64,000 nt of DNA from an archaeon (GTDB lineage Archaea > Aenigmatarchaeota > Aenigmatarchaeia > QMZP01 > JAFGSV01), in the NCBI GenBank assembly GCA_028279705.1, contig JANQNF010000001.1, forward strand, positions 1 to 64,000, in the 5' to 3' direction. The notes beneath the pieces were generated by a model. That model did no database searches. It saw nothing but the letters and a program-made list of their open reading frames with translations, and was not told the DNA's origin. The stretch's first letter is position 1; each line of letters opens with the position of its first letter. Positions 1 to 64,000 of the stretch are shown here, piece after piece. Position numbers and translations under genes: made by a program.

Positions 1-2
1 TT

Positions 3-3000
3 CTTTCACTTTCCGAAGGCTCCACCCACCTTGAAGTCTACTCAAACGACTCCGCCGGCAACATCGGAGGCGACGCACTCTCCTTCACACTCGACCAGAG
101 CGGTCCTGACATCACATTCACACCCCCTTCACCAAACAACCAGACCACGACAAACAACTACACCTACATCAACCTGACAATAGCCGAGGCAGGCTACTGC
201 CTCCTCGACTGGAACGGCACCAATGAAACCATGTCCAACACAACCCATGCCGAGACCTACCTCGTCAACAAGACACTCCTCACAAACGGCAACTACACAT
301 TCAGTGCATGGTGCAACGACACAATAGGCAACCTTAACCGCTCAGAATCACGGTGGGTTTACATAAACTGGACCGTGGCCGGTGATTCAGACCCGCCTGA
401 TATTTCTATAATATCACCTGAACAGCGAGCATACGGTTCATATTTCATAGATTTCAATGTGTCACTTGATGAGAATGGAAGTTCATGCTCATACGATTTG
501 GGCGGCTCTAACATCTCTATGACAAAAATCAATGAAACACACTTTGGACACAGGAACTGGAGCATTGCAGACTCTACTTACGCATTCACGATTTACTGCA
601 ACGACAGTGCGGGTAACATGAACAGTACGTCTTCCAATTTCACCATAAATCACAATGCAGTGAAGTTCATACTTATTGGCGTTGACGGAATGCAATACAA
701 TCATTATGCTGATCTTCTCGCAGCCGGGCAACTGCCCAACATAACACAGTTGTTCAGCAATGGTGGCTGGACAGGGACCGCTAACATAACCGGTCATTCG
801 AACACGAATACAGCACCAGGGAATGCCGAATTGCATACAGGTCTTAATCAGACAATTACAAACGTTACTGACAATACATGTACAAATCCCGTTCCCGATG
901 GCAACACAACATTCGAGCGTCTCAAGGCATTCAATTCAAGCATAGCGACAGGCCTTGTTTATGGCAAGGGTACTTGCTACATCCCCGACGGTGTCCTTGG
1001 AAACGCGAAGAGTTCTGTCGATTGGTGGCATAACAGGACAACCTACTCCAATACCCAATGGGTAGACGGAAGCTCATGCTCCTATGGCCAGAATGTTTCA
1101 AACAAAGCGGGTGAATTCATATCAAACTATGCGAATACATCTTTCTATCTTGTCATGTATTTCGGTGAACCGGATTGTTCCGGCCATGTTGGTGGAGACA
1201 ATTCGGTTAACTATAACAATTCTTTCTTCAATGTAGACGCCTCAGTAGGTATACTTCTGGACATACTTGAGCAATACGGGATAAACGATACTACACAGAT
1301 AATCATGACAGCAGACCACGGGTGGAACGAGGGGACCACAGGACATTCTACTGCCAACAGCGATACTTTGATCATACCTCTGATTACAAACAATGAGAGT
1401 CTCACCGCAGACACAACTTCTGACGGCCTGAGGGAGCAGTGTGAGGTCGCACCGACTATATTGGATTTCTTCGGCGTTGACCCATCAAATTATACCGACA
1501 TCACAAACAACGGGTGCGACTCGATGATAGGGAGTACGGTTGACCTGACACCGCCACAGGTAACGCTTGAAGTTCCCGTCAATACAACATACGCCTTGGC
1601 AGATATCGACTACAACATAACTGTTGACGAAGGCCTTACAAACATTTACGTCTCAATAGACGGCGGTTCTAACATGACGATGTTAAACGATTCAGGAACA
1701 CACTATTACAACTTATCCGGAACTCACCAATCACTTTCACACGGGCAACATAATGCAACGTTCTGGGTAAACGACACATCCGGCAATTCCAACTCGACGA
1801 TAGTATGGTTCTATATCGATTTGATGTCACCAGACATAGTATTCACATCCCCTTCACCAAACAACCAGACCACGACAAGCAACTACACCTACATCAACCT
1901 GACAATAACCGAGGCAGGCTACTGCCTCCTCGACTGGAACGGCACCAATGAAACCATGACAAACACAACCCAGGCCGAGACCTACTTCGTAAACAAGACA
2001 CTCCTCACAAACGGCAACTACACATTCAGCTCTTGGTGTAACGACACCATTGGCATCCTCAATCATTCTGAAACAAGATGGGTATATGTCAACTGGACCA
2101 TCCCGGACGTTACTCCACCTCAGATAGTGATAAACAAACCAGAGAACAGTACAACAGACGACGATACGTTCAATGTGACTTTTGGTGAGACTGTCAACTG
2201 GTCCGTGTATGAAATTGACTCAAGCGGAACCAACATATCCATGGGTGCAGTCTCGACGTACCAAATCCTCATGGGGATATCCGATGGTTCCCATGACATC
2301 ATCGTATATGCCAACGATTCTTCCGGAAACATGAACATGTCTATCAGATACTGGATAAGGGATACGAACGCACCGGATTTGTATGACGTGTCTAATGGGA
2401 CAGTCACCGCCATACGGGCTTACATACTATGGAATACGACAGAAATCGCAAATTCCACAGTATCGTACGGTACCAGCGCATCTGTCCTCAACGTGAGTTC
2501 AACGAATACGACTCTTGTGCAGCCGCACAACCTTACACTTCAGTACCTTACCAAGAACACAACATACTACTACAACGTCACGTCGTGCGACAGTGCAGCA
2601 AACTGCAACACAACCGGACCTTATAATTTCACAACACTGGAATGCAATTCAAGCTGGAGCTGTGGGTCATGGTCTACTTGTTCTGGAAGTGAGCAGTCAA
2701 GGACGTGCACGGACATAAACTACTGCCAGTATCCGTGGACGAATGATGAAACACAGTCGTGTGATGACGGGGGAAGCACGGGCGGAAGCAGTGGTGGCAG
2801 TACGACAGTGCCTGACAATGTCACAGAGGAGCCGGACATTTCGCCTGGTGTGTGGATAGTCAACAATACGAAGCTTCTTGACGCAATAGAGAATGTCGTG
2901 GAAAAAGTCAACATGAGCGAAAAAGCGCGCGAAAATCTGATGAAACTTTCAGAGAGTATAACCCGGGAGATTTCAGCAGAGCGCAGCATTTACTTTTCCG

Positions 3001-4991
3001 GACTGACTACGAAGCTGATGACGAAAATAAAATACGGCGGAAAGGAGAAGGTGAGGAATTTCATGGTATTTGAGAAAGTGCCGAAGACTTTTGCCCTGAG
3101 TGCAGGCAGCGTGACAGTGATAGCGCCCGGTGCAACGGTAAGGATAGTCGAAGAAGATCCGAGCTGGCTGATAACATACCCTGAAGTCAGTCCCGGTGAT
3201 GATCTTGAGATTTCTTACGAGACAGCTGGCACGAAATCTTCTTCAGTGGTAGACAACACGATAACAGAAATTTACGGCGAAGAGCTTGAGGAAATAGAAG
3301 ATACAGAAGGCGATCCAGTTTCAATATGCACACCGCTTGAACTCAGGTGCGACGGGAACTATTTGCAGAGATGCTCTTCCTCTGGAGACTCCTGGAAGGT
3401 CGTGGAAACGTGTGTAAGCGGCTGCGATTCCGAGGCGCTTTCATGCGTACTGGCGTCAACTGTAACCGTGCCAGACTGGGAAGAACTGACACCAATGCTG
3501 ATAACAGTCATGCTGGCACTTTTCGGTGTAATAGTGTTATCCAGGACCCTTCTCATGCTGCACAGGAATGATAAAAAAGAGAAAAAAACAGGCGAAGATA
3601 AAACTATGAAAAAACAAATACTTCATGAAGCCAAAGAGATTTCAAAGTACATAAAGGACGGGGAACCGGACGTTGTCATGGCAAACGTCGACACGGAAAT
3701 GGGTGCGGAAAGAAAAACTGAAAAACCACTGTCCTACGATGAAGAACTGATTGAAAAGATGGACGAGATAAGACCGGAACTTCCAATCGCGATGATGGAG
3801 AAGATAAAGATGAAGATAAGGCCTTCCCGGAAGAAAAAAAGTGCTCATGTAAAGAAACTGGATGATCAGATCAAGAGCGTGGTGGAAAGGAAACAAATAT
3901 TACACAAGCCGGAGGAAATATCAAAATACATAAAGAGCGGCGAGCCTGATGTGGCCATTGCTACCCTTACTGACATCCACAAGCTCGTGCGGAAGAAGAA
4001 CGTTCCACCTCCAAAAAAGATAGCCGAGGCAGACGACAAGCTGAAAAAGCTGAAAAGGGTCGCAATGGACGTTCCCAAGCTGAGAATCAACATGGAATCA
4101 CTTGGCAGTGAAGCTGGAGAATATTCATTTGGCATAGCAGAAATGAAGAATGCGGAGGATTCACTTCACGGCCAAGTGGAAGAGATGATGAACTCGCTTT
4201 CAGGGCTAAGGACACACCTGGTTGGTAAAATGAAGAAAGAGAATCTCAAAAAAGCCGAGACAGAGAAGATGCTTGAGAAGACCACAGACAGCATAAACCG
4301 CAAGGTAAACATGATGACGAAGAACCTTGACCAAACGCTTGATAGCCTGCGCAAAAAGATAGACGAGTCGTCCAGTATAGGAAAGCTTGAGATGGAAAGC
4401 AACATAGGATACCTCAGAAACCAGATAGACCAGCTTCGTTCCGGCCTCCCCGAGTTTGCAAAGAAGGAGGACCTTGACAACCTGAGGGAAAAGGACCTTG
4501 AGGAGATAGAAAAACGCCTGAAGGAAGTGGGAAAAAAGACTCACCGGAAGAAAGCGAAGAAGACCAAGAAGCACAAGCACAGGAAAAGGGCACAGGACGA
4601 CAAGATAGATACTGTTGATGCCCAGCCTGGCGACAAAGAGGTTGCCGATGCCCTGGTAACTGCCACTTTCGATGAAAGGCCTGCACCGAACATAGACACG
4701 GAATATAAACCGGTTCATGTGGCTGTACATCCCCATGCACAGGAACCTGTGAAAATATCAGACCTTCCAGTGTATTCCGGTAAGGAAGTCGTAGTAGAAT
4801 GCGATCTGAAGCTCAACAAAGCTGTCGAAGAGGGAGAGACGAAGATGTATGCATATAAGGCAAGCGATGGCAGCGGCAATGCAACACTGACAAGCATCGA
4901 AGAACTCGAAGAGACAAAATCCAAACTGAAATGCACTGTGACCGAGACGCCTGACGGTAAGTTTTATCTCAAGTTTAGGAAACTGATGTGA
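3..4991 (+). CDS. Surface protein with Ig-like repeats, alkaline-phosphatase-fold domain, TM and cytoplasmic coiled coil (5' end outside window)
   Basis: The frame is open from the first complete codon of the window, so the N-terminus lies upstream. Ig-like modules (nt 102-650) precede a type I phosphodiesterase/alkaline-phosphatase-superfamily domain at about 657-1540, recognised by GVDGMQ, a probable nucleophile segment NTAPGNAELHTG, GEPDCSGHVGG and TADHGWNEGTTGHS (metal-binding Asp/His). More Ig/FN3-like modules follow, then a thrombospondin-1-like motif (WSCGSWSTCSGSEQSRTC, nt 2650-2710), a Cys-rich piece (3330-3450) and one membrane span (3490-3555). The last 480 residues are charged, coiled-coil-like and probably cytoplasmic, with a duplicated EISKYIK-GEPDV motif, a KKTHRKKAKKTKKHKHRKR stretch and a small beta-rich C-terminal domain. 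Family: ectonucleotide phosphatase-like enzymes. The substrate is unknown. Confidence 0.85.
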   Translation, partial: LSLSEGSTHLEVYSNDSAGNIGGDALSFTLDQSGPDITFTPPSPNNQTTTNNYTYINLTIAEAGYCLLDWNGTNETMSNTTHAETYLVNKTLLTNGNYTFSAWCNDTIGNLNRSESRWVYINWTVAGDSDPPDISIISPEQRAYGSYFIDFNVSLDENGSSCSYDLGGSNISMTKINETHFGHRNWSIADSTYAFTIYCNDSAGNMNSTSSNFTINHNAVKFILIGVDGMQYNHYADLLAAGQLPNITQLFSNGGWTGTANITGHSNTNTAPGNAELHTGLNQTITNVTDNTCTNPVPDGNTTFERLKAFNSSIATGLVYGKGTCYIPDGVLGNAKSSVDWWHNRTTYSNTQWVDGSSCSYGQNVSNKAGEFISNYANTSFYLVMYFGEPDCSGHVGGDNSVNYNNSFFNVDASVGILLDILEQYGINDTTQIIMTADHGWNEGTTGHSTANSDTLIIPLITNNESLTADTTSDGLREQCEVAPTILDFFGVDPSNYTDITNNGCDSMIGSTVDLTPPQVTLEVPVNTTYALADIDYNITVDEGLTNIYVSIDGGSNMTMLNDSGTHYYNLSGTHQSLSHGQHNATFWVNDTSGNSNSTIVWFYIDLMSPDIVFTSPSPNNQTTTSNYTYINLTITEAGYCLLDWNGTNETMTNTTQAETYFVNKTLLTNGNYTFSSWCNDTIGILNHSETRWVYVNWTIPDVTPPQIVINKPENSTTDDDTFNVTFGETVNWSVYEIDSSGTNISMGAVSTYQILMGISDGSHDIIVYANDSSGNMNMSIRYWIRDTNAPDLYDVSNGTVTAIRAYILWNTTEIANSTVSYGTSASVLNVSSTNTTLVQPHNLTLQYLTKNTTYYYNVTSCDSAANCNTTGPYNFTTLECNSSWSCGSWSTCSGSEQSRTCTDINYCQYPWTNDETQSCDDGGSTGGSSGGSTTVPDNVTEEPDISPGVWIVNNTKLLDAIENVVEKVNMSEKARENLMKLSESITREISAERSIYFSGLTTKLMTKIKYGGKEKVRNFMVFEKVPKTFALSAGSVTVIAPGATVRIVEEDPSWLITYPEVSPGDDLEISYETAGTKSSSVVDNTITEIYGEELEEIEDTEGDPVSICTPLELRCDGNYLQRCSSSGDSWKVVETCVSGCDSEALSCVLASTVTVPDWEELTPMLITVMLALFGVIVLSRTLLMLHRNDKKEKKTGEDKTMKKQILHEAKEISKYIKDGEPDVVMANVDTEMGAERKTEKPLSYDEELIEKMDEIRPELPIAMMEKIKMKIRPSRKKKSAHVKKLDDQIKSVVERKQILHKPEEISKYIKSGEPDVAIATLTDIHKLVRKKNVPPPKKIAEADDKLKKLKRVAMDVPKLRINMESLGSEAGEYSFGIAEMKNAEDSLHGQVEEMMNSLSGLRTHLVGKMKKENLKKAETEKMLEKTTDSINRKVNMMTKNLDQTLDSLRKKIDESSSIGKLEMESNIGYLRNQIDQLRSGLPEFAKKEDLDNLREKDLEEIEKRLKEVGKKTHRKKAKKTKKHKHRKRAQDDKIDTVDAQPGDKEVADALVTATFDERPAPNIDTEYKPVHVAVHPHAQEPVKISDLPVYSGKEVVVECDLKLNKAVEEGETKMYAYKASDGSGNATLTSIEELEETKSKLKCTVTETPDGKFYLKFRKLM
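122..345 (+). repeat. Long intragenic direct repeat, copy 1
   Basis: About 220 bases coding an Ig-like module (SPNNQTTT through NYTFSAWCND) recur almost unchanged at 1849-2072 in the same gene. The match holds at nucleotide level, including synonymous positions, so the copy is recent or maintained by gene conversion. Confidence 0.85.
1849..2072 (+). repeat. Long intragenic direct repeat, copy 2
   Basis: Second copy of the Ig-module repeat at 122-345, on the other side of the phosphatase domain. It differs at scattered positions only (for example TITEAG against TIAEAG in the protein). Confidence 0.85.
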
Positions 4992-5007
4992 TTCTTGAGT
5001 TTAAACA

Positions 5008-5057
5008 AAACATTTAAGTCAGCAAACGAAGTAATGCTATTGACTAATTGAGGTGAT
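5008..5057 (+). promoter_or_regulatory. Promoter and ribosome site of fbp
   Basis: A TATA-like catttaag lies at about 5011-5018. A strong Shine-Dalgarno GAGGTGAT at 5050-5057 stands 3 bases before the ATG at 5061. It complements the usual archaeal 16S 3' end, so this gene has a short leader rather than a leaderless transcript. Confidence 0.6.
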
Positions 5058-5060
5058 TTT

Positions 5061-6152
5061 ATGAAATTGACACTTTCTGTAATCAAAGCCGACATAGGAG
5101 GATTTCCCGGACATTCAAGTATGCATCCGGCGCTCATTGAGATAGCCAAAAGAGAACTTGCCAAGCAGAAGGGCAAGCTGATCAAGGATTTCAAGGTGCT
5201 CCATTGCGGTGACGATCTTGAACTGATAATGACCCACAGTAAGGGTGAGGACAGCAAGCAGATACACAAGCTTGCATGGGACATATTCGTGAAAGGTACC
5301 GCTGAAGCGAAGAAGCTGAAGCTTTACGGAGCTGGGCAGGACCTTCTAAAGGATACGTTTTCGGGCAACGTCAAGGGTATGGGACCTGGCGTCGCCGAGA
5401 TCACTTTCGAGGAGAGGAAGTCGGAACCTGTCATGGTCTTCATGGCAGACAAGACGGAACCGGGTGCGTGGAATTATGCGCTCTACAAGATGTTTGCCGA
5501 CCCGTTCTCGACCGCAGGGCTAGTCATAGACCCGAACATGCATGGAGGATTCACGTTCGAAGTGCATGACCTTTTCGATAACAAGAAGGTCATGTTCAAA
5601 TGCCCGGACGAGATTTATGACATGCTGGCGCTCATTGGGCAGCCTTCAAGATATGTGATAAAGAACGTTTACAGGAATTCTGACAAGGAGATTGCGGCAT
5701 CATCATCCACACAGAGGTTGAGCCTTCTTGCAGGCAGGTATGTCGGAAAGGACGACCCGGTCATGATAGTAAGGTGCCAGAGTGGTTTCCCTGCTGTCGG
5801 TGAAGTGCTTGAGCCGTTCTCATTCCCTTACACTGTTGCAGGTTGGATGAGGGGAAGCCATCACGGACCTTTCATGGCTGTCGGTTTTGAGGACGCGACA
5901 CCTTCGAGGTTTGATGGCCCGCCGAGGGTTATATGCGCAGGTTTCCAGCTCGCTAACGGTGTGCTTGAGGGACCCGCAGACATGTTCAAGGACGTGTCAT
6001 TCGATCTTGCAAGAAAGAAGGCAAACGAGATTGCGGACTACATGAGAAGGCACGGACCTTTCGAGCCACACAGGCTGAGCGCTGATGAAATGGAGTATAC
6101 CACGTTGCCGGGTGTCCTCAAGAAACTGGAAAAGCGCTTCAAGAAGATTTGA
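5061..6152 (+). CDS. fbp: Fructose-1,6-bisphosphate aldolase/phosphatase (archaeal bifunctional type)
   Basis: At 363 residues this is the usual length of the archaeal/deep-branching FBP aldolase/phosphatase, which condenses triose phosphates to FBP and dephosphorylates it to fructose 6-phosphate in gluconeogenesis. The N-terminal metal site ADIGGFPGHS gives Asp11 and His18, and CGDDLELIM gives Asp51 and Asp52. RYVGKDDP supplies Tyr227 and Lys230, which by motif match the Tyr and Schiff-base Lys of the characterised enzymes. The start is fixed by the GAGGTGAT ribosome site. Its 3' end overlaps the convergent phosphohexomutase gene by 14 bases. Cytoplasmic, and likely the entry point to hexose phosphates for the glycan genes elsewhere in the window. 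Confidence 0.96.
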   Translation: MKLTLSVIKADIGGFPGHSSMHPALIEIAKRELAKQKGKLIKDFKVLHCGDDLELIMTHSKGEDSKQIHKLAWDIFVKGTAEAKKLKLYGAGQDLLKDTFSGNVKGMGPGVAEITFEERKSEPVMVFMADKTEPGAWNYALYKMFADPFSTAGLVIDPNMHGGFTFEVHDLFDNKKVMFKCPDEIYDMLALIGQPSRYVIKNVYRNSDKEIAASSSTQRLSLLAGRYVGKDDPVMIVRCQSGFPAVGEVLEPFSFPYTVAGWMRGSHHGPFMAVGFEDATPSRFDGPPRVICAGFQLANGVLEGPADMFKDVSFDLARKKANEIADYMRRHGPFEPHRLSADEMEYTTLPGVLKKLEKRFKKI

Positions 6153-7491
6153 CCTCTTCCTCAAGAATTTTCTGGAACTCGGAAGCGAGTTCCTCAAGTT
6201 TTTCTTTATTGTCAGCTTCCACGCTGAGCCTTATTATGGGCTCGGTGTTGGATACCCTTATCAGTATCCATCCGTGGTCGAAATCGATACGCACGCCGTC
6301 TATGGTGTTGACCCGTTCGTACTTACCCGAAAGCTTTTCCTTTAGACTTTCAACCACACCGAATTTCTTATTGTCAGCGCAGTCGACTTTGAACCGCTTG
6401 AACGGATACTGTGGAAGCTCGTCGACTATCTCTGACAGCCTCTTCCCGCTCATTGCGAGCGCTGAAACTGCATAGAGGCTGGCTGCTATGCCGTCATCCA
6501 CCGGGATTATGGATGGTATGCAGAAATGACCCGAGCGCTCGACACCAAAGCATGCCTTTTTCTCATAGACCTCGCTGACCATGAAGGAGTTACCGACCCT
6601 CACCCTGTGCAGATCGCGCCCGTACTTCTTTGCTATCTCATCCATTATCTTCAGGCATTCCACGTTGGCTATTATGGGACCCTTCTCATTTTTTGTAAGC
6701 TCCCTTAATATGAGATAAGACGTCGTTTCCGGCCCGAGCAGCCTTCCCTTCTCATCCATGAGTGACATGCGGTCGGAATCGCCGTCGTAGGCTATGCCTA
6801 TGTCTGCACCAGAGACTTTCTCCCGAAGCTTTCCAAGCGTCACTTCGTTTATTTCTGACGGCCTGTTTGGGAAATTACCGTCCACGTCCTCAAAAAGCGT
6901 GCTGGTATCAAAACCACATTTCCTGAAAAGTTCCGGCGCCGCTAACCCGCCTGTTCCGTTACCGCAATCTATCATGACCTTTAACTTGTCACCAGCTTTC
7001 GGTATTTTTGACAGCATGTAGTCGATGTAATCCTTCGTCGGATTCAGCTCCTCGACAGAACCCTTTTCCCCGACTTCGGCAAACTTGCCGGAAAGCACGA
7101 TATCACGTACCCTGTAGTTATCTTTCTCGTGCAATTCATTGCCATCACCACCTGCGAACTTGACACCATTCCATTCCTTGCCCAGGTGGGATGCCGTTAT
7201 ATATGCGCTTGACACCCCTTTCTTCCACGCAGCGAAGAGGCAGACTCCCCTTGGAACAACCCCGGCGTCGATGACGTTCTTTCCGGCCTTCGTTACACCT
7301 TCGATGAAGGCTTTCTTCAATGAAGGCCCTGTAGTCCTCCCGTCACTGCCCATTACCATGGTGTCATCCACGAATTCCGACGCGAATGCATTCCCGATGC
7401 GTTCCATGATGTCTTCGTTAAGGTCCTTTCCATATATGCCCCTCACGTCGTATGCCCTGAAAATTTCCTTTTTTATGTCCATAGAAATCAC
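6139..7491 (-). CDS. Phosphomannomutase/phosphoglucomutase family enzyme
   Basis: A 450-residue alpha-D-phosphohexomutase that interconverts hexose 1- and 6-phosphates. The four family signatures are present in order: FRAYDVRGI at the N-terminus, the phosphoserine loop TASHLGKEWNGVK, the metal loop DGDSDR, and the sugar and phosphate sites GVERSGHF and RVSNTEP. Substrate choice (mannose, glucose or glucosamine phosphate) cannot be read from sequence. The GTG start at 7491 overlaps the upstream HIT stop as GTGA. An ATG at 7482 with GTGAT just before it is an alternative start. It is the last gene of the tpiA-HIT-mutase operon and would feed sugar-1-phosphates to nucleotide-sugar synthesis. Confidence 0.93.
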   Translation of the reverse strand: MISMDIKKEIFRAYDVRGIYGKDLNEDIMERIGNAFASEFVDDTMVMGSDGRTTGPSLKKAFIEGVTKAGKNVIDAGVVPRGVCLFAAWKKGVSSAYITASHLGKEWNGVKFAGGDGNELHEKDNYRVRDIVLSGKFAEVGEKGSVEELNPTKDYIDYMLSKIPKAGDKLKVMIDCGNGTGGLAAPELFRKCGFDTSTLFEDVDGNFPNRPSEINEVTLGKLREKVSGADIGIAYDGDSDRMSLMDEKGRLLGPETTSYLILRELTKNEKGPIIANVECLKIMDEIAKKYGRDLHRVRVGNSFMVSEVYEKKACFGVERSGHFCIPSIIPVDDGIAASLYAVSALAMSGKRLSEIVDELPQYPFKRFKVDCADNKKFGVVESLKEKLSGKYERVNTIDGVRIDFDHGWILIRVSNTEPIIRLSVEADNKEKLEELASEFQKILEEEVKSS

Positions 7492-7985
7492 TTAAGCATC
7501 TTCTTGTGCACCTGCAGCCGTTTGAACGTGTCTTCCGGCTTTTCCGGAAGCACCTTGGTACCGCCTATTATGTCAATGAAACCATAATCCGTCTTGAACC
7601 TGGGGACTATGTGGACGTGAAGATGCTCAAAGGACGCCCCTGAAGCGTCTCCTCCCTGGTTGAACCCCACGTTGAAACCAAGCGGGTCCATGGCCTTTTT
7701 AAGCATCTTTATGCACTTCTTGACGAGTATCGACAAGTCTGCAACCTCCTTGTCCGTGAGGTCTTCAAGCGACTTTGCGTGCCTTCTTGGGAGCACCTGT
7801 ATGTGTCCGGTGTTGTATGGATAAAGGTTCATTATCACCATGAACTTCCTGGTCTTGTGCAGTACGAGCGAATCAGCGTCGTGGTCACCTTCAGAAATCC
7901 TGCAGAAAACGCACTTCCCGCCCTTCTTCTTGGACCTGGTGACCCATTTCATCCTGTCTGGTGCGCACAGCCAGTTCTCTATCAT
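7488..7985 (-). CDS. HIT-family hydrolase/phosphorylase (Ap4A phosphorylase-like)
   Basis: A 165-residue histidine-triad protein. The triad HLHVHIVPRF is preceded by GFNQGGDASGASFE, and NLYPYNTGHIQVLPRRH forms the nucleotide-binding half. This layout resembles the dinucleoside-polyphosphate phosphorylase branch (Rv2613c-like) more than plain HINT. An N-terminal CVFC pair could bind zinc. HIT enzymes split nucleotide phosphoanhydrides or phosphoramidates, and the exact substrate is unknown here. It starts one base after the tpiA stop and its own stop overlaps the mutase start, so the three genes are almost certainly co-translated. Confidence 0.88.
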   Translation of the reverse strand: MIENWLCAPDRMKWVTRSKKKGGKCVFCRISEGDHDADSLVLHKTRKFMVIMNLYPYNTGHIQVLPRRHAKSLEDLTDKEVADLSILVKKCIKMLKKAMDPLGFNVGFNQGGDASGASFEHLHVHIVPRFKTDYGFIDIIGGTKVLPEKPEDTFKRLQVHKKMLK

Positions 7986-7986
7986 G

Positions 7987-8652
7987 CTAAAACCCGCTTA
8001 TGAGATCGAGTATGACCTTTTCTGGAGTTTCGGACTTCACTATGGCCGATGCGACGAGTACACCGACTGCTCCGAGTTCTATCGCCTTCTTGACATCACC
8101 TGAAGAATTAACCCCTGCGCCGCAAAGCACCTTCACTTCAGGATTGACGCTTTTCACAGCTTCCACCGTGTCGCTTATTATTTCAGGCTTGGCGGTCGAC
8201 ACCGAAACAGTTCCACCGATCAGTTCCGGCGGCTCTATGGCAACGAAATCCGGACCGAATGCGGCGACCTCTTTTGCTATCTCAGGCGTTGCAGCGCAGC
8301 ATACCGAAACTATGCCGAGTTCCCTGCACTTCTTCACGTTTGCCTCGATTTTTTCCTTGTCGATGTTGTGCTCCGAGTGGTTTATCAGCGTGCCTTTTGC
8401 CCCGGCTTCCTTTACGGCTTCCGGCAGTATCCATCCCGTGTGAGAACCAGGTGTAACAGGATCCATGTGCTGTGCATATACTGGTATCGAGATCGCGCCT
8501 GATATTCTTTCAAGGTCTGTAGGCTGCACCGAAAGCACTATGCTGGCATCTTCTTTTCCAGCGACCTCGTCTGCGACCTTTGCAAGGTCCAGCGCTTCCT
8601 TCCCTGTTCCCTGTTCATACGTCTTGAAATTGATCAGTAGCATTGGCTTCAT
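7987..8652 (-). CDS. tpiA: Triosephosphate isomerase (archaeal, short form)
   Basis: At 221 residues this is the short archaeal TIM, about 25-30 residues smaller than bacterial ones. Catalytic residues are visible: Asn8 and Lys10 in INFKTY, His92 in NHSEH, and Glu140 in AIEPPELIGG. The phosphate-binding end GAGVNSSGDV plus GVLVASAIV is also typical. It interconverts DHAP and glyceraldehyde 3-phosphate. It is first in the tpiA-HIT-mutase operon. A TTTTAAGC element 36 bases upstream may be its own promoter, since a T-tract after hmgA separates the two genes. Confidence 0.96.
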   Translation of the reverse strand: MKPMLLINFKTYEQGTGKEALDLAKVADEVAGKEDASIVLSVQPTDLERISGAISIPVYAQHMDPVTPGSHTGWILPEAVKEAGAKGTLINHSEHNIDKEKIEANVKKCRELGIVSVCCAATPEIAKEVAAFGPDFVAIEPPELIGGTVSVSTAKPEIISDTVEAVKSVNPEVKVLCGAGVNSSGDVKKAIELGAVGVLVASAIVKSETPEKVILDLISGF

Positions 8653-8696
8653 GGAAATCCCTGCTTAAATTGTGGTTTAGGTGCTTAAAATGTTTG

Positions 8697-8707
8697 AGAA
8701 AAAAGGA
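8697..8707 (-). terminator. T-tract after hmgA
   Basis: On the minus strand the hmgA stop is followed at once by CCTTTTTTCTC, an oligo-T tract typical of archaeal termination. A TATA-like element for tpiA lies just beyond it. Confidence 0.4.
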
Positions 8708-9988
8708 CTAGTTTCTCAATTCTTCAAGTATCTTCTTCGCAGCGCCTACTGATATCTCCACGCCCTCTGCAAGCTTTGCGGCCACTTTGGCGACTTCTTC
8801 ACCTTCCGCACCTGCCGTAACCGCTATGTTCCTCGCGTGAAGTCTCATATGCCCACGCTGGATACCCTCATTTGCCAGTGCCCTCAGTGCAGCGAAGTTC
8901 TGTGCAAGGCCGACAGAAGCGACCACTTCTGACATCTCTTTTGTGCTCTTGACTCCCATGATCTTCACGGCGATCTTGGCAACTGGGTGCGTCTTTGTAG
9001 CGCCCCCGACAAGGCCGAGTGCAAGCGGGAGTTCTATCTCCCCAACGAGATTTCCTTCCTCGTCCTTGTAGTACTTGGTGAGCGGCTTGTACTTGCCGTC
9101 CCTTGCTGCGTAAGAGTGTGCACCCGCTTCTATTGCCCTGAAATCATTAGCGGTCGCGATCACCACCGCGTCTATGCCGTTCATTATGCCCTTGTTGTGC
9201 GTGGTGCACCGGTACTGGTCGTTTGCTGCAAGCTCGTAAGCATCAAGTATCCTTTCAATGGCCTCTTCGCCTAGTTCGTTTTTGTCCCATACTGCCTTTG
9301 ATCTTGCAATCCTCCTGTCAGCGAAGTTTGTGATTATCCGAAGCCTTACTTCCCCGCCGGTAACTTCCTCAAGAAGCGGCGATATCCTTTCGGACATTGT
9401 GTTGACAGCGTTGGCGCCCATGGCGTCCCTTACGTCGACTATGAGATGCACTATCAGCATTTTGCCTCTACTGCTGTCGATTTCCCTGACTTCTATGTCT
9501 CTTACTCCACCGCCGAACTGCACGAGCACTGAATCGCACTTGTTGGCGATGTCGAATATCTTCTCTTTATTGAGCATTATCTGCTCCTTGGCCCTCTTTA
9601 TGTCTTTTATGCCAACCAATTGTATCTGGCCTATCATGACAGGCTCATCGCTTGTTGCAGTGAAACCGCCACGCGGTCTTGCAAGCTTGGCTGCGTATGA
9701 TGAAGCAGCGACCACACTTGGCTCTTCAAGCGCCATTGGAACAAGGTAATCCCTTCCATTTATGAGAAAATTAGTGGCGATGCCTACTGGATACTCGGTC
9801 GTGCCGATGACGTTTTCTATCATCATTTCGGCTTTCTTCATCTCGAGTGCGCCGGTCTTTTTGAGCACTTCTGCTTCTTCTTCAGTAAGATCCGAGAACT
9901 TCTTTATCAGTTCCAGCTTCTCTTCTGCGTTCATCTGATGAAATCCCGAGAGCTTCGACTTCATCGGCTTGCCGTTTCCATTGACCAT
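8708..9988 (-). CDS. hmgA: HMG-CoA reductase, class II type
   Basis: A 426-residue enzyme that reduces HMG-CoA to mevalonate for isoprenoid lipid synthesis. The motifs ENVIGTTEYPVGIATNF, ALEEPSVVAASS (catalytic Glu), HNKGIMNGIDAVV (catalytic Lys), ATANDFRA (Asp) and GHMRLHARN (His) match the class II enzymes of bacteria and of Archaeoglobus/Thermoplasmatales rather than the class I form of most archaea. A longer frame begins at a GTG at 10009. The TATA-like TTTAAAAA centred near 10016 would then lie directly on that start, while it sits about 28 bases before the ATG at 9988, so I chose 9988 and a leaderless mRNA. Confidence 0.95.
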   Translation of the reverse strand: MVNGNGKPMKSKLSGFHQMNAEEKLELIKKFSDLTEEEAEVLKKTGALEMKKAEMMIENVIGTTEYPVGIATNFLINGRDYLVPMALEEPSVVAASSYAAKLARPRGGFTATSDEPVMIGQIQLVGIKDIKRAKEQIMLNKEKIFDIANKCDSVLVQFGGGVRDIEVREIDSSRGKMLIVHLIVDVRDAMGANAVNTMSERISPLLEEVTGGEVRLRIITNFADRRIARSKAVWDKNELGEEAIERILDAYELAANDQYRCTTHNKGIMNGIDAVVIATANDFRAIEAGAHSYAARDGKYKPLTKYYKDEEGNLVGEIELPLALGLVGGATKTHPVAKIAVKIMGVKSTKEMSEVVASVGLAQNFAALRALANEGIQRGHMRLHARNIAVTAGAEGEEVAKVAAKLAEGVEISVGAAKKILEELRN

Positions 9989-10009
9989 AATCTTACTGTA
10001 TAACGACAC

Positions 10010-10027
10010 TTGGTTTTTAAATGTATA
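10010..10027 (-). promoter_or_regulatory. TATA-like promoter of hmgA
   Basis: The minus strand reads tatacatttaaaaacc, centred about 28 bases upstream of the ATG at 9988. This spacing fits a leaderless transcript and argues against the upstream GTG start. Confidence 0.55.
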
Positions 10028-10068
10028 TGGTCATGAACGTTTGTTGTCGAATCCATACCCATTCATAC

Positions 10069-10085
10069 CATTTTTAAGCATATAT
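10069..10085 (+). promoter_or_regulatory. TATA-like promoter of dph2
   Basis: A tttttaagca tatata element is centred about 24 bases before the ATG at 10099. There is no Shine-Dalgarno, so the transcript is probably leaderless. It is back to back with the hmgA promoter. Confidence 0.55.
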
Positions 10086-10098
10086 ACAATACAAGACC

Positions 10099-11022
10099 AT
10101 GATCAGTGAAAATGCACTTAAAGAACTGAGGAAGCTAAATGCGGTAAACATCCTTGTTCAGGTACCCGAAGGGCTAAAGACGGACGTGCTTGCTATATCC
10201 AAATTCCTCGAGAAGAACGGTTTCAATCCCGTAGTCAGCGTAGAGCCATGCTTTGGTGCATGCGATCTCAGGGACACTGAAGCAAAGGAGCTCGGCTGCG
10301 ACGCCGTGCTCCACATAGGACATTCGGACTTTGGACTCAGAACAGTGTTACCAGTGGTTTATGAACTATGGCATTCATATTTTGACCCTGTCAAACTTGT
10401 CATGAAGAATCTGTATAAGCTTGACTATGATAAGATAGGACTTACCGGGACTGTCCAGCACGTCAAGAGTCTCCTGAAGCTGAAAGAATCACTTGAAATG
10501 GAGGGCAAGCGTGTTTTCGTTGGAAATGGAGGGAAGCTTGAACCCGGCCAGGTGCTGGGTTGCGATTACTCCAACGTGAAAGCCGTGGACGGCGACGTCG
10601 AATGTTTCGTATTCGTAGGTTCCGGAAGGTTCCATGCTGACGGCTTCTACGGCGTCACGGGCAAGCCTGTATTCTTCGCAGATACGGGTAATGGCACCTT
10701 TTCATTGATGGAAAACAACGAAAAGAAGCGCGAGATAAAGAGGCAGCTGAGGATCGAGAAGGCGAGGTCAAAGGAAGCTTTTGGGATTTTCGTCTCCACG
10801 AAGCCCGGGCAGATGAGGCGCGACGCTGCAGACGCTGTCATGGAAATGCTGCGAAAAAAGGGAAAGAAAGCGGTAATGATAACGGCCGACATGATCACTC
10901 CAGACAAGATTCTGGGTATAGGTATAGAGGTCCTCGTTAACACTGCCTGTCCGAGGATTTGCGATGACCAGGAGCTTTTCGGGATGCCCGTGCTGAGCCC
11001 GGTAGATGCAGAAGAAATCTAG
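10099..11022 (+). CDS. dph2: Diphthamide biosynthesis enzyme Dph2 (archaeal Dph1/Dph2 type)
   Basis: A 307-residue non-classical radical SAM enzyme that transfers the 3-amino-3-carboxypropyl group of SAM to the conserved His of elongation factor 2. Three spaced cysteines expected to ligate the 4Fe-4S cluster are present: Cys55 in CFGACD, Cys155 in LGCDYSN and Cys284 in NTACPRI, matching the pattern of the Pyrococcus enzyme. This is an archaeal/eukaryal marker and supports the domain assignment of the contig. The 3' end overlaps a convergent small gene by 4 bases. Confidence 0.93.
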   Translation: MISENALKELRKLNAVNILVQVPEGLKTDVLAISKFLEKNGFNPVVSVEPCFGACDLRDTEAKELGCDAVLHIGHSDFGLRTVLPVVYELWHSYFDPVKLVMKNLYKLDYDKIGLTGTVQHVKSLLKLKESLEMEGKRVFVGNGGKLEPGQVLGCDYSNVKAVDGDVECFVFVGSGRFHADGFYGVTGKPVFFADTGNGTFSLMENNEKKREIKRQLRIEKARSKEAFGIFVSTKPGQMRRDAADAVMEMLRKKGKKAVMITADMITPDKILGIGIEVLVNTACPRICDDQELFGMPVLSPVDAEEI

Positions 11023-11381
11023 CCTATGTAAGAAGTACTGGATTCCCTTTTCTTGGCCTTGATTTTCTTTCCTGCCTTCTGTACGTGGTCGTTCATCCAC
11101 TTCGCAACCGAAAGGAACTGGTTTGGAGACATGTGGATTTCTACCTGCAGTTCCCTGTTGACTTTCTCCAGTTCCATGATGTTCTTCTCACCCTTCTTCA
11201 TCCTGGGCTTTATCCTGTCGAGAAAGAAAATCATCCTCCCGTCGTTTGGGTCGAGGCCGCCGAATACACCGCTTGCGTAGATGGCCCTGAAGTCGGAAGC
11301 CTCCCTGACTTCGATCCTGGGAGCTTTTTTTTCATCCTTTGCAGCGGACTTCGACTTAGGTTTACTCTTTTTCTTTATCAT
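11019..11381 (-). CDS. Small basic protein, possibly DUF3467-like
   Basis: A 120-residue soluble protein with a Lys-rich N-terminus (KKKSKPKSKS) and Lys-rich C-terminus. The core reads YASGVFGGLDPNDGRMIFFLD followed after about 40 residues by ELQVEIHMSPNQFLSVAKWM. This order resembles the DUF3467 layout (a YAN-type strand, then a VVMSP strand and helix), but the match is weak and I do not assign a function. It overlaps the upstream membrane-protein gene by 20 bases, so the two are probably co-transcribed. Confidence 0.7.
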   Translation of the reverse strand: MIKKKSKPKSKSAAKDEKKAPRIEVREASDFRAIYASGVFGGLDPNDGRMIFFLDRIKPRMKKGEKNIMELEKVNRELQVEIHMSPNQFLSVAKWMNDHVQKAGKKIKAKKRESSTSYIG

Positions 11382-11766
11382 GCTTATCTTTACCCTTTTC
11401 CATTATTATTACTTTTTCCACGGTCTTGGTTTTACTACCCTTTCCCCTGAAGGGTTTCAGTATCATATCACCGAGTTTCCCGAAGCTGACTATTATATGG
11501 TAGACGAAGTATATCTCGGCACCTGTCATCGCATACCAAAGGACGCTGTCAATCGTCACGGGTATGGACATTCCAAGGAACATGTTTGCAAAGACTGGGA
11601 ACAGACCCGAAAGGACAGCTATTATGAGCGCTCTTACAAGCATCTTCACGACCTTGTATGCAAGCAGTATGAACAGGAAGAACAGTCCGAAGAATAGTAT
11701 AAGCGTCGGTTCCTGTATCATTCCGGTGAACATGCCTTCAAGACCGAGCATGTCAAGTCCAAACAT
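11362..11766 (-). CDS. Small integral membrane protein, function unknown
   Basis: 134 residues with three hydrophobic segments at about 20-40, 42-65 and 70-92, then a highly charged tail (KGKDKHDKEKE) likely in the cytoplasm. No catalytic motif is visible. A TATA-like cttttaaatt on the minus strand (about 11786-11797) is 25 bases before the ATG, which supports this start. It is first of a two-gene operon with the basic protein at 11019-11381, and is divergent from the DUF357 gene. Confidence 0.75.
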   Translation of the reverse strand: MFGLDMLGLEGMFTGMIQEPTLILFFGLFFLFILLAYKVVKMLVRALIIAVLSGLFPVFANMFLGMSIPVTIDSVLWYAMTGAEIYFVYHIIVSFGKLGDMILKPFRGKGSKTKTVEKVIIMEKGKDKHDKEKE

Positions 11767-11803
11767 ATTTTATCTTTGGCGTGATAATTTAAAAGGTGAA
11801 ATC

Positions 11804-12076
11804 ATGGGAGTCGAGGAGAATCTTCTGGGAGAAATAGATAAGTGGACAAAGAAGATAGGCGAGGAACTGGAACGCATAGAGACGTACGGTTCCAAGGGCA
11901 AGAAAATGCTCACGAACATAAAGGCATACGTCAGCGATTCGTCACATTTCCTGGAGATTGGCGATCCCGTGAGGTCGTTTGAGGCCATCATCTGGGCATG
12001 GGCATGGCTTGAGATCGGAAAGGACCTTGAATTCCTCGGCCATGAATTCGTTGACATAAAGAAGCTTGGAAAATAG
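11804..12076 (+). CDS. DUF357 family protein
   Basis: 90 residues, all helical in appearance: GEIDKWTKKIGEELERIE, then GKKMLTNIKAYVSDSSHFLE and FEAIIWAWAWLEIGKDLEFL. These match the archaeal DUF357 family, which has the same length and the AYxxDSxHFxxxGDxVRxFEAxxWAWAWLE core. Function is unknown. The frame is open further upstream, but AGGTGA at 11794-11799 five bases before the ATG at 11804 marks the start. Confidence 0.88.
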   Translation: MGVEENLLGEIDKWTKKIGEELERIETYGSKGKKMLTNIKAYVSDSSHFLEIGDPVRSFEAIIWAWAWLEIGKDLEFLGHEFVDIKKLGK

Positions 12077-12086
12077 TTTTTTAACC
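12077..12086 (+). promoter_or_regulatory. TATA-like promoter of the 12107 gene
   Basis: ttttttaacc directly after the DUF357 stop is centred 26 bases before the ATG at 12107. No ribosome site is present, which implies a leaderless mRNA. Confidence 0.5.
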
Positions 12087-12106
12087 CTCTGGGACAAAAG
12101 ACAATC

Positions 12107-12445
12107 ATGCCTCACTGGGGAAAGGCCACAAGCGAGAATGACGCGTTCTACGGATTCGTTTCAGCCATACTTATAATGGGAGCCCTTTTCGTGTGGCTGC
12201 TTACCGAGAGCGCATGGTTTATCCCTCCCGCATTATTCGTCATGGGACTCATTCTCGTTCTGGACACAGTATTTCCCCATGACGACCAGGTATTTGTCGT
12301 CAGCTGGCTGGTGGGCCTTCTTATCGGCTGCCTTACAGTGCTCTTCTCCTATGCGTATGGCTACATGTACTGGTTCCTTGCAGCCGCAAGCATCGTTTTT
12401 GTACTGGATATCGCTGCAAGGATAGTCAGGAGAATCAGCAAGTAG
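12107..12445 (+). CDS. Small four-span membrane protein, function unknown
   Basis: 112 residues with four hydrophobic segments at about 14-33, 38-55, 61-83 and 86-105 and a basic C-terminus (RIVRRISK) expected inside. I see no motif that names a family. It has its own TATA box and lies between DUF357 and the OB-fold/PCNA pair in the same direction. Confidence 0.78.
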   Translation: MPHWGKATSENDAFYGFVSAILIMGALFVWLLTESAWFIPPALFVMGLILVLDTVFPHDDQVFVVSWLVGLLIGCLTVLFSYAYGYMYWFLAAASIVFVLDIAARIVRRISK

Positions 12446-12449
12446 CCAA

Positions 12450-12461
12450 AGCTTTTAAAAC
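12450..12461 (+). promoter_or_regulatory. TATA-like promoter of the OB-fold/PCNA operon
   Basis: gcttttaaaact is centred 25 bases before the ATG at 12481. This supports 12481 over the in-frame TTG at 12475. Confidence 0.55.
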
Positions 12462-12480
12462 TTCGAAACGTTATTTGCTT

Positions 12481-12807
12481 ATGCCCGCACCGCAGAGAAT
12501 TCCAGCCAAGGAAAGAACGGTATCCGGAATAAAACCCGATGACACAAGAGTGAGCATAACAGGCACTGTCGTCGCATTCAACGGAGGCACGCTAGCAGTC
12601 GATGACGGCAGCGGAAAGATCAACGTGACGTTCGAGGAGCCTCCCACAGTGAACAACGGTGAGCTTGTCAGGGTCTTTGGCAGGACAATGCCTGTAGACG
12701 GCGGGTTCGAACTGCAGGGCGAGGCGTGCCAGGACTTTACCGGGGCCGACATGGAACTTTACAAGAAGGTAAGCGGCTTGTGGGAAAGCTCACTGAAGCA
12801 GTTGTGA
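12481..12807 (+). CDS. OB-fold nucleic-acid-binding protein (RPA-like single domain)
   Basis: 108 residues. The run RVSITGTVVAFNGGTLAVDDGSGKINVTF, with ELVRVFGRT after it, is the strand pattern of an OB fold, as in small replication protein A-type subunits or tRNA-binding-like domains. It sits 18 bases upstream of PCNA in the same operon, which favours a role in DNA replication or repair by binding single-stranded DNA. That role is inference from context. The start was chosen by TATA spacing. Confidence 0.8.
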   Translation: MPAPQRIPAKERTVSGIKPDDTRVSITGTVVAFNGGTLAVDDGSGKINVTFEEPPTVNNGELVRVFGRTMPVDGGFELQGEACQDFTGADMELYKKVSGLWESSLKQL

Positions 12808-12813
12808 TGTAAT

Positions 12814-12819
12814 GGAGGT
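12814..12819 (+). promoter_or_regulatory. Ribosome site deciding the PCNA start
   Basis: GGAGGT abuts the first in-frame ATG (12820) with no spacer but lies six bases before the second ATG (12826). The second is therefore the probable start, giving the usual MFKLVM N-terminus. Confidence 0.6.
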
Positions 12820-12825
12820 ATGTAC

Positions 12826-13572
12826 ATGTTCAAGCTTGTAATGAATGACGGGGACCTTCTCAAGAAGAGTGTCCCGATAATATCGGAGATAATCGACGAG
12901 GGAGTTTTCAGGATAACGCAAAACGGGCTTTCGCTTCTTTCACCTGACAGGACGATGGTTGCAGTCGTAGACTTCAGCATACCGAGTTCCGCATTCGACG
13001 AATTCAGCGTCGAGGGTGCAGAGGAAGTCGGCGTCAACATGGCATCGCTTGTCGACGTGATAAAGCGGATAAAATCGACGGACAAGGTCATAATACAGTC
13101 CGGGAAGGACAACAGGGTCTCGATAAACCTTGAAGGAAACGGCAAGCGTAAGTTCCGCATCTCCATGCTTGACATAAAGACGGAAAAGCCTCCGATAGAC
13201 CAGCTCAAGTTTGCCGGCCGCATCGAACTCAAGTCAGAGGTGCTCGAGGACGCCATAGCAGATGCCGAGATAGTGGCAGATTCCCTTGTGATGCAGGCAG
13301 CTCCGGACCTGTTCAAGATATCTACGAAGGGCGACACGTCCTCAACTGAACTCGAACTGAAGAAGGGCGAGGACGGCCTTGTCAACATGGAGGCTTCCGA
13401 TGCGGTCAGGGCACGGTATCCACTTGAATACCTGAAGAAGATGATAAAGGCAGCAAAGATATCCCAGAATGTCATACTAGAGTTTGGGACAGACTATCCG
13501 ATGAGGCTTGGTTTTGTCGATGTGGACAAGGTCAGCCTGAAATTCATTCTCGCGCCGAGAGTTGAGGACTAG
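12826..13572 (+). CDS. pcn: DNA polymerase sliding clamp (PCNA)
   Basis: 248 residues, the normal size of archaeal PCNA, which forms a trimeric ring that tethers polymerase B/D, FEN1 and ligase to DNA. The two-domain clamp pattern is complete: MFKLVMNDGDLLKKSV and LSPDRTMVAVVDF in the first half, LDIKTEKPP in the interdomain linker, and YPLEYLKKMIKAAK plus MRLGFVDVDKVSLKFILAPRVED at the C-terminus. It is preceded by an OB-fold gene in one operon. A T-rich tract at 13631-13645 may end the transcript. Confidence 0.97.
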   Translation: MFKLVMNDGDLLKKSVPIISEIIDEGVFRITQNGLSLLSPDRTMVAVVDFSIPSSAFDEFSVEGAEEVGVNMASLVDVIKRIKSTDKVIIQSGKDNRVSINLEGNGKRKFRISMLDIKTEKPPIDQLKFAGRIELKSEVLEDAIADAEIVADSLVMQAAPDLFKISTKGDTSSTELELKKGEDGLVNMEASDAVRARYPLEYLKKMIKAAKISQNVILEFGTDYPMRLGFVDVDKVSLKFILAPRVED

Positions 13573-13630
13573 AACCGATATCATCCGACGTTTTTACATT
13601 ACAGCGAAATGTTAGTATATAACCAGCTAC

Positions 13631-13645
13631 CTTTTTATCTTTTTA
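13631..13645 (+). terminator. Oligo-T terminator after PCNA
   Basis: ctttttatcttttta, two T5 runs in the 111-base gap between PCNA and the next gene and upstream of that gene's TATA box. It fits archaeal T-tract termination. Confidence 0.45.
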
Positions 13646-13653
13646 GAACCAAT

Positions 13654-13663
13654 AGTATATTAA
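13654..13663 (+). promoter_or_regulatory. TATA-like promoter of the 13684 gene
   Basis: agtatattaa is centred 25 bases before the ATG at 13684. This rejects the longer reading from 13609 and implies a leaderless mRNA. Confidence 0.5.
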
Positions 13664-13683
13664 CTGTCGGACTTACGGATTCT

Positions 13684-16299
13684 ATGGCATACAAGAGGTA
13701 TATACGGAAAAACGGGAAGCTTTACGGACCATACCTATACAAGAGTGTAAGGGACAAGAAAGGCAACGTCCGTAACATCTATGTCGGTCGCGGCAGTGAA
13801 CAGAAAAGGGCAAGCATACTTGACATCTTCCAGAGGGCACTTCTCCCGTTCACTTCAAGGAACGGCAAGGTGGCTGCCCTCTTCATACTGGCTTTCATAT
13901 CTACAACGCTGCTTCTTGCAGGTATTGGCAGCGCCGTGTTCGACAGGCTTACGGTGCAGGGTCAGCTCCGGGACAGCAGTAACGAGATACTTTCCGGGAA
14001 TTACAATTTTTCCTTCAACATCTATGCCCAGGCCACCGGAGGCACGAGCCTTTTCGAGCAGAACTTCACGGACCTCATTGTCGATTCCAACGGCATCTAC
14101 ACCGCGACGCTGACGGATATAAGCCTACCGTTCAGCCAGAATTACTACCTCGGCGTCAATGTCGACAGTGACGGTGAGATGCTTCCGAGGATGAACATCA
14201 CAGACACGGGAACAGCTTTCAGAAGCAATCGTTCTGAATACCTTGGCGCGAACCTGCCTTCATATTTCCTCAATACGTCGACAGAAACCCAGACCACAGG
14301 CGGAAGCTTCGTAGTCACTGGTAATTTCACGGTGAATACTGACACGTTTGTTATAGACACATCTGTTGCCAGAATAGGAATAGGTACTTCATCACCAAAT
14401 GCCAGTCTTCATGTTAATGGAAGCTTTCTTCAGACTCATATGTCACCAACAGCCATAGGAAACATAACTGACGACAGCAAGGGCGGACCTGCACCAAGCC
14501 TTAATGGTGCATATGATGTATTTGTCTCAGGCAAGTATGCTTATGTTGCATCTTGGGGTGATCATGCTCTTCAGATAATAGACATCTCAGATCCAAGTAA
14601 CCCAACAGCCATAGGAAACATAACTGACGACAGCGTCGGCGGTCCCGCACCAAGTCTTGCTGGTGCAAACGGTGTATATGTCTCAGGCAAATATGCTTAT
14701 GTTGCATCTTATTCAGACTCCGCTCTGCAGATAATAGACATCTCAGATCCAAGTAACCCAACAGCCATAGGAAACATAACTGACGACAGCAAGGGCGGAC
14801 CTGCACCAAGTCTTGCTGGTGCAAACGGTGTATATGTCTCAGGAAAGTATGCATATGTTGCATCCAAAGGTGACGACGCCCTGCAGATAATAGACATCTC
14901 AGATCCAAGTAACCCAACAGCCATAGGAAACATAACTGACGACAGCGTCGGCGGACCTGCACCAAGCCTTAATAATGCACGAAGTGTATATGTATCAGGA
15001 AAGTATGCTTATGTTGCATCTTGGGATGATGACTCTCTTCAAATAATAGACATAGGAGGAATAGATGCACCTGCTGCAACAATTGGAGACCTTGCAGTCG
15101 GAACACTTGATGTTTGGGAGAACGCTGATATTGCAAATGATCTTTCTGTCGGTTCAGGTCTTGTAGTTGGTCCAGGTGGCATATACTCTCAGGGTGATGT
15201 TGCAATTAACGGTTCCATAAACGTGACCTCAGGTAATGATGTCTGCATAGTAGGTGGCAACTGCCTGAGCACGCTTTCTGGTGGAAGCGGAGGTAACACA
15301 ACAGCAGAAGTAAGAGCTGCAATAAACGGATCAGATTCATGGTTTACGAGCATTGGGATAGGAACAGCTACTCCAAGCCAAAAGCTACAAGTTTCAGATG
15401 GAAGTATATTATTGTCAGACGGATATTCGATATACTGGGATTCTACTTCAAATGGAATCAATTATGACACAACTAATGGCTTTAGATTTTATAATGGTGG
15501 TGAGATAGACCAGCAGTTTAAAGCTGACGGGGAAGCTTATCTAGGTCTTAATGGCAATGTGGGAATAGGGACAACATCACCTACATACAAGCTCGAAATA
15601 AACTCAACAGATAACGCTCTTAATGTTTCCAATTTTCTTTTTGCTAACTCGACAAGAGTTGGGATAGGAACAGCGAATCCATCAACCGCTTTAGGTGTTT
15701 CAGGAAACATAACATCATCAGATAGCGTCATAGTCACAACTGGAATATCCATTGGCGGTGATTACAGAACAGAGTGGCCTACAGGCACCGGAAACACGTC
15801 CGCGGAAATGATAGCTGCAACTAATAACACTGCTCATTGGAATGCTTCAAGGATACAGGGATCAACTGAATTGTGTATAGGAACTGACTGTAAGAGTAGC
15901 TGGTCATCTGTAGGTATAAACAGGACATTGTACTTCAATAAAACTGCTGAAACCTATACAGGAGAACTGAGTGCGGGCGGATATACCGGGTATGAAGCAG
16001 GCGATTACATCTGCGATTCTAACTTCACGGGAACGCACCTGTGCCAGGAGTATGAGATAGTGCAGACCATGACATACAAGAACATAAGCGAGATAGACGA
16101 CTGGGACGGATATGCATGGTATTCATCTGGCGGTCCCAAGTACACAGGAGCGTCGCCTGCAAACGACTGCAACGGCTTCACTGACGGGACGGCAAGCTAT
16201 CTTGGATCGTTCTGGAAATTCAACCAGACAGGGGGAGGTTCGGGTGCCATGGTAAACTGCGCGGAACTGAAGAGCCTGGCATGCTGCAAGGCGTGGTGA
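13684..16299 (+). CDS. Membrane-anchored surface protein with LVIVD propeller and tail-fibre-like VGIGT repeats
   Basis: 871 residues. A basic cytoplasmic N-terminus (MAYKRYIRKNGKLYGPYLYK) is followed by one membrane span (about residues 60-83). The outside part has a beta-rich domain, four LVIVD repeats of 52-53 residues (SGKYAYVAS..LQIIDISDPSNPT) that form propeller blades, and several VGIGTxxPxxxL motifs as in phage tail fibres. A Cys-containing C-terminal domain (CDSNFTGTHLCQEYEI, ANDCNGFTDGT, LACCKAW) has a lectin-like Cys/Trp pattern. No enzyme site is seen, so binding or adhesion is likely. It lies 4 bases upstream of a second protein built from the same modules. Confidence 0.85.
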   Translation: MAYKRYIRKNGKLYGPYLYKSVRDKKGNVRNIYVGRGSEQKRASILDIFQRALLPFTSRNGKVAALFILAFISTTLLLAGIGSAVFDRLTVQGQLRDSSNEILSGNYNFSFNIYAQATGGTSLFEQNFTDLIVDSNGIYTATLTDISLPFSQNYYLGVNVDSDGEMLPRMNITDTGTAFRSNRSEYLGANLPSYFLNTSTETQTTGGSFVVTGNFTVNTDTFVIDTSVARIGIGTSSPNASLHVNGSFLQTHMSPTAIGNITDDSKGGPAPSLNGAYDVFVSGKYAYVASWGDHALQIIDISDPSNPTAIGNITDDSVGGPAPSLAGANGVYVSGKYAYVASYSDSALQIIDISDPSNPTAIGNITDDSKGGPAPSLAGANGVYVSGKYAYVASKGDDALQIIDISDPSNPTAIGNITDDSVGGPAPSLNNARSVYVSGKYAYVASWDDDSLQIIDIGGIDAPAATIGDLAVGTLDVWENADIANDLSVGSGLVVGPGGIYSQGDVAINGSINVTSGNDVCIVGGNCLSTLSGGSGGNTTAEVRAAINGSDSWFTSIGIGTATPSQKLQVSDGSILLSDGYSIYWDSTSNGINYDTTNGFRFYNGGEIDQQFKADGEAYLGLNGNVGIGTTSPTYKLEINSTDNALNVSNFLFANSTRVGIGTANPSTALGVSGNITSSDSVIVTTGISIGGDYRTEWPTGTGNTSAEMIAATNNTAHWNASRIQGSTELCIGTDCKSSWSSVGINRTLYFNKTAETYTGELSAGGYTGYEAGDYICDSNFTGTHLCQEYEIVQTMTYKNISEIDDWDGYAWYSSGGPKYTGASPANDCNGFTDGTASYLGSFWKFNQTGGGSGAMVNCAELKSLACCKAW
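14446..15060 (+). repeat. Four LVIVD coding repeats, 156-159 bases each
   Basis: Nearly identical tandem units begin at about 14446, 14605, 14761 and 14920, each opening with the codons for TAIGNITDDS. Most identity is at DNA level. Differences cluster in the two blade-edge segments. Confidence 0.85.
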
Positions 16300-16303
16300 C
16301 GAC

Positions 16304-19300
16304 ATGAATGACGATATCATGATGCGGATGATACTGGCGATGCTGGTAGCCATGGCAGCCCTGTCGCTATCATCACAGATAGCATCAGCTCAATACTGGG
16401 TAAACGATCCCACGGACTGCCCATCAGTCTACCAGTCTCAGGACTGTAGCCCAAACGACGTGTGCGGTTATTCCGATCCCACCACTTACTGCTACGACAC
16501 CAGCAGCTTCAGTCCCCCAAGTGCAACAGAAACAAGCGATTCCGGTGACACGAACACCGCTTTGAACGGCGGTTTCGTACTGAACTGTTACGCATATGAT
16601 GGATCAGCGCCTCATTGCGACAATTCCGGCAATTTCTGGTGCGACCGTAATGACACTTGCTATTCTGTAAACAGGCAGACCAACTGCACGGGCGGTTCCT
16701 GGGGGCTGTCAGAGTGTCACACCTGCCGTTCAGGGTACACGTATTGTGACGGCCTGTATACTGACGCTGACGGCTGCGAGGTGCAGATAGGGGTTACTGA
16801 TTGTTCAGGCGGTGCGAACAACACCATAAATTCCACTTGCGGCTGCGAGTGTGACAGCGGCTATTATGACTGTGATTCAAGCGGCGCTGGTGCGGGAAAC
16901 GGCTGCGAGATACTCAACGGAAGCGAATGCACTGACGGCGGGACCGGGCTCCCCGGAACGTGGAACGGTCCTACTTGCACATGTGAAATAGACAAGTCAT
17001 ACTTTGAGACAGGGACACTAACAAAATACTCCACAACGGACCCGCTACTTTGGGGCCTTCAGGCAAGTACGGGATACATGATGAACTTAAGCAACGGCAC
17101 TGCGGACTTCATCATAGACAACGATGGCTGCATACGTTTCAACGATACAACTACTCAATGTACTGCGTCCATTGGCGGTGGGGGCAACACCACCGACGAG
17201 ATGCGTGCAGCGATAAACGGCTCTGATTCATGGTTCACCAGCGTGGGTATAGGGACGGAGACGGCTACCGCACCGCTTACAGTCCAGACAAATTCCAACG
17301 GTGATTCTATAAGGACTTTGGGAAGGGCGAGCGATGATATTAACCAGATACTGTTCCTGAGCAATTCCGGGAGCATTCGATCAAAGATAAAGGCCGGTGA
17401 TTACCTGAGCTTTTTTGTCGACGGGAACGAGGCTGCGGGGTCTGAGAGCTTTCACATAAACTCTTCCGGTAGCGTCGGCATAGGGACGACGAGTCCGGAA
17501 AGTATACTGCATTTGAAAGATTCCGACACCCACATAACTCTGGAAAGTACGGGAGTTGGTGACGCATCTTACGGCTTCTTTGAAGTGAAAGATGCTGGCG
17601 GGGACACAATGGGATTTGCAGGTTTCGATAGTGGCGTTAACAGCGATTTCACTATAAGGACATACGATGTTTCTGATGGAATTGATTTCCAGACCGACGG
17701 ATCAAATAGCAGAATGTATATAAGTCAGTCAGGAAACGTCGGCATAGGGACGCTGGATCCAAACTCCAAGTTCGACCTTCAGGGAAATGCAAGTATCAAA
17801 GGCGACATCTTCCAGAATGCGACCGTCCCGGTTCATGCAGGTGCCATAGAGGACGGCGGTTCCGTTGCATTGGGCAGCGCTTACCGTGTTCAGGTGTCAG
17901 GCAAGTATGCCTATGTGGTCGCTGAGACAGGTAATGCCCTCGAAATAATAGACATCTCCGATCCATCCAACCCAACCCACGTCGGAGCCATAATCGATGG
18001 CGACCCCGTCAAACTCGGCGGTGCCCGTTCCGTTCATGTCTCCGGAAAGTACGCCTACGTGCCTGCGTATGACGACGACGCTCTCGAAATAATAGACATC
18101 TCCGATCCCTCTAACCCGACACACGCCGGCGCTCTTGTAGACGGCGGCTCGGTAAGCCTTGACAGGCCCACAAGCCTTTACGTTTCAGGCAAGTACGCCT
18201 ACGTGACTGTATACGGTGATAATTCCCTTACTGTAGTGGACATTTCCGATCCTTCCAGTCCGTTCCAGGCAGGCATTATCATAGACGGAGACCCGGTAAA
18301 GCTATTCAGACCGTATGATGTCTACGTCTCTGGTGAATACGCATACGTCGCAGTTTACGGCGACAATGCCATGGAGATTGTCAATGTCACCGACCCGACA
18401 AATCCCACGCATGCAGGTGCCATCGAGGACGGCGACCCTGTCAAGCTTGGCGGCGCTTATGCCATCTACGTCTCGGATGGTTACGCCTACGTAGCATCTT
18501 ACAGTGACAGTGCCCTGGAGATAATCAACGTGTCCGACCCGACAAATCCCACGCATGCAGGTGCCATCGAGGACGGCGACCCTGTCAAGCTTGGCGGCGC
18601 GTCAGGCGTGCACGTCTCAGGCAAGTACGCTTATGTTTCTTCATACAGCGACAGCGCCGTGGAGTTCGTTGACATTTCCGATCCATCGAACCCGACCCAC
18701 GTCGGCGCCATAGTGGACGGCGACCCCGTCAAACTTAGCGGAGCCCGCGACATATATGTCTCGGGAACGCACGCGTATGTTGCCTCGGACACTGACAACG
18801 CCCTTGAGATACTCAGCATCACGGGCACTGATTTGCCGGCAGCGGTCATAGGTACCGTTACCACGGGCTCTCTCAACGTCTGGGAAGACGTGCAGATCGC
18901 AAACGACCTTTCCGTCGGTTCCGGCGTGACCGTCGGCCCGCGGGGTATATACTCACAGGGACAAGTCGCCGTTGACGGCAGCGTCAACGTCACCAGCGGC
19001 AACAACGTCTGCATAGAAGGAGGGAACTGCCTGAGCGAAATATTCACCAACGGCACTGACGCGTGGTTTACGAGCGTGGGTGTAGGGACGTCGAGCCCAG
19101 ATCATCTTTTGGAAATTTCTGATTCTTCAACAGGTGCTATGCAGGCTCTAAAGATTAGCAATGCACAAGGTAGTTCAGGAGATAGCGCAGATATAAATTT
19201 TGAGATAGGAAATTCCGCAGGAAGAGGAGCCGAAATAGTCGCTGAGAGGCAAGGGACGGACGGAGTAGATCTCGTATTCAAGACAATAACAAATATAGGT

Positions 19301-21325
19301 TCAGGCTCGAACGTTGAAGCATTGAGAATAGATGAAGATGGATACGTTGGCATAGGTACAACAAGTCCTAGTGCTGAATTAGAAATATCATCTGATGGAG
19401 ATGGTTTAATAATAACTGATAGTGGTGATAGTGAAAATTTAAGAGCGGAATTAAAGGATTCAGCTGGTAATGGAGGATATTTCAGATTATACGATGATTC
19501 TGAGACTATTACAGCTTTTATTAGAAGTTATGCTGTTAGTGATGTTCAAGCTTTTTTCACCGCAGGTAACGTCGGCATAGGGACGACGAGTCCTCAAGAC
19601 AAACTGCAAGTCGAGGGAGGGCTTTTGCTCAATGCATCTTCCACAGGCAATCCTTCGGGTATAGGCGAATCTTTGCAGATAAGGTATGATTCAGGTTATG
19701 ACGCAGGTAACGTTCGTTCAAGGGACTGGGATGCTGCAGCATGGAAACCTTTGGTTTTCGAGGCACTGAACTACACATTTTATGCAGGTGGCACAGATAC
19801 GATGGTTATCCAAGACGGCAAGGTCGGCATAGGGACGTCGAGTCCTGCTCATAAGTTCAGTGTGAGCATAGAAGATGATTATGATGGTATCTCCATGTAC
19901 AGGGGTGGAACACCATTATTCCTAGTTCAAAAGTCCGGTGCTGTGGAAAACACGTCCTACTTATCTATGAACAGCCTGGGTTCCACGACCGTGAGGATTC
20001 ATGCAAACGGCAGCTCATATTTCAATGCTGGCAACGTAGGAATCGGGACATCGAACCCGAGTGGGATATTCCACATAGTAAGAAACACTAGCAGGGACGC
20101 GTTTATCAGGATAGAAAGCAATAACTCGGATAGCTGGACTTTTGGGACATATGATTTTGCCGGCGACAGCGACAGCGACTTCTACGTCAGCGGTGCCGGC
20201 GGCTCTTCCAACGCTCTTGTCATAAAGCGTGATACTGGAAACGTCGGCATAGGAGCGATTGACCCGAATGCGACTCTCGATGTGGGAGGCAGTGTCAGTG
20301 CTTCAGAAACTTACATTTTCAATGACGGCTCGACCCAATCAGTTGCCAGTATGCCTTCCGGGAATTCCTGGTACACATCCACAGCGTCATATAGCAGAGA
20401 GTTCAGCGTGCTCAGTCAGGAAAATGGCCCATGGGACTTATTCTTCAAACCCGACGGCACCAAGATGTACATACTCGGGGATGACGGCGACGAAGTTAAC
20501 GAATACGACCTGTCCACTCCATGGAACGTCTCCTCCGCATCATACGTTCAGCTGTTCAGTGTGGCTGGCCAGGAAACGACCCCGAGGGCCATGTCCTTCA
20601 AACCCGACGGCACCAAGATGTACGTCGTTGGCATCAGTAGCGGCGATGTGAACGAATACGACCTGTCCACTCCATGGAACGCCTCCTCCGCCTCCTTTAT
20701 ACAGGCTTTCGATGTGATTGGTGACGGCAATGGACCGGCTGGCCTGTCCTTCAAACCCGACGGCTCCAAGATGTATGTCCTGTCATACAGTGAAGATGAA
20801 GTTAACGAATACGACCTGTCCACTCCATGGAACGTCTCTTCCGCTTCCCACAATCAATTATTCAGCGTGGCACCCGATGTTGCAAACCCGAATGGCCTGT
20901 CCTTCAAACCCGACGGCACCAAGATGTACGTTCTTGACAATGACGATGACAACATACACGAATACGACCTTTCCGTGCCATGGAACGTCTCGTCCGCATA
21001 CTATAATCAAATCTTTTTCAACGTGGGAGCCGAGGACCAATATCCGACTTCACTGTCCTTCAAACCCGACGGTGTCAGGATGTATCTAATGGGAAATACA
21101 GGTAAGAGCGTGTATGAGTACGATCTGGGTCTTTACATCCCAGGCAACGTCGGCATAGGGACCCTGAACCCGTCCCAGAAACTTGAAGTTTCAAACAGCA
21201 CCTATGGGATAACTTTCGATCCACACGATGATTCATATTCCACCGCTGTCATCAATACCACCGGCGGAAGCAACCTGACTATACACAGCAGCGGCGGGAA
21301 CGTGATAATAAAGCTTGGTCAATAG
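16304..21325 (+). CDS. Secreted multi-propeller surface protein (LVIVD plus YncE-like repeats, VGIGT motifs)
   Basis: 1673 residues. An N-terminal signal peptide (MILAMLVAMAALSLSS..ASA, cut probably before QYW) leads to a Cys-rich region (to about residue 225). Then come VGIGT tail-fibre-like motifs, seven LVIVD repeats of exactly 48 residues (nt 17844-18830), the same VCIxGGNCLS module as the neighbour, more VGIGT motifs, and a second propeller of at least five 51-residue blades (FKPDGTKMYxxG..VNEYDLSTPWN, nt 20390-21130). It has no C-terminal anchor. Likely an extracellular binding protein attached through its neighbour or the envelope. Base composition shifts sharply inside the gene (AT-rich at 19110-19570). 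A hairpin overlaps its stop codon. Confidence 0.86.
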   Translation: MNDDIMMRMILAMLVAMAALSLSSQIASAQYWVNDPTDCPSVYQSQDCSPNDVCGYSDPTTYCYDTSSFSPPSATETSDSGDTNTALNGGFVLNCYAYDGSAPHCDNSGNFWCDRNDTCYSVNRQTNCTGGSWGLSECHTCRSGYTYCDGLYTDADGCEVQIGVTDCSGGANNTINSTCGCECDSGYYDCDSSGAGAGNGCEILNGSECTDGGTGLPGTWNGPTCTCEIDKSYFETGTLTKYSTTDPLLWGLQASTGYMMNLSNGTADFIIDNDGCIRFNDTTTQCTASIGGGGNTTDEMRAAINGSDSWFTSVGIGTETATAPLTVQTNSNGDSIRTLGRASDDINQILFLSNSGSIRSKIKAGDYLSFFVDGNEAAGSESFHINSSGSVGIGTTSPESILHLKDSDTHITLESTGVGDASYGFFEVKDAGGDTMGFAGFDSGVNSDFTIRTYDVSDGIDFQTDGSNSRMYISQSGNVGIGTLDPNSKFDLQGNASIKGDIFQNATVPVHAGAIEDGGSVALGSAYRVQVSGKYAYVVAETGNALEIIDISDPSNPTHVGAIIDGDPVKLGGARSVHVSGKYAYVPAYDDDALEIIDISDPSNPTHAGALVDGGSVSLDRPTSLYVSGKYAYVTVYGDNSLTVVDISDPSSPFQAGIIIDGDPVKLFRPYDVYVSGEYAYVAVYGDNAMEIVNVTDPTNPTHAGAIEDGDPVKLGGAYAIYVSDGYAYVASYSDSALEIINVSDPTNPTHAGAIEDGDPVKLGGASGVHVSGKYAYVSSYSDSAVEFVDISDPSNPTHVGAIVDGDPVKLSGARDIYVSGTHAYVASDTDNALEILSITGTDLPAAVIGTVTTGSLNVWEDVQIANDLSVGSGVTVGPRGIYSQGQVAVDGSVNVTSGNNVCIEGGNCLSEIFTNGTDAWFTSVGVGTSSPDHLLEISDSSTGAMQALKISNAQGSSGDSADINFEIGNSAGRGAEIVAERQGTDGVDLVFKTITNIGSGSNVEALRIDEDGYVGIGTTSPSAELEISSDGDGLIITDSGDSENLRAELKDSAGNGGYFRLYDDSETITAFIRSYAVSDVQAFFTAGNVGIGTTSPQDKLQVEGGLLLNASSTGNPSGIGESLQIRYDSGYDAGNVRSRDWDAAAWKPLVFEALNYTFYAGGTDTMVIQDGKVGIGTSSPAHKFSVSIEDDYDGISMYRGGTPLFLVQKSGAVENTSYLSMNSLGSTTVRIHANGSSYFNAGNVGIGTSNPSGIFHIVRNTSRDAFIRIESNNSDSWTFGTYDFAGDSDSDFYVSGAGGSSNALVIKRDTGNVGIGAIDPNATLDVGGSVSASETYIFNDGSTQSVASMPSGNSWYTSTASYSREFSVLSQENGPWDLFFKPDGTKMYILGDDGDEVNEYDLSTPWNVSSASYVQLFSVAGQETTPRAMSFKPDGTKMYVVGISSGDVNEYDLSTPWNASSASFIQAFDVIGDGNGPAGLSFKPDGSKMYVLSYSEDEVNEYDLSTPWNVSSASHNQLFSVAPDVANPNGLSFKPDGTKMYVLDNDDDNIHEYDLSVPWNVSSAYYNQIFFNVGAEDQYPTSLSFKPDGVRMYLMGNTGKSVYEYDLGLYIPGNVGIGTLNPSQKLEVSNSTYGITFDPHDDSYSTAVINTTGGSNLTIHSSGGNVIIKLGQ
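17844..18830 (+). repeat. Seven LVIVD coding repeats, 144 bases each
   Basis: Units start at 17844, 17988, 18132, 18276, 18420, 18564 and 18708 with exact 144-base spacing, each opening with an AIxDGxPVKL-type codon run. Seven blades would close one beta-propeller. Confidence 0.88.
20390..21130 (+). repeat. Five YncE-like propeller coding repeats, 153-156 bases
   Basis: The segment coding SFKPDGTKMY recurs at 20444, 20597, 20750, 20903 and 21059. These are blades of a second propeller unrelated in sequence to the LVIVD block of the same gene. Confidence 0.85.
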
Positions 21326-21343
21326 CTTGACCGAACACTTTTT
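21317..21343 (+). terminator. Hairpin plus T-tract at the end of the 16304 gene
   Basis: GGTCAA-TAGC-TTGACC forms a perfect six-pair stem that contains the stop codon, followed by CTTTTT. The T-run also lies 25 bases before the next ATG (21367), so it may double as that gene's TATA element. Confidence 0.5.
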
Positions 21344-21366
21344 AGTGCATTTTCTGAAAGTTATTC

Positions 21367-23442
21367 ATGAGCGATATGGACATTCCAGTAAGGTACATAG
21401 ATCCCGGGACATCTGGTGCGGTCTTCACTTCACTCTCGGCTCTCATTGCGGCAGTCCTTTCAGTGGTTTCTGCATTCTTCATCGCTTATTTCATACGCCC
21501 GCTGAAGCGTCTCCTGTCAGGCTTCAGAAGACTTTTCACAATGAAGAAAAAGACCAGTTATAAATTACCACTACTCATTGTTATCATGGCCGTCTTTTTT
21601 GCGGCCTTCGTCTTGACTTCAGGAGATTTTTACATGGTTTCGGGGGACTCGAAGGTTCTGGTGCTTGGGATAGACGCACTCGACGCAGAACTAATGGAGA
21701 AGATGATGGATGAGGGAAAGCTCCCGAACTTCTCAAAGCTTAAGGATGCAGGAGGATATGCGAGGCTTCTGAGCACGATACCACCGGAAACACCTGTCGC
21801 GTGGAGCGCTGCCGCAACCGGGACTAACCCGGGCGGCTATGGCATATATGATTTCGTCGGGAGGGATGCAAAAACGTACCTCCCAAAACTCAACCTGGCC
21901 CAGCTAAAGTCCGGGATCACGGGACCATCCTATGTCTCATCCATGAAAGGAACACCCTTCTGGAAGATAACGAGTGACAACGGTATCCAGACCACCGTCA
22001 TACGATGGCCAGTCACTTTCCCTCCAGACAAGGTCAAAGGAAACATGCTTTCGGGTCTGGGTGTCGTAGACCTGAAAGGGTACTTAAGCAGCTATTCTTT
22101 TTATACATCAAGTTCCGGGGGAACCGAGAATGTAGAGACGGGAAATGTAGTCAACGTGACAATCGAAAACGGGAAGATTTCCACAGCCGTCTACGGACCT
22201 GTCGCCAGGGCAGGTTCATCGTCCAGTGAGGTCCAGGTACCGATGACTGTTAAAATTGGTGAAGACAAAATATCCATTGAAATTTCCAAAAAGAGATATG
22301 ATGTGGAAGTCGGCGGATGGAGCGAATGGATGGAGGCAGAATTCAGCGTCGGTATGCTAAGAAAGGTGAAAGGCATATTCAAGGTCTATGTCAACAGCGC
22401 AGAACCGTTCTCTATGTACATGACGACCGTCCAGATACATCCGAAAGACCCGGTGTTTGACATATCGTATCCCAAGGGATATGCAGGAGAGCTTGCGGAT
22501 AGGATAGGACTTTACCACACGCTTGGAATGCCTGAAGAGACCAAGCCCGTCACAGAGGGCGTGATAAGCGAAGAGACCTTCCTGCAGCAGGTGAATCAGA
22601 TAGAGGAAGAGCGAACGAAGATGTTCTGGCACGAGTTTTCCAGGTTCGAGTCGGGCGTGCTTGCCTTCGCCTTCGATTCCGGCGACAGGCTGCAGCACAT
22701 ATTCTGGAACAGCGGTTCCATGAAGGAAGTGGAGGAATATTACATCGAGAAAGACAGGATGCTTGGCGAAATACTTGGAAAGATCGATGAGGACACGAAA
22801 CTTCTCATATTCTCTGACCACGGATTCGGCACTTTCAACCGGTCGGTAAACATCAACATGTGGCTGGTTAAAAACGGTTACATGACGCTCACAAAGAACG
22901 TCACCGAAGACGATAATGGGGAACTTTTCAAGTACGTTGACTGGGGCAAGACGAAGGCTTACGCGCTTGGTTTCTCGAGCATATATATAAACCTAGAGGG
23001 TAGGGAAGGAAATGGCATAGTCAGGCCAGAAGAAAAGGACAAGTTGGTTGATGAGATAATAAACAAGCTTACCGGATTAGAGGATGAAAACGGCAAAAGC
23101 GTTATAACGAATTTATACGTTTCGGATAAAATATACACCGGGAAATTCGCAGGCGATGCACCCGACATAGTAATGGGGTTCAGCGACGGGTACCGCATGT
23201 CGTGGCAGGGCGCTGTCGGGGGAGCGACGCCGTGGATTTTCAAGGACAACGAGGCCAAGTGGAGAGGTGACCATCTCATAGACCGGTCCCACGTTCCGGG
23301 CGTGGCGTTTGCAAACTTCCGGATGAACGGGGATGGCGCCGAGATAACAGGGATAGCACCGACCGTCCTGGAACTGACCGGAATGGAAATTCCCAAAGAC
23401 ATGGAAGGAAAGAGCCTGTGGTTACATGAAAGAAATGGATAA
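21367..23442 (+). CDS. Membrane alkaline-phosphatase-superfamily phosphohydrolase (COG3379-like)
   Basis: 691 residues. Two N-terminal membrane spans (about 15-40 and 67-85) precede a large outside catalytic domain of the type I phosphodiesterase/nucleotide pyrophosphatase fold. Motifs in order are VLGIDALD (metal Asp), PPETPVAWSAAATGT (nucleophile region), FDSGDRLQHIFW (metal Asp and His) and IFSDHGFG (Asp-His). Members of this group cut phosphate or sulfate esters and phosphoglycerol bonds, and the substrate here is unknown. It overlaps the CysD-like gene by 17 bases, which suggests a link to sulfate or phosphate groups on the surface glycan. Confidence 0.86.
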   Translation: MSDMDIPVRYIDPGTSGAVFTSLSALIAAVLSVVSAFFIAYFIRPLKRLLSGFRRLFTMKKKTSYKLPLLIVIMAVFFAAFVLTSGDFYMVSGDSKVLVLGIDALDAELMEKMMDEGKLPNFSKLKDAGGYARLLSTIPPETPVAWSAAATGTNPGGYGIYDFVGRDAKTYLPKLNLAQLKSGITGPSYVSSMKGTPFWKITSDNGIQTTVIRWPVTFPPDKVKGNMLSGLGVVDLKGYLSSYSFYTSSSGGTENVETGNVVNVTIENGKISTAVYGPVARAGSSSSEVQVPMTVKIGEDKISIEISKKRYDVEVGGWSEWMEAEFSVGMLRKVKGIFKVYVNSAEPFSMYMTTVQIHPKDPVFDISYPKGYAGELADRIGLYHTLGMPEETKPVTEGVISEETFLQQVNQIEEERTKMFWHEFSRFESGVLAFAFDSGDRLQHIFWNSGSMKEVEEYYIEKDRMLGEILGKIDEDTKLLIFSDHGFGTFNRSVNINMWLVKNGYMTLTKNVTEDDNGELFKYVDWGKTKAYALGFSSIYINLEGREGNGIVRPEEKDKLVDEIINKLTGLEDENGKSVITNLYVSDKIYTGKFAGDAPDIVMGFSDGYRMSWQGAVGGATPWIFKDNEAKWRGDHLIDRSHVPGVAFANFRMNGDGAEITGIAPTVLELTGMEIPKDMEGKSLWLHERNG

Positions 23443-24277
23443 GCTGGTATCGAAGACCGAGTACATACTCAGGCAGGCTAGGGCTGAATTCAAGAGGCCC
23501 GCAGTGTTGTGGTCCGCTGGCAAGGATTCTACGTGCATGCTTTATCTGATAAAGAACACTTTCATGGGAAAGGTCCCGTTCCCTGTAGTGCACCTTGACA
23601 CCGGGAAGAAGTTCCCCGAGATATACGATTTCCGTGACAGAATCTCAAGCGAGATCGACCTTGACATGATTGTTGCAAGCAACAAGGATGCGATCAGGGA
23701 AGGGGTCTCGCCTGAAAAGAAAGGCCACATGGAGTGCTGCAACGTCCTCAAGACCCAGACTCTCAGGCAGGTGGTTGACGAACACAAGTTCGACGCACTC
23801 ATAATGTCAATAAGGCGCGACGAGCACTACATGAGAAACTTGGAGAGATATTTCTCTCCCCGGGACGACGACCTCAAATGGCACATAGTCCGGCCGAAGA
23901 GAAAAGGCGAAGCCGGCGACGCTCCTTTCGAATCGCTCCAGCAGGCTGAAATGTGGGAACTCTACCAGACAGACTTTGGTGAACGCTGCTCGCATGTCAG
24001 GGTACATCCAATACTCCACTGGACCGAGGTGGACGTGTGGAATTACATAAAGGAGTATGACATCCCCACCAATCCACTCTATTTCTCAAAGAATGGTATG
24101 CGTTACAGGACTCTCGGTTGTATGGGATGCACACTGCCGATGAAATCCGATGCAGCCACAATAGATGAAATAATAACGGAACTGAAGAACACTGACGAGC
24201 CAGAGCGTTCCGGCAGGGCGCAGGACAAGGAAAAGCAGGACACCATGCGAAAGCTCAGAGCACTGGGATACATGTAG
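23426..24277 (+). CDS. cysD: Sulfate adenylyltransferase subunit 2 (CysD-type ATP sulfurylase)
   Basis: 283 residues of the PP-loop ATP pyrophosphatase/PAPS-reductase superfamily. The loop WSAGKDST (Ser30-Ser35) binds ATP, VVHLDTGKKFPEIYDFRDR and SIRRDEH are typical of CysD, and the C-terminal run LGCMGCTLP..ERSGRAQDKEKQDTMRKL..GYM aligns by eye with the end of E. coli CysD. It makes adenylylsulfate from ATP and sulfate. CysD normally works with the GTPase CysN, which is not in this window. It is translationally coupled to the phosphohydrolase upstream, and adenylylsulfate kinase lies 18 kb downstream. An internal ATG at 23435 is an alternative start. Confidence 0.88.
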   Translation: MKEMDKLVSKTEYILRQARAEFKRPAVLWSAGKDSTCMLYLIKNTFMGKVPFPVVHLDTGKKFPEIYDFRDRISSEIDLDMIVASNKDAIREGVSPEKKGHMECCNVLKTQTLRQVVDEHKFDALIMSIRRDEHYMRNLERYFSPRDDDLKWHIVRPKRKGEAGDAPFESLQQAEMWELYQTDFGERCSHVRVHPILHWTEVDVWNYIKEYDIPTNPLYFSKNGMRYRTLGCMGCTLPMKSDAATIDEIITELKNTDEPERSGRAQDKEKQDTMRKLRALGYM

Positions 24278-24303
24278 CGGGACAATGCCGGGCGATGCGT
24301 GAG

Positions 24304-24314
24304 CATTTTATAAA
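24304..24314 (+). promoter_or_regulatory. TATA-like promoter of the GLUG protein
   Basis: cattttataaa is centred 26 bases before the ATG at 24336 with no ribosome site, so the mRNA is probably leaderless. Confidence 0.55.
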
Positions 24315-24335
24315 TTAACATAACAAAAACCAATC

Positions 24336-26690
24336 ATGGACAAGTGTATCTATTCAGCGTTTATTACCGGCCTTTTTCTTATTACCTTTTTAACTTCTTG
24401 TGCAGTTGCCGAAACTTACTATGAACCGAACCCTGATTTCAATATACTATACACGAGCCGACCACTTCCCCAATCTTTTGACAACGACTTCGATACATTT
24501 TCTACATTTTCAGATGGTGACTATGCGATGCCTTCATATTCACCCATGGGATTTGCCAGCAGGGTGGGCACTGTCTATTCCATAAAGGTTAATGACGAAG
24601 TCACCAATCTGACGATCCCGGAATACTGCTGGCATGATAACATGCATGAGAACTATGTTTTCATAAACCTCTTATACAACTCCACGATGGGCGGCATAGA
24701 CATGGAGTGTGGTAAACACATAGAAGTGCCCGGAGGGGTTGATATACAATATTACCCTTTTCATCAGTTCTCCAATGCGACTTTTTATGAAGAGGAGCTT
24801 TATTGGAACTACACACCGACACCTTTCGAAATAGAACTGGTATCGAAACATTCCAGAGAGAATCGTAATACTACAGATATCACACCGCATTTCGCGTTCA
24901 ATCTGACCGGAGGTTACAAGGGGGCGAACTGCACTATAAATGTTGACGACAAACCCGGGGAGATTTACGAGTTCAGGCCCATAAACTTTCCTGAAGGCGG
25001 GATGATATACCCTTATGATATTCAAATAGGTTCCCATATGTGGAACATTTACTGCGAATCCGGAAATGACAACATAACATCCGAGACAAGAAAAATCAAC
25101 ATAATCGAGAACGTAAGCACATGCGACTCTCTTGACGAATTGAAGCCGACACAAAACGCGATAATCGGTGCTGACATAGACTGTTCCGGATACACAGAGT
25201 TTCGGCCCACGTCATTTTCCGGAAATCTTACAGGAAACGGTTTTACCATATCAAATCTTGCCATAGACTGCCAATCAGCTTGCGGATTCATCCTTTCAGT
25301 GGATACATCGGACCCTTACCTCACACATGGTACATATATCAGCGACCTTGTATTGGAAAACGTGACGATAAACTCAAACGGGTACAAAGAAATCGGAATA
25401 TTTGCTGCGTCAACCTTCTATAGGGGGTCTTCATATAAAGCGCAAGTGAGTAATGTGCATGTAAGAAACAGCGCAATAAATGGACCGGCGGGAAAAGCCG
25501 GCGGTCTTATAGGATCTGTCGAGGGTGGAATTGATATTGTGAACTGCTCTGTCGAAAATACGATCATCCACTGCAACCGGTCAGAATGCGGCGGACTTAT
25601 AGGAAGAGTAACAGAAGCAGACAATGCCCCGTCGACAATAACTGATAGCCGTGTATTGAATCCTTACCTGGATTGTACAGCAGGTTCAGCTTCCTGTGGT
25701 GGATTAATTGGACACATATTGTATGGAAACATAAAGGATTCTTATTCTGAAGGAGGCATTATCTATGGCAACCCTGATGCTCAGACAAGCAAAATCGGCG
25801 GTTTTGTCGGGAAAACCGGCAAGTGGAGCGGTGACTACTATGATGATGTCATAATAGAACGCAGCTGGACGACCACTGACATAGAATCGGGAAGTTCATC
25901 AGGTGGCTTCGTAGGAAGCGGCGGAATGAGATACACCACGATCAACGAGTGCTACGCTGACAATGACATAAACCAGACCAATTCATCGGGAGATGCGGGA
26001 GGTTTTATGTCATCAGGAAAAGATTTCATAGTAAATAATTCTTATACCATATCACGCATTTTCGGTAATGGAAAAACCTGCGGTTTTGCTGTGAAATTGG
26101 AGGATGGGAAAGACGGTCATATATATAACAGTTATGCGGCAGGTATCGTAGAGGGGGAAATTCAAGGCTGCGGCTTCTCATGCGGATTACCTGACAATGA
26201 CACTAATAACTACTGGAATATGGAAACCATAGAATATGATGGTAATGATACTGCTGGTTATAATAGGACTACAGCCAAGATGGTGACGCAGTACAATTAC
26301 GCCGGATGGAGCTTTGGCCCGGTCTGGACAATACTGGAGGGATATACCTACCCATACTTTGTGTGGCAGGAAGAAAACATACCATATGCCGAATCGCCTG
26401 TGACTGACAGCGACGGTGATGGGGTTAATGATGATGTGGACAAATGCTCGGAAGACGTGCCTGGAGGTAATCCATGGTTTGCAGAACGGCGCCTCTTGCC
26501 CAGACGCTACGACAGCAGTAACTGGGACATAGAGGATAGCTATGGGTGCAGCTGCGCCCAGGTGCTGTATTGCAAACCAGGAAAAAATAGACTTGAATAC
26601 AAATTCGGCTGCTCAAAAAGAACTAAGATGGTATGGGAAGCCCAGCGACGCTGGGCTTTGCGTTGCCAGGTGGACGGAAAGGTCGTATGA
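24336..26690 (+). CDS. Secreted GLUG-repeat protein
   Basis: 784 residues. The signal peptide (AFITGLFLITFLTSCAVAE) contains LTSC, a possible lipobox, so it may be a lipoprotein. Residues 40-260 are a beta-rich, N-sequon-rich region. Residues 270-660 carry repeated GGLIG/GGFVG segments (GLUG motif, a right-handed solenoid seen in adhesins and surface proteases). A DSDGDGVNDDVDKC calcium loop of the thrombospondin-3 type follows, then a Cys-containing C-terminus (YGCSCAQVLYC, KFGCSK). No catalytic residues are evident. Likely role: surface binding or structure. A 216-base gap follows it. Confidence 0.85.
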   Translation: MDKCIYSAFITGLFLITFLTSCAVAETYYEPNPDFNILYTSRPLPQSFDNDFDTFSTFSDGDYAMPSYSPMGFASRVGTVYSIKVNDEVTNLTIPEYCWHDNMHENYVFINLLYNSTMGGIDMECGKHIEVPGGVDIQYYPFHQFSNATFYEEELYWNYTPTPFEIELVSKHSRENRNTTDITPHFAFNLTGGYKGANCTINVDDKPGEIYEFRPINFPEGGMIYPYDIQIGSHMWNIYCESGNDNITSETRKINIIENVSTCDSLDELKPTQNAIIGADIDCSGYTEFRPTSFSGNLTGNGFTISNLAIDCQSACGFILSVDTSDPYLTHGTYISDLVLENVTINSNGYKEIGIFAASTFYRGSSYKAQVSNVHVRNSAINGPAGKAGGLIGSVEGGIDIVNCSVENTIIHCNRSECGGLIGRVTEADNAPSTITDSRVLNPYLDCTAGSASCGGLIGHILYGNIKDSYSEGGIIYGNPDAQTSKIGGFVGKTGKWSGDYYDDVIIERSWTTTDIESGSSSGGFVGSGGMRYTTINECYADNDINQTNSSGDAGGFMSSGKDFIVNNSYTISRIFGNGKTCGFAVKLEDGKDGHIYNSYAAGIVEGEIQGCGFSCGLPDNDTNNYWNMETIEYDGNDTAGYNRTTAKMVTQYNYAGWSFGPVWTILEGYTYPYFVWQEENIPYAESPVTDSDGDGVNDDVDKCSEDVPGGNPWFAERRLLPRRYDSSNWDIEDSYGCSCAQVLYCKPGKNRLEYKFGCSKRTKMVWEAQRRWALRCQVDGKVV

Positions 26691-26906
26691 TTTTTAATCG
26701 GCATATACTCGAAATTTAGTTCTTTATTCGATACCTATTGTGCGTAATTCGTAATGAAAAGGAATGTCACATATCGATATCCTTTTTTTAAACTTACTTT
26801 CAAAAATCATACATCCAATAACAGATAACTATTAGCCGTTGCGACCTTAACCATAGAACAGTAGGCTGGTCGTGGTGGAGTGATCTTTCCTTGAGAGGGT
26901 ACTAAC
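26691..26906 (+). promoter_or_regulatory. Intergenic region and probable long leader before the giant gene
   Basis: 216 bases with no gene. A cctttttttaaact run at 26781-26794 could end the GLUG transcript or act as TATA for the giant gene, giving a leader near 95 bases. That would be unusual here, where most first genes look leaderless. GAGAGGGT at 26893-26900 is the likely ribosome site, six bases before the ATG. A second SD-like GGAGTGAT lies at 26877-26884. Confidence 0.4.
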
Positions 26907-29900
26907 ATGAAGACTGTCGGCAGGAAGGCAATAGGTGGTTACGGTCTCCTTGGAGCGAGCATAGTGCTGGTTTTATCACTTTCCATACTCGCACTTCCTT
27001 CTGAATTCACAGGACTTACCCTTTTCCAGCCAGTAATTTCCGGCGAGATGGACATAATGAAAAACTACACATCGTCAGGTTCCCCGTATGAAGTTCCACT
27101 CAAGATCGACGGTGCAATAACCTCACTCAAAGTCACGGGGAACGTCTATGGTGACGGCAGGGTCAAGGTCGTGCTCATGAGCGGCAAGAAGAAGCGCACG
27201 GTACTTAAGATTGACACCGAGAAGGAATTTGAATACGGGTTACCGATAACCGGCATGGTGACTGGCAACACCACCGCTGCCGAAGACTCTGCTGAGGATG
27301 CACCAGCCGAAGAAGAGTCACAGAACGAGACTGTGGAAGAACATACAGCAGAAGAAACCATCGAAGAAGTAACAGAGGAAATTCCAGAGGACAACGTTTC
27401 TGCTGACATCTCTGATGATTCCGGGGCTGTAGAAAATGTCACCGTCCCCGAAGAAAATGTTACCGTACCTGAAATAAACGAGACCGCTTCAGAAGAGCCA
27501 AACGTCAATGTCACGGTGCCTGAAGAAAACGTGACCGCCCCGGAAGAGAACGTGACGGTCCCCGAAGAGGAGCCTGTAGAAAATGTTACCATTCCAGAGG
27601 AAAACGTTACCGTGCCTGAGTACAACGAAAGTGAGAACATGAGACTTTCCGAAGAAAACTTAACAGAAACAATAGAAAATGTCACGATACCTGAGGAAAA
27701 CGTCACAATTCCCGATAATGTGACAGATGTCTTGGAGAACGTAACGGAAACCGAAGAAAATGCCACTGATCTGACCGAACCCGAAACTGAAGAGAACGTG
27801 ACAGTACCCGAAGAGCATCCTGTAGAAAATGCCACCCTTCCCGAGGAAAACGTCACCGCGCCTGAAATAAACGAGACCGTCACAGAGATCGTCATGACAC
27901 CTTCTGTAACATCCTTTTACGATGAATGTGACGCCACGTGCTTGATGTCACCGCTTGAGGATTCCATACTTGCAGTTTACGTCGAAGGCGACGCAATCTT
28001 TGAACTGGTCTCAGTTAAGTACGAAACTGAATCGGAAATCACAGCGACTAAACTGACAGAAAAATACCAGATCATAAGACTTTTCGAGGACATGGATCTC
28101 ACAGGAAACTTCCTTTTGAGCGAGGTCAGTGCCATAAAAGAACTGACAGTGACACCAACCGAATATGGCTATGTCATGGACATGGACTTTGGCAGCGACA
28201 CATTTACAGTCGACAGTCTCAGCATAAAGAAAATCAAACCCGGTCTCATAAAGAGCATGCTTGACGGCCGTTCAAAACGCGTCATCGTCAAGACCAATAA
28301 TCAGGCTGACCTGGTGAGTATAGACGAACCAGACATGAAGACGAGAGATGCGAACGTGAAGAGAACGAGCAGTGAAATCTTCAGTAAAAAGTTTGATGTT
28401 TCCGCAGGAAATTTCGAGAGCGGCGACACATTCCTTGACGTTGTAGGAAACGAGCCCCTCGTCGTCAAGAGGGCAACGGAAGAATATGTTTCCGTGGAGC
28501 CAACATTTGACTATCTAGAAGACCTACTGTCATCAGATTTCACAGAAGAGATAGTTCCCGACAAGACATTCATTACTGTCGTCAACGAAAGTCTCATCAT
28601 TACAAGAACTGCTGACTCCCACACGCTCGGATATTCTGGTCAGGGAACGAGTATATGCGTCGTTGATGACGGTATCAATCTTTCCGTGCTTGGCCTTGTG
28701 GACGGCGTCAACGTTTTCGGATACAACTTCGTAGATGACAATGAGGACTATGGTAATACACACAGCCATGGCACTATAGTCACTTACGTGATGAAAAGTA
28801 TGGCGCCTAATGCGACGATATATGTCGCCAAAGTGATAGGCGGACTAGGTTATGCGTACTCATCAGACATAATCGCCGCACTCGACTGGTGTGAGGACAG
28901 CGGGGTTGATATAGTGAGCATCAGCCTGTCAGAAGGCGCATACGAAGGATACTGCGATGATGGCTTGGTTCCTGGGAGGGTCAACGAGATTTCCGCAAGC
29001 GGAATAGTGGTGGTCGCTTCCGCAGGCAACTCTGGCTTCTCTTCGGCCATATCGAGTCCTGCCTGTTCGAGTTCGGCCATACGTGTCACGGCATCGACGA
29101 AGTCAGATACGATCTGGTCAAGGTCCAGCTATAACAACGCCACCCTCATAGTCGCTCCCGGTAGTGACGTTTATGTAATGGATTCCGAAGGCCGTGATAC
29201 TGATGCGCGTGGGACAAGCATCAGCGCTGCGTTGGTTTCCGGCATAACATCACTTCTGGTTGAGAATGACAGTACCATGACAACCAATGAAACCAAGTAC
29301 CGCCTTGTCCGCACCGGGGACTTAATCCTGTATTCCGGACGGCAGTTTTCCAGGGTCAACGCATACAATGCGCTTACAGAAAACTATACGAACAATCTCA
29401 CGGAAGGTGCAGTCGGTAACGGAAGCAACGGGACATGGATATTCGAGTTAACAACTCTGGACGAGCCCTGCCTGCACGGAAATGATTGCGACTCAGGTGA
29501 AGTATGTGTATGGGGTTCTTGCAGGAGCGATTGCGACCATGATGCTGCCAGAGACGTTGAGTATGCTTCCGGTTATTGTTGCTCCGTTTACGGTTCGAGT
29601 ACGCAGTGTACTTCAAGTGCAGCGGGAACCTGCTACGACAGCACTCCCATTACAGGTGGAGGAGCTTACGGTTGTGCCACATCGGGAATACTGAGAATGA
29701 ACTGCGGCACCACATGCAATCTCGGTACTAATGCAACTTACACCTCATGCACTACTAACAGCGGTGACGCCTGCGACCACGATGTTGGAGGTAACTTCGG
29801 GCAGACCGGCACATGCGCTTCCGGTGCCAGCAACAGCTGCGACACGAGCGGCGAGGTTGCATACTATAGCGGAACCTATTACACTGCGTGCAGCCATGCT

Positions 29901-32900
29901 TCTGTTTTGGCCGGCGGTACTTGTGATTCGAGTGTTACCGGAGGCGATTACTCCGCCAATGGCATGTGCACGGAAACCGACAGCGGGGGAAGCATAAACC
30001 TATGCTGCGACGGGAGCGGCAAGGACATGGTAGGGGAGACTTACGCCGATACCGGGCCTTATGATCATTGCCCGGCCGAGGACAGCAGCAGCCCTTCAGA
30101 ATGTTATACATGCGACACGGATGCCAGTAACGGGATGAACGGTGCCGGAAGCGCTGATGCGGGCGTATGGGTCCCAAGTTCATGCTGTACAGCCAATTAC
30201 GCGGTCGGGTCATCCGGTAGCGACCAGACACCGTGCAATTACTGTACAAGTACTTGCTCTGGCTCGACCTATGAGGGAAAGACATGCCGGACAAATGCAG
30301 ATTACGATAATTGGGCCGGGATAATCCGGAGTACTGTAGGGATATGCGTGGACGAAAACGCCTGCGAACTGGCAGATGTCTGCACGGACGGATCGGGTAA
30401 CTGGTACAATACCATGACAAGCTGTTCCGAAGGGGACGCATGTGACAGCGATGTAAGTTCTGGCACTACTTGGGGATATTCCAGAGATGGCTACAAGTGC
30501 GACGAGGGAAATAACTTCGGCGGCTACTGGCCAGCCAGGTGCGTTGTCGACGGTTCCGCTACCAAGGGAACGCCTTGCTGCACGGAATCTGGCAATGCTA
30601 ACTGCGATACTGGTCTTGAATGCGGAGACGGCCCGGGAAGCAGCGATGGATGCAGGCCGACATCGTGCTCTCCCGGCACTTACAGCAATCCACAGGACGG
30701 CGACAGTCCGGATAACTGGATAGGTACAATGAGTCTTGGCGATCTATATGCGAGGGGCTACTGTGCGCTCATGCAGGGATGCGACGGGCTGAGAACGTCT
30801 AGTACATCTACCAGAACAGCCACGTCCAGCGAGCAGGTCTGCCGGTGTGATGCCTACTGGGGATGCGTTGGACATTCATGCTTTACCACTGGATCTCGCG
30901 AGTATTTCAATTCCGTTACCTGCGAGGAATGTGATGACGGTGCCGACTGCGGTTCAACAGACTGCGTTGACAGGGGAGGTTCCACATACGGCGACTGCGT
31001 AGACTGTGCCTCAAGCTATGACGGCTACAAGTGCAGCGATGCCGGTAGCGGCGACGATTATGATTCTTCTGCTGGCGGCGTCTGTGCCAGGGATACGGGA
31101 AGCGGCTGGGACTGTGACGAAAACGAGGTCGCATATGACGGGGCGGATTACTGGCAGGACTGCTACTATCCGGACAGCACTTTCCCGCCGCTTTCGGTGT
31201 ACACGTGCGACAGCGACATATCAAACGGCTTTTCCGTGGACGGGATGTGCGCTTCGATGGCAGACCCTGTCGATTACAACACTTCTACCGTCAACTGCTA
31301 TGACACGGACATATCTTTTGCCAGTGCCAATTTCTATATAGTCTGCGGCAACACTGCAAGTGGTAACCACCCGGGAGACGGCTTCCGATGCGACACTGAC
31401 ACGTCCAGCGGAGTGTTCTCGCAGAACGGTATGTGCGTTTCCAGCTCCGACGACGGCGGCTCCTATGACTGTGCCACCACAGGTCACGCATGCCGCGACG
31501 TTCAGGGCGTGACTTATTACGAGAACTCTTGCGCGAACTGTGATAACGGAGACCTCGCTGACCAGTCCGGCGACTGGTCAGGTGGCCACGACTTCACGCA
31601 GGACGCGAGGTGCGCAAACGGTGCGGTGTGCACGGACGACTACGACGAGGGCGCATCTGACTACTGCGGCTGCGACGACGCAAGTGACTACACAGCAACA
31701 GGATCGGCTCCTTCAACGAGGTGCGATACCAACCCGACGACTGGCGGAGAAAACTACGACGGGCTGTGCGTTTCAGACGGGACGACATGCGATACCGGCG
31801 AGATATGCTTGGACTCATCCGGTGCTCCTACCCATGTTCTCAGGAACGACTGCACACAGTGCTCGGAAGTGAGTTCGTGCATGACCGATGCCCAGAACAA
31901 CGGGCAGGAATGGAATCCCAATGGCATCTGCTGTTCCGGTTCCTGCGTTAGCGGCAGCCCCTATCCCACATCAAACTGCTGCACAGACACCGACTGTCCC
32001 AGCGGATATTACTGCGACAACTACGCGTGCACTGTCTGCACGGCATCGGACTGCGCCTCGCATGCAAACTGCCGAGACGGGACAGCGGGGTGCTGCGACG
32101 CCCACAGCGACTGTACACTTTCCGGTGACGACTTCTGCTTCACTAACTCGGCAGTGGACGAAAGTGCGACGAATTCCCCTAGTGACGACTCTGACACCCA
32201 GGCAGGCAACGTCCAGTTGGCAAGCCAGTACGTATGCTCTCCTGCCAAATACCTCGATAGGGGGACAGAGGCGTCCAACACTGATTCAATGTGTCACAAC
32301 ACTAAATATGGCAGGACGCAGACTTACCAACCTGGGAATACATGCCCCCACTCGGACAGCGATTGGTGGGGATTCACCTACGGGGCTGATGACGGTCCTG
32401 TGACGGCACAAACTGATTACCTGACGACGGACACTGACTTGTGTTTTGTGTGGAATTATGACCCGTGCACAGGAAGCGACGGCGCTATTAACTACAGGAA
32501 TGGCGCTGGCACCAGAGGAAGCCTCGGGACTCAGGACCAGGGATACAGCATCACGAGTGGATGCTCTTCCAATTGGGTGTGGATAAATTTTGGTTCAGGA
32601 ACTTACGGAAACACTGTAGGTAAGAATGTCCTTGGTGCTTCCAACGGCAAGATGCAGGTGATGATGGAAATATCGACTAATGATTTCGTAAGGGAGTGGC
32701 AGTTCGGATGGAGGACGGACGAGGATGGCGAGACAGACGCCTCAAATAGCTACTGGTGCTGCGACGATAGCACGGACTGCGTCGACGACGCACCCAGCCA
32801 GGGAAACCGCGTGAGCGGCGACCCGGACAGCACAGCATCAGGATGCTACAACACAGCCTCAACCCACGACACGGGCGGCGGCCACGGTACAGACCTCGAG

Positions 32901-35900
32901 TACTGCGACAGCGGCACTTGGCGGGCGGCGGATTCGACTTCGACGGTGTGTTCGATTGTTGGCGGCACGTGGTCATCCACAGGAACTGGAACGTATTCTG
33001 ACTGCTGCGGCGACGACGGTGCTAGTGACGATTTCAACTGGGGGACTAACGGCCAGGGATGCTGCTGCGATGGTGTGCAACAGGCAACAGAGAACCTTAT
33101 CTGCACTGGCTACAGCAACAGGTGGTGCATCGACGGGACCTACTGCACGGGCGGGAGCCCGGCGGGTACCGTGAGGGACGACAGCGCAACCGCGACGGGG
33201 ACTCAGTACACACTCAGCGGCGACGACACTTTCTGCGGCTGCGGTGGCGGTGGCGGCACCACCGGGGACAAATGCGACAACATAGCGGATTCTGACGCCG
33301 TTGCCGATGGATTGTGTGCTTCCAGTACCTGTGACAGCGACCTCGTCTCTACGAACGGTGCAGGCGCTTATTATTCCACATGCGCGACAGCAGGCCATGG
33401 CTGCGACAGCAACGTGATGAGTACAGGCAATGCCATATTCGTACGTGAAGGTTACTGCCTTTCAGGTTCCTGCGTTCTGGATAGTAGCCTTTCACTTGGG
33501 GAATCCTGCTCCCACGACGGTCAGTGCAGTGGCTCACTTGTTTGTTGTTCAGGTAAGAGCACGCAATGTGATGGATCGAGCGGTTCAACGTCCGGCACTT
33601 GCAGCTACCCTGACGGCAATGCCTGCACTACTGGAACTTCATGCTGCAGCGGCGTCTGCAATGAGGGCACATGTCTCAGTTCGATTGGTGCAAATCAGTG
33701 CGCGTCCAGTACCTGCGGTGATGACTGTTCAGCCAACAGCGACTCGTACACTGATTACAACCAGCAGATGTGGGGTCCAGTAAATGACGGATGCTCTTCC
33801 AGCATGCCACTGACAGCGTATACTGCCAGTTTCGGTACGTGCACAAGTGTTGGTAGTGGTGACAACAGGGATTCCGATTGTCAGGCAAACTGTGATAGCG
33901 GTCTTACTCATATAGAAACAAGACCTGTAGGATACCCTTACCAGTATGGGAGGTGCATAACACTGAGGACATACGGCCAGACATGTTGTCAGCCTCGCGG
34001 TATTGGGGGACTTGGTGGATCAGGCGGTGGTGACTGTGCAGCTAACCTTAATTGCACTGGCGCTGGTGCAGCTGGTGGTACATGCCTTTACAATGACGGA
34101 CAGACATGCACTGACGGTGACGACTGTTATTCAGATGTTTGCGTGAACGGCTACTGCAGGAGTTCCTGTGACCAGTATGCAGGTTATGGTTGCAGCACCA
34201 CGGGAACCTCTTACACTACATCCGGTACATGCTATGATGACACGCCAGGGGCAGCCGGCGGAGCATATGGATGTGACGAGGCTGGTGTGCTGAGGGTCGA
34301 CTGCGGAACTTCCTGCGACAGCGTACCTTTCAGCACAGACCCGTCTTACACTTCCTGTACGACAAACAGCGGCGATTCCTGCGACAGTGCGGTTGGAGGA
34401 AACTTCGCTCAGGACGGCACGTGCGCTTCCGGTGCTACCAACAACTGTGACACTTCGGGTCTTGTTGCTTACAGTGGAGGGACTTACTATGCAACGTGCC
34501 AGGCAGATCTTAACGCTTGCGACAGTTCCGTCACTGGCGGCGACTATGCCCAGGACGGAATATGTTGCTCGAGTTCATGCGTAGGTGCGGCCTCATCCGA
34601 CTGCTGCGACGACACAGATTGTTTATCATCCGAGGTCTGCGACGAGTCGGCAGACTCCGCCAACATTTACGCGTGTGAATCGTGTATATCACTCAGCAGG
34701 GGAACGTGGGACAATACACAAAGATCAAGTGGTACATTTGGCGACATTTGCTTTACTACATCATTTTCCGCCACAGCAGATGCATGCGTAATGTACAGCC
34801 TTTATGATACAGAGGCCGAGACCACAGATACCGAGATTCGTGTGAACCAGGCTTTCCACTCATGGACTACTGCGACGGGTGACAACTTATGGGACGCATA
34901 TGTTTATAACGACCTTTCGGGTAGCGTGAGCACGGGAACTAATTACATAGAATTCGACGACCACCAACGAGTATGGTATGTTGACGAGGTGCTGTTCGGG
35001 TGGACAGTGTCCGAGGCAGGAGAGACTGATGGAACAGGTTCTACTTCGTGCTGTGATGCGAGTACGGACTGTGTGGATGATTATGCCATGGGAGACAATG
35101 TGGGCAGTTCCACTACAGGTACCCAGGGCTGCTACAACACTGGTACGGGAAATCATGACACTGGTGGTGGAGACGGTACGGACTACGAGTACTGCAACAG
35201 CGGTACTTGGGTTGCCGCAGATGCTGACCAGACAGCGTGCGAGGCTACACCTTCTGGTGTGTGGCTTGGTTCCAGTTCGGGCACCTACACAAAATGCTGC
35301 GGCGACGGCGACGGCAGCGGAGAGGACTTCAGCAGCGGTGCCAATGGTGTGGGCTGCTGCTGCGACGAGTCTCAGATAGGGGAGAATGCACCCTGTCCGG
35401 GATACAGCAACAGGTGGTGCATTGATGGCACTTATTGCGGGACCGCCACTGCCCGTGATCCAGACCTTACCGCAGGCGGGACCACGTACGTTTCGAATCA
35501 GGACGACGACGAGGCATGCAATTGTGACAGTTCAGGCGTGAAGTGTACCACGGGCGGTACCACGACGATGAGCGGGCTCTGCGCAGACACCGCCTGTGTC
35601 GAGAATGATGCCGACGTCTGCTACGACGGCTCCAGCTATCATACCACACTGTCATCATGTTCCAATATGGACACGTGCGACACTGACGTCACGCCAACGC
35701 CGACAACACCGAGATTCGTTCAGGACGGCATAATATGTTCAAGTGCATGCGTAGGCTCCGCTTCCTCGGACTGCTGTGCCGATACAGACTGTCCTTCAGG
35801 ACAGTACTGTAGTGCGGGTTACGTGTGCACAGTGTGTACCATAAACGACTGCCTGGACCACCCAAATTGCAGGGACGGCACCGGCGGCTGCTGCGATGCT

Positions 35901-38180
35901 GACAGCGATTGTAACTCGAGTTCCATATGCGTTGGTGATGACCTCACCAGCAATTCTCCATGCAGCTTCAACTGGACTTGCAGAGAGTCTGACGACACTA
36001 TCTCCATAGGAGACATGGACAACAACGGCTATGCTGCCAGCACGGTCTGGGGATGGGTAGACGAATGCGGTGACAGGGGATACGACATCCCGGCCAGTGC
36101 CGAGTGTGTGAGGTACTCGGTGTTCGATGACGACAGCAATGCCAATACGCTCATGGTCAACTACAACAAGGACGACGACACAAACTGGACACATTCTCCG
36201 TATACGGGCGGCGACACGTGGCGCTTCAACTATATAATCGACCATCCCGATGTCGCTGGAAACATAATGCAGTGGGAAGTGCGGGAACAAGATACGGGTT
36301 TCAGTAACATTTCATTCGGTTACTACATAGACGAGCTTGGCGATTCCAGCGGTTCCGGAGATTACGGCTGCTGCGACGAGAGCAACGACTGCGTGTACGA
36401 TTCGCTTCAGGGAGACACTACGCAGCAGTACGGCTGCTATGATGACGACACCGCAACTGACGTCGGTGGAGGTGATGGCGCAGACAGCGAATATTGCGAC
36501 GGCGACGGCGTCATAGGCGCTGCGAACACGTGGGTTGCCGCCGATGCGAGCTCGACAGCCTGTTCAGGTGTTGGGGATTCATGGAGAACAGGCGGCGAAG
36601 CGGAAGGATTTGGTGGGTATTCAACGGGTAGCGAGACGGAGTGCTGCGGAGACGACAGCAGCGAATATGCGATTGATGAACAGTCTTACACTACTGGTGA
36701 CTATGACATGGTATGGGACAACAATGAGATTCACTGCTGCAATGAAAGTGACAGATGTAATGCAGGCGGTACATGTTATACAGGCAGCACTTCGCCTGGT
36801 GTCGACACAGAGTTCACCGGTCTGAACCCCGGTGCGAATGATGATATGGCATACTGCTACAACAGTGTTGGTAATGGCAGATGGCTTGATTGTGACAGGA
36901 CCGACTACATGGACTACTGGTGCGGCTCCTGCGGTCCGGGAAGGGGAAGTATAAGCCCGAGAAGTCCAACTTACACCGCCAATGCTTCGTGGAACGCTGC
37001 AGCTTCAGGTGAGGGTTCGGACCACGGTGAATACAATTCCACTGATCGGTCCGGTGGCGTTCTTGAGTGCTGCGGTGATGATGCGGATGAAATATACGGC
37101 ACGTGCACTGTTGATAGTACCCTTCCTGACAGCGGCGGACAGACGTGCGATACGTCTGCTGATACGCATGACGATGCATGCTGTAACTTGGCAACGGACT
37201 GCGTGACGTTTGGAAGCAGCCTGAGCTGCGCTGCGAGCGGTTCCCACACCACGGATGCAGATGACAGCGGTGACGACGACTACTGCGACGCCGGCACATG
37301 GAGGGACTGTTTTGATACTGGCGACTGTGACCCGACTGGCGAGAATCCTGAGGGAGACACTAGCAGTTATGGTGCAGACAATGTGTGCTATGACGGCAGC
37401 ATGTGCACGGAAGCATGCACCAGCAACGACTGCGTTTATGAGATAAACAACGGATGGACTGACTGCGACGGTGAGACCGCGTGCGTCTCAGGAAACTGCA
37501 TGCAGGAGACTGAGTATGGCACCACGAACGCCTCCGGCGCGTGCGACACCACAAGCGGCGCTATATGTTCCACTCCGGGTGACGGATGGGACGTCTGCAT
37601 ACCATCTGATGGCTGCCCACTTGACAGCGACTGGGACGGCGTCATGTCGGACTGCCACGACGTCGAAGGCGGCAACTGCTACGCAAGCAGCGGGGACACT
37701 GACAAGGACCTTGACAATGACGGAGACAATGACTGGTGCAGCAGCGGCACGTGGTATGACTGTGAGACAAGTGCGCAGTGCGACACGGGAAGCGGCTACC
37801 ACTGCAACAGCACAAACGACTGCACTGACGTGGCACCTTATGGATACGTATGGGAGATACACAATTCCGGCGGTTCGCCGGTGGCAGTGGTAGACGAAGA
37901 CGGCGACATGTTCATAGACGGCAGTCTTTACGAGAGTCAGGGCTCGCTCAGTCCGCCGCAGGGGTCGCTGATAATACAGAACTCTGCCGGAAGCACGGTC
38001 GCATACATATCAAGCAGCGGTGATCTTTACCTTCTTGGAACGCTCACGGAAAACGATGTTTCCGGCATGGCTGGCTACAACCTTGAGGTGCACGATCCTT
38101 CTGACACGGTCGTCGTCTGGTTCGATGACGAGGGCAACGCGCAGCTCAACGGGAATATAATACAGGGTTACACGGGGTGA
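26907..38180 (+). CDS. Giant Cys-rich surface protein with subtilisin-like protease domain
   Basis: 3757 residues. One N-terminal membrane span or uncleaved signal (residues 9-31) is followed by a segment packed with PEENVT/ENVTVPE sequons (about 170-330) and a beta-rich prodomain-like region. The peptidase S8 domain (about 575-810) has a full triad: Asp587 in VVDDG, His621 in HSHGT and Ser771 in GTSIS, with oxyanion Asn708 in ASAGNS. The next 2800 residues are Cys-rich modules, partly repeated, with Asp-Gly-rich loops, and a beta-rich C-terminus (GSLIIQNSAGSTVAYIS) ends the chain. It is likely a disulfide-stiffened, heavily N-glycosylated cell-surface structure with proteolytic activity or self-processing. 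Its stop overlaps the next gene's GTG. Confidence 0.87.
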   Translation: MKTVGRKAIGGYGLLGASIVLVLSLSILALPSEFTGLTLFQPVISGEMDIMKNYTSSGSPYEVPLKIDGAITSLKVTGNVYGDGRVKVVLMSGKKKRTVLKIDTEKEFEYGLPITGMVTGNTTAAEDSAEDAPAEEESQNETVEEHTAEETIEEVTEEIPEDNVSADISDDSGAVENVTVPEENVTVPEINETASEEPNVNVTVPEENVTAPEENVTVPEEEPVENVTIPEENVTVPEYNESENMRLSEENLTETIENVTIPEENVTIPDNVTDVLENVTETEENATDLTEPETEENVTVPEEHPVENATLPEENVTAPEINETVTEIVMTPSVTSFYDECDATCLMSPLEDSILAVYVEGDAIFELVSVKYETESEITATKLTEKYQIIRLFEDMDLTGNFLLSEVSAIKELTVTPTEYGYVMDMDFGSDTFTVDSLSIKKIKPGLIKSMLDGRSKRVIVKTNNQADLVSIDEPDMKTRDANVKRTSSEIFSKKFDVSAGNFESGDTFLDVVGNEPLVVKRATEEYVSVEPTFDYLEDLLSSDFTEEIVPDKTFITVVNESLIITRTADSHTLGYSGQGTSICVVDDGINLSVLGLVDGVNVFGYNFVDDNEDYGNTHSHGTIVTYVMKSMAPNATIYVAKVIGGLGYAYSSDIIAALDWCEDSGVDIVSISLSEGAYEGYCDDGLVPGRVNEISASGIVVVASAGNSGFSSAISSPACSSSAIRVTASTKSDTIWSRSSYNNATLIVAPGSDVYVMDSEGRDTDARGTSISAALVSGITSLLVENDSTMTTNETKYRLVRTGDLILYSGRQFSRVNAYNALTENYTNNLTEGAVGNGSNGTWIFELTTLDEPCLHGNDCDSGEVCVWGSCRSDCDHDAARDVEYASGYCCSVYGSSTQCTSSAAGTCYDSTPITGGGAYGCATSGILRMNCGTTCNLGTNATYTSCTTNSGDACDHDVGGNFGQTGTCASGASNSCDTSGEVAYYSGTYYTACSHASVLAGGTCDSSVTGGDYSANGMCTETDSGGSINLCCDGSGKDMVGETYADTGPYDHCPAEDSSSPSECYTCDTDASNGMNGAGSADAGVWVPSSCCTANYAVGSSGSDQTPCNYCTSTCSGSTYEGKTCRTNADYDNWAGIIRSTVGICVDENACELADVCTDGSGNWYNTMTSCSEGDACDSDVSSGTTWGYSRDGYKCDEGNNFGGYWPARCVVDGSATKGTPCCTESGNANCDTGLECGDGPGSSDGCRPTSCSPGTYSNPQDGDSPDNWIGTMSLGDLYARGYCALMQGCDGLRTSSTSTRTATSSEQVCRCDAYWGCVGHSCFTTGSREYFNSVTCEECDDGADCGSTDCVDRGGSTYGDCVDCASSYDGYKCSDAGSGDDYDSSAGGVCARDTGSGWDCDENEVAYDGADYWQDCYYPDSTFPPLSVYTCDSDISNGFSVDGMCASMADPVDYNTSTVNCYDTDISFASANFYIVCGNTASGNHPGDGFRCDTDTSSGVFSQNGMCVSSSDDGGSYDCATTGHACRDVQGVTYYENSCANCDNGDLADQSGDWSGGHDFTQDARCANGAVCTDDYDEGASDYCGCDDASDYTATGSAPSTRCDTNPTTGGENYDGLCVSDGTTCDTGEICLDSSGAPTHVLRNDCTQCSEVSSCMTDAQNNGQEWNPNGICCSGSCVSGSPYPTSNCCTDTDCPSGYYCDNYACTVCTASDCASHANCRDGTAGCCDAHSDCTLSGDDFCFTNSAVDESATNSPSDDSDTQAGNVQLASQYVCSPAKYLDRGTEASNTDSMCHNTKYGRTQTYQPGNTCPHSDSDWWGFTYGADDGPVTAQTDYLTTDTDLCFVWNYDPCTGSDGAINYRNGAGTRGSLGTQDQGYSITSGCSSNWVWINFGSGTYGNTVGKNVLGASNGKMQVMMEISTNDFVREWQFGWRTDEDGETDASNSYWCCDDSTDCVDDAPSQGNRVSGDPDSTASGCYNTASTHDTGGGHGTDLEYCDSGTWRAADSTSTVCSIVGGTWSSTGTGTYSDCCGDDGASDDFNWGTNGQGCCCDGVQQATENLICTGYSNRWCIDGTYCTGGSPAGTVRDDSATATGTQYTLSGDDTFCGCGGGGGTTGDKCDNIADSDAVADGLCASSTCDSDLVSTNGAGAYYSTCATAGHGCDSNVMSTGNAIFVREGYCLSGSCVLDSSLSLGESCSHDGQCSGSLVCCSGKSTQCDGSSGSTSGTCSYPDGNACTTGTSCCSGVCNEGTCLSSIGANQCASSTCGDDCSANSDSYTDYNQQMWGPVNDGCSSSMPLTAYTASFGTCTSVGSGDNRDSDCQANCDSGLTHIETRPVGYPYQYGRCITLRTYGQTCCQPRGIGGLGGSGGGDCAANLNCTGAGAAGGTCLYNDGQTCTDGDDCYSDVCVNGYCRSSCDQYAGYGCSTTGTSYTTSGTCYDDTPGAAGGAYGCDEAGVLRVDCGTSCDSVPFSTDPSYTSCTTNSGDSCDSAVGGNFAQDGTCASGATNNCDTSGLVAYSGGTYYATCQADLNACDSSVTGGDYAQDGICCSSSCVGAASSDCCDDTDCLSSEVCDESADSANIYACESCISLSRGTWDNTQRSSGTFGDICFTTSFSATADACVMYSLYDTEAETTDTEIRVNQAFHSWTTATGDNLWDAYVYNDLSGSVSTGTNYIEFDDHQRVWYVDEVLFGWTVSEAGETDGTGSTSCCDASTDCVDDYAMGDNVGSSTTGTQGCYNTGTGNHDTGGGDGTDYEYCNSGTWVAADADQTACEATPSGVWLGSSSGTYTKCCGDGDGSGEDFSSGANGVGCCCDESQIGENAPCPGYSNRWCIDGTYCGTATARDPDLTAGGTTYVSNQDDDEACNCDSSGVKCTTGGTTTMSGLCADTACVENDADVCYDGSSYHTTLSSCSNMDTCDTDVTPTPTTPRFVQDGIICSSACVGSASSDCCADTDCPSGQYCSAGYVCTVCTINDCLDHPNCRDGTGGCCDADSDCNSSSICVGDDLTSNSPCSFNWTCRESDDTISIGDMDNNGYAASTVWGWVDECGDRGYDIPASAECVRYSVFDDDSNANTLMVNYNKDDDTNWTHSPYTGGDTWRFNYIIDHPDVAGNIMQWEVREQDTGFSNISFGYYIDELGDSSGSGDYGCCDESNDCVYDSLQGDTTQQYGCYDDDTATDVGGGDGADSEYCDGDGVIGAANTWVAADASSTACSGVGDSWRTGGEAEGFGGYSTGSETECCGDDSSEYAIDEQSYTTGDYDMVWDNNEIHCCNESDRCNAGGTCYTGSTSPGVDTEFTGLNPGANDDMAYCYNSVGNGRWLDCDRTDYMDYWCGSCGPGRGSISPRSPTYTANASWNAAASGEGSDHGEYNSTDRSGGVLECCGDDADEIYGTCTVDSTLPDSGGQTCDTSADTHDDACCNLATDCVTFGSSLSCAASGSHTTDADDSGDDDYCDAGTWRDCFDTGDCDPTGENPEGDTSSYGADNVCYDGSMCTEACTSNDCVYEINNGWTDCDGETACVSGNCMQETEYGTTNASGACDTTSGAICSTPGDGWDVCIPSDGCPLDSDWDGVMSDCHDVEGGNCYASSGDTDKDLDNDGDNDWCSSGTWYDCETSAQCDTGSGYHCNSTNDCTDVAPYGYVWEIHNSGGSPVAVVDEDGDMFIDGSLYESQGSLSPPQGSLIIQNSAGSTVAYISSSGDLYLLGTLTENDVSGMAGYNLEVHDPSDTVVVWFDDEGNAQLNGNIIQGYTG
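27428..27880 (+). repeat. PEENVT sequon repeat region
   Basis: Degenerate 18-30-base coding repeats give repeated ENVTVPE/ENVTIPE units. Nearly every unit holds an N-glycosylation sequon, which makes a probable mucin-like stalk of the giant protein. Confidence 0.8.
29500..29990 (+). repeat. Cys-rich module A, copy 1
   Basis: It codes GGAYGC, YTSCTTNSGDACD, CASGASNSCDTSG and CDSSVTGGDY in order. The same order recurs at 34150-34570 with moderate DNA identity. Confidence 0.75.
31900..33290 (+). repeat. Cys-rich module B, copy 1
   Basis: It codes a CCxDTDCPSGxYC unit, a CLxHxNCRDGTxGCCD unit, a beta domain ending FGWRTDEDGETD, then CCDDSTDCVDD, DTGGG and GYSNRWCIDGTYC. Related copies follow at 34560-35520 and 35730-36700. 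Confidence 0.75.
34150..34570 (+). repeat. Cys-rich module A, copy 2
   Basis: Second copy of the 29500-29990 module, with GGAYGC, YTSCTTNSGDSCD, CASGATNNCDTSG and CDSSVTGGDY preserved. It leads directly into module B copy 2. Confidence 0.75.
34560..35520 (+). repeat. Cys-rich module B, copy 2
   Basis: It repeats CCDDTDC, FGWTVSEAGETDG, CCDASTDCVDD, DTGGGDGTD and GYSNRWCIDGTYC of copy 1, without the CRDGT unit. Confidence 0.75.
35730..36700 (+). repeat. Cys-rich module B, copy 3
   Basis: It repeats CCADTDCPSGQYC, CRDGTGGCCD, FGYYIDELGDSSG, CCDESNDCVYD and DVGGGDGADSEYC. It is the most diverged of the three copies. Confidence 0.7.
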
Positions 38181-39736
38181 CTCTGTCCATGAAAATCAAT
38201 GATGACAAGAAACGTCTGGCAGAGGTATTGGTTCTGGCAGCAGTGATAATATTTTCCTCCGTGCAGATATACGGGATACACTCTGAATACACGGGAAGAC
38301 TTAGAATAGTCCAGGGCAGCATGAACTACCGTTACGTCCAGAATGCTCATTATCCGTATCCCATACACGGTGATGAATGGTACCACATAGCCCAGTCGAT
38401 TTACATCATGGAAAATGGGAAGGGGTTTGTGAACCCGTATTCTTTTAAACTTCCTTTTCACATGGACATGGAATATGGGTACCATCTCTTCCTTGCCGCA
38501 GCGTTTATGCTTCTTGGAACAGACCCAGTGATATCTTACCAGTACTTTCCCGCAGCATTCTTTGCAATCAATTCACTGATGCTGTTTCTTTTCACGAGAA
38601 GATTTACAGGGAGCACCAATGCCGGTATAGTGTCCGTGCTATTCTTCCTTGCCCTTCCAAGCAACGTCTACATGACCGGCAACTGGTTTGCCACACCTCT
38701 TACTTTCTCGGTCTCGCTTTTACTGGGATTTATGATCTTACTCGACAGGTTTTCTGAAGACATGAGGGGAAAGACCCTGGCACTCCTTATATTATTTTTC
38801 GCATGCATCGCAATGGTCTATCCACTTGCGGCCCTGACCGCGTTTATACTGTCTGTGTTTCACGTGGCCGTAAAGCTGGAAATATACAAAAAGAAGATTT
38901 TCAGGGAAAACATGTTCCAGATTTGTGCGGCAGCCCTGGCGTTTTCAGCCATAGCGGTGGTACTGCTTTCGGACTATGTGATATTCAGTACTGCGTGGAC
39001 GCCTGCAATCCATTCTTCCCACCTGCCGCTTTTTTACGGACCACTTCCTTTCTTGGCAGCTTTCCTTGGCATGGTCGTGGCACTGAAAAAGAAGATGCCG
39101 CCCGTTCTGGTATGCTGGCCAGCGATGTTTCTTGTCTTCACGATGTCTTACGTGCTGACTGGCCATGGCGTCCTTTACCCGTTCGTAAGGAGCGTATATT
39201 ATTTACTGCTCGGTATAGTTCCGCTGGCTTCGGTTGGTCTTATTTACGCTGTTCTTGCTGTCAGAAATTTTATGGAAAATCACATCAAACTGAGTAACCA
39301 TTACGTCCTTTCTGCATTAATGCTTGCGCTGGTTTTGTCCAACTTCCTCATGGTTTTCAATTACGTGAACAATTCATATGAAGAGGAATTTCATTACAGC
39401 ATTTACCATATCATAGAAGACCCTCAGTACAAAGCAATGCTTTTCATTGCCGAAGAATACGGCCAGGGCAACAACGTGTTGGCAGACAATTTCATGGCAC
39501 TTGCAGTCTATCCGATAAGCAGGAATCATGTGGTTGCCTTGCAGCCAGGAAATCTTGGCCACGGGAAACCTAAACTTGTACACGACTTCTTCGATAGTGA
39601 CTGCGCTCTCAAAAGAGAGATAATGGGCAAAGTGCAACCCACGATCGTGTTTTACATGAAGCCTGTTTATTGCGACTTCCTTACTGAGGTTTATGCAGAC
39701 CATGAAGGGGCTTACGTTTACGAGGTGAATCAATGA
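38177..39736 (+). CDS. Multi-span membrane protein, probable GT-C glycosyltransferase
   Basis: 519 residues with about ten to twelve hydrophobic segments and a soluble C-terminal part. After the first span lies HGDEWYHIAQS (Asp66-Glu67), the place where GT-C enzymes using lipid-linked sugars carry their acidic catalytic or metal residue. No family name can be given with certainty. It could be a protein O-mannosyltransferase-like, arabinosyl- or oligosaccharyl-transfer enzyme. The GTG start overlaps the giant gene's stop as GTGA (ATG at 38189 is an alternative), and its own stop overlaps the GT2 start, so it belongs to a tightly coupled operon. Confidence 0.75.
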   Translation: MTLSMKINDDKKRLAEVLVLAAVIIFSSVQIYGIHSEYTGRLRIVQGSMNYRYVQNAHYPYPIHGDEWYHIAQSIYIMENGKGFVNPYSFKLPFHMDMEYGYHLFLAAAFMLLGTDPVISYQYFPAAFFAINSLMLFLFTRRFTGSTNAGIVSVLFFLALPSNVYMTGNWFATPLTFSVSLLLGFMILLDRFSEDMRGKTLALLILFFACIAMVYPLAALTAFILSVFHVAVKLEIYKKKIFRENMFQICAAALAFSAIAVVLLSDYVIFSTAWTPAIHSSHLPLFYGPLPFLAAFLGMVVALKKKMPPVLVCWPAMFLVFTMSYVLTGHGVLYPFVRSVYYLLLGIVPLASVGLIYAVLAVRNFMENHIKLSNHYVLSALMLALVLSNFLMVFNYVNNSYEEEFHYSIYHIIEDPQYKAMLFIAEEYGQGNNVLADNFMALAVYPISRNHVVALQPGNLGHGKPKLVHDFFDSDCALKREIMGKVQPTIVFYMKPVYCDFLTEVYADHEGAYVYEVNQ

Positions 39737-40398
39737 AGTTATCCGTGATACTCCCGTGCAGAAACGAGGAAAAAAGCATAGGAAGCTGCATAAATGACGT
39801 GAAGAAAGTACTCGGGAAAAGAAGGTACGAGATAATAGTCTCAGATTCGAGCACGGACGCTTCACCGTCAATAGCAAGGAGCCTTGGAGCAAAGGTCGTC
39901 ACCCACGAAAAGGGCTACGGAAACGCCTACCTTGAAGGCATCGAGGCCGCAACTGGTGATGTCATCGTGATGGCTGACTCTGACAGCACCTACAATCTGG
40001 GGGAGGTCCCAGCTCTCATTAACAAGCTCGATGAAGGTTACGATTTCGTCTTGGGATCAAGATTTATGGGCGCCATGGAGGACGGTGCCATGCCATGGCT
40101 TCACAGATATGTCGGGAACCCACTATTCAACCTTCTCTTCCGAGTACTTTTCGGGATGAAGATCACTGATTCCCATTCCGGTTTCAGGGTCATAACAAGA
40201 GACGCTGCAAAAAAGCTTTCACTGGAATCCCGGGGAATGGAGTTTGCATCAGAGATGATAATAAAGGCCAAAAGGCACGGGCTCAGAATCGCGGAGGTTC
40301 CCGCTTCCTACCGTCTCAGAAAAGGTGAGTCCAAGATGAGGAGTTTCCGCGACGGCTGGAGACACCTTCGCCTCATGGTATCTTCGGTGGGAAAATGA
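39733..40398 (+). CDS. GT2 glycosyltransferase, DPM1-like (polyprenyl-phosphate sugar synthase)
   Basis: 221 residues. The GT-A fold begins MKLSVILPCRNEEKSIG, the nucleotide-sugar/metal motif is ADSDSTY (Asp82, Asp84), and SHSGFRVITRDAAKKL is typical of the dolichyl-phosphate mannose/glucose synthase branch. It likely charges a polyprenyl phosphate with one sugar, the donor type that GT-C enzymes use, which fits the GT-C-like gene directly upstream (ATGA overlap). It has no C-terminal membrane span, as in the soluble DPM1 form. Confidence 0.87.
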   Translation: MKLSVILPCRNEEKSIGSCINDVKKVLGKRRYEIIVSDSSTDASPSIARSLGAKVVTHEKGYGNAYLEGIEAATGDVIVMADSDSTYNLGEVPALINKLDEGYDFVLGSRFMGAMEDGAMPWLHRYVGNPLFNLLFRVLFGMKITDSHSGFRVITRDAAKKLSLESRGMEFASEMIIKAKRHGLRIAEVPASYRLRKGESKMRSFRDGWRHLRLMVSSVGK

Positions 40399-41336
40399 AA
40401 GCAGCATCGATATCAGGCAGAATGGGAATTTCCAGAGAGAAGATATTTTCATGGATCATCATGAGGCAGCAGACTGACCGCAGGTTATATCCATTGTTCA
40501 GGATGGTTTCCTCTATCTCAGGACGCTTCATCAACTGGGAAGAAACCATACCAATGTTCTCGCGGGTGGAGTTTGAGATCAACTCCGAATGCAACAGGAA
40601 ATGCGGCTACTGTCCCAATAGCACTCACGAGAGGAAACACAAGGGTTTGATGGACATGAAACTGTTCAGGAAATGTATCGACGAGATGTCGCGAATCAAA
40701 TACCGCGGCATGATAAGCTATCACTTCTACGGCGAGCCGCTTTTGGATCCCAGGCTGGGGGAATTCGTCGAATACGCTTCTGGTAAATGTCCTGGGTCGA
40801 GAAGTTTCATCTTCACGAATGGTGATTTCCTGGATGTCAAGAAATTCAGGGACCTTGCCAGTCGCGGGGTTTCGCATTTCATCGTCACCCAGCACGACGG
40901 TGCCCTGAACGGTGTCATGAAGAAGACCATGTCTGCGCTGAAAGCGGATGAGCGCAAAATGATAGAAATAAAGTACCTCAGGGACGACTGCCTGATCAAC
41001 AGGGGAGGATCGGTAGCTTCGGTCAAGAATAACGCCGATAACGCCGACAGTTCCAAGACCCCCTGCATGCTTCCATGCATCAACATGATCATAACAGTGA
41101 ACGGCAACGTGCTTCCCTGCTGCAACGACTTTTTCGAGAAGCAGTCCATGGGAAACGTCAGTGAAAAAGGCATAATCGAAATATGGAACAGTGACAAGTT
41201 CAGGAGATTCCGTTCAGACCTGCGCGCAGGGAAGCGTTCGGAATACTCTCCATGCAGCGAATGTGATTACAATGGCTATACGTTTCAGCAGCTTCCAGAG
41301 AACCTTAAGCGGGAGCGTACACGCAAGGTGGCATGA
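40395..41336 (+). CDS. Radical SAM enzyme with SPASM-type C-terminal cysteines
   Basis: 313 residues. CNRKCGYC (Cys66, Cys70, Cys73) is the 4Fe-4S/SAM motif and GEPLLDP the following strand motif. The C-terminus has CMLPC, VLPCCNDF and PCSECDY, a SPASM-like auxiliary-cluster arrangement. SPASM enzymes modify peptides, or sugars and aminoglycosides. The position between two glycosyltransferases, with ATGA overlaps on both sides, suggests action on the glycan or on the coupled giant protein. The substrate is unknown. Confidence 0.85.
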   Translation: MKAASISGRMGISREKIFSWIIMRQQTDRRLYPLFRMVSSISGRFINWEETIPMFSRVEFEINSECNRKCGYCPNSTHERKHKGLMDMKLFRKCIDEMSRIKYRGMISYHFYGEPLLDPRLGEFVEYASGKCPGSRSFIFTNGDFLDVKKFRDLASRGVSHFIVTQHDGALNGVMKKTMSALKADERKMIEIKYLRDDCLINRGGSVASVKNNADNADSSKTPCMLPCINMIITVNGNVLPCCNDFFEKQSMGNVSEKGIIEIWNSDKFRRFRSDLRAGKRSEYSPCSECDYNGYTFQQLPENLKRERTRKVA

Positions 41337-42418
41337 TGAAGATAGCAGTCTTCCACAACTTCATGGACAACATCGGAGGTGCTGAGAAGGTAAGCCTCAT
41401 ACTCGCAAGGGAACTCGATGCGGACATATACACGACCAGCATCGACAGGAAAAAGATAGAGAAGATGGGATTTCGTTGTGATAACCTGAAATCCGTGGGA
41501 AGCGTTCCGGCGAGCGCGCCTTTCAGGCAGCAGATGGCGCTTAGGAAGTTCAGAAAGCTTAATCTGTGTGACGAATACGACTTCCATGTCATAGCCGGGG
41601 ACTGGGCCATGTCCGGTGCCGTCAACAACAAGCCCAACCTTTGGTACGTCCATTCTCCCATAAGGGAGATATGGGACCTCTACGAATACACGCGGAAGAA
41701 CATGGTCCCATGGTACTTCAGGAGGATGTTTGACCTGTGGGTACGGTATAACAGGAGGCTGAACAGGAAATACGCCAAGCATGTTATGAAGATCGCGTGC
41801 AATTCCCTCAACACGAAGAAGAGGACCATGAAATATCTCGGCAGGGAGGCCGAGGTGATCCACCCTCCGGTCGACACTTCCAGCTTCCGTTTCAGGAAAA
41901 GCGGCGATTTCTGGCTTTCGGTTAACCGCCTGATCTCTCACAAGAGGATAGAGCTCCAGATGCAGGCTTTCAGCAGGATGCCCGATGAGAAGCTTATAAT
42001 TGTCGGATCTTATGAACAGTCAAAACATTTCCTTGAGTATGGGAGATATCTGGAATCCATAAAGCCCGGCAATGTTGAGATACTCAGCTGGGTGGATTCC
42101 AACAAGCTCACGCAGCTCTATGCCGATTGCAGGGGTCTGGTTGCCACCGCAGGAGACGAGGATTTTGGCATGACTCCCGTGGAAGCCATGGCATCGGGTA
42201 AACCAGTCATCGCCGCGAATGAGGGCGGGTACAAGGAGACCGTAATTGACGATGTCACTGGAAGGCTCATCGACGGCATAGATGCCGGGAAGCTCGCCGC
42301 AGCTGTAGAGGAGGTCGGTGAGAACCCGGTTGCGTACAGGAAGGAGTGTGCAAAGAGGGCAAGGGCATTCGATACGCAGACTTTCGTGAGGAAAATCAAA
42401 AGGGAGATGTGCGGGTGA
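41333..42418 (+). CDS. GT4 glycosyltransferase
   Basis: 361 residues of the GT-B fold. The N-terminal NIGGAEKVSLILAREL is the acceptor-side glycine loop. The C-terminal EDFGMTPVEAMASGKPVIA contains the E-x7-E motif of retaining GT4 enzymes. VNRLISHKRIELQ is the nucleotide-binding strand. It probably adds a hexose or mannose to a lipid-linked glycan on the cytoplasmic side. It is the last gene of the run of 4-base overlaps that begins with the giant protein. Confidence 0.9.
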   Translation: MMKIAVFHNFMDNIGGAEKVSLILARELDADIYTTSIDRKKIEKMGFRCDNLKSVGSVPASAPFRQQMALRKFRKLNLCDEYDFHVIAGDWAMSGAVNNKPNLWYVHSPIREIWDLYEYTRKNMVPWYFRRMFDLWVRYNRRLNRKYAKHVMKIACNSLNTKKRTMKYLGREAEVIHPPVDTSSFRFRKSGDFWLSVNRLISHKRIELQMQAFSRMPDEKLIIVGSYEQSKHFLEYGRYLESIKPGNVEILSWVDSNKLTQLYADCRGLVATAGDEDFGMTPVEAMASGKPVIAANEGGYKETVIDDVTGRLIDGIDAGKLAAAVEEVGENPVAYRKECAKRARAFDTQTFVRKIKREMCG

Positions 42419-42433
42419 CAGACAACTGGCAGT

Positions 42434-42484
42434 CTGGTTTATAATCATCAATGAAGACAATTAAATGAAAACGGAAAAGGTGAC
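42434..42484 (+). promoter_or_regulatory. Promoter and ribosome site of cysC
   Basis: A ggtttataatc TATA-like element at 42435-42445 and an AAGGTGA ribosome site at 42477-42483 lie before the ATG at 42490. They separate cysC from the glycosyltransferase operon. Confidence 0.5.
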
Positions 42485-42489
42485 TATCT

Positions 42490-42996
42490 ATGAGTTATAC
42501 GATATGGTTTACAGGACTTCCATGTTCGGGAAAGACTACCATAGCAGCCGGGCTTAAGGATATACTCGAAAGATCCGGAAAGAAAGTCGTCCATCTCGAC
42601 GGAGACGTTGTGCGAAAAGGGCTGAACTCTGACCTGGGGTTTTCCGACGAGGACAGAAAGGAGAACCTCAGGAGAGCGGCGCACATGTCGCAGATACTCA
42701 ACGAGAACGGTATAATGGTCCTTGCCTCCTTTGTGTCACCAACAAACGACATGAGAAGAATGGTCTCAGGCATAATAGATGAACTGAAAATGGTTTTTGT
42801 CACGTGCAGCCTGCAGGAGTGTGAACGCAGGGACAGTAAGGGAATGTATGCCAAGGCACGTGCCGGTACCATAAATGGATTTACTGGTATCGACGCTCCT
42901 TTCGAAGAGCCGGAAGATGCCATAGTCGTGGACAGCGAAAAGAGCGGCCCGGATGCATGCATCGCAGAAGTTGCAGGAAGACTGGGGATAAAATGA
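42490..42996 (+). CDS. cysC: Adenylylsulfate kinase
   Basis: 168 residues, the usual CysC size. The P-loop GLPCSGKT spans residues 9-16, and LDGDVVRKGLNSDLGFSDEDRKENLRR is the APS-binding signature of the family. It phosphorylates adenylylsulfate to PAPS, the donor for sulfotransferases. Its place among glycosyltransferases, with cysD elsewhere in the window, points to sulfation of a surface glycan rather than sulfate assimilation. No sulfotransferase is seen in the window. Confidence 0.94.
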   Translation: MSYTIWFTGLPCSGKTTIAAGLKDILERSGKKVVHLDGDVVRKGLNSDLGFSDEDRKENLRRAAHMSQILNENGIMVLASFVSPTNDMRRMVSGIIDELKMVFVTCSLQECERRDSKGMYAKARAGTINGFTGIDAPFEEPEDAIVVDSEKSGPDACIAEVAGRLGIK

Positions 42997-43059
42997 TCGT
43001 GACTTCGGCACCTGCTTAAACTTTATACCCGGAATTATGACGAAAATTCGAATCTAACC

Positions 43060-43070
43060 AGATTTATATC
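43060..43070 (+). promoter_or_regulatory. TATA-like promoter of the 43091 gene
   Basis: agatttatatc is centred 26 bases before the ATG. The 94-base gap after cysC holds nothing else recognisable. Confidence 0.5.
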
Positions 43071-43090
43071 TTCCACAGGAGAGATTAAAG

Positions 43091-44047
43091 ATGGCCAGAC
43101 AGGAAGAGCAGTCGGCGTGTCCTAAAGTTTCCGTACTGATACCCGTTCACAACGGGGAAAAAACGCTGGGTCAGTGTCTTGAGTCCGTCCTCGACCAGGA
43201 TTATGAAAATTACGAGGTAATAGTCGTTGACAACAACTCGACTGACCGCACGGCGGAAATAGTCCGCGGTCTCAGTGCTGACAACTTGAAGATGGTTTTT
43301 GAGAAATTTGTATCCAGGGGAGCTGCCAGAAACAGGGGAATAATGAATGCACGGGGAGAGATCATCGCGATGACGGACTCTGACTGTATCGTTCCCAGTA
43401 ACTGGCTTTCTGAGCTTACACGTCCCATCCTGGAAGAAAATGAAGTTGCGGTGCAGGGAAACGAGTCAGATGTTACCGGGAATTACTGGACCAGAATGCA
43501 GCAGCGCTTCAACCAGCGCTTCCTGTCAATGAGTTCAGGCGGTAAATACACTGACAACCTTGACACGAAGAACTTCGCTGTGAAAAGGGACGTCCTGAAT
43601 GATGCCGGTTTGTTCAACGAGAACATGAAGAACATGGAAGACTTCGAACTCAAGATCCGGCTGAAGCAGAAGGGTGTAAGAATTTTCCTCCTTAGTGACA
43701 CAAAAGTCCGGCATTTCCACAAGAGTTCACTTTCCAGCCTGTTTGCAAGCAGGGTCGACCGCGGATACTGGGTTTTCATGGCCAGGGAGATGCACAAGGA
43801 TTCAGGAGAAGTGGACAGTGAAGAAAACCTCAAGGCACTAAGGCCCCTCAATTTCCTATCCTTTTTCCCATGGGTCATTGCTGTCCTTTTCAGGCAGGGA
43901 TTCTCAGACTTCGTCTTCGAGCTGGTTACAGGTACGGCCTGGCGTGCCGGTATATTGCTTGGAATGGTGAGAAAAGTGAATTTTTCCAGGTCTCTGAAGC
44001 AGTCTTCAGAGCGCGGCGTGAAATGGAGGAGCGGTCCATATGCATAA
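43091..44047 (+). CDS. GT2 glycosyltransferase with C-terminal membrane segments
   Basis: 318 residues. KVSVLIPVHNGEKTLGQCLESVL opens a GT-A fold, VVDNNSTDRTAEI binds the nucleotide, MTDSDCIV is the DxD-type metal site, and MEDFELKIRLKQKG is the usual ED acceptor/base motif. Two hydrophobic segments near 250-290 suggest membrane attachment. It probably extends a surface polysaccharide. The stop overlaps the next gene by 8 bases. Confidence 0.9.
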   Translation: MARQEEQSACPKVSVLIPVHNGEKTLGQCLESVLDQDYENYEVIVVDNNSTDRTAEIVRGLSADNLKMVFEKFVSRGAARNRGIMNARGEIIAMTDSDCIVPSNWLSELTRPILEENEVAVQGNESDVTGNYWTRMQQRFNQRFLSMSSGGKYTDNLDTKNFAVKRDVLNDAGLFNENMKNMEDFELKIRLKQKGVRIFLLSDTKVRHFHKSSLSSLFASRVDRGYWVFMAREMHKDSGEVDSEENLKALRPLNFLSFFPWVIAVLFRQGFSDFVFELVTGTAWRAGILLGMVRKVNFSRSLKQSSERGVKWRSGPYA

Positions 44048-45035
44048 AACAAAAAGGCCTTCGATACTTCTCATCTGCGTATACCTGGGAAAGCCACCGG
44101 AATGGATGGATGTCTATCTCAGGAGCTGCGGGAAGAATCCGGATGTCGACTGGCTCATCATGACCGACTGGGAGAGGATACCAAAAACGCCTCCAAATGT
44201 CAGTGTAAGGAACATCACTAGAAGCGGACTGGAAGCCCTGATAAGGAAAAAGATTGGCATAAAGCCGACAATAAAGGACCCTTACAAGATCTGCGATTAC
44301 AAGCCCCTTTACGGTACGCTCTTTTCAGAAGACGCTTCAGAATATGACTTCTGGGGATTCACGGACCTGGACATGATTTATGGGAACATAAGAAGGTTCG
44401 TCACGGACGAAGTCCTCCGAAAACATGACGTAATAAGCACATGCAAGTACTATTGCACGGGCCATTTTACACTGATAAGAAACAGTTCAAGATTCAACAA
44501 CCTCTACAGGATGAACAGGTATTACAGAGAGATACTCCAAAGTGATGGGTACGCAGGATTCGACGAACTTGGACTGACCGAAATACTGATGAGGGAGGGC
44601 ACAGGTAATCCCTTAAGGTGGTACCACGAGAACATACATGCGGGCGCCTTTGACAACAGGTACTTCTCAAGCAAGGTGAATGAGATGACAAGCGAGGAGA
44701 GGAAGGACTACGACTTCAAGAACGTCGCAAAGTGGGAGAGCGGCCGCGGATATGGACTGGAGTCCTGCCTTCATGGTCCCTGTATATGGACTGACGGAAA
44801 CCTCAGACACGAAGGGACCGGAGAAGATGTCATGTACCTGCATTTCAACGACTGGTCCGGCATGTCCATTTCACGGACAAATGCGGACACGCTTCTTGTG
44901 AGAAAGGAGATGATCATGGGACTGTCAGGTAAAATGAAAAAAGACCGGATTGAGATAAGTGCGCGTGTAACAATGCACCATCTCAGAAACGCTTTACGTC
45001 ACTTTTTTCGCTTTGACGTTTCTGCCACGACATAA
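44040..45035 (+). CDS. DUF6625-like putative polysaccharide glycosyltransferase
   Basis: 331 residues, soluble. The sequence ICDYKPLYGTLF then DFWGFTDLDMIYGNIRRF (a DLD acidic motif in a GT-A-like context), CTGHFTLIRN and DELGLTEIL follow the layout of a family common in capsule and exopolysaccharide loci and often labelled DUF6625. By fold it is probably a glycosyltransferase, but the activity is not established. It is translationally coupled to the GT2 upstream, and its 3' end overlaps the convergent ABC ATPase gene by 37 bases. Confidence 0.75.
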   Translation: MHKTKRPSILLICVYLGKPPEWMDVYLRSCGKNPDVDWLIMTDWERIPKTPPNVSVRNITRSGLEALIRKKIGIKPTIKDPYKICDYKPLYGTLFSEDASEYDFWGFTDLDMIYGNIRRFVTDEVLRKHDVISTCKYYCTGHFTLIRNSSRFNNLYRMNRYYREILQSDGYAGFDELGLTEILMREGTGNPLRWYHENIHAGAFDNRYFSSKVNEMTSEERKDYDFKNVAKWESGRGYGLESCLHGPCIWTDGNLRHEGTGEDVMYLHFNDWSGMSISRTNADTLLVRKEMIMGLSGKMKKDRIEISARVTMHHLRNALRHFFRFDVSATT

Positions 45036-45751
45036 GATTTCAGGACTTTTCCGCATTCTCCTTCACCTGCAATGCGCCCATCATCCAGCCACAATACCCT
45101 GTCACAATACTTTCTGATAAGTGAAAGGTTATGGCTAACGACTATGACACTCGCCCCTTTGCTGACAAGTTCCCTTATTTTCTTCCTGCTCTTGGCCCTG
45201 AATTTCTCATCACCGACTTCAAAAACTTCGTCCATGAGCAGTATGAGCGGATCGCAGTGGACAGCTATGGAAAATGAGATCTTCTGTTTCATGCCTTCGG
45301 AGAACTGGTACAGCTTCGTATCGACAAACTCCCCAAGTTCAGAAAAATCGACTATTGAATCGAACCTTTTCTTTGCAGATTTCCTGCTTAGGCCGAAGAG
45401 AGAACATTGCAGGTATATGAAATCTTTCATGGTGAGTCTCCTTCCAAGTGAAGTCAGGCGACTCCATATAAAGAGTATCTTACCTTTTGTCCTTACACGA
45501 CCCCCGTCTGCATTGTAAATCCCTGAGATCGTTCTCAGAAGAGTACTTTTTCCGGATCCATTCTCGCCTATCAGCCCGACTACTTCCCCGGCCCTGACAG
45601 AAAATGAAACATCCTTCAAGACCCATATGATCTTCTTAGGCTCTTTTCCTGAGAATATGGAAATCATCCTTGCCACAGTATCCTTTCTCCTCCTGCACCC
45701 TATCCTGAACTTCTTCGATACCTTGTCGACAACTATCCTTTCCATTATCAT
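44999..45751 (-). CDS. ABC-2 polysaccharide exporter, ATP-binding subunit (Wzt/KpsT/TagH type)
   Basis: 250 residues. Walker A GENGSGKST, a signature QFSEGMKQK (SEGM in place of LSGGQ, as is common in glycan exporters), Walker B LILLMDEVFEVGD and the switch VVSHN are all present. The preceding VLKDVSFSVRAGEVVGLIG is typical of this class. It powers export of a lipid-linked or teichoic-acid-like polymer together with the permease just upstream (4-base overlap). It lacks the C-terminal carbohydrate-binding domain of long Wzt proteins. Confidence 0.92.
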   Translation of the reverse strand: MIMERIVVDKVSKKFRIGCRRRKDTVARMISIFSGKEPKKIIWVLKDVSFSVRAGEVVGLIGENGSGKSTLLRTISGIYNADGGRVRTKGKILFIWSRLTSLGRRLTMKDFIYLQCSLFGLSRKSAKKRFDSIVDFSELGEFVDTKLYQFSEGMKQKISFSIAVHCDPLILLMDEVFEVGDEKFRAKSRKKIRELVSKGASVIVVSHNLSLIRKYCDRVLWLDDGRIAGEGECGKVLKSYVVAETSKRKK

Positions 45752-46503
45752 ACCAGCTCCGCAAATCTATGTTTAAGCCTTCCGAAAGCAGCCAATCCCA
45801 CGAACAGGGAAACGAAACTGTATAGAACAATGCCGGCAATCATCCACATTTCCGGCATACTGGAATATATGACAATGTCCCTTGCTGCTGTGATGAAATA
45901 ATACATAGGATTGAACATGTTTACAAAGAGAAGCCTAGCCTGCCCGCCTATCGAATAGAATATCGGAGTTCCCAGCCAGATGAGTGATGTGGCAAACGAC
46001 CATATGTTTTCAATATCGGCAAAATACACCGACACTGCCGAAATGAACATGGAGAAGCCGAGAACGAAGATGAACAGGAACATTAGTAGTATTGGATAAA
46101 AAATCATCCCTATCAGCGAGTTTTGGAAAAATACGAGGAATGCAAACAGTATTACTACTTCGAAAATGTGCGAAAAGAGGGACTTCAGCACTACGGACAG
46201 TACCAGAGATTCCCTTGGGAATTTCACGGACTTCAGGAGTACGGCATTCCTGATTATGCTTGATGATGATCCTACGGTAGTCTTGCGGAAAAAATTGAAC
46301 ATTATTATGCCGATCAGCAGGTAAAGCGGATAATTAGGGATGTTGTTTCCAAGCCTTGTCGAGAACACTGCCAGCAACAAACCGAACATCAGGAGCGGAT
46401 TGAGTGGGTACCAGAGTATACCGAGATAGCTGTTTTCGTTACTGTTTTTGAAATCCGCTCTCGCCAGCGCCAAGCCAAGTTCCATGGTCCTCTTTATGTC
46501 CAT
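45748..46503 (-). CDS. ABC-2 polysaccharide exporter, permease subunit (Wzm/KpsM/TagG type)
   Basis: 251 residues with six hydrophobic spans. The N-terminal amphipathic run ELGLALARADFKNSNENSYLG and LGILWYPLNPLLMFG are characteristic of Wzm/TagG permeases. It forms the membrane channel for glycan export. It is first in the operon, with its stop overlapping the ATPase start. The ATG at 46503 sits 25 bases from a TATA box shared with the divergent epimerase gene. Confidence 0.92.
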   Translation of the reverse strand: MDIKRTMELGLALARADFKNSNENSYLGILWYPLNPLLMFGLLLAVFSTRLGNNIPNYPLYLLIGIIMFNFFRKTTVGSSSSIIRNAVLLKSVKFPRESLVLSVVLKSLFSHIFEVVILFAFLVFFQNSLIGMIFYPILLMFLFIFVLGFSMFISAVSVYFADIENIWSFATSLIWLGTPIFYSIGGQARLLFVNMFNPMYYFITAARDIVIYSSMPEMWMIAGIVLYSFVSLFVGLAAFGRLKHRFAELV

Positions 46504-46520
46504 TTTATTGTTTTAATACC

Positions 46521-46534
46521 CGTATTTTATAATT
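46521..46534. promoter_or_regulatory. Shared bidirectional TATA element
   Basis: cgtattttataatt reads as a TATA box in both directions (attttata / tataaaat). Its centre is about 22 bases from the plus-strand ATG at 46550 and 25 from the minus-strand ATG at 46503. It argues for 46550 rather than 46535 as the epimerase start. Confidence 0.5.
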
Positions 46535-46549
46535 ATGACGTGTGGTAAA

Positions 46550-47449
46550 ATGAGGATCGTTGTCACGGGTGGTGCGGGCTTCATAGGGTCAAACGTAGTC
46601 CGTGAACTGGTATCTTCAGGCCACAAGGTCTACGTGATAGACAATTTCCATACAGGTGACAGGCAGAATCTCAAGGGACTCGACGTGAAGATTTTTGACA
46701 CGACTTCCGGCAGCCTGGATGATCTTCCGCTACCGTTCATAGACACTATATTCCATTTCGGCATGCCCTCATCATCACCGATGTACGACAAAGACCCGTC
46801 ACTTGAAGCTAAAACCGTCAATGAATTCCAAAGCCTCCTCGAATATGCAAGGACAAGCGACTCGAAGGTCATTTTTGCTTCCACATCTTCGATATATAGC
46901 GGCATGCCTGTGCCTCAGAGGGAAGATATGCTGGTCAAGCCTTTTGATGGCTATACGCGATCAAGGCTTGAGATTGAAAAGCTTGCCAGGCAGTATTCTG
47001 ACGAATATGGCCTTCGTTGCATAGGGTTGAGGCTCTTCAGTGTCTACGGCCCAAATGAGAGGGTCAAGGGAGAGTATGCGAATGTAATCTCGCAATTCCT
47101 TCTGTCAGTCCTTGATGACAAGAGACCGATACTTTACGGCGATGGTACCCAGACCAGGGACTTCATAATCGTCAATGACGTGGTGAAGGCCTGCATGCTT
47201 GCCATGGAGTGTGGCGAGAAGTACGGCATATTCAACGTGGGAACCGGAAGACCCGTGAGTATGAATGATGCGGTTGAAAGTATATGCAGCGCCACTGGAA
47301 AAAACATAAAGCCCCTCTACGTGAAGAATCCCATACAAAACTACGTTTATCAGACACACGCCGACTGCAGGAAAGCCAGTAAATACCTCGGTTTCAGGGC
47401 AGAATACACACTTGAAAGGGGAATAAAGGAACTGTTAACGGTTAGTTAA
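46550..47449 (+). CDS. NAD-dependent nucleotide-sugar epimerase/dehydratase (extended SDR)
   Basis: 299 residues. The Rossmann motif GGAGFIG spans residues 7-13, followed by VIDNFHTGDRQNL, FASTSSIYSG (catalytic Ser/Thr) and LRLFSVYGPNE, the order of GalE-like 4-epimerases. The active-site YxxxK reads YTRSR here, with Arg at the Lys position. The lysine normally orients NAD and lowers the Tyr pKa, so activity may be altered. It probably supplies a sugar nucleotide for the glycan locus. An in-frame ATG at 46535 is less likely because of the TATA position. Confidence 0.87.
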   Translation: MRIVVTGGAGFIGSNVVRELVSSGHKVYVIDNFHTGDRQNLKGLDVKIFDTTSGSLDDLPLPFIDTIFHFGMPSSSPMYDKDPSLEAKTVNEFQSLLEYARTSDSKVIFASTSSIYSGMPVPQREDMLVKPFDGYTRSRLEIEKLARQYSDEYGLRCIGLRLFSVYGPNERVKGEYANVISQFLLSVLDDKRPILYGDGTQTRDFIIVNDVVKACMLAMECGEKYGIFNVGTGRPVSMNDAVESICSATGKNIKPLYVKNPIQNYVYQTHADCRKASKYLGFRAEYTLERGIKELLTVS

Positions 47450-47450
47450 T

Positions 47451-47465
47451 GCATAAAAAATATGC
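47451..47465 (+). promoter_or_regulatory. TATA element inside an inverted repeat
   Basis: GCATA-AAAAA-TATGC is a perfect five-base inverted repeat around an A5 core, two bases after the epimerase stop and 26 bases before the ATG at 47484. Confidence 0.5.
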
Positions 47466-47483
47466 GCCCCAAAATATCAATGT

Positions 47484-50264
47484 ATGTTCAAGAAACCGGT
47501 ACTGATTCTGTTCATCCTCACGATACTGTTCGTGCCGATCAGCGTCATGAGCGAATCCATGGGAAGTTCCAGCTACAATGTCACCGGTATTGTCACGTCC
47601 GGTGGTTCAAACTCATCGAGTTCTGGTTACATGTCCCTCCATTACGTGCTCCCGGTCGCGGGGAACGCCTCATCGTCATCGTATGACACCACAGTCGGTC
47701 AGTTCTTTTCTTCGGGAGGTAACAGTGCACCGATTGTTTCATCAGTAACCCTGAATGCTACCACCGTATACAACTATTCTGCTGACAACCTCTTTGGATA
47801 CTGCAATGCAAGTGACGGCGACGGGGACCCTCTTTCCTACAAGTTCAAATGGTACAAGAATGGCGGAGTAAACATGAGCGGAACCCTTTTCAAGGGTGGT
47901 AGTGTGAGTGCTGGTGGCTATCACTCCTGCGGCATCCGCGCAAGTGACAGCCGCGTCCTCTGCTGGGGACAAAATAACAACGGTCAACTTGGCACTGGCA
48001 ACACAACGGACCAATCCAGTCCGACGTTGACTAGCGATTCCAGTGCATACATTAGTGTTTCTGCTTCAGATGAACACTCCTGCGGCATCCGCGCAAACGA
48101 CAGCCGCGTCCTCTGCTGGGGTAATGGAAACAATGGACGTCTTGGCACCGGCGATGTTTCACAGAGGTTAAACCCCACACTTATTGATGACACTTCTGCC
48201 TATTCTATGATTGCTACAGGATATGCATATCAGCACTCCTGCGGCATCCGCGCAAGTGACAGCCGCGTCCTCTGCTGGGGGAGAGGAACTAATGGCCGTT
48301 TGGGTAATGGTGATACTGTTCAACGAGAATCACCAACGCTAACGAGTGATAGCAGTGCGTATTCTTTTATTGAAGTGGGCGCTGCTTTTTCCTGCGGCAT
48401 CCGCGCAAGTGACAGCCGCGTCCTCTGCTGGGGACAAAATAACAACGGTCAACTTGGCACTGGCAACACAACTGACATGCATAATCCCACACTGATTAAC
48501 GATTCTTCTGCATATATTGACCTTGGCCTCGGTTTCGAGTTTGGATGCGGCATCCGCGCAAGTGACAGCCGCGTCCTCTGCTGGGGGGACGATCTTGAGG
48601 GATACTTGGGTAATGGTGCTGCAGGAGAAAGTAATAATCCTGTTTTGACTTCTGACCCTTCTGCATATTTAATCGTGAGTTCTGGACCGGTACATTCATG
48701 CGGCATCCGCGCAAACGACAGCCGCGTCCTCTGCTGGGGCAGTGGGAACAATGGCCGTTTGGGTGACGGTGGTACAGGTGTCAACTACGTCCCTACCTTA
48801 GTTAACGATTCTTCTTCTTATTTGGATGTTAGCGGTGGCCAGCACTCCTGCGGCATCCGCGCAAACGACAGCCGCGTCCTCTGCTGGGGACAAAACGCTG
48901 ATGGTCAGCTGGGACTAGGAAATGAGGATTCACCGGTTCTTAACCCGTCGTTGACAGTTGATCCCGGTTCTTATACTGTTAGTCGTATTGATAATTTGTC
49001 CTCCATCGGTCCCTATTACCATTTCAACTACATGGACATGCTTGCGAGTGTTTTCGCACCCATTGATACTTTTGTTGACGACGAGTTTATATTCAGCTGC
49101 ATGGTCAGCGATGGTCTACTTAATAGCATTTGGGTGAACAGCAGTGCTGTCATGATTATCAGTACGCCTCCCGTCGTGTCGTCTGTGAGAATATCACCCG
49201 ATCCTGCGACAGCGACCGACACGCTTGAGGGCCACTGTACAGCAACAGATTATGATGCAGATAACGTTTCATATCACTGGAAATGGTACAAGGACGATGT
49301 CCTCAATGAGAGCGGGAGCGAGGTTCACGCGATCACTAACCATACTCAGGGAACCGAAGTTAATGTCGACAATCTCACTTCAGGCATACAGTCTTTTGGA
49401 GAGAACTGGACGTTTTCATGCCTCGCCTATGACGGGACTTCCAACTCGACTTTATGGTCAAACTATTCCGTAATCATAAATACACCCCCGGACAAGATAG
49501 TCTTGTCAGCACCTGAAAGCGGAAACACCACAACTAACAGGTCCCCTATGTTCAGCTGGGTCGAGGGCACTGATGGCGAGGCAGATCCACTTACCTATTA
49601 CCTGAATCTCACATGCGGGTACTCGGGGGGAGGCACGGACTGCTCGGACGATAACAGTGAGACAGTGGTAGAAGAAGGCAACTGTACCGGTGATGGTTTC
49701 TGCAATTTCACGGTTCCCTTCGAACTGAAATATTTCGGGGATGACAACTACTACTACAACTGGACCGTGCGGGCTTATGACCAGAATCAATACGGCCAGT
49801 GGAGTGACGTTTGGAACATAACCATATACACGAGCGTGGTCATAACGCTTTACAATGACAGCATGCAGTTCGGCGTCATAGGCCCCGGTCAAAACAACGA
49901 TACTTCAGACGACAGTCCCGAACCTTTCAAGATAAGGAATGACGGCAACTGTTTTGTCGACATCAACATATCATCGACTGACCTGTTGTGGGATTCCCAG
50001 CCTACTGCATCTGATTATTTCAGGTACATGGTAGACAACGTCACAGGCGAGGAGAATTCGCTCAACTGGTCGAGCCAGAACACCACTTCGTCATGGACAC
50101 CCATACCGGTGGTCAACGGCTCTGCAATGTCATTTTTCAATTATTCGGACGCAACGGACGAGGCAGAGATAGAGGTTTACATTTCGGTTCCCACGGGTGA
50201 AATGGCTGGCATAAAGACATCGACTATGTGGTTCACTGCAGGATACAATAGTGAGTATGAATGA
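47484..50264 (+). CDS. Secreted protein with an RCC1-type propeller inserted in an Ig-like domain
   Basis: 926 residues. A signal peptide (residues 1-23) is followed by an Ig-like domain that starts with YCNASDGDGDPLSYKFKWYKN. It is interrupted after residue 135 by seven RCC1-like blades, each with CGIRAxDSRVLCWG and NNGxLGxGxxxxxxxP, and resumes near 515 with FIFSCMVSDGLLNSIW. A second uninterrupted Ig domain (YHWKWYKDD..WTFSCLAYDG) shows what the first looks like without the insert. A third Ig-like domain and a C-terminal FGVIGPG/NDGN beta-sandwich follow, the latter shared with the 55206 and 55852 proteins. There is no anchor in the chain itself. Extracellular binding is likely. The stop overlaps the next gene. 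Confidence 0.86.
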   Translation: MFKKPVLILFILTILFVPISVMSESMGSSSYNVTGIVTSGGSNSSSSGYMSLHYVLPVAGNASSSSYDTTVGQFFSSGGNSAPIVSSVTLNATTVYNYSADNLFGYCNASDGDGDPLSYKFKWYKNGGVNMSGTLFKGGSVSAGGYHSCGIRASDSRVLCWGQNNNGQLGTGNTTDQSSPTLTSDSSAYISVSASDEHSCGIRANDSRVLCWGNGNNGRLGTGDVSQRLNPTLIDDTSAYSMIATGYAYQHSCGIRASDSRVLCWGRGTNGRLGNGDTVQRESPTLTSDSSAYSFIEVGAAFSCGIRASDSRVLCWGQNNNGQLGTGNTTDMHNPTLINDSSAYIDLGLGFEFGCGIRASDSRVLCWGDDLEGYLGNGAAGESNNPVLTSDPSAYLIVSSGPVHSCGIRANDSRVLCWGSGNNGRLGDGGTGVNYVPTLVNDSSSYLDVSGGQHSCGIRANDSRVLCWGQNADGQLGLGNEDSPVLNPSLTVDPGSYTVSRIDNLSSIGPYYHFNYMDMLASVFAPIDTFVDDEFIFSCMVSDGLLNSIWVNSSAVMIISTPPVVSSVRISPDPATATDTLEGHCTATDYDADNVSYHWKWYKDDVLNESGSEVHAITNHTQGTEVNVDNLTSGIQSFGENWTFSCLAYDGTSNSTLWSNYSVIINTPPDKIVLSAPESGNTTTNRSPMFSWVEGTDGEADPLTYYLNLTCGYSGGGTDCSDDNSETVVEEGNCTGDGFCNFTVPFELKYFGDDNYYYNWTVRAYDQNQYGQWSDVWNITIYTSVVITLYNDSMQFGVIGPGQNNDTSDDSPEPFKIRNDGNCFVDINISSTDLLWDSQPTASDYFRYMVDNVTGEENSLNWSSQNTTSSWTPIPVVNGSAMSFFNYSDATDEAEIEVYISVPTGEMAGIKTSTMWFTAGYNSEYE
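47915..48900 (+). repeat. Seven RCC1 blade repeats with invariant 40-base cores
   Basis: A GC-rich core starting tgcggcatccgcgcaa recurs seven times, every 152-159 bases. The cores differ only at the agt/aac codon and at their ends, while the stretches between them are AT-richer and strongly diverged. Confidence 0.9.
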
Positions 50265-50752
50265 GAATAAGTAACGTCAACGGGTTGATATTGGCGAACA
50301 TCATAGTGATAGGAGTAGCTTTCGCCTTTTTCCTGCCGGGTCAGGACATCCGTCTCATCCACCCGTACACCGGTGCTGTGACTGACGACCGGAAACCTCT
50401 TTTTGAGTGGTCATCGTCCGGGGATGGAAGCGAACTCGTAATAGACGATGACGAGGATTTCAGCACGCCTTACGTTTTCAGCGTCACTGGTAGGTCTGCA
50501 GTTCTAAGCGAGGAACTTGAGTATGGGACTTACTGGTGGAAGGTCAGGAATGGTAATGTGGAGAGCGAGGCCGGTAAATTCACCGTGGTTTCCACGGTTT
50601 CACTTTCCCGTCCCGAGAAGGGAATTGTCATAAACTCAGGTAATTCCGAGCTGCTCTTCTACAGGAGCGGCGTTACGGGCGCTTTCGTTCTGGGCGTTAA
50701 CCAGACCATTGAAGTCGGGGAGGAAGAGAATGTCATGGCAGAGCAGAAGTAG
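50261..50752 (+). CDS. Membrane-anchored single-domain beta-sandwich protein
   Basis: 163 residues. One N-terminal span (about 8-26) leads to an FN3/Ig-like outside domain: IRLIHPYTGAVTDDRKPLFEWS, a two-strand hairpin with YGTYWWKVR, and KFTVVSTVSL. The tail contains LNSGNSELLFYRSG-type strands. It has no enzyme motif. The start overlaps the RCC1 protein stop as ATGA, and its end overlaps the next gene by 23 bases, so the three form one operon. A similar pairing (long anchored protein plus about 150-residue single-span protein) recurs at 56532-58116. Confidence 0.75.
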   Translation: MRISNVNGLILANIIVIGVAFAFFLPGQDIRLIHPYTGAVTDDRKPLFEWSSSGDGSELVIDDDEDFSTPYVFSVTGRSAVLSEELEYGTYWWKVRNGNVESEAGKFTVVSTVSLSRPEKGIVINSGNSELLFYRSGVTGAFVLGVNQTIEVGEEENVMAEQK

Positions 50753-52019
50753 ACTGATTACCGCAGTACTTGTCGCATCCCTGATGATACTATGCAGCGC
50801 CGGGCAGGTGGATGCCCTCGGAGTTACGCCGGGACGTTCGACAATAGACTTTGAGCCCGGCAAGACGATAAAAAAGACATTCACGATAACAAACAACGAG
50901 CACAAGAGGTTTAACGCCTACATATACGTCGAGGACAGCATAGGCAAGTACATAACCTTTGATACCCCTGTAATAGCATTCGATGAAGACGACAGTTCGA
51001 AGCAGTTCACGTACACGATAAACCTTCCAGAAAGGCTCGTCCCTCCGGGTGACCACTGGGGAAAGATAATAATCATGGAACTTCCACCTGACGTTGATTC
51101 TGGAATACTTGAAACTTCCATCACGTCGATGAGCGACAAGACAGTCGGGTTAATAGAATATGCGGGAGACTCTGCCGAGGCGACGCAGATAGTGGCCACA
51201 GTGGCGGTAATACACCAGGTGAGGATCAAGGTACCTTATCCCGGAAAGTACATGCAGCTTGACATGTCGGTACAGGAGGCAGTGCCTGGAGAGCCTGTCA
51301 GGTTCTTTGTCAAGATGTTCAACTTGGGAAAGGAGGACATCGCAGACGCCAGAGCGAGCATAGACATACTCGGGCCGACCAACGAAGTGATAGCCACGAT
51401 AGAGTCCGGTCCGGTTTCTGTTAAATCGATGCAGAAGGGCGAGCTTCTTGCGGTTTGGAATACTGATACCAATCCGGGCCTGTACCACGCGTCCGCCACC
51501 GTGAGATATGACGGCGAAGTAGGCAAGACTTCAAAGAACTTCTACGTCGGCAACATGCTGGTCGACATGATCGACATAACGGTCAAGGACTTCAGCCTCG
51601 GAGACGTCGCCAAGTTCGACATGCTCGTCGAGAGCAAGTGGAACCAGCCGATAGATAATGTCTATGCTCACATGGTCATAAACGACCAGAACGATAACAA
51701 GGTGGCGGATTTCAAGACAGCGTCACTTGACATGGAACCATTCGAGAAGGCGCACGTGTATGCCTACTGGGACACCGAAGGCGTCCTTGAGGGCGACTAC
51801 ATCGCAAACCTCGCACTCCACTACGGCGACCGTGTAAACGAAAGGGAGATAAGGACCAAGGTGGGGATAAACTCCATACGCATGGATTTCTCACCGACTG
51901 CCGGTGCGGTCATCAGCGAGGAGGGAACCCTTGAACAATATCCGGTGATAATGCTCATCGCACTGCTGATAGCAATAAACCTGGGATGGTTCGTCTACTT
52001 CAGAAAGAGAAGAAGTTAG
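50730..52019 (+). CDS. Cell-surface protein, Ig-like domains between signal peptide and C-terminal TM
   Basis: 429 residues. Signal peptide to about residue 28 (ending VDA), then LGVTPGRSTIDFEPG, a COG1470/DUF916-like opening of an N-terminal Ig-type domain. Two further Ig/CARDB-like domains (VPGEPVRFFVKMFNLG, FSLGDVAKFDMLVES) and a C-terminal span (VIMLIALLIAINLGWFVYF) with RKRRS inside follow. It is a paralogue of the 56532 protein (same order, same FVPYPGKY/RVPYPHKY motif). I start at the ATG at 50730, eight or so bases after GAGGAAG, rather than the TTG at 50709. Likely an envelope structural or assembly component. Confidence 0.84.
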   Translation: MSWQSRSRLITAVLVASLMILCSAGQVDALGVTPGRSTIDFEPGKTIKKTFTITNNEHKRFNAYIYVEDSIGKYITFDTPVIAFDEDDSSKQFTYTINLPERLVPPGDHWGKIIIMELPPDVDSGILETSITSMSDKTVGLIEYAGDSAEATQIVATVAVIHQVRIKVPYPGKYMQLDMSVQEAVPGEPVRFFVKMFNLGKEDIADARASIDILGPTNEVIATIESGPVSVKSMQKGELLAVWNTDTNPGLYHASATVRYDGEVGKTSKNFYVGNMLVDMIDITVKDFSLGDVAKFDMLVESKWNQPIDNVYAHMVINDQNDNKVADFKTASLDMEPFEKAHVYAYWDTEGVLEGDYIANLALHYGDRVNEREIRTKVGINSIRMDFSPTAGAVISEEGTLEQYPVIMLIALLIAINLGWFVYFRKRRS

Positions 52020-52020
52020 A

Positions 52021-52049
52021 AAGTCCTTCAAAAAAACGGACTTAAAAAA
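52021..52049. terminator. Hairpin with A/T tracts between convergent genes
   Basis: AAGTCC at 52022-52027 pairs with GGACTT at 52039-52044 around an A7-containing loop, followed by A7 on the plus strand (T7 on the minus strand). It fits a shared terminator for the two convergent genes. Confidence 0.45.
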
Positions 52050-52050
52050 A

Positions 52051-52326
52051 TTACTGCGTTGCCTGCTGAAGACATGCCACTGCTATGACATTTACCGTCT
52101 GGTTGTTCAGCGTTACGGGAACCTGCTGGCATGTCGATACCTGCTGGATGAGCTGTATTACAGCCTGTTCGTAACCTGCCTGGACTCCAAGCTGGTATGC
52201 AGTCAACTGCTCCTGGCTCATGACCCGCTGGTATTCCCCGAGGACTATGTAGCCAGCTGCTATAATGAGCAGGACCGTTAGAACTACCAGAGCGATCTTT
52301 TGCTTGTCCTTTTTCTTGTCCTTCAT
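52051..52326 (-). CDS. Small single-span membrane protein
   Basis: 91 residues. A Lys-rich N-terminus (MKDKKKDKQK) and one span (IALVVLTVLLIIAAGYIVLG) are followed by a Gln-rich, probably external helix with two Cys (STCQQVP, VACLQQ). A strong AGGAGGATC ribosome site lies three bases before the ATG and a tatatata element about 40 bases upstream. Function unknown. It is the only minus-strand gene between the surface-protein operons. Confidence 0.8.
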   Translation of the reverse strand: MKDKKKDKQKIALVVLTVLLIIAAGYIVLGEYQRVMSQEQLTAYQLGVQAGYEQAVIQLIQQVSTCQQVPVTLNNQTVNVIAVACLQQATQ

Positions 52327-52416
52327 TCTGATCCTCCTGATAAATTACTGATTTAGCTTTGTAAAACTGATATATAAAGATAACATAAATAGCAAAGGAT
52401 GTAAAATATACATAGT

Positions 52417-54924
52417 ATGTCGCTTAAAAATGCACTGCCAATCTTACTCATTTTCACTCTAATCTTTCTTGTGAATGCTGCGGACGTGAGCGCACTTTCA
52501 GTGAACATTACGATGCCTGAAAATGGGAACTTTTCAAGTTCTTCTGACGTAACTTTCGGGTGCAACGTGACGGACGAAAGTGTAGCGTCAGTGACACTTT
52601 ACATATGGCACGGTAATGATACACTGCTTCAAACGAACTCCACGAGCATAACGGGCACTTTCAACGAGACCAACTGGACAGTCACGGACATGACGCCGGG
52701 TGACTACTACTGGAATTGCAGGGCACTCGACAATGAAAGCAACATCGACTGGAACGACAACAACCATACAGTTCATGTAAACCTCTTTTATCTTCTTGAA
52801 ACGAGCGCTGAAAGCGATTCCACCGCTTCTGTTGCAGTGGGTGACCTCGACAACGACGGCGACTTGGACTACGTCGCGGGAAACTATGGCCAGCCCAACA
52901 GGGTATATATTAACAACGGAACAGGCAATTTCACGCTTCTTGAGAGTACTGCTGAATCGAGAAACACGGAGTCCATATCACTTGGAGACATCGACAACGA
53001 CGGCGACCTGGACTGCATAGTGGGAAATTACCAGCAGGAGAACAACATATACAAAAACGACGGCACGGGACACTTCACGCTTTACATGAACAATACCGAG
53101 ACAGGTAACGAGCAGACACGTTCAGTAGTCCTTTTAGACTTCGACAACGACGGCGACCTTGACTACGCGGCTGCAAATACGGGAGGGGGATCGCACATAC
53201 AGATATACTCTAACAACGGTACAGGCAAATTCACGAGTTCCCAGAACATTTCTTCCGTCAACTTTTATTCCATAGCTTCCGGAGATTTCGATGGTAATGG
53301 ATATGTAGACATTGTCGCTGACGGAATACCTACCCAGTCGGCAAGGATTTACCTCAATGACGGTTCGACCTTCACATACGATTCTGATATCAGCAACAAC
53401 CTGTACGTCAAGGACATCTCGGTCATGGACGCCAACAACGATGGTTATCCTGACATAATTGAAGGTGATGACCGTGACTGGGCACCGAATGAGAATTCAG
53501 TTTTAATCAACGACGGGAGTGGCGGATTCAGCAAATATTCTGGCTTCGGCACCACGAATGAGACACTTTCGCTGACTCTTGGAGATTTCGATAATGACGG
53601 ATTCATCGATGCCCTCTCGGGAAACGATTTCGGTGAGAATTACATGTACAGGAACAACGGGTCTTCTTATTTCATTATGCATGAGATTATGTCATCTGCC
53701 CAGACAAAGATGGTTGTAAGCGGCGATCTCGACAACGACGGGGATCTCGATTTCATAGAGGGCAACTACGGTAACAATAAAGTCTATATCAACCGGCTGA
53801 ACAACGTCCATTACGTGAATGTCCGTGTCGTCGGAACGAGTTCGTACGTCAGCACGGGTGCCGTCGGAACGAAGGTTCATGTATCAGAAACGAGCGGGAT
53901 CTTGAAAGCTTACAGGGAAGTGACCGCATCGGACACGATAAAGAACGGTCCGGGTCAACTGCATTTCGGACTGGTCTCTGGTGATACCTATACAATAAAC
54001 GCGACCTTCAATACCGGTAACATTGTCAGCTGCACCGTCCAGGCGCCAAAGATTTTCATCATGTACGAGAACGGGTCTTCCACAGGCGGTGTCAGCTGCT
54101 ACGTAATCGATGACCCGCCGTCGATAGTCTCAATGGAACCGGAAAACGGCAACGTTACCAGAAGCATTGACGTCAATTTCACGTGCAATGCTTCAGACGA
54201 AGTCATGCTTTCCAGCATGTCACTTTACGTCTGGAACAGCACAAGCGGCCTTTACAACCAGAGCACGGTTTCTGTAAGCGGCCTTTCGAACTATTCCTAC
54301 TGGCTCGTCAAGTCGATGACTCCTGATACGTACGTATGGAACTGCATTGCATGCGACAACGTTTCACAATGCACAAGCCAGTCATACAACTACACACTGA
54401 GCCTGCTTGTGACAAGCAGGCTTAACGTGAAGCTCATACTGAACCAGACGAACAACACAGTCTACATTCCGGGAGTGGGGGAAGTTCCTTCTGCCAGTGT
54501 TAATTACCACTCCAGCATTGCGCCGAGCTACTATCTGGCCTCTTATTTCAGAAATGTGGTATCGGCCCTTGTTTTCAGCAGCAGAATGCCCCGCATTATA
54601 AGTGCAGGAAGCGACACAAATACGCATTACATCGCACTTGACCAGGATGTTGAAAATTCGAGACTGTTTCTTGTTTTCAGCATCGGTGACAATAAAGTGA
54701 TACATAACAGATTGGCCAGCATAGAGGCGGGCGAATTCTTGACAAACATACTACCGAGTTTCTCATACGGCCTAGGTAAGAAGCATTCCACCGCACTCGC
54801 GCTTGATTATGACGACATTGACCTCGACGGAAGACTGGCTTTTCGCAAAGGTTCCCACAGGATAGTCGTGGAGAACAACGGATCTTCTTCTGGTAAGACG
54901 AAAATCGTGATAATAAGGGACTGA
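52417..54924 (+). CDS. Secreted FG-GAP/VCBS beta-propeller protein with ASPIC-like domain
   Basis: 835 residues. A signal peptide (about 1-26) and an Ig-like domain precede a propeller with exactly seven calcium loops of the DxDxDGxxD type: DLDNDGDLD, DIDNDGDLD, DFDNDGDLD, DFDGNGYVD, DANNDGYPD, DFDNDGFID and DLDNDGDLD. An ASPIC/UnbV-like domain (VRVVGTSS..GAVGTKVHV) follows at about 465-550, then a second Ig-like domain, and a C-terminal beta-rich domain with N-sequons. FG-GAP propellers act as integrin-like binding heads, so adhesion or matrix binding is likely. No transmembrane anchor at the C-terminus. Confidence 0.88.
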   Translation: MSLKNALPILLIFTLIFLVNAADVSALSVNITMPENGNFSSSSDVTFGCNVTDESVASVTLYIWHGNDTLLQTNSTSITGTFNETNWTVTDMTPGDYYWNCRALDNESNIDWNDNNHTVHVNLFYLLETSAESDSTASVAVGDLDNDGDLDYVAGNYGQPNRVYINNGTGNFTLLESTAESRNTESISLGDIDNDGDLDCIVGNYQQENNIYKNDGTGHFTLYMNNTETGNEQTRSVVLLDFDNDGDLDYAAANTGGGSHIQIYSNNGTGKFTSSQNISSVNFYSIASGDFDGNGYVDIVADGIPTQSARIYLNDGSTFTYDSDISNNLYVKDISVMDANNDGYPDIIEGDDRDWAPNENSVLINDGSGGFSKYSGFGTTNETLSLTLGDFDNDGFIDALSGNDFGENYMYRNNGSSYFIMHEIMSSAQTKMVVSGDLDNDGDLDFIEGNYGNNKVYINRLNNVHYVNVRVVGTSSYVSTGAVGTKVHVSETSGILKAYREVTASDTIKNGPGQLHFGLVSGDTYTINATFNTGNIVSCTVQAPKIFIMYENGSSTGGVSCYVIDDPPSIVSMEPENGNVTRSIDVNFTCNASDEVMLSSMSLYVWNSTSGLYNQSTVSVSGLSNYSYWLVKSMTPDTYVWNCIACDNVSQCTSQSYNYTLSLLVTSRLNVKLILNQTNNTVYIPGVGEVPSASVNYHSSIAPSYYLASYFRNVVSALVFSSRMPRIISAGSDTNTHYIALDQDVENSRLFLVFSIGDNKVIHNRLASIEAGEFLTNILPSFSYGLGKKHSTALALDYDDIDLDGRLAFRKGSHRIVVENNGSSSGKTKIVIIRD

Positions 54925-54939
54925 AACGTCAAGTTTCAG
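54921..54939 (+). promoter_or_regulatory. Perfect inverted repeat between FG-GAP gene stop and next TATA
   Basis: CTGAAAC-GTCAA-GTTTCAG has a seven-pair stem and five-base loop. It includes the FG-GAP stop codon and lies just before the catttaaata element of the next operon. It could be a terminator stem or an operator. Confidence 0.4.
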
Positions 54940-54942
54940 TTA

Positions 54943-54955
54943 ACATTTAAATATT
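54943..54955 (+). promoter_or_regulatory. TATA-like promoter of the 54977 operon
   Basis: acatttaaatatt is centred about 27 bases before the ATG at 54977. No ribosome site is seen, so the mRNA is probably leaderless. Confidence 0.5.
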
Positions 54956-54976
54956 TATTGTATTAGTATAATATTT

Positions 54977-55204
54977 ATGGCTCAATCTACAAAAAATCTG
55001 CTGGCTATATTACTTCTGATTACTATGATAATCTCCTTCATGGGAACACTGGCTGCCATATCATCTCTCATAAATTACAGGCAGGTTCCCGTGAGCGCGG
55101 ATACGGGCCAATCAGTCGGGAAGGTTTCCGTTTATGTCACGCCTGCACCACCCGAAGTAACGGGAAAGGTCACTGTTAATTTAGAATCAATGGATGGTGG
55201 ATAG
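54977..55204 (+). CDS. Short single-span membrane protein
   Basis: 75 residues. One N-terminal span (LLAILLLITMIISFMGTLAAI) and a short outside tail with a PEVTGKVTVNL strand. The N-terminus resembles those of the two larger paralogues that follow (span with a GT segment), so it may be a short relative without the beta-sandwich. One base separates its stop from the next ATG at 55206, so the three are co-transcribed. Confidence 0.75.
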   Translation: MAQSTKNLLAILLLITMIISFMGTLAAISSLINYRQVPVSADTGQSVGKVSVYVTPAPPEVTGKVTVNLESMDGG

Positions 55205-55205
55205 A

Positions 55206-55829
55206 ATGGAATTATCTAACAACGCACTCATCGCGCTTGTTGTGGTGGCAATGGCGTTCAGTTTGGCAGGAACCATGACAATGATATCAATTATTCCGGG
55301 CGGTCCTTCAACTCTCACAGGCATGGACACGCTAACACAGACGGGTGTAGCAAACGTTACGCTGGCCACTGAGACTGCCATAATACTGGACGTATCTGTC
55401 GTTGATTTCGGAGATATAGCAGGTGCAGTGGGTACCCAGAACGATACCACCAACTACAGTCCTCACCCCTTCGTCATCCAGAACAACGGGACAGTTACCA
55501 TCAACATTTCCATAGCAGAGCAGAACGGATCCGGCGGAGAACTTTGGGACGAAGACAATAATTGTGAATACTGTTTCCAGTTCAACTCCACTCACAACGT
55601 GTCCGCTTCTGATGCCGTGGCATTCTACAACTGGAAGAACTTCGACACTACCAACTGGGCTGAAAATAATTCCGCAGGCGACGTCTATGCTGATGATGCC
55701 AACCTCGTATACAATCTTTCAGTCAGCGCTTATGCCAACGTGAACCTGAACATATCGGTTCCGTCAAGCGAGGGTGCGGGGCAGAAGACCGCGACGATCT
55801 TCTTCAAGGCATATGCATCCGCTTCATGA
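55206..55829 (+). CDS. Membrane-anchored beta-sandwich protein, tandem paralogue 1
   Basis: 207 residues. N-terminal span (NNALIALVVVAMAFSLAGTMTMIS), then a TGMDTLTQTG motif and a beta-sandwich: VVDFGDIAGAVGTQNDTTNYS, PHPFVIQNNGT, a CEYC pair with QFNSTHNVSASDAVAFYNW, and IFFKAYASAS at the end. It is rich in N-sequons. The same FG-I-G / NDGT pattern forms the last domain of the RCC1 protein. GGTGGAT at 55195-55201 marks the ATG at 55206, and the paralogue begins MEVSNN against MELSNN here. Probably an abundant surface or pilin-like subunit. Function unknown. Confidence 0.8.
   Translation: MELSNNALIALVVVAMAFSLAGTMTMISIIPGGPSTLTGMDTLTQTGVANVTLATETAIILDVSVVDFGDIAGAVGTQNDTTNYSPHPFVIQNNGTVTINISIAEQNGSGGELWDEDNNCEYCFQFNSTHNVSASDAVAFYNWKNFDTTNWAENNSAGDVYADDANLVYNLSVSAYANVNLNISVPSSEGAGQKTATIFFKAYASAS
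55571..55628 (+). repeat. 58-base perfect repeat, copy 1
   Basis: It codes the CFQFNSTHNVSASDAVAFY segment and is identical base for base to 56217-56274 in the tandem paralogue, while flanking sequence has diverged. Confidence 0.9.
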
Positions 55830-55851
55830 TTTATTATACTATGTGAGAGAC

Positions 55852-56475
55852 ATGGAAGTTTCAAACAACGTTCTTGCTGCATTGGCAATGGTTGTCATGG
55901 CAGTCAGTGTTGGCGGAACTGCCTCGATGCTTTCACTTTCAGTGCCTTCTTCCCAACCAGTTGAAATTACAGGTATGGACACACTCACACAGACGGGCAT
56001 TGCAAATGTTACACTTTCAGAGGAGACTGCCATAGAACTCGTCGTTCAGGTAGTAGACTTCGGTACAATAGCTGCGGCTACAGGCACCCAGAACGACACG
56101 ACCGACTATAGCCCGCACCCTTTCGTCATAAAGAACAATGGTTCGGTTGTTATCAATGTTTCAATTGCGGAATCCACCTCACAGGCGCTTTGGTCGCAGG
56201 ATAACGCATGCGAGCACTGTTTCCAGTTCAACTCCACTCACAACGTGTCCGCTTCTGATGCCGTGGCATTCTACGACTGGAGGCACTTCAACGAGACCTA
56301 CTGGGCTGAGAATGCAAGTGCCGGCGATGTCAATGCAGACACTGCGAATCTTGTCTACAACCTTTCGAATGGAGCATTCGCAAATGTCAACCTGAATATA
56401 ACAGTTCCGGCAAGCGAAAGTGCCGGATTGAAGACAGCAACGATCTTCTTCAAGGCATTCGCATCTGCTTCTTGA
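55852..56475 (+). CDS. Membrane-anchored beta-sandwich protein, tandem paralogue 2
   Basis: 207 residues, the same length as its neighbour at 55206 and the same plan: N-terminal span (LAALAMVVMAVSVGGTASML), TGMDTLTQTG, VVDFGTIAAATGTQNDTTDYS, PHPFVIKNNGS, CEHCFQFNSTHNVSASD and IFFKAFASAS. The frame is open upstream to 55774, but the ATG at 55852 matches the paralogue's start. A 58-base stretch is identical between the two genes. It lies 22 bases after paralogue 1. Confidence 0.8.
   Translation: MEVSNNVLAALAMVVMAVSVGGTASMLSLSVPSSQPVEITGMDTLTQTGIANVTLSEETAIELVVQVVDFGTIAAATGTQNDTTDYSPHPFVIKNNGSVVINVSIAESTSQALWSQDNACEHCFQFNSTHNVSASDAVAFYDWRHFNETYWAENASAGDVNADTANLVYNLSNGAFANVNLNITVPASESAGLKTATIFFKAFASAS
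56217..56274 (+). repeat. 58-base perfect repeat, copy 2
   Basis: Identical to 55571-55628. It is consistent with recent gene conversion between the tandem genes. Confidence 0.9.
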
Positions 56476-56498
56476 ATTCCAGAAGCATGCAGACTCTT

Positions 56499-56510
56499 GT
56501 TTATATAAAA
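56499..56510 (+). promoter_or_regulatory. TATA-like promoter of the 56532 gene
   Basis: gtttatataaaa, the strongest TATA box in the window, is centred 27 bases before the ATG at 56532. It rules out the in-frame TTG at 56472 that would overlap the preceding stop. Confidence 0.65.
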
Positions 56511-56531
56511 ACAGGACTGCCAATAATAAAT

Positions 56532-57695
56532 ATGTTTTCGCGCAGATTCGTGCTCATGAACATGGGATTTCTTGTTTCCCTCATTGCTTTATCAGGTACG
56601 GTGTCTGCCATAGGTATATCACCGTCAAGAATAGATGTTAATTTCGAGCCGGGTTTCTACAAAACTTACCAGTTCTACGTAAGAGCGGGAAACTATGGCA
56701 ACATCAAAATTTATTCAGAGTGCGATCTTAGCGAGTACATAATGCCAAGCATCAATGAAATCACTTTAAGTCCCGGGGAATTGCGTTATTTCAATGTCAT
56801 CATAGAACTTCCTGAGGAAATAGACGTACCAGGCACGCACAGGTGCAGTGTCGTGGCCGAAGAGGTCCCAGTGGGCCCGAGCAGTGGCGTGGTTGCATAT
56901 TCGGCCGTTGAGACACCCATTATTATAAGGGTACCTTATCCTCACAAATACCTTGAATCGACATTGCACGTATCTAACGTTGAAATGTCGCAACCTGTCA
57001 ATTTCACAGTAAGTCTCTTGAGCAGGGGCCTTGAAAACGTGATGGCCGACAGCGTGATCAGGGTGACTGATGTGGAGGATGTAAACCTGGCAACGCTGTA
57101 CACTGAAAGAATATTAGTTGAAAGCCTGGGGCATGGTTCACTCAGTGCCGTTTGGGACACGACTGGGGTGCCTCCCGGCAGATATTATGCATCATCGACA
57201 GTAGAGTATGGAGGTGAAGAGCCTTCACTTTCTCACAAGGCATTCAAGATAGGAGACATGCTGATAAAGATAGTGAACGTCACTTATCCTGAAGAAATAC
57301 ATCCTGACGACATAGTCAAATTCGAAGTCGAAGTCGACAGCTACTGGAACAGCGAGATAAATGACGTCTACCTGACCCTAGGTTACGTCAATGAAGGAAC
57401 CGTGATTACAAGTTCAACTAGCGAAACATTCGATATGGAATCATGGGGAAACAAGAAGGTTTCCATCTTCTGGGACACAAATAACCTCGACATAGGAGAG
57501 TATAATATCATAATTACCGCCTATTACTCTGATAGGTCGACAGAAAAAAGCATTAATGTCGAAATACGCGAGTCGGTGATCTTTCTTCTGGATCTCACCA
57601 TAATAGCGATTCTGATAGCTGTTATGGTGGCGGTATTGTACATCCTGAGAAGAAAGAGAGTTGCTCGCAAGAAGGGTGAATTTAATGCTCTTTAG
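56532..57695 (+). CDS. Cell-surface protein, Ig-like domains with C-terminal TM (paralogue of 50730)
   Basis: 387 residues. Signal peptide (MFSRRFVLMNMGFLVSLIAL..VSA), then IGISPSRIDVNFEPGF, equivalent to LGVTPGRSTIDFEPG of the 50730 protein. It has the same three-domain order, an RVPYPHKY motif, and a C-terminal span (LDLTIIAILIAVMVAVLYIL) followed by RRKRVARKK inside. Identity is moderate, so this is an old duplication. The leaderless start is set by the TATA box. The 3' end overlaps the next gene by 11 bases. Confidence 0.85.
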   Translation: MFSRRFVLMNMGFLVSLIALSGTVSAIGISPSRIDVNFEPGFYKTYQFYVRAGNYGNIKIYSECDLSEYIMPSINEITLSPGELRYFNVIIELPEEIDVPGTHRCSVVAEEVPVGPSSGVVAYSAVETPIIIRVPYPHKYLESTLHVSNVEMSQPVNFTVSLLSRGLENVMADSVIRVTDVEDVNLATLYTERILVESLGHGSLSAVWDTTGVPPGRYYASSTVEYGGEEPSLSHKAFKIGDMLIKIVNVTYPEEIHPDDIVKFEVEVDSYWNSEINDVYLTLGYVNEGTVITSSTSETFDMESWGNKKVSIFWDTNNLDIGEYNIIITAYYSDRSTEKSINVEIRESVIFLLDLTIIAILIAVMVAVLYILRRKRVARKKGEFNAL

Positions 57696-58116
57696 CAAGA
57701 AACATCTAAGATTGTACGTGGTTTTACTGACGTCCATTCTTACCATCACTTTTACGTGCGTTGGTTACTGGCTTTACAGCACCGTTTCCATATATGATAT
57801 GAAGGAACTTGGGGCAGACATCTACGTTGGAAGTGTATCAGGTCTCAATGCGGACACGGACGCCGTACATTTCGGCGTAGTTCCTCCTGGCGGAAAGAGT
57901 CATAGGAAAATGACGGTAACTGCCGGCAAATATCGTTCACTAGTGACCATGGAGTATTCGGGAACAATATCGGAATGGGTCCACGTTTCAGACAACAATT
58001 TCATCCTTGAGCCATTCGAGGGCATGGACGTCAATGTGGTGGCAAGTGTCCCCGAAGATGCTGAAAATCCCAGCTACAGGGACGGTTCACTGAGAATCAT
58101 TTTCAGGAAAGTGTAA
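57685..58116 (+). CDS. Small membrane-anchored beta-domain protein
   Basis: 143 residues. One N-terminal span (LRLYVVLLTSILTITFTCVGYW) and an outside beta domain: AVHFGVVPPGGKSHRKMTV, MEYSGTISEWVHVSDNNF, VVASVPEDAENPSYRDGSLRI. The FGVVPPG strand recalls the FGVIGPG strand of the RCC1 protein's last domain. It starts at the ATG at 57685 after GGGTGA (57674-57679), inside the end of the 56532 gene, so the two are co-translated. This mirrors the 50261/50730 pair in reversed order. Confidence 0.78.
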   Translation: MLFSKKHLRLYVVLLTSILTITFTCVGYWLYSTVSIYDMKELGADIYVGSVSGLNADTDAVHFGVVPPGGKSHRKMTVTAGKYRSLVTMEYSGTISEWVHVSDNNFILEPFEGMDVNVVASVPEDAENPSYRDGSLRIIFRKV

Positions 58117-58144
58117 GAAATACGGCCCTTAAGGAAAACTTCAC

Positions 58145-58155
58145 AATTTTATAGG
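58145..58155 (+). promoter_or_regulatory. TATA-like promoter of the 58175 gene
   Basis: aattttatagg is centred 25 bases before the ATG at 58175. The mRNA is probably leaderless. Confidence 0.55.
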
Positions 58156-58174
58156 TTTCTGTCAAATAATAAGT

Positions 58175-60202
58175 ATGGTACTATCCACTCCGAGGCTAAG
58201 TAACAACTTTCTTGCAGCCATGTACATAGTCATCCTGATAATATGGATAGTCAACATATCCATAGCCACCACGGTCATCAGCCAGCGAAATGCTTCTCTT
58301 GAGGGCATGTCGTCCTCTGGAGAGGTTCGTGTGTGCTCTTCTGATATACCCGAAATAACAGGATCCACGACGCATGTTTTAGTACAGGATCAGCCATTCT
58401 TTTACGATTTCAATGCTACACTGGAGGGTACTGGCGCGGTTTTTTTCTATGACAATGCACCACCTTTTGACATAACCACTGATACAGGGGCTGTCAATTT
58501 CACCCCCACCAACGACGACGTCGGCAATTATTCTGTTTCAATAACGACTTCAGAAGAATTCTGCTTCCTGCGTGACAGCATTATAGCGAGTTTCAACATA
58601 AGCAATGTCAACGACCCGCCTTACATGATATCGATATTCATGGAGAACTCGAGCAGCCCGGGTACAAATGCCACATACAATCTCACACCCGGCCCGAACC
58701 CACCTTACCTGAAAGTAATATCAGGCCAGATCGAGCTTTGGGAGGATGTGAGCTACAATATGAGCATAATCGCGGATGATCCTGATTTGTACATACCATT
58801 TTCGACTGAATTGATCGAATACGAGAACATCCCACCCGAACTGCTTTTTGTGCTAAGTAATGACACTGGCAGGGCTACTTTCATGCCAAACCAGAGCGAG
58901 GCAGACGTCGGTACATACAATTTCAAGTTCTATGTGGATGACGGTGAGGAGGCGGAAGAAACGGAACTCATAACATTCATCGTCAACATGGTAAACGACC
59001 TTCCTGTACTCGAAAACAAAACCATGCTCACACTCAGGACGGCTGATTCGGGTGTCCCATACTATCTCGATATAAATGCCACTGACGAGGAAACTCCGGA
59101 CCTTTTTTATAACATAACATTCCTTGAATGCAACCAGACGTTCAGAAACGTCTCCATGCAGAATTGCAGCATATTCGGGATAGACAGTGTCACGGGTGTC
59201 ATAGATTTCTCTCCATTGTTTGAAGAAATAGGCAATTACACTATAAATTACACTGTGACTGACGGCGGCGGCGCAAGTGACTGGCATGTCGGCAATTTCA
59301 CCATAGTCGAGTATACGAACCATCCGCCTAACATAACTGAATGGAACCCGACCGAATACAACGTTACCATGTACGAAGGCCAGACACAGACGTTCACTAT
59401 AACAGTCGAGGATCCTGACAGTGGTACAAATGTCGCAAATGTAATGTGGTATTTCGACGGCAATCCCGTGACAATCGAGAGTGTGTACAATTATACTTTC
59501 TCGCCCGGATACGAAGATTCCGGTACGTACAACATAACGGTCGTTGCAGACGACGGGCACCATCTAATGCCCCTTAGCGATTCACACCAGTGGAATCTGA
59601 TAGTGCTTGACAGAGAACCTATCACCGTCTCCACGGGTGGTAGAGGGAGAGGTACTTTCGGTGGCGTACTCTGTACCGAAAACTGGAGGTGCACCGCCTG
59701 GTCCGAGTGTTTCACAGACGGCACCCAGATAAGGACGTGCATAGACCTTTCGGAATGTGGCACCACCAACAATATTCCGTGGCAAAGCAGGCATTGCACT
59801 TACACACCAAGCCCCTCATGCTACGACGGGATAGAGAACTGCCATGACGGGTCCTGCGAGGTACTGACTGACTGCGGCGGTCCTTGCTCATCTTGTCCGA
59901 CATGTTCGGACAATATCCTCAACTGTCACGTGAATGGGTTGTGTGAAGAAGGTGTTGACTGCGGCGGCCCGTGCAAACCTTGCACAGATCTTCCGAATGT
60001 CCCTGTCTGCGGAAACGAAATATGCGAAGCTGGTGAACTCAATGAATGCCCGGAGGACTGCATCGATTTCTGGGTTGACGTCATGATATTCGTGCTCATA
60101 CTGATATTATTAATAGTAACATCGATACTACTATACATATACAGGAAAGAGACCGTGCTGCTCTATGTCTACAGGAGAGTGAGAGGAGAGAACAATGATT
60201 GA
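58175..60202 (+). CDS. Surface protein with cadherin/Ig-like repeats, TSP1-like and Cys-rich motifs, C-terminal TM
   Basis: 675 residues. An N-terminal span (FLAAMYIVILIIWIVNISIA) is followed by four putative Ig/cadherin-like domains with recurring VGTYNFKFYVDDGEE/IGNYTINYTVTDGGG and NDPPY/NDLPV linkers. Then comes a thrombospondin-1-like motif (CTENWRCTAWSECFTDGTQ) and two copies of a short Cys unit (CYDGIENCHDGSCE..DCGGPCSSC and CSDNILNCHVNGLCE..DCGGPCKPC). The C-terminal span (WVDVMIFVLILILLIVTSILLYIY) ends in a basic tail inside. The TSP1-like motif matches the one in the first gene of the window. It overlaps the next gene by 8 bases. Confidence 0.86.
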   Translation: MVLSTPRLSNNFLAAMYIVILIIWIVNISIATTVISQRNASLEGMSSSGEVRVCSSDIPEITGSTTHVLVQDQPFFYDFNATLEGTGAVFFYDNAPPFDITTDTGAVNFTPTNDDVGNYSVSITTSEEFCFLRDSIIASFNISNVNDPPYMISIFMENSSSPGTNATYNLTPGPNPPYLKVISGQIELWEDVSYNMSIIADDPDLYIPFSTELIEYENIPPELLFVLSNDTGRATFMPNQSEADVGTYNFKFYVDDGEEAEETELITFIVNMVNDLPVLENKTMLTLRTADSGVPYYLDINATDEETPDLFYNITFLECNQTFRNVSMQNCSIFGIDSVTGVIDFSPLFEEIGNYTINYTVTDGGGASDWHVGNFTIVEYTNHPPNITEWNPTEYNVTMYEGQTQTFTITVEDPDSGTNVANVMWYFDGNPVTIESVYNYTFSPGYEDSGTYNITVVADDGHHLMPLSDSHQWNLIVLDREPITVSTGGRGRGTFGGVLCTENWRCTAWSECFTDGTQIRTCIDLSECGTTNNIPWQSRHCTYTPSPSCYDGIENCHDGSCEVLTDCGGPCSSCPTCSDNILNCHVNGLCEEGVDCGGPCKPCTDLPNVPVCGNEICEAGELNECPEDCIDFWVDVMIFVLILILLIVTSILLYIYRKETVLLYVYRRVRGENND

Positions 60203-61298
60203 GCTGAGATACCTGCTGGTCGCAGTCGCTTGCGTTCTGGTACTTTTGATTTCACTCATTTTAATGAAATACAGGAAACTCCTCCGGACAAAAGAAGTCA
60301 ACATTAGCAAGGAAGAAGTCGTCTGTAGGATATTTACAAGGAAGATAAAGGAACTTGAGGAATCCGGTGAAAACCAGGATCCGAAGGAACTTTTCAATAA
60401 GCTCAACAAGACGATGAGGGGATTCTTCAGCGAACTTTACGACATTGAATACGAATTTGCTTACGTTGAACTGAACGAGGAGCTTGTCAAAAAGGATGTG
60501 AGCGAAGACATAAGAAACGCGATCATAGATTACACGATGAACATGGCAGAATCCGAGTATAGCAACCATGCCATGACGGGACAGGAATTCTATTACCTGC
60601 TAGGAAAATCGATAAAAATAATAGAAAAAGTTTCGCAATACACTGAAGAGAAACCTGGGGAGAAGCAGCCCGAAACTGTGGAGTCCATGCCCGATGCAGC
60701 AGAGAAGCAAAAACCTTCTGAAGAAAAGCCGTCAGAACCTGTTGCAGATGTCAGGGGTGTTCCCTCTCCAAAGCCAGAACCCGTTCCCGTGACCAAAGGT
60801 GTGCAAAAGGTTCCAGTTCCAGATGCGCTTCCCGTGGACAAGGCTCCGAAGCCTTCGGAGAAAATGACGGAAACTCAGGATACGGAGATATTTGAAGCAT
60901 TCGAAAGTTCGGATGAATTCTCAAAGCCGTCCGCTGCAAAAATGCAGAAGAAAATCAAACCAGAAAAGAAAATCACGACTGACAAGCCAGAAACTGTCAC
61001 CAAGCCTGAAAAAAAGCCCGAGATTCACGAAGACAAGCAAGAGGTACAGGCCGCCATAATACCAAAAACTGACAAGACCAAGGTTGACAAAATCAGGCAC
61101 ATGCTTTTTGCCGCCGAGATGGGCATTTCTGAAAACAAGCCAGCAGAAGCCATGGATAATTACCGAGACCTCAGAATAATATATGATAGCCTGACCCCTG
61201 AAATGAAGCTGAAGATAAATCCTGAGACTAAAAGAATAATAGCTTTATACAATTCACTCCTTGCAAAATTCAAGGACACACTTCTCGGAAATAAATGA
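60195..61298 (+). CDS. Membrane-anchored cytoplasmic protein with Lys/Pro-rich linker
   Basis: 367 residues. An N-terminal span (LLVAVACVLVLLISLILM) leads to a helical domain (about 40-150, FTRKIKELEESG..LNKTMRGFFSELYDIEYEF), a disordered Pro/Glu/Lys linker (150-290, repeated KPEKK and PEK units) and a C-terminal helical hairpin (about 300-360, KIRHMLFAAEMGISENKPAEAMDNYRDLRIIYDSL) of TPR-like look. It is co-translated with the surface protein at 58175 and ends 3 bases from the convergent VWA gene. It may be the inside partner of the anchored proteins. Function unknown. Confidence 0.8.
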   Translation: MIELRYLLVAVACVLVLLISLILMKYRKLLRTKEVNISKEEVVCRIFTRKIKELEESGENQDPKELFNKLNKTMRGFFSELYDIEYEFAYVELNEELVKKDVSEDIRNAIIDYTMNMAESEYSNHAMTGQEFYYLLGKSIKIIEKVSQYTEEKPGEKQPETVESMPDAAEKQKPSEEKPSEPVADVRGVPSPKPEPVPVTKGVQKVPVPDALPVDKAPKPSEKMTETQDTEIFEAFESSDEFSKPSAAKMQKKIKPEKKITTDKPETVTKPEKKPEIHEDKQEVQAAIIPKTDKTKVDKIRHMLFAAEMGISENKPAEAMDNYRDLRIIYDSLTPEMKLKINPETKRIIALYNSLLAKFKDTLLGNK

Positions 61299-61301
61299 CA
61301 T

Positions 61302-62234
61302 TTACGGTATCGTCCTGTACTTGGTGTTGACAAGCACGAGTTCTGCTAGGAAGAGCGCGAGCGCGAGCAGCATGAGATAAGACGTCATGTCGACCGAAAT
61401 TTTACGGTCACTTCCGCTGGCTATCAATTCAAAGGTCTCACGAAGCTCCTGCCCTGTTTTCGTCCTGTAGAAGCTGCCGCCGGTTTCATTTGCCAGCATT
61501 TCCAGAGTCTCAACGTCGACGCCGACATAAAACGTCGTGTTCGCCAGTACGGCCCCTTCCTCAGTTCCTATGGCTATCGTGTTTATGGTCACGTCGAATC
61601 TCTTGGCATACTCGAGCGCGTCGTCCACGGGAACGCCTATGTTACTCTCCCCGTCAGTTATCAGGATGATTGATTTCCTTTTTTCACCCGCGAGAAGGAT
61701 GTCGGTCGATGATACTATGGCTTCTCCCATTGCCGTCCCGCCGGCTATGAGAATATCGACGTTCTTGATGGCTTCCTTGACACTTTCCTTGTCGTCCGTA
61801 AGCTCCTTTTCGACAAACCCGGTTCCTGCAAAAGACAGTACGCCTATCTTGGTGCCTTCTGTTACAGTTTCCACGAAAAGACCTGCGGCGTCCTTTGCGG
61901 CCTCAAGCCTGTTACCTTCATAATCCTGCGCAAGCATGCTCGCGGAGGCGTCTATTGCCAATGCAAAGTCGAAATCAGTGACAACTCCCTCGAAGATCAG
62001 AATCACACCAGAAACGGCCATTATCAGGAACGCGAGGGTGAGTACCCTCACTGCCAGCAGCGGATAATTTTTGCTCAGTATCTTCCTGCCGAAGACTTCT
62101 TCCATCGCCTTATAATTCGCAAACATCATGGCCTTCCTTTCTATCTTCCTGAGGCTGAAGAAATGTACCAGCATTAGTATTGGCACAAAAACGAAAAACC
62201 AGAGATACAGCGGATTGGCAAATGTTATCTCAAT
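61302..62234 (-). CDS. VWA-domain membrane protein (BatA-like), probable AUU start
   Basis: 310 residues if started at the ATT at 62234. N-terminal hydrophobic ITFANPLYLWFFVFVPILMLVHFF and a second span (LLAVRVLTLAFLIMAVSGVIL) flank the cytoplasmic loop. The VWA domain has the MIDAS motif DASASM, then GGTAMGEAI and LITDGESNIG. A C-terminal span ends the chain. The order is that of BatA/BatB proteins. The only usual in-frame start is a GTG at 62186, which would cut the first span in half, whereas AGGAGG at 62248-62243 lies eight bases before ATT-GAG. The start overlaps the DUF58 stop. It acts with MoxR and DUF58 proteins, probably in assembly of envelope complexes. Confidence 0.85.
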   Translation of the reverse strand: MEITFANPLYLWFFVFVPILMLVHFFSLRKIERKAMMFANYKAMEEVFGRKILSKNYPLLAVRVLTLAFLIMAVSGVILIFEGVVTDFDFALAIDASASMLAQDYEGNRLEAAKDAAGLFVETVTEGTKIGVLSFAGTGFVEKELTDDKESVKEAIKNVDILIAGGTAMGEAIVSSTDILLAGEKRKSIILITDGESNIGVPVDDALEYAKRFDVTINTIAIGTEEGAVLANTTFYVGVDVETLEMLANETGGSFYRTKTGQELRETFELIASGSDRKISVDMTSYLMLLALALFLAELVLVNTKYRTIP

Positions 62235-63118
62235 ACCAATTCCCTCCTTTTAAGGAACTTAATCAGGGGCGTGACGAATTCCTCGTCCGTTGATACGTCA
62301 ACGAAATCCCAGTTACCGGATCCGAGTGACGTCTTTATTTTTTCCTCTTTCAACTTGACACTGTTTTCATATTCCATCATGTCATTTTCATTGCTGTCTA
62401 TGAGCATCTCCTTGTCTGAAAATGGATCTGATATGACCACCTGACCCACACCGCGCGGCAGTTCCCGGTCTCTTGGATCCCTCACCATTATAGCCACCCC
62501 GTCGAACTTTCCCGAAGAAATCCTTATATTTTTTTCCCATCCATCTTCGAGCCCTATGAAATCCGATATTATGAATGCCATGCTGTTCTCTCCTACCGTG
62601 TTCATTATGAACTTAAGCGCACTTCCCAGATTGTAATTGCCCCCGTAATAGCTGGCTGTCAGAAGCTGCTTGAGCATCACATAGAAATGCTTGTCCCCCT
62701 TTCCCGGTTCCACGAACTTCACCACCTTGTCCGTGAACAAAACCAGTGAGACCTGGTCCCCGCTCTGTAGTATGAAATGTGCCAGTGCGGCTGCGACCTC
62801 TGCCGCATATTCGTATTTCATTTTTTTCGTTGAACCGAAGAGCATGCTGGAGCTGACATCGACGAGAATGAACACGTTCATGTCCCTCTCTTCCTTGAAC
62901 CTCCTTATGAGGAGCCTGTTGGCCCTCTTGCTCGCTCTCCAGTCTATGGTCGACGCGTCGTCGGTTTCTGTGTATTCCCTGAAATCCTCGAATTCAAGAC
63001 CCTTTCCCTTGAAAACGCGCCTGTATCTGCTCATTATCTTCGCTTCTGTGAGTACTTTAAGTGCTACTTCGAGCTCCCTTATGACAGAAGCAACGTTCAT
63101 CCTCAGCTGTTCTACCAT
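62225..63118 (-). CDS. DUF58 family protein
   Basis: 297 residues. The DUF58 signature DDASTIDWRASKRANRLLIR is present, after FKGKGLEFEDFREY. A VWA-like fold follows with DVSSSML as a MIDAS-type loop and FIISDFIGLED. DUF58 proteins are encoded next to MoxR ATPases in bacteria and archaea and are thought to act with them in metal-dependent folding or activation of partners. The start abuts the moxR stop with no gap, and its 3' end contains the ribosome site of the VWA gene. Confidence 0.92.
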   Translation of the reverse strand: MVEQLRMNVASVIRELEVALKVLTEAKIMSRYRRVFKGKGLEFEDFREYTETDDASTIDWRASKRANRLLIRRFKEERDMNVFILVDVSSSMLFGSTKKMKYEYAAEVAAALAHFILQSGDQVSLVLFTDKVVKFVEPGKGDKHFYVMLKQLLTASYYGGNYNLGSALKFIMNTVGENSMAFIISDFIGLEDGWEKNIRISSGKFDGVAIMVRDPRDRELPRGVGQVVISDPFSDKEMLIDSNENDMMEYENSVKLKEEKIKTSLGSGNWDFVDVSTDEEFVTPLIKFLKRRELVLR

Positions 63119-64000
63119 TTACGGCACCGGTACTTTTGAAAGAATTTCCGAGACTATACGGTCTGTGCTCAGGTTCTCTCCCAGCCCCTCATAATTCAGT
63201 ATGATCCTGTGCCTGAGGACATTGTATGCGACGTTCTTTACGTGGGATGGTGTCACGAACGTATCACCTTTCAGCATGGCATTTGCCTTTGAAGCCGCAA
63301 ACAAGAAAATGGACGCCCTCGGCGAAGCTCCCCATTCAATATACTTGCCGAGATCCACTCCGAACTTTTTCGGGTCCCTCGTGGCCTCGACCAGCTGCAC
63401 TATATAACGCTCGACTTCCGGGCTGACGTACACCATTTTTGCAGCTTCCTGCATTTCCACCACTTTCTGAGGGCTGGTGACTGCCTTCAACCCGTATTCC
63501 TCGAATGCCTTCACTTGTATGTTCCTCTTGATGACCTCGACCTCTTCTTCGAACGTGGGATAGCCCATGTTTATCTGGAATATGAACCTGTCCACCTGTG
63601 CTTCCGGAAGGGGATAAGTTCCGCTGGTTTCTATGGGGTTCTCGGTCGCCAGGACGAAGAATGGATTTGCCATGGGAAACGTTTCCTTACCTATAGTTAC
63701 CTGCTTCTCAGCCATCGCCTCGAGCATGGCAGACTGCACTTTTGGAGGTGCCCTGTTGATCTCGTCTGCGAGCACGAAATTAGCGAATATCGGACCCTTT
63801 ATCACGTGGAACCCTTTTTGCTCGGTGTACGTCGTGAGTCCTGTTATATCGGTCGGAAGCAGGTCTACGGTGAATTGTATCCTGCTGAAGATACCGCCAG
63901 TGGCAGCGGCAAGCGATCTTATGAGGACGGTCTTTGCTATACCAGGAACACCCTCAAGCAGGATATGACCGTTTGCCAGCAGGCCGTTAATGAGATTATC
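63119..64000 (-). CDS. MoxR-type AAA+ ATPase (5' end outside window)
   Basis: At least 294 residues. The frame stays open to the window edge, so the N-terminus is missing. A GTG at 63805 would drop the P-loop and is not the start. Walker A GVPGIAKT, Walker B FVLADEINRAPP, sensor 1 FFVLATENPIE and the arginine-finger region EAQVDRFIFQ are all present, as is the C-terminal lid (WGASPRASIFLFAASKANAM). MoxR ATPases act as chaperones for VWA-domain partners, which matches the DUF58 and VWA genes that follow in the same operon. Confidence 0.95.
   Translation of the reverse strand, partial: DNLINGLLANGHILLEGVPGIAKTVLIRSLAAATGGIFSRIQFTVDLLPTDITGLTTYTEQKGFHVIKGPIFANFVLADEINRAPPKVQSAMLEAMAEKQVTIGKETFPMANPFFVLATENPIETSGTYPLPEAQVDRFIFQINMGYPTFEEEVEVIKRNIQVKAFEEYGLKAVTSPQKVVEMQEAAKMVYVSPEVERYIVQLVEATRDPKKFGVDLGKYIEWGASPRASIFLFAASKANAMLKGDTFVTPSHVKNVAYNVLRHRIILNYEGLGENLSTDRIVSEILSKVPVP

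Follow-up and report, generated by a model that had tools for sequence, protein, structure and literature searches.

A 41-nt core recurs in all seven blades of an RCC1 propeller, encoded in a surface-protein gene of an uncultured archaeon, with the same DNA throughout save for one dinucleotide, while the spacers between the cores are diverged, at synonymous sites up to saturation. Concerted evolution is here apparently limited to 41 nt per blade, with one-base edges, beside conserved residues with randomised codons. This is best explained by homology-limited gene conversion from blade to blade, which probably keeps the core identical. The features discussed (Table 1) lie in the window, the whole stretch of 64,000 nt that was analysed.

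The RCC1 propeller gene and its locus

The 926-residue protein begins with what resembles a signal peptide and comprises seven RCC1 repeats together with Ig-like domains and a C-terminal module. Besides the two profiles given in Table 1 (with PF25390 over its cut-off), it matches the RCC1 repeat profile PF13540 (1.8e-35). The AlphaFold model closes the seven blades into a single propeller (pLDDT 94.5, pTM 0.92) with plant UVR8 as the best PDB match (TM-score 0.90); on this model, the product is an RCC1-repeat seven-bladed propeller. A eukaryotic RCC1 role (Ran exchange, chromatin) is unlikely for it, judging from the signal-peptide-like N terminus and the surface-protein neighbourhood. The core corresponds in every blade to the central beta-hairpin, made up in blade 1 of strands 15-20 and 26-30 in the modelled domain, and the spacer contributes a long loop, following CWG, and two strands. 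Each core carries two cysteines, on paired strands, and may form one disulfide per blade.

The propeller is apparently set within an Ig-like domain, whose halves on either side both match the intact neighbouring Ig-like domain. The full-length structure model is confident for the propeller and of low confidence for the flanking Ig parts, too uncertain to confirm a nested geometry.

The central domain of this gene varies in related archaea, next to a conserved C-terminal module: it can be absent, RCC1, beta-helix/NosD or DUF2341/LamG. A species of the same genus (G001) has an orthologue without RCC1, in which the C-terminal module is present and the N terminus is related; the syntenic position is occupied by a beta-helix/NosD domain in the same family (G004) and by a DUF2341/LamG domain in the same order (G012). 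No orthologous RCC1 domain was found in the same genus or family. Since relatives differ in what they have at the syntenic position (RCC1 missing, a beta-helix, or LamG), the display domain itself is exchanged between species, and the comparison of relatives shows a recent gain or exchange of the propeller domain at this locus. Such swapping bears on surface diversification in small archaea.

Table 1. Coordinates of the propeller gene, its repeats and its neighbours in the window
Feature	Position	Strand	Basis or remark
Secreted surface protein gene, 926 aa, with RCC1 propeller	47484..50264	+	ORF; Pfam RCC1 PF00415 4e-47, WD40_RLD PF25390 1.4e-54
N-terminal part of Ig-like domain, apparently split by propeller	47733..47888	+	42% identity, E 3e-13, to positions 2-51 of intact second Ig-like domain
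83-nt tract, blade 1 copy	47925..48007	+	Island scan; identical to 48390-48472; 13 codons past core identical
Core 1, AGT allele	47928..47968	+	Core sequence search
Six diverged spacers between cores	47969..48848	+	GC3 0.35 (all spacers) vs 0.55 expected
Core 2, AAC allele	48081..48121	+	Core sequence search
Core 3, AGT allele	48240..48280	+	Core sequence search
83-nt tract, blade 4 copy	48390..48472	+	Island scan; identical to 47925-48007
Core 4, AGT allele	48393..48433	+	Core sequence search
Core 5, AGT allele	48546..48586	+	Core sequence search
Core 6, AAC allele	48699..48739	+	Core sequence search
Core 7, AAC allele	48849..48889	+	Core sequence search
C-terminal part of split Ig-like domain	49080..49154	+	38% identity, E 4e-5, to positions 79-104 of intact second Ig-like domain
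Conserved C-terminal module, common to relatives without RCC1	49215..50261	+	Residues 578-926; 64% identity to G001 orthologue; homologous to G004, G012, G040
Conserved neighbour, 163 aa	50261..50752	+	Syntenic in four relatives
Conserved neighbour, 436 aa	50709..52019	+	76% identity in G001, syntenic

Cores and spacers

The seven cores span 47928-48889 and read TGCGGCATCCGCGCAA[GT/AC]GACAGCCGCGTCCTCTGCTGGGG (41 nt, n = 7), with the AGT allele in blades 1, 3, 4 and 5, the AAC allele in blades 2, 6 and 7, and no intermediates between them. The core encodes CGIRA[S/N]DSRVLCW; no other nearly unbroken invariant stretch of a blade is as long. The spacers measure, in order, 112, 118, 112, 112, 112 and 109 nt. 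The GC content is 0.71 in the core vs. 0.43-0.50 in the spacers; a core GC of 27/39 is reached by 0.7% of random encodings. The low GC3 of the spacers (P = 2e-11) fits a foreign origin. Codon optimisation of the core was considered and rejected, the core not being the likeliest encoding (a random encoding is no likelier than the core in 32.5% of cases) and CGC and ATC, which it uses, being minor codons here.

The twelve degenerate codon columns of the core are all monomorphic, with agreement in 240/240 blade pairs (codon identity of 1.0 vs. about 0.40 by chance). The spacers have the protein motifs GxLGxG, PxL and DxSxY in common, but with scrambled codons. Ten spacer columns keep one amino acid in six or all seven blades, and none of them is monomorphic (Fisher P = 1.5e-6 for 12/12 vs. 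0/10); each holds two to five codons, and 66 of 204 pairs agree (0.32), chance agreement for these columns being 0.30-0.33. Values of dS are 0 within a core allele and 0.13 between alleles, against 1.2 to saturation in the spacers. Identity steps from 0.52 to 1.00 on entering the core and from 1.00 to 0.19 on leaving it, each within one base, and the edge falls inside the continuous motif CWGxxxxGxLGxG. The adjoining GxLGxG is conserved but separated by gaps, with no long uninterrupted identity, and its codons are not homogenised. Synonymous identity between the copies is thus far above expectation, a mark of concerted evolution by gene conversion.

The preliminary description had these features largely right, the pattern being even sharper than it stated. 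Its near-identical cores and diverged, AT-richer spacers are borne out, as are the roughly 40 GC-rich bases kept even at synonymous sites in seven copies. Its proposed check, the synonymous divergence of cores against spacers, has been run with the values above, and its view that protein constraint alone does not account for the codon identity is supported, the conserved residues directly beside the core having chance-level codons. The 110-115 bases said to lie between the cores and to share little were nearly right in length (109-118 nt); the protein motifs are nevertheless common to the spacers, and blades 1 and 4 share 39 nt past the core.

These shared bases belong to an 83-nt tract, identical in the non-adjacent blades 1 and 4 and with diverged sequence on both flanks (Table 1). 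The 13 identical codons past the core have a P of about 6e-5 by codon usage, after 21 pairs. Patchy tracts common to non-adjacent copies are a mark of gene conversion, observed here in one tract, which looks like one captured conversion event. The core alleles do not track spacer similarity: blade 3 joins blades 2 and 6 by the spacer motif NGRLG yet has the other allele.

Other RCC1 genes and other repeats

The comparison was made over RCC1 genes of five or more blades (n = 28), among them a second RCC1 gene from this genome. The difference between core and spacer codon identity is 0.48 in the propeller gene, against a mean of 0.01 (sd 0.09) in the 27 others (z about 5), and homogenisation of the core only is seen in none of these 27. 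Across the other RCC1 genes, core amino-acid identity does not correlate with core homogenisation (Spearman 0.12, P = 0.55). The ordinary genes (the second gene of the genome and 26 others) have the same fold and repeat consensus; unlike in the propeller gene, their core and spacer codon identities are equal on average. The second gene (contig C3, 3267-6530, 14 blades) has codon identities of 0.45 in the core and 0.47 in the spacer. Its blades 3-4 and 11-12 are alike at 84% and 79%, a two-blade copy; with this patch at 0.84/0.79 identity, blade-level copying therefore occurs there too. It is flanked by two parts of a LamG-like domain; a Pfam match was obtained for the C-terminal one only, with profile positions 77-151 as best stretch.

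In an RCC1-like gene of a related archaeon of the same class (G070), 23/34 conserved codon columns are monomorphic. The core codons are mostly monomorphic, as in the propeller gene; unlike there, so are the spacer codons, and the gene looks like a recent whole-blade duplication. For the propeller gene, a recent tandem duplication of a whole blade with fast diversifying selection on the loops afterwards would follow that precedent, but is extremely improbable: amino-acid selection has no means of scrambling the codons of conserved residues, and the spacer synonymous sites are at chance. With spacer synonymous sites saturated and cores without synonymous change, a common recent duplication and amino-acid selection alone are therefore both excluded.

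The scan for islands of identity covered 442 kb of the genome. Other repeated genes also have identical stretches, but with flanks less diverged than at the RCC1 cores, where flank identity (about 0.38 and 0.46-0.50) is lower than in any other multi-pair group. Further repeats were noted in the window. A second propeller-like repeat (20401-21085; segments FKPDGTKMY ... NEYDLSTPWN, 153-nt period) has a weaker core effect, with 13/23 conserved columns monomorphic, the cores partly conserved in DNA and the spacers diverged. An 896-aa ORF contains LVIVD repeats (14446-15053; 156-nt period, units about 85% identical). Two adjacent paralogous secreted proteins (55194-56475) have a 291-nt stretch in common at 76%, with an exact block of 59 nt.

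Maintenance of the core

Homology-dependent gene conversion requires a stretch of near-identity. In the proposed mechanism, the invariant central hairpin of the blades would stay similar enough in DNA for homologous recombination from blade to blade, and the remainder of each blade would diverge beyond the homology limit and then drop out of recombination. The core would stay above that limit because it encodes the longest nearly uninterrupted invariant peptide block, the spacer motifs, broken by variable residues, falling below it. Repeated short conversions would hold the 41 nt identical and spread or fix one of the two core alleles, the spacers would evolve independently up to synonymous saturation, and occasional longer tracts may carry part of a spacer as well, as in blades 1 and 4.

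A first toy simulation, at low conversion rates, gave no clear islands. In the toy model of homology-dependent conversion, with rates and homology limit set by hand (plausibility, not proof), identity is 0.84-0.89 in the core and 0.30 in conserved spacer columns if the cores begin identical. Cores begun diverged do not become homogenised, and so identical cores are a necessary starting point. For bacteria, there is a proposal of GC-biased conversion (PMC4450053); a biased conversion would fit the GC-rich core of this one sequence, which could also have an unrelated cause. Against conversion count this dependence on the starting state, the single genome behind the evidence, the one long tract, which is one event, the missing correlation of core amino-acid identity with homogenisation in the other RCC1 genes, and the sharp shared edges, which are expected from selection on the core DNA too.

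Such selection, on the DNA or RNA itself (a binding site, a recombination site, an RNA structure or a translation signal), would also agree with seven identical copies and with unusual, GC-rich codons. It is unlikely on several grounds. No significant RNA fold is present (z from -0.62 to +0.66), the Rfam search gave no match, and the genome has no further copy of the core; a degenerate pattern of the core had no match in 156 genomes of the phylum, and viral contigs had none of the core DNA. Further, the edges match those of the invariant peptide block and one pair of positions accepts two alleles. We infer that core identity is kept up by gene conversion and not by selection on the DNA sequence itself.

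Programmed variation is the other use to which identical cores could be put: they would be recombination anchors, through which alleles or cells exchange spacer cassettes and so vary the propeller surface, in the manner of the conserved cys regions of Neisseria pilin. By analogy, a conserved core with two cysteines beside variable loops resembles the cys1/cys2 layout of pilin; the breakpoint of blades 1 and 4 is close to the left end of the core, and the surface-protein locus swaps whole domains between species. This is quite unlikely all the same, with a single recombinant tract found, seven blades that close one propeller with little space for insertions, and no silent copies in the assembled genome (92% complete), where the search gave no further core at up to 3 mismatches and no copy of either core half. 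Equally doubtful would be a 41-bp core acting as a built-in recombination anchor, with spacer segments swapped between blades or population alleles without silent cassettes; if true, it would make a self-contained variable binding surface on an archaeal propeller. A dedicated variation mechanism is possible, unsupported by donor copies. Of the two mechanisms put forward in the preliminary description, conversion anchored on the cores thus survives as the most likely explanation, and one 83-nt tract looks like a captured instance of it. The shuffling of cassettes to vary a binding surface is much the less likely: besides the missing silent copies, the closed propeller leaves little freedom in blade number, and exchange is seen only between species, at the level of whole domains.

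A diversity-generating retroelement (DGR) is present on contig C75 of the same genome (14806-17476), with an Avd-RT fusion, a template and a variable repeat, 15/15 mismatches at template adenines in an 81-nt block, and a 289-aa target protein. That a DGR mutagenised the spacers is, despite its presence, hardly credible: a template for the core or spacers occurs nowhere else in the genome, 6/26 variable post-core columns are without any A, and the real target is on another contig, with only template-A mismatches in the aligned block. The propeller gene was rejected as a DGR target, as it lacks adenine-specific differences from the template repeat; the C75 element is unrelated to it.

An artefact of metagenome assembly or read correction has to be considered for repeats in a metagenome-assembled genome with eukaryote-like contigs in the bin. 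It is very improbable, given an open frame of 926 codons, seven full blades modelling as one closed propeller, and neighbours syntenic with relatives; error correction would not make saturated synonymous sites identical over only 41 nt. The window belongs to an archaeal genome, since it encodes archaeal Dph2, FBP aldolase/phosphatase and HMG-CoA reductase; the 16S match to the archaeal model on contig C3 is not specific by itself. Eukaryote-type retroelement ORFs (Ty3/gypsy-like, LINE-like) occur on contigs C38 and C21 of the bin. These contigs are probable contamination; the bin is rated 0.35% contaminated, however, and has about double the size of its congeners.

Relation to known systems

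Concerted evolution of propeller repeats usually spans whole repeats. Maintained by conversion between blades, the archaeal gene would be a natural gauge of the homology limit for intragenic recombination in an uncultured archaeon; it is also a direct test case for islands of DNA identity, either as by-products of conversion or as anchors for variation.

In the WD40 propellers of fungal NWD/HNWD NLR proteins (HET-D and HET-E of Podospora anserina), identity of 80-100% extends over whole repeats, and the number of blades is variable (PMC12222747). Propeller repeats homogenised by recombination, with some variable sites, are common to both systems; in the archaeal gene, however, which encodes a secreted RCC1 and not a WD40 protein, only 41 of about 153 nt are homogenised and the remainder is saturated. 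In the antigenic variation of Neisseria pilin (pilE/pilS), conserved cys1 and cys2 regions flank hypervariable loops and the donors are separate silent copies (PMC12108084). Conserved DNA blocks encoding cysteine segments beside variable loops are again a common point, and pilin varies by gene conversion. In the archaeon, by contrast, all copies of the core lie within one gene, without silent donors in the assembled genome.
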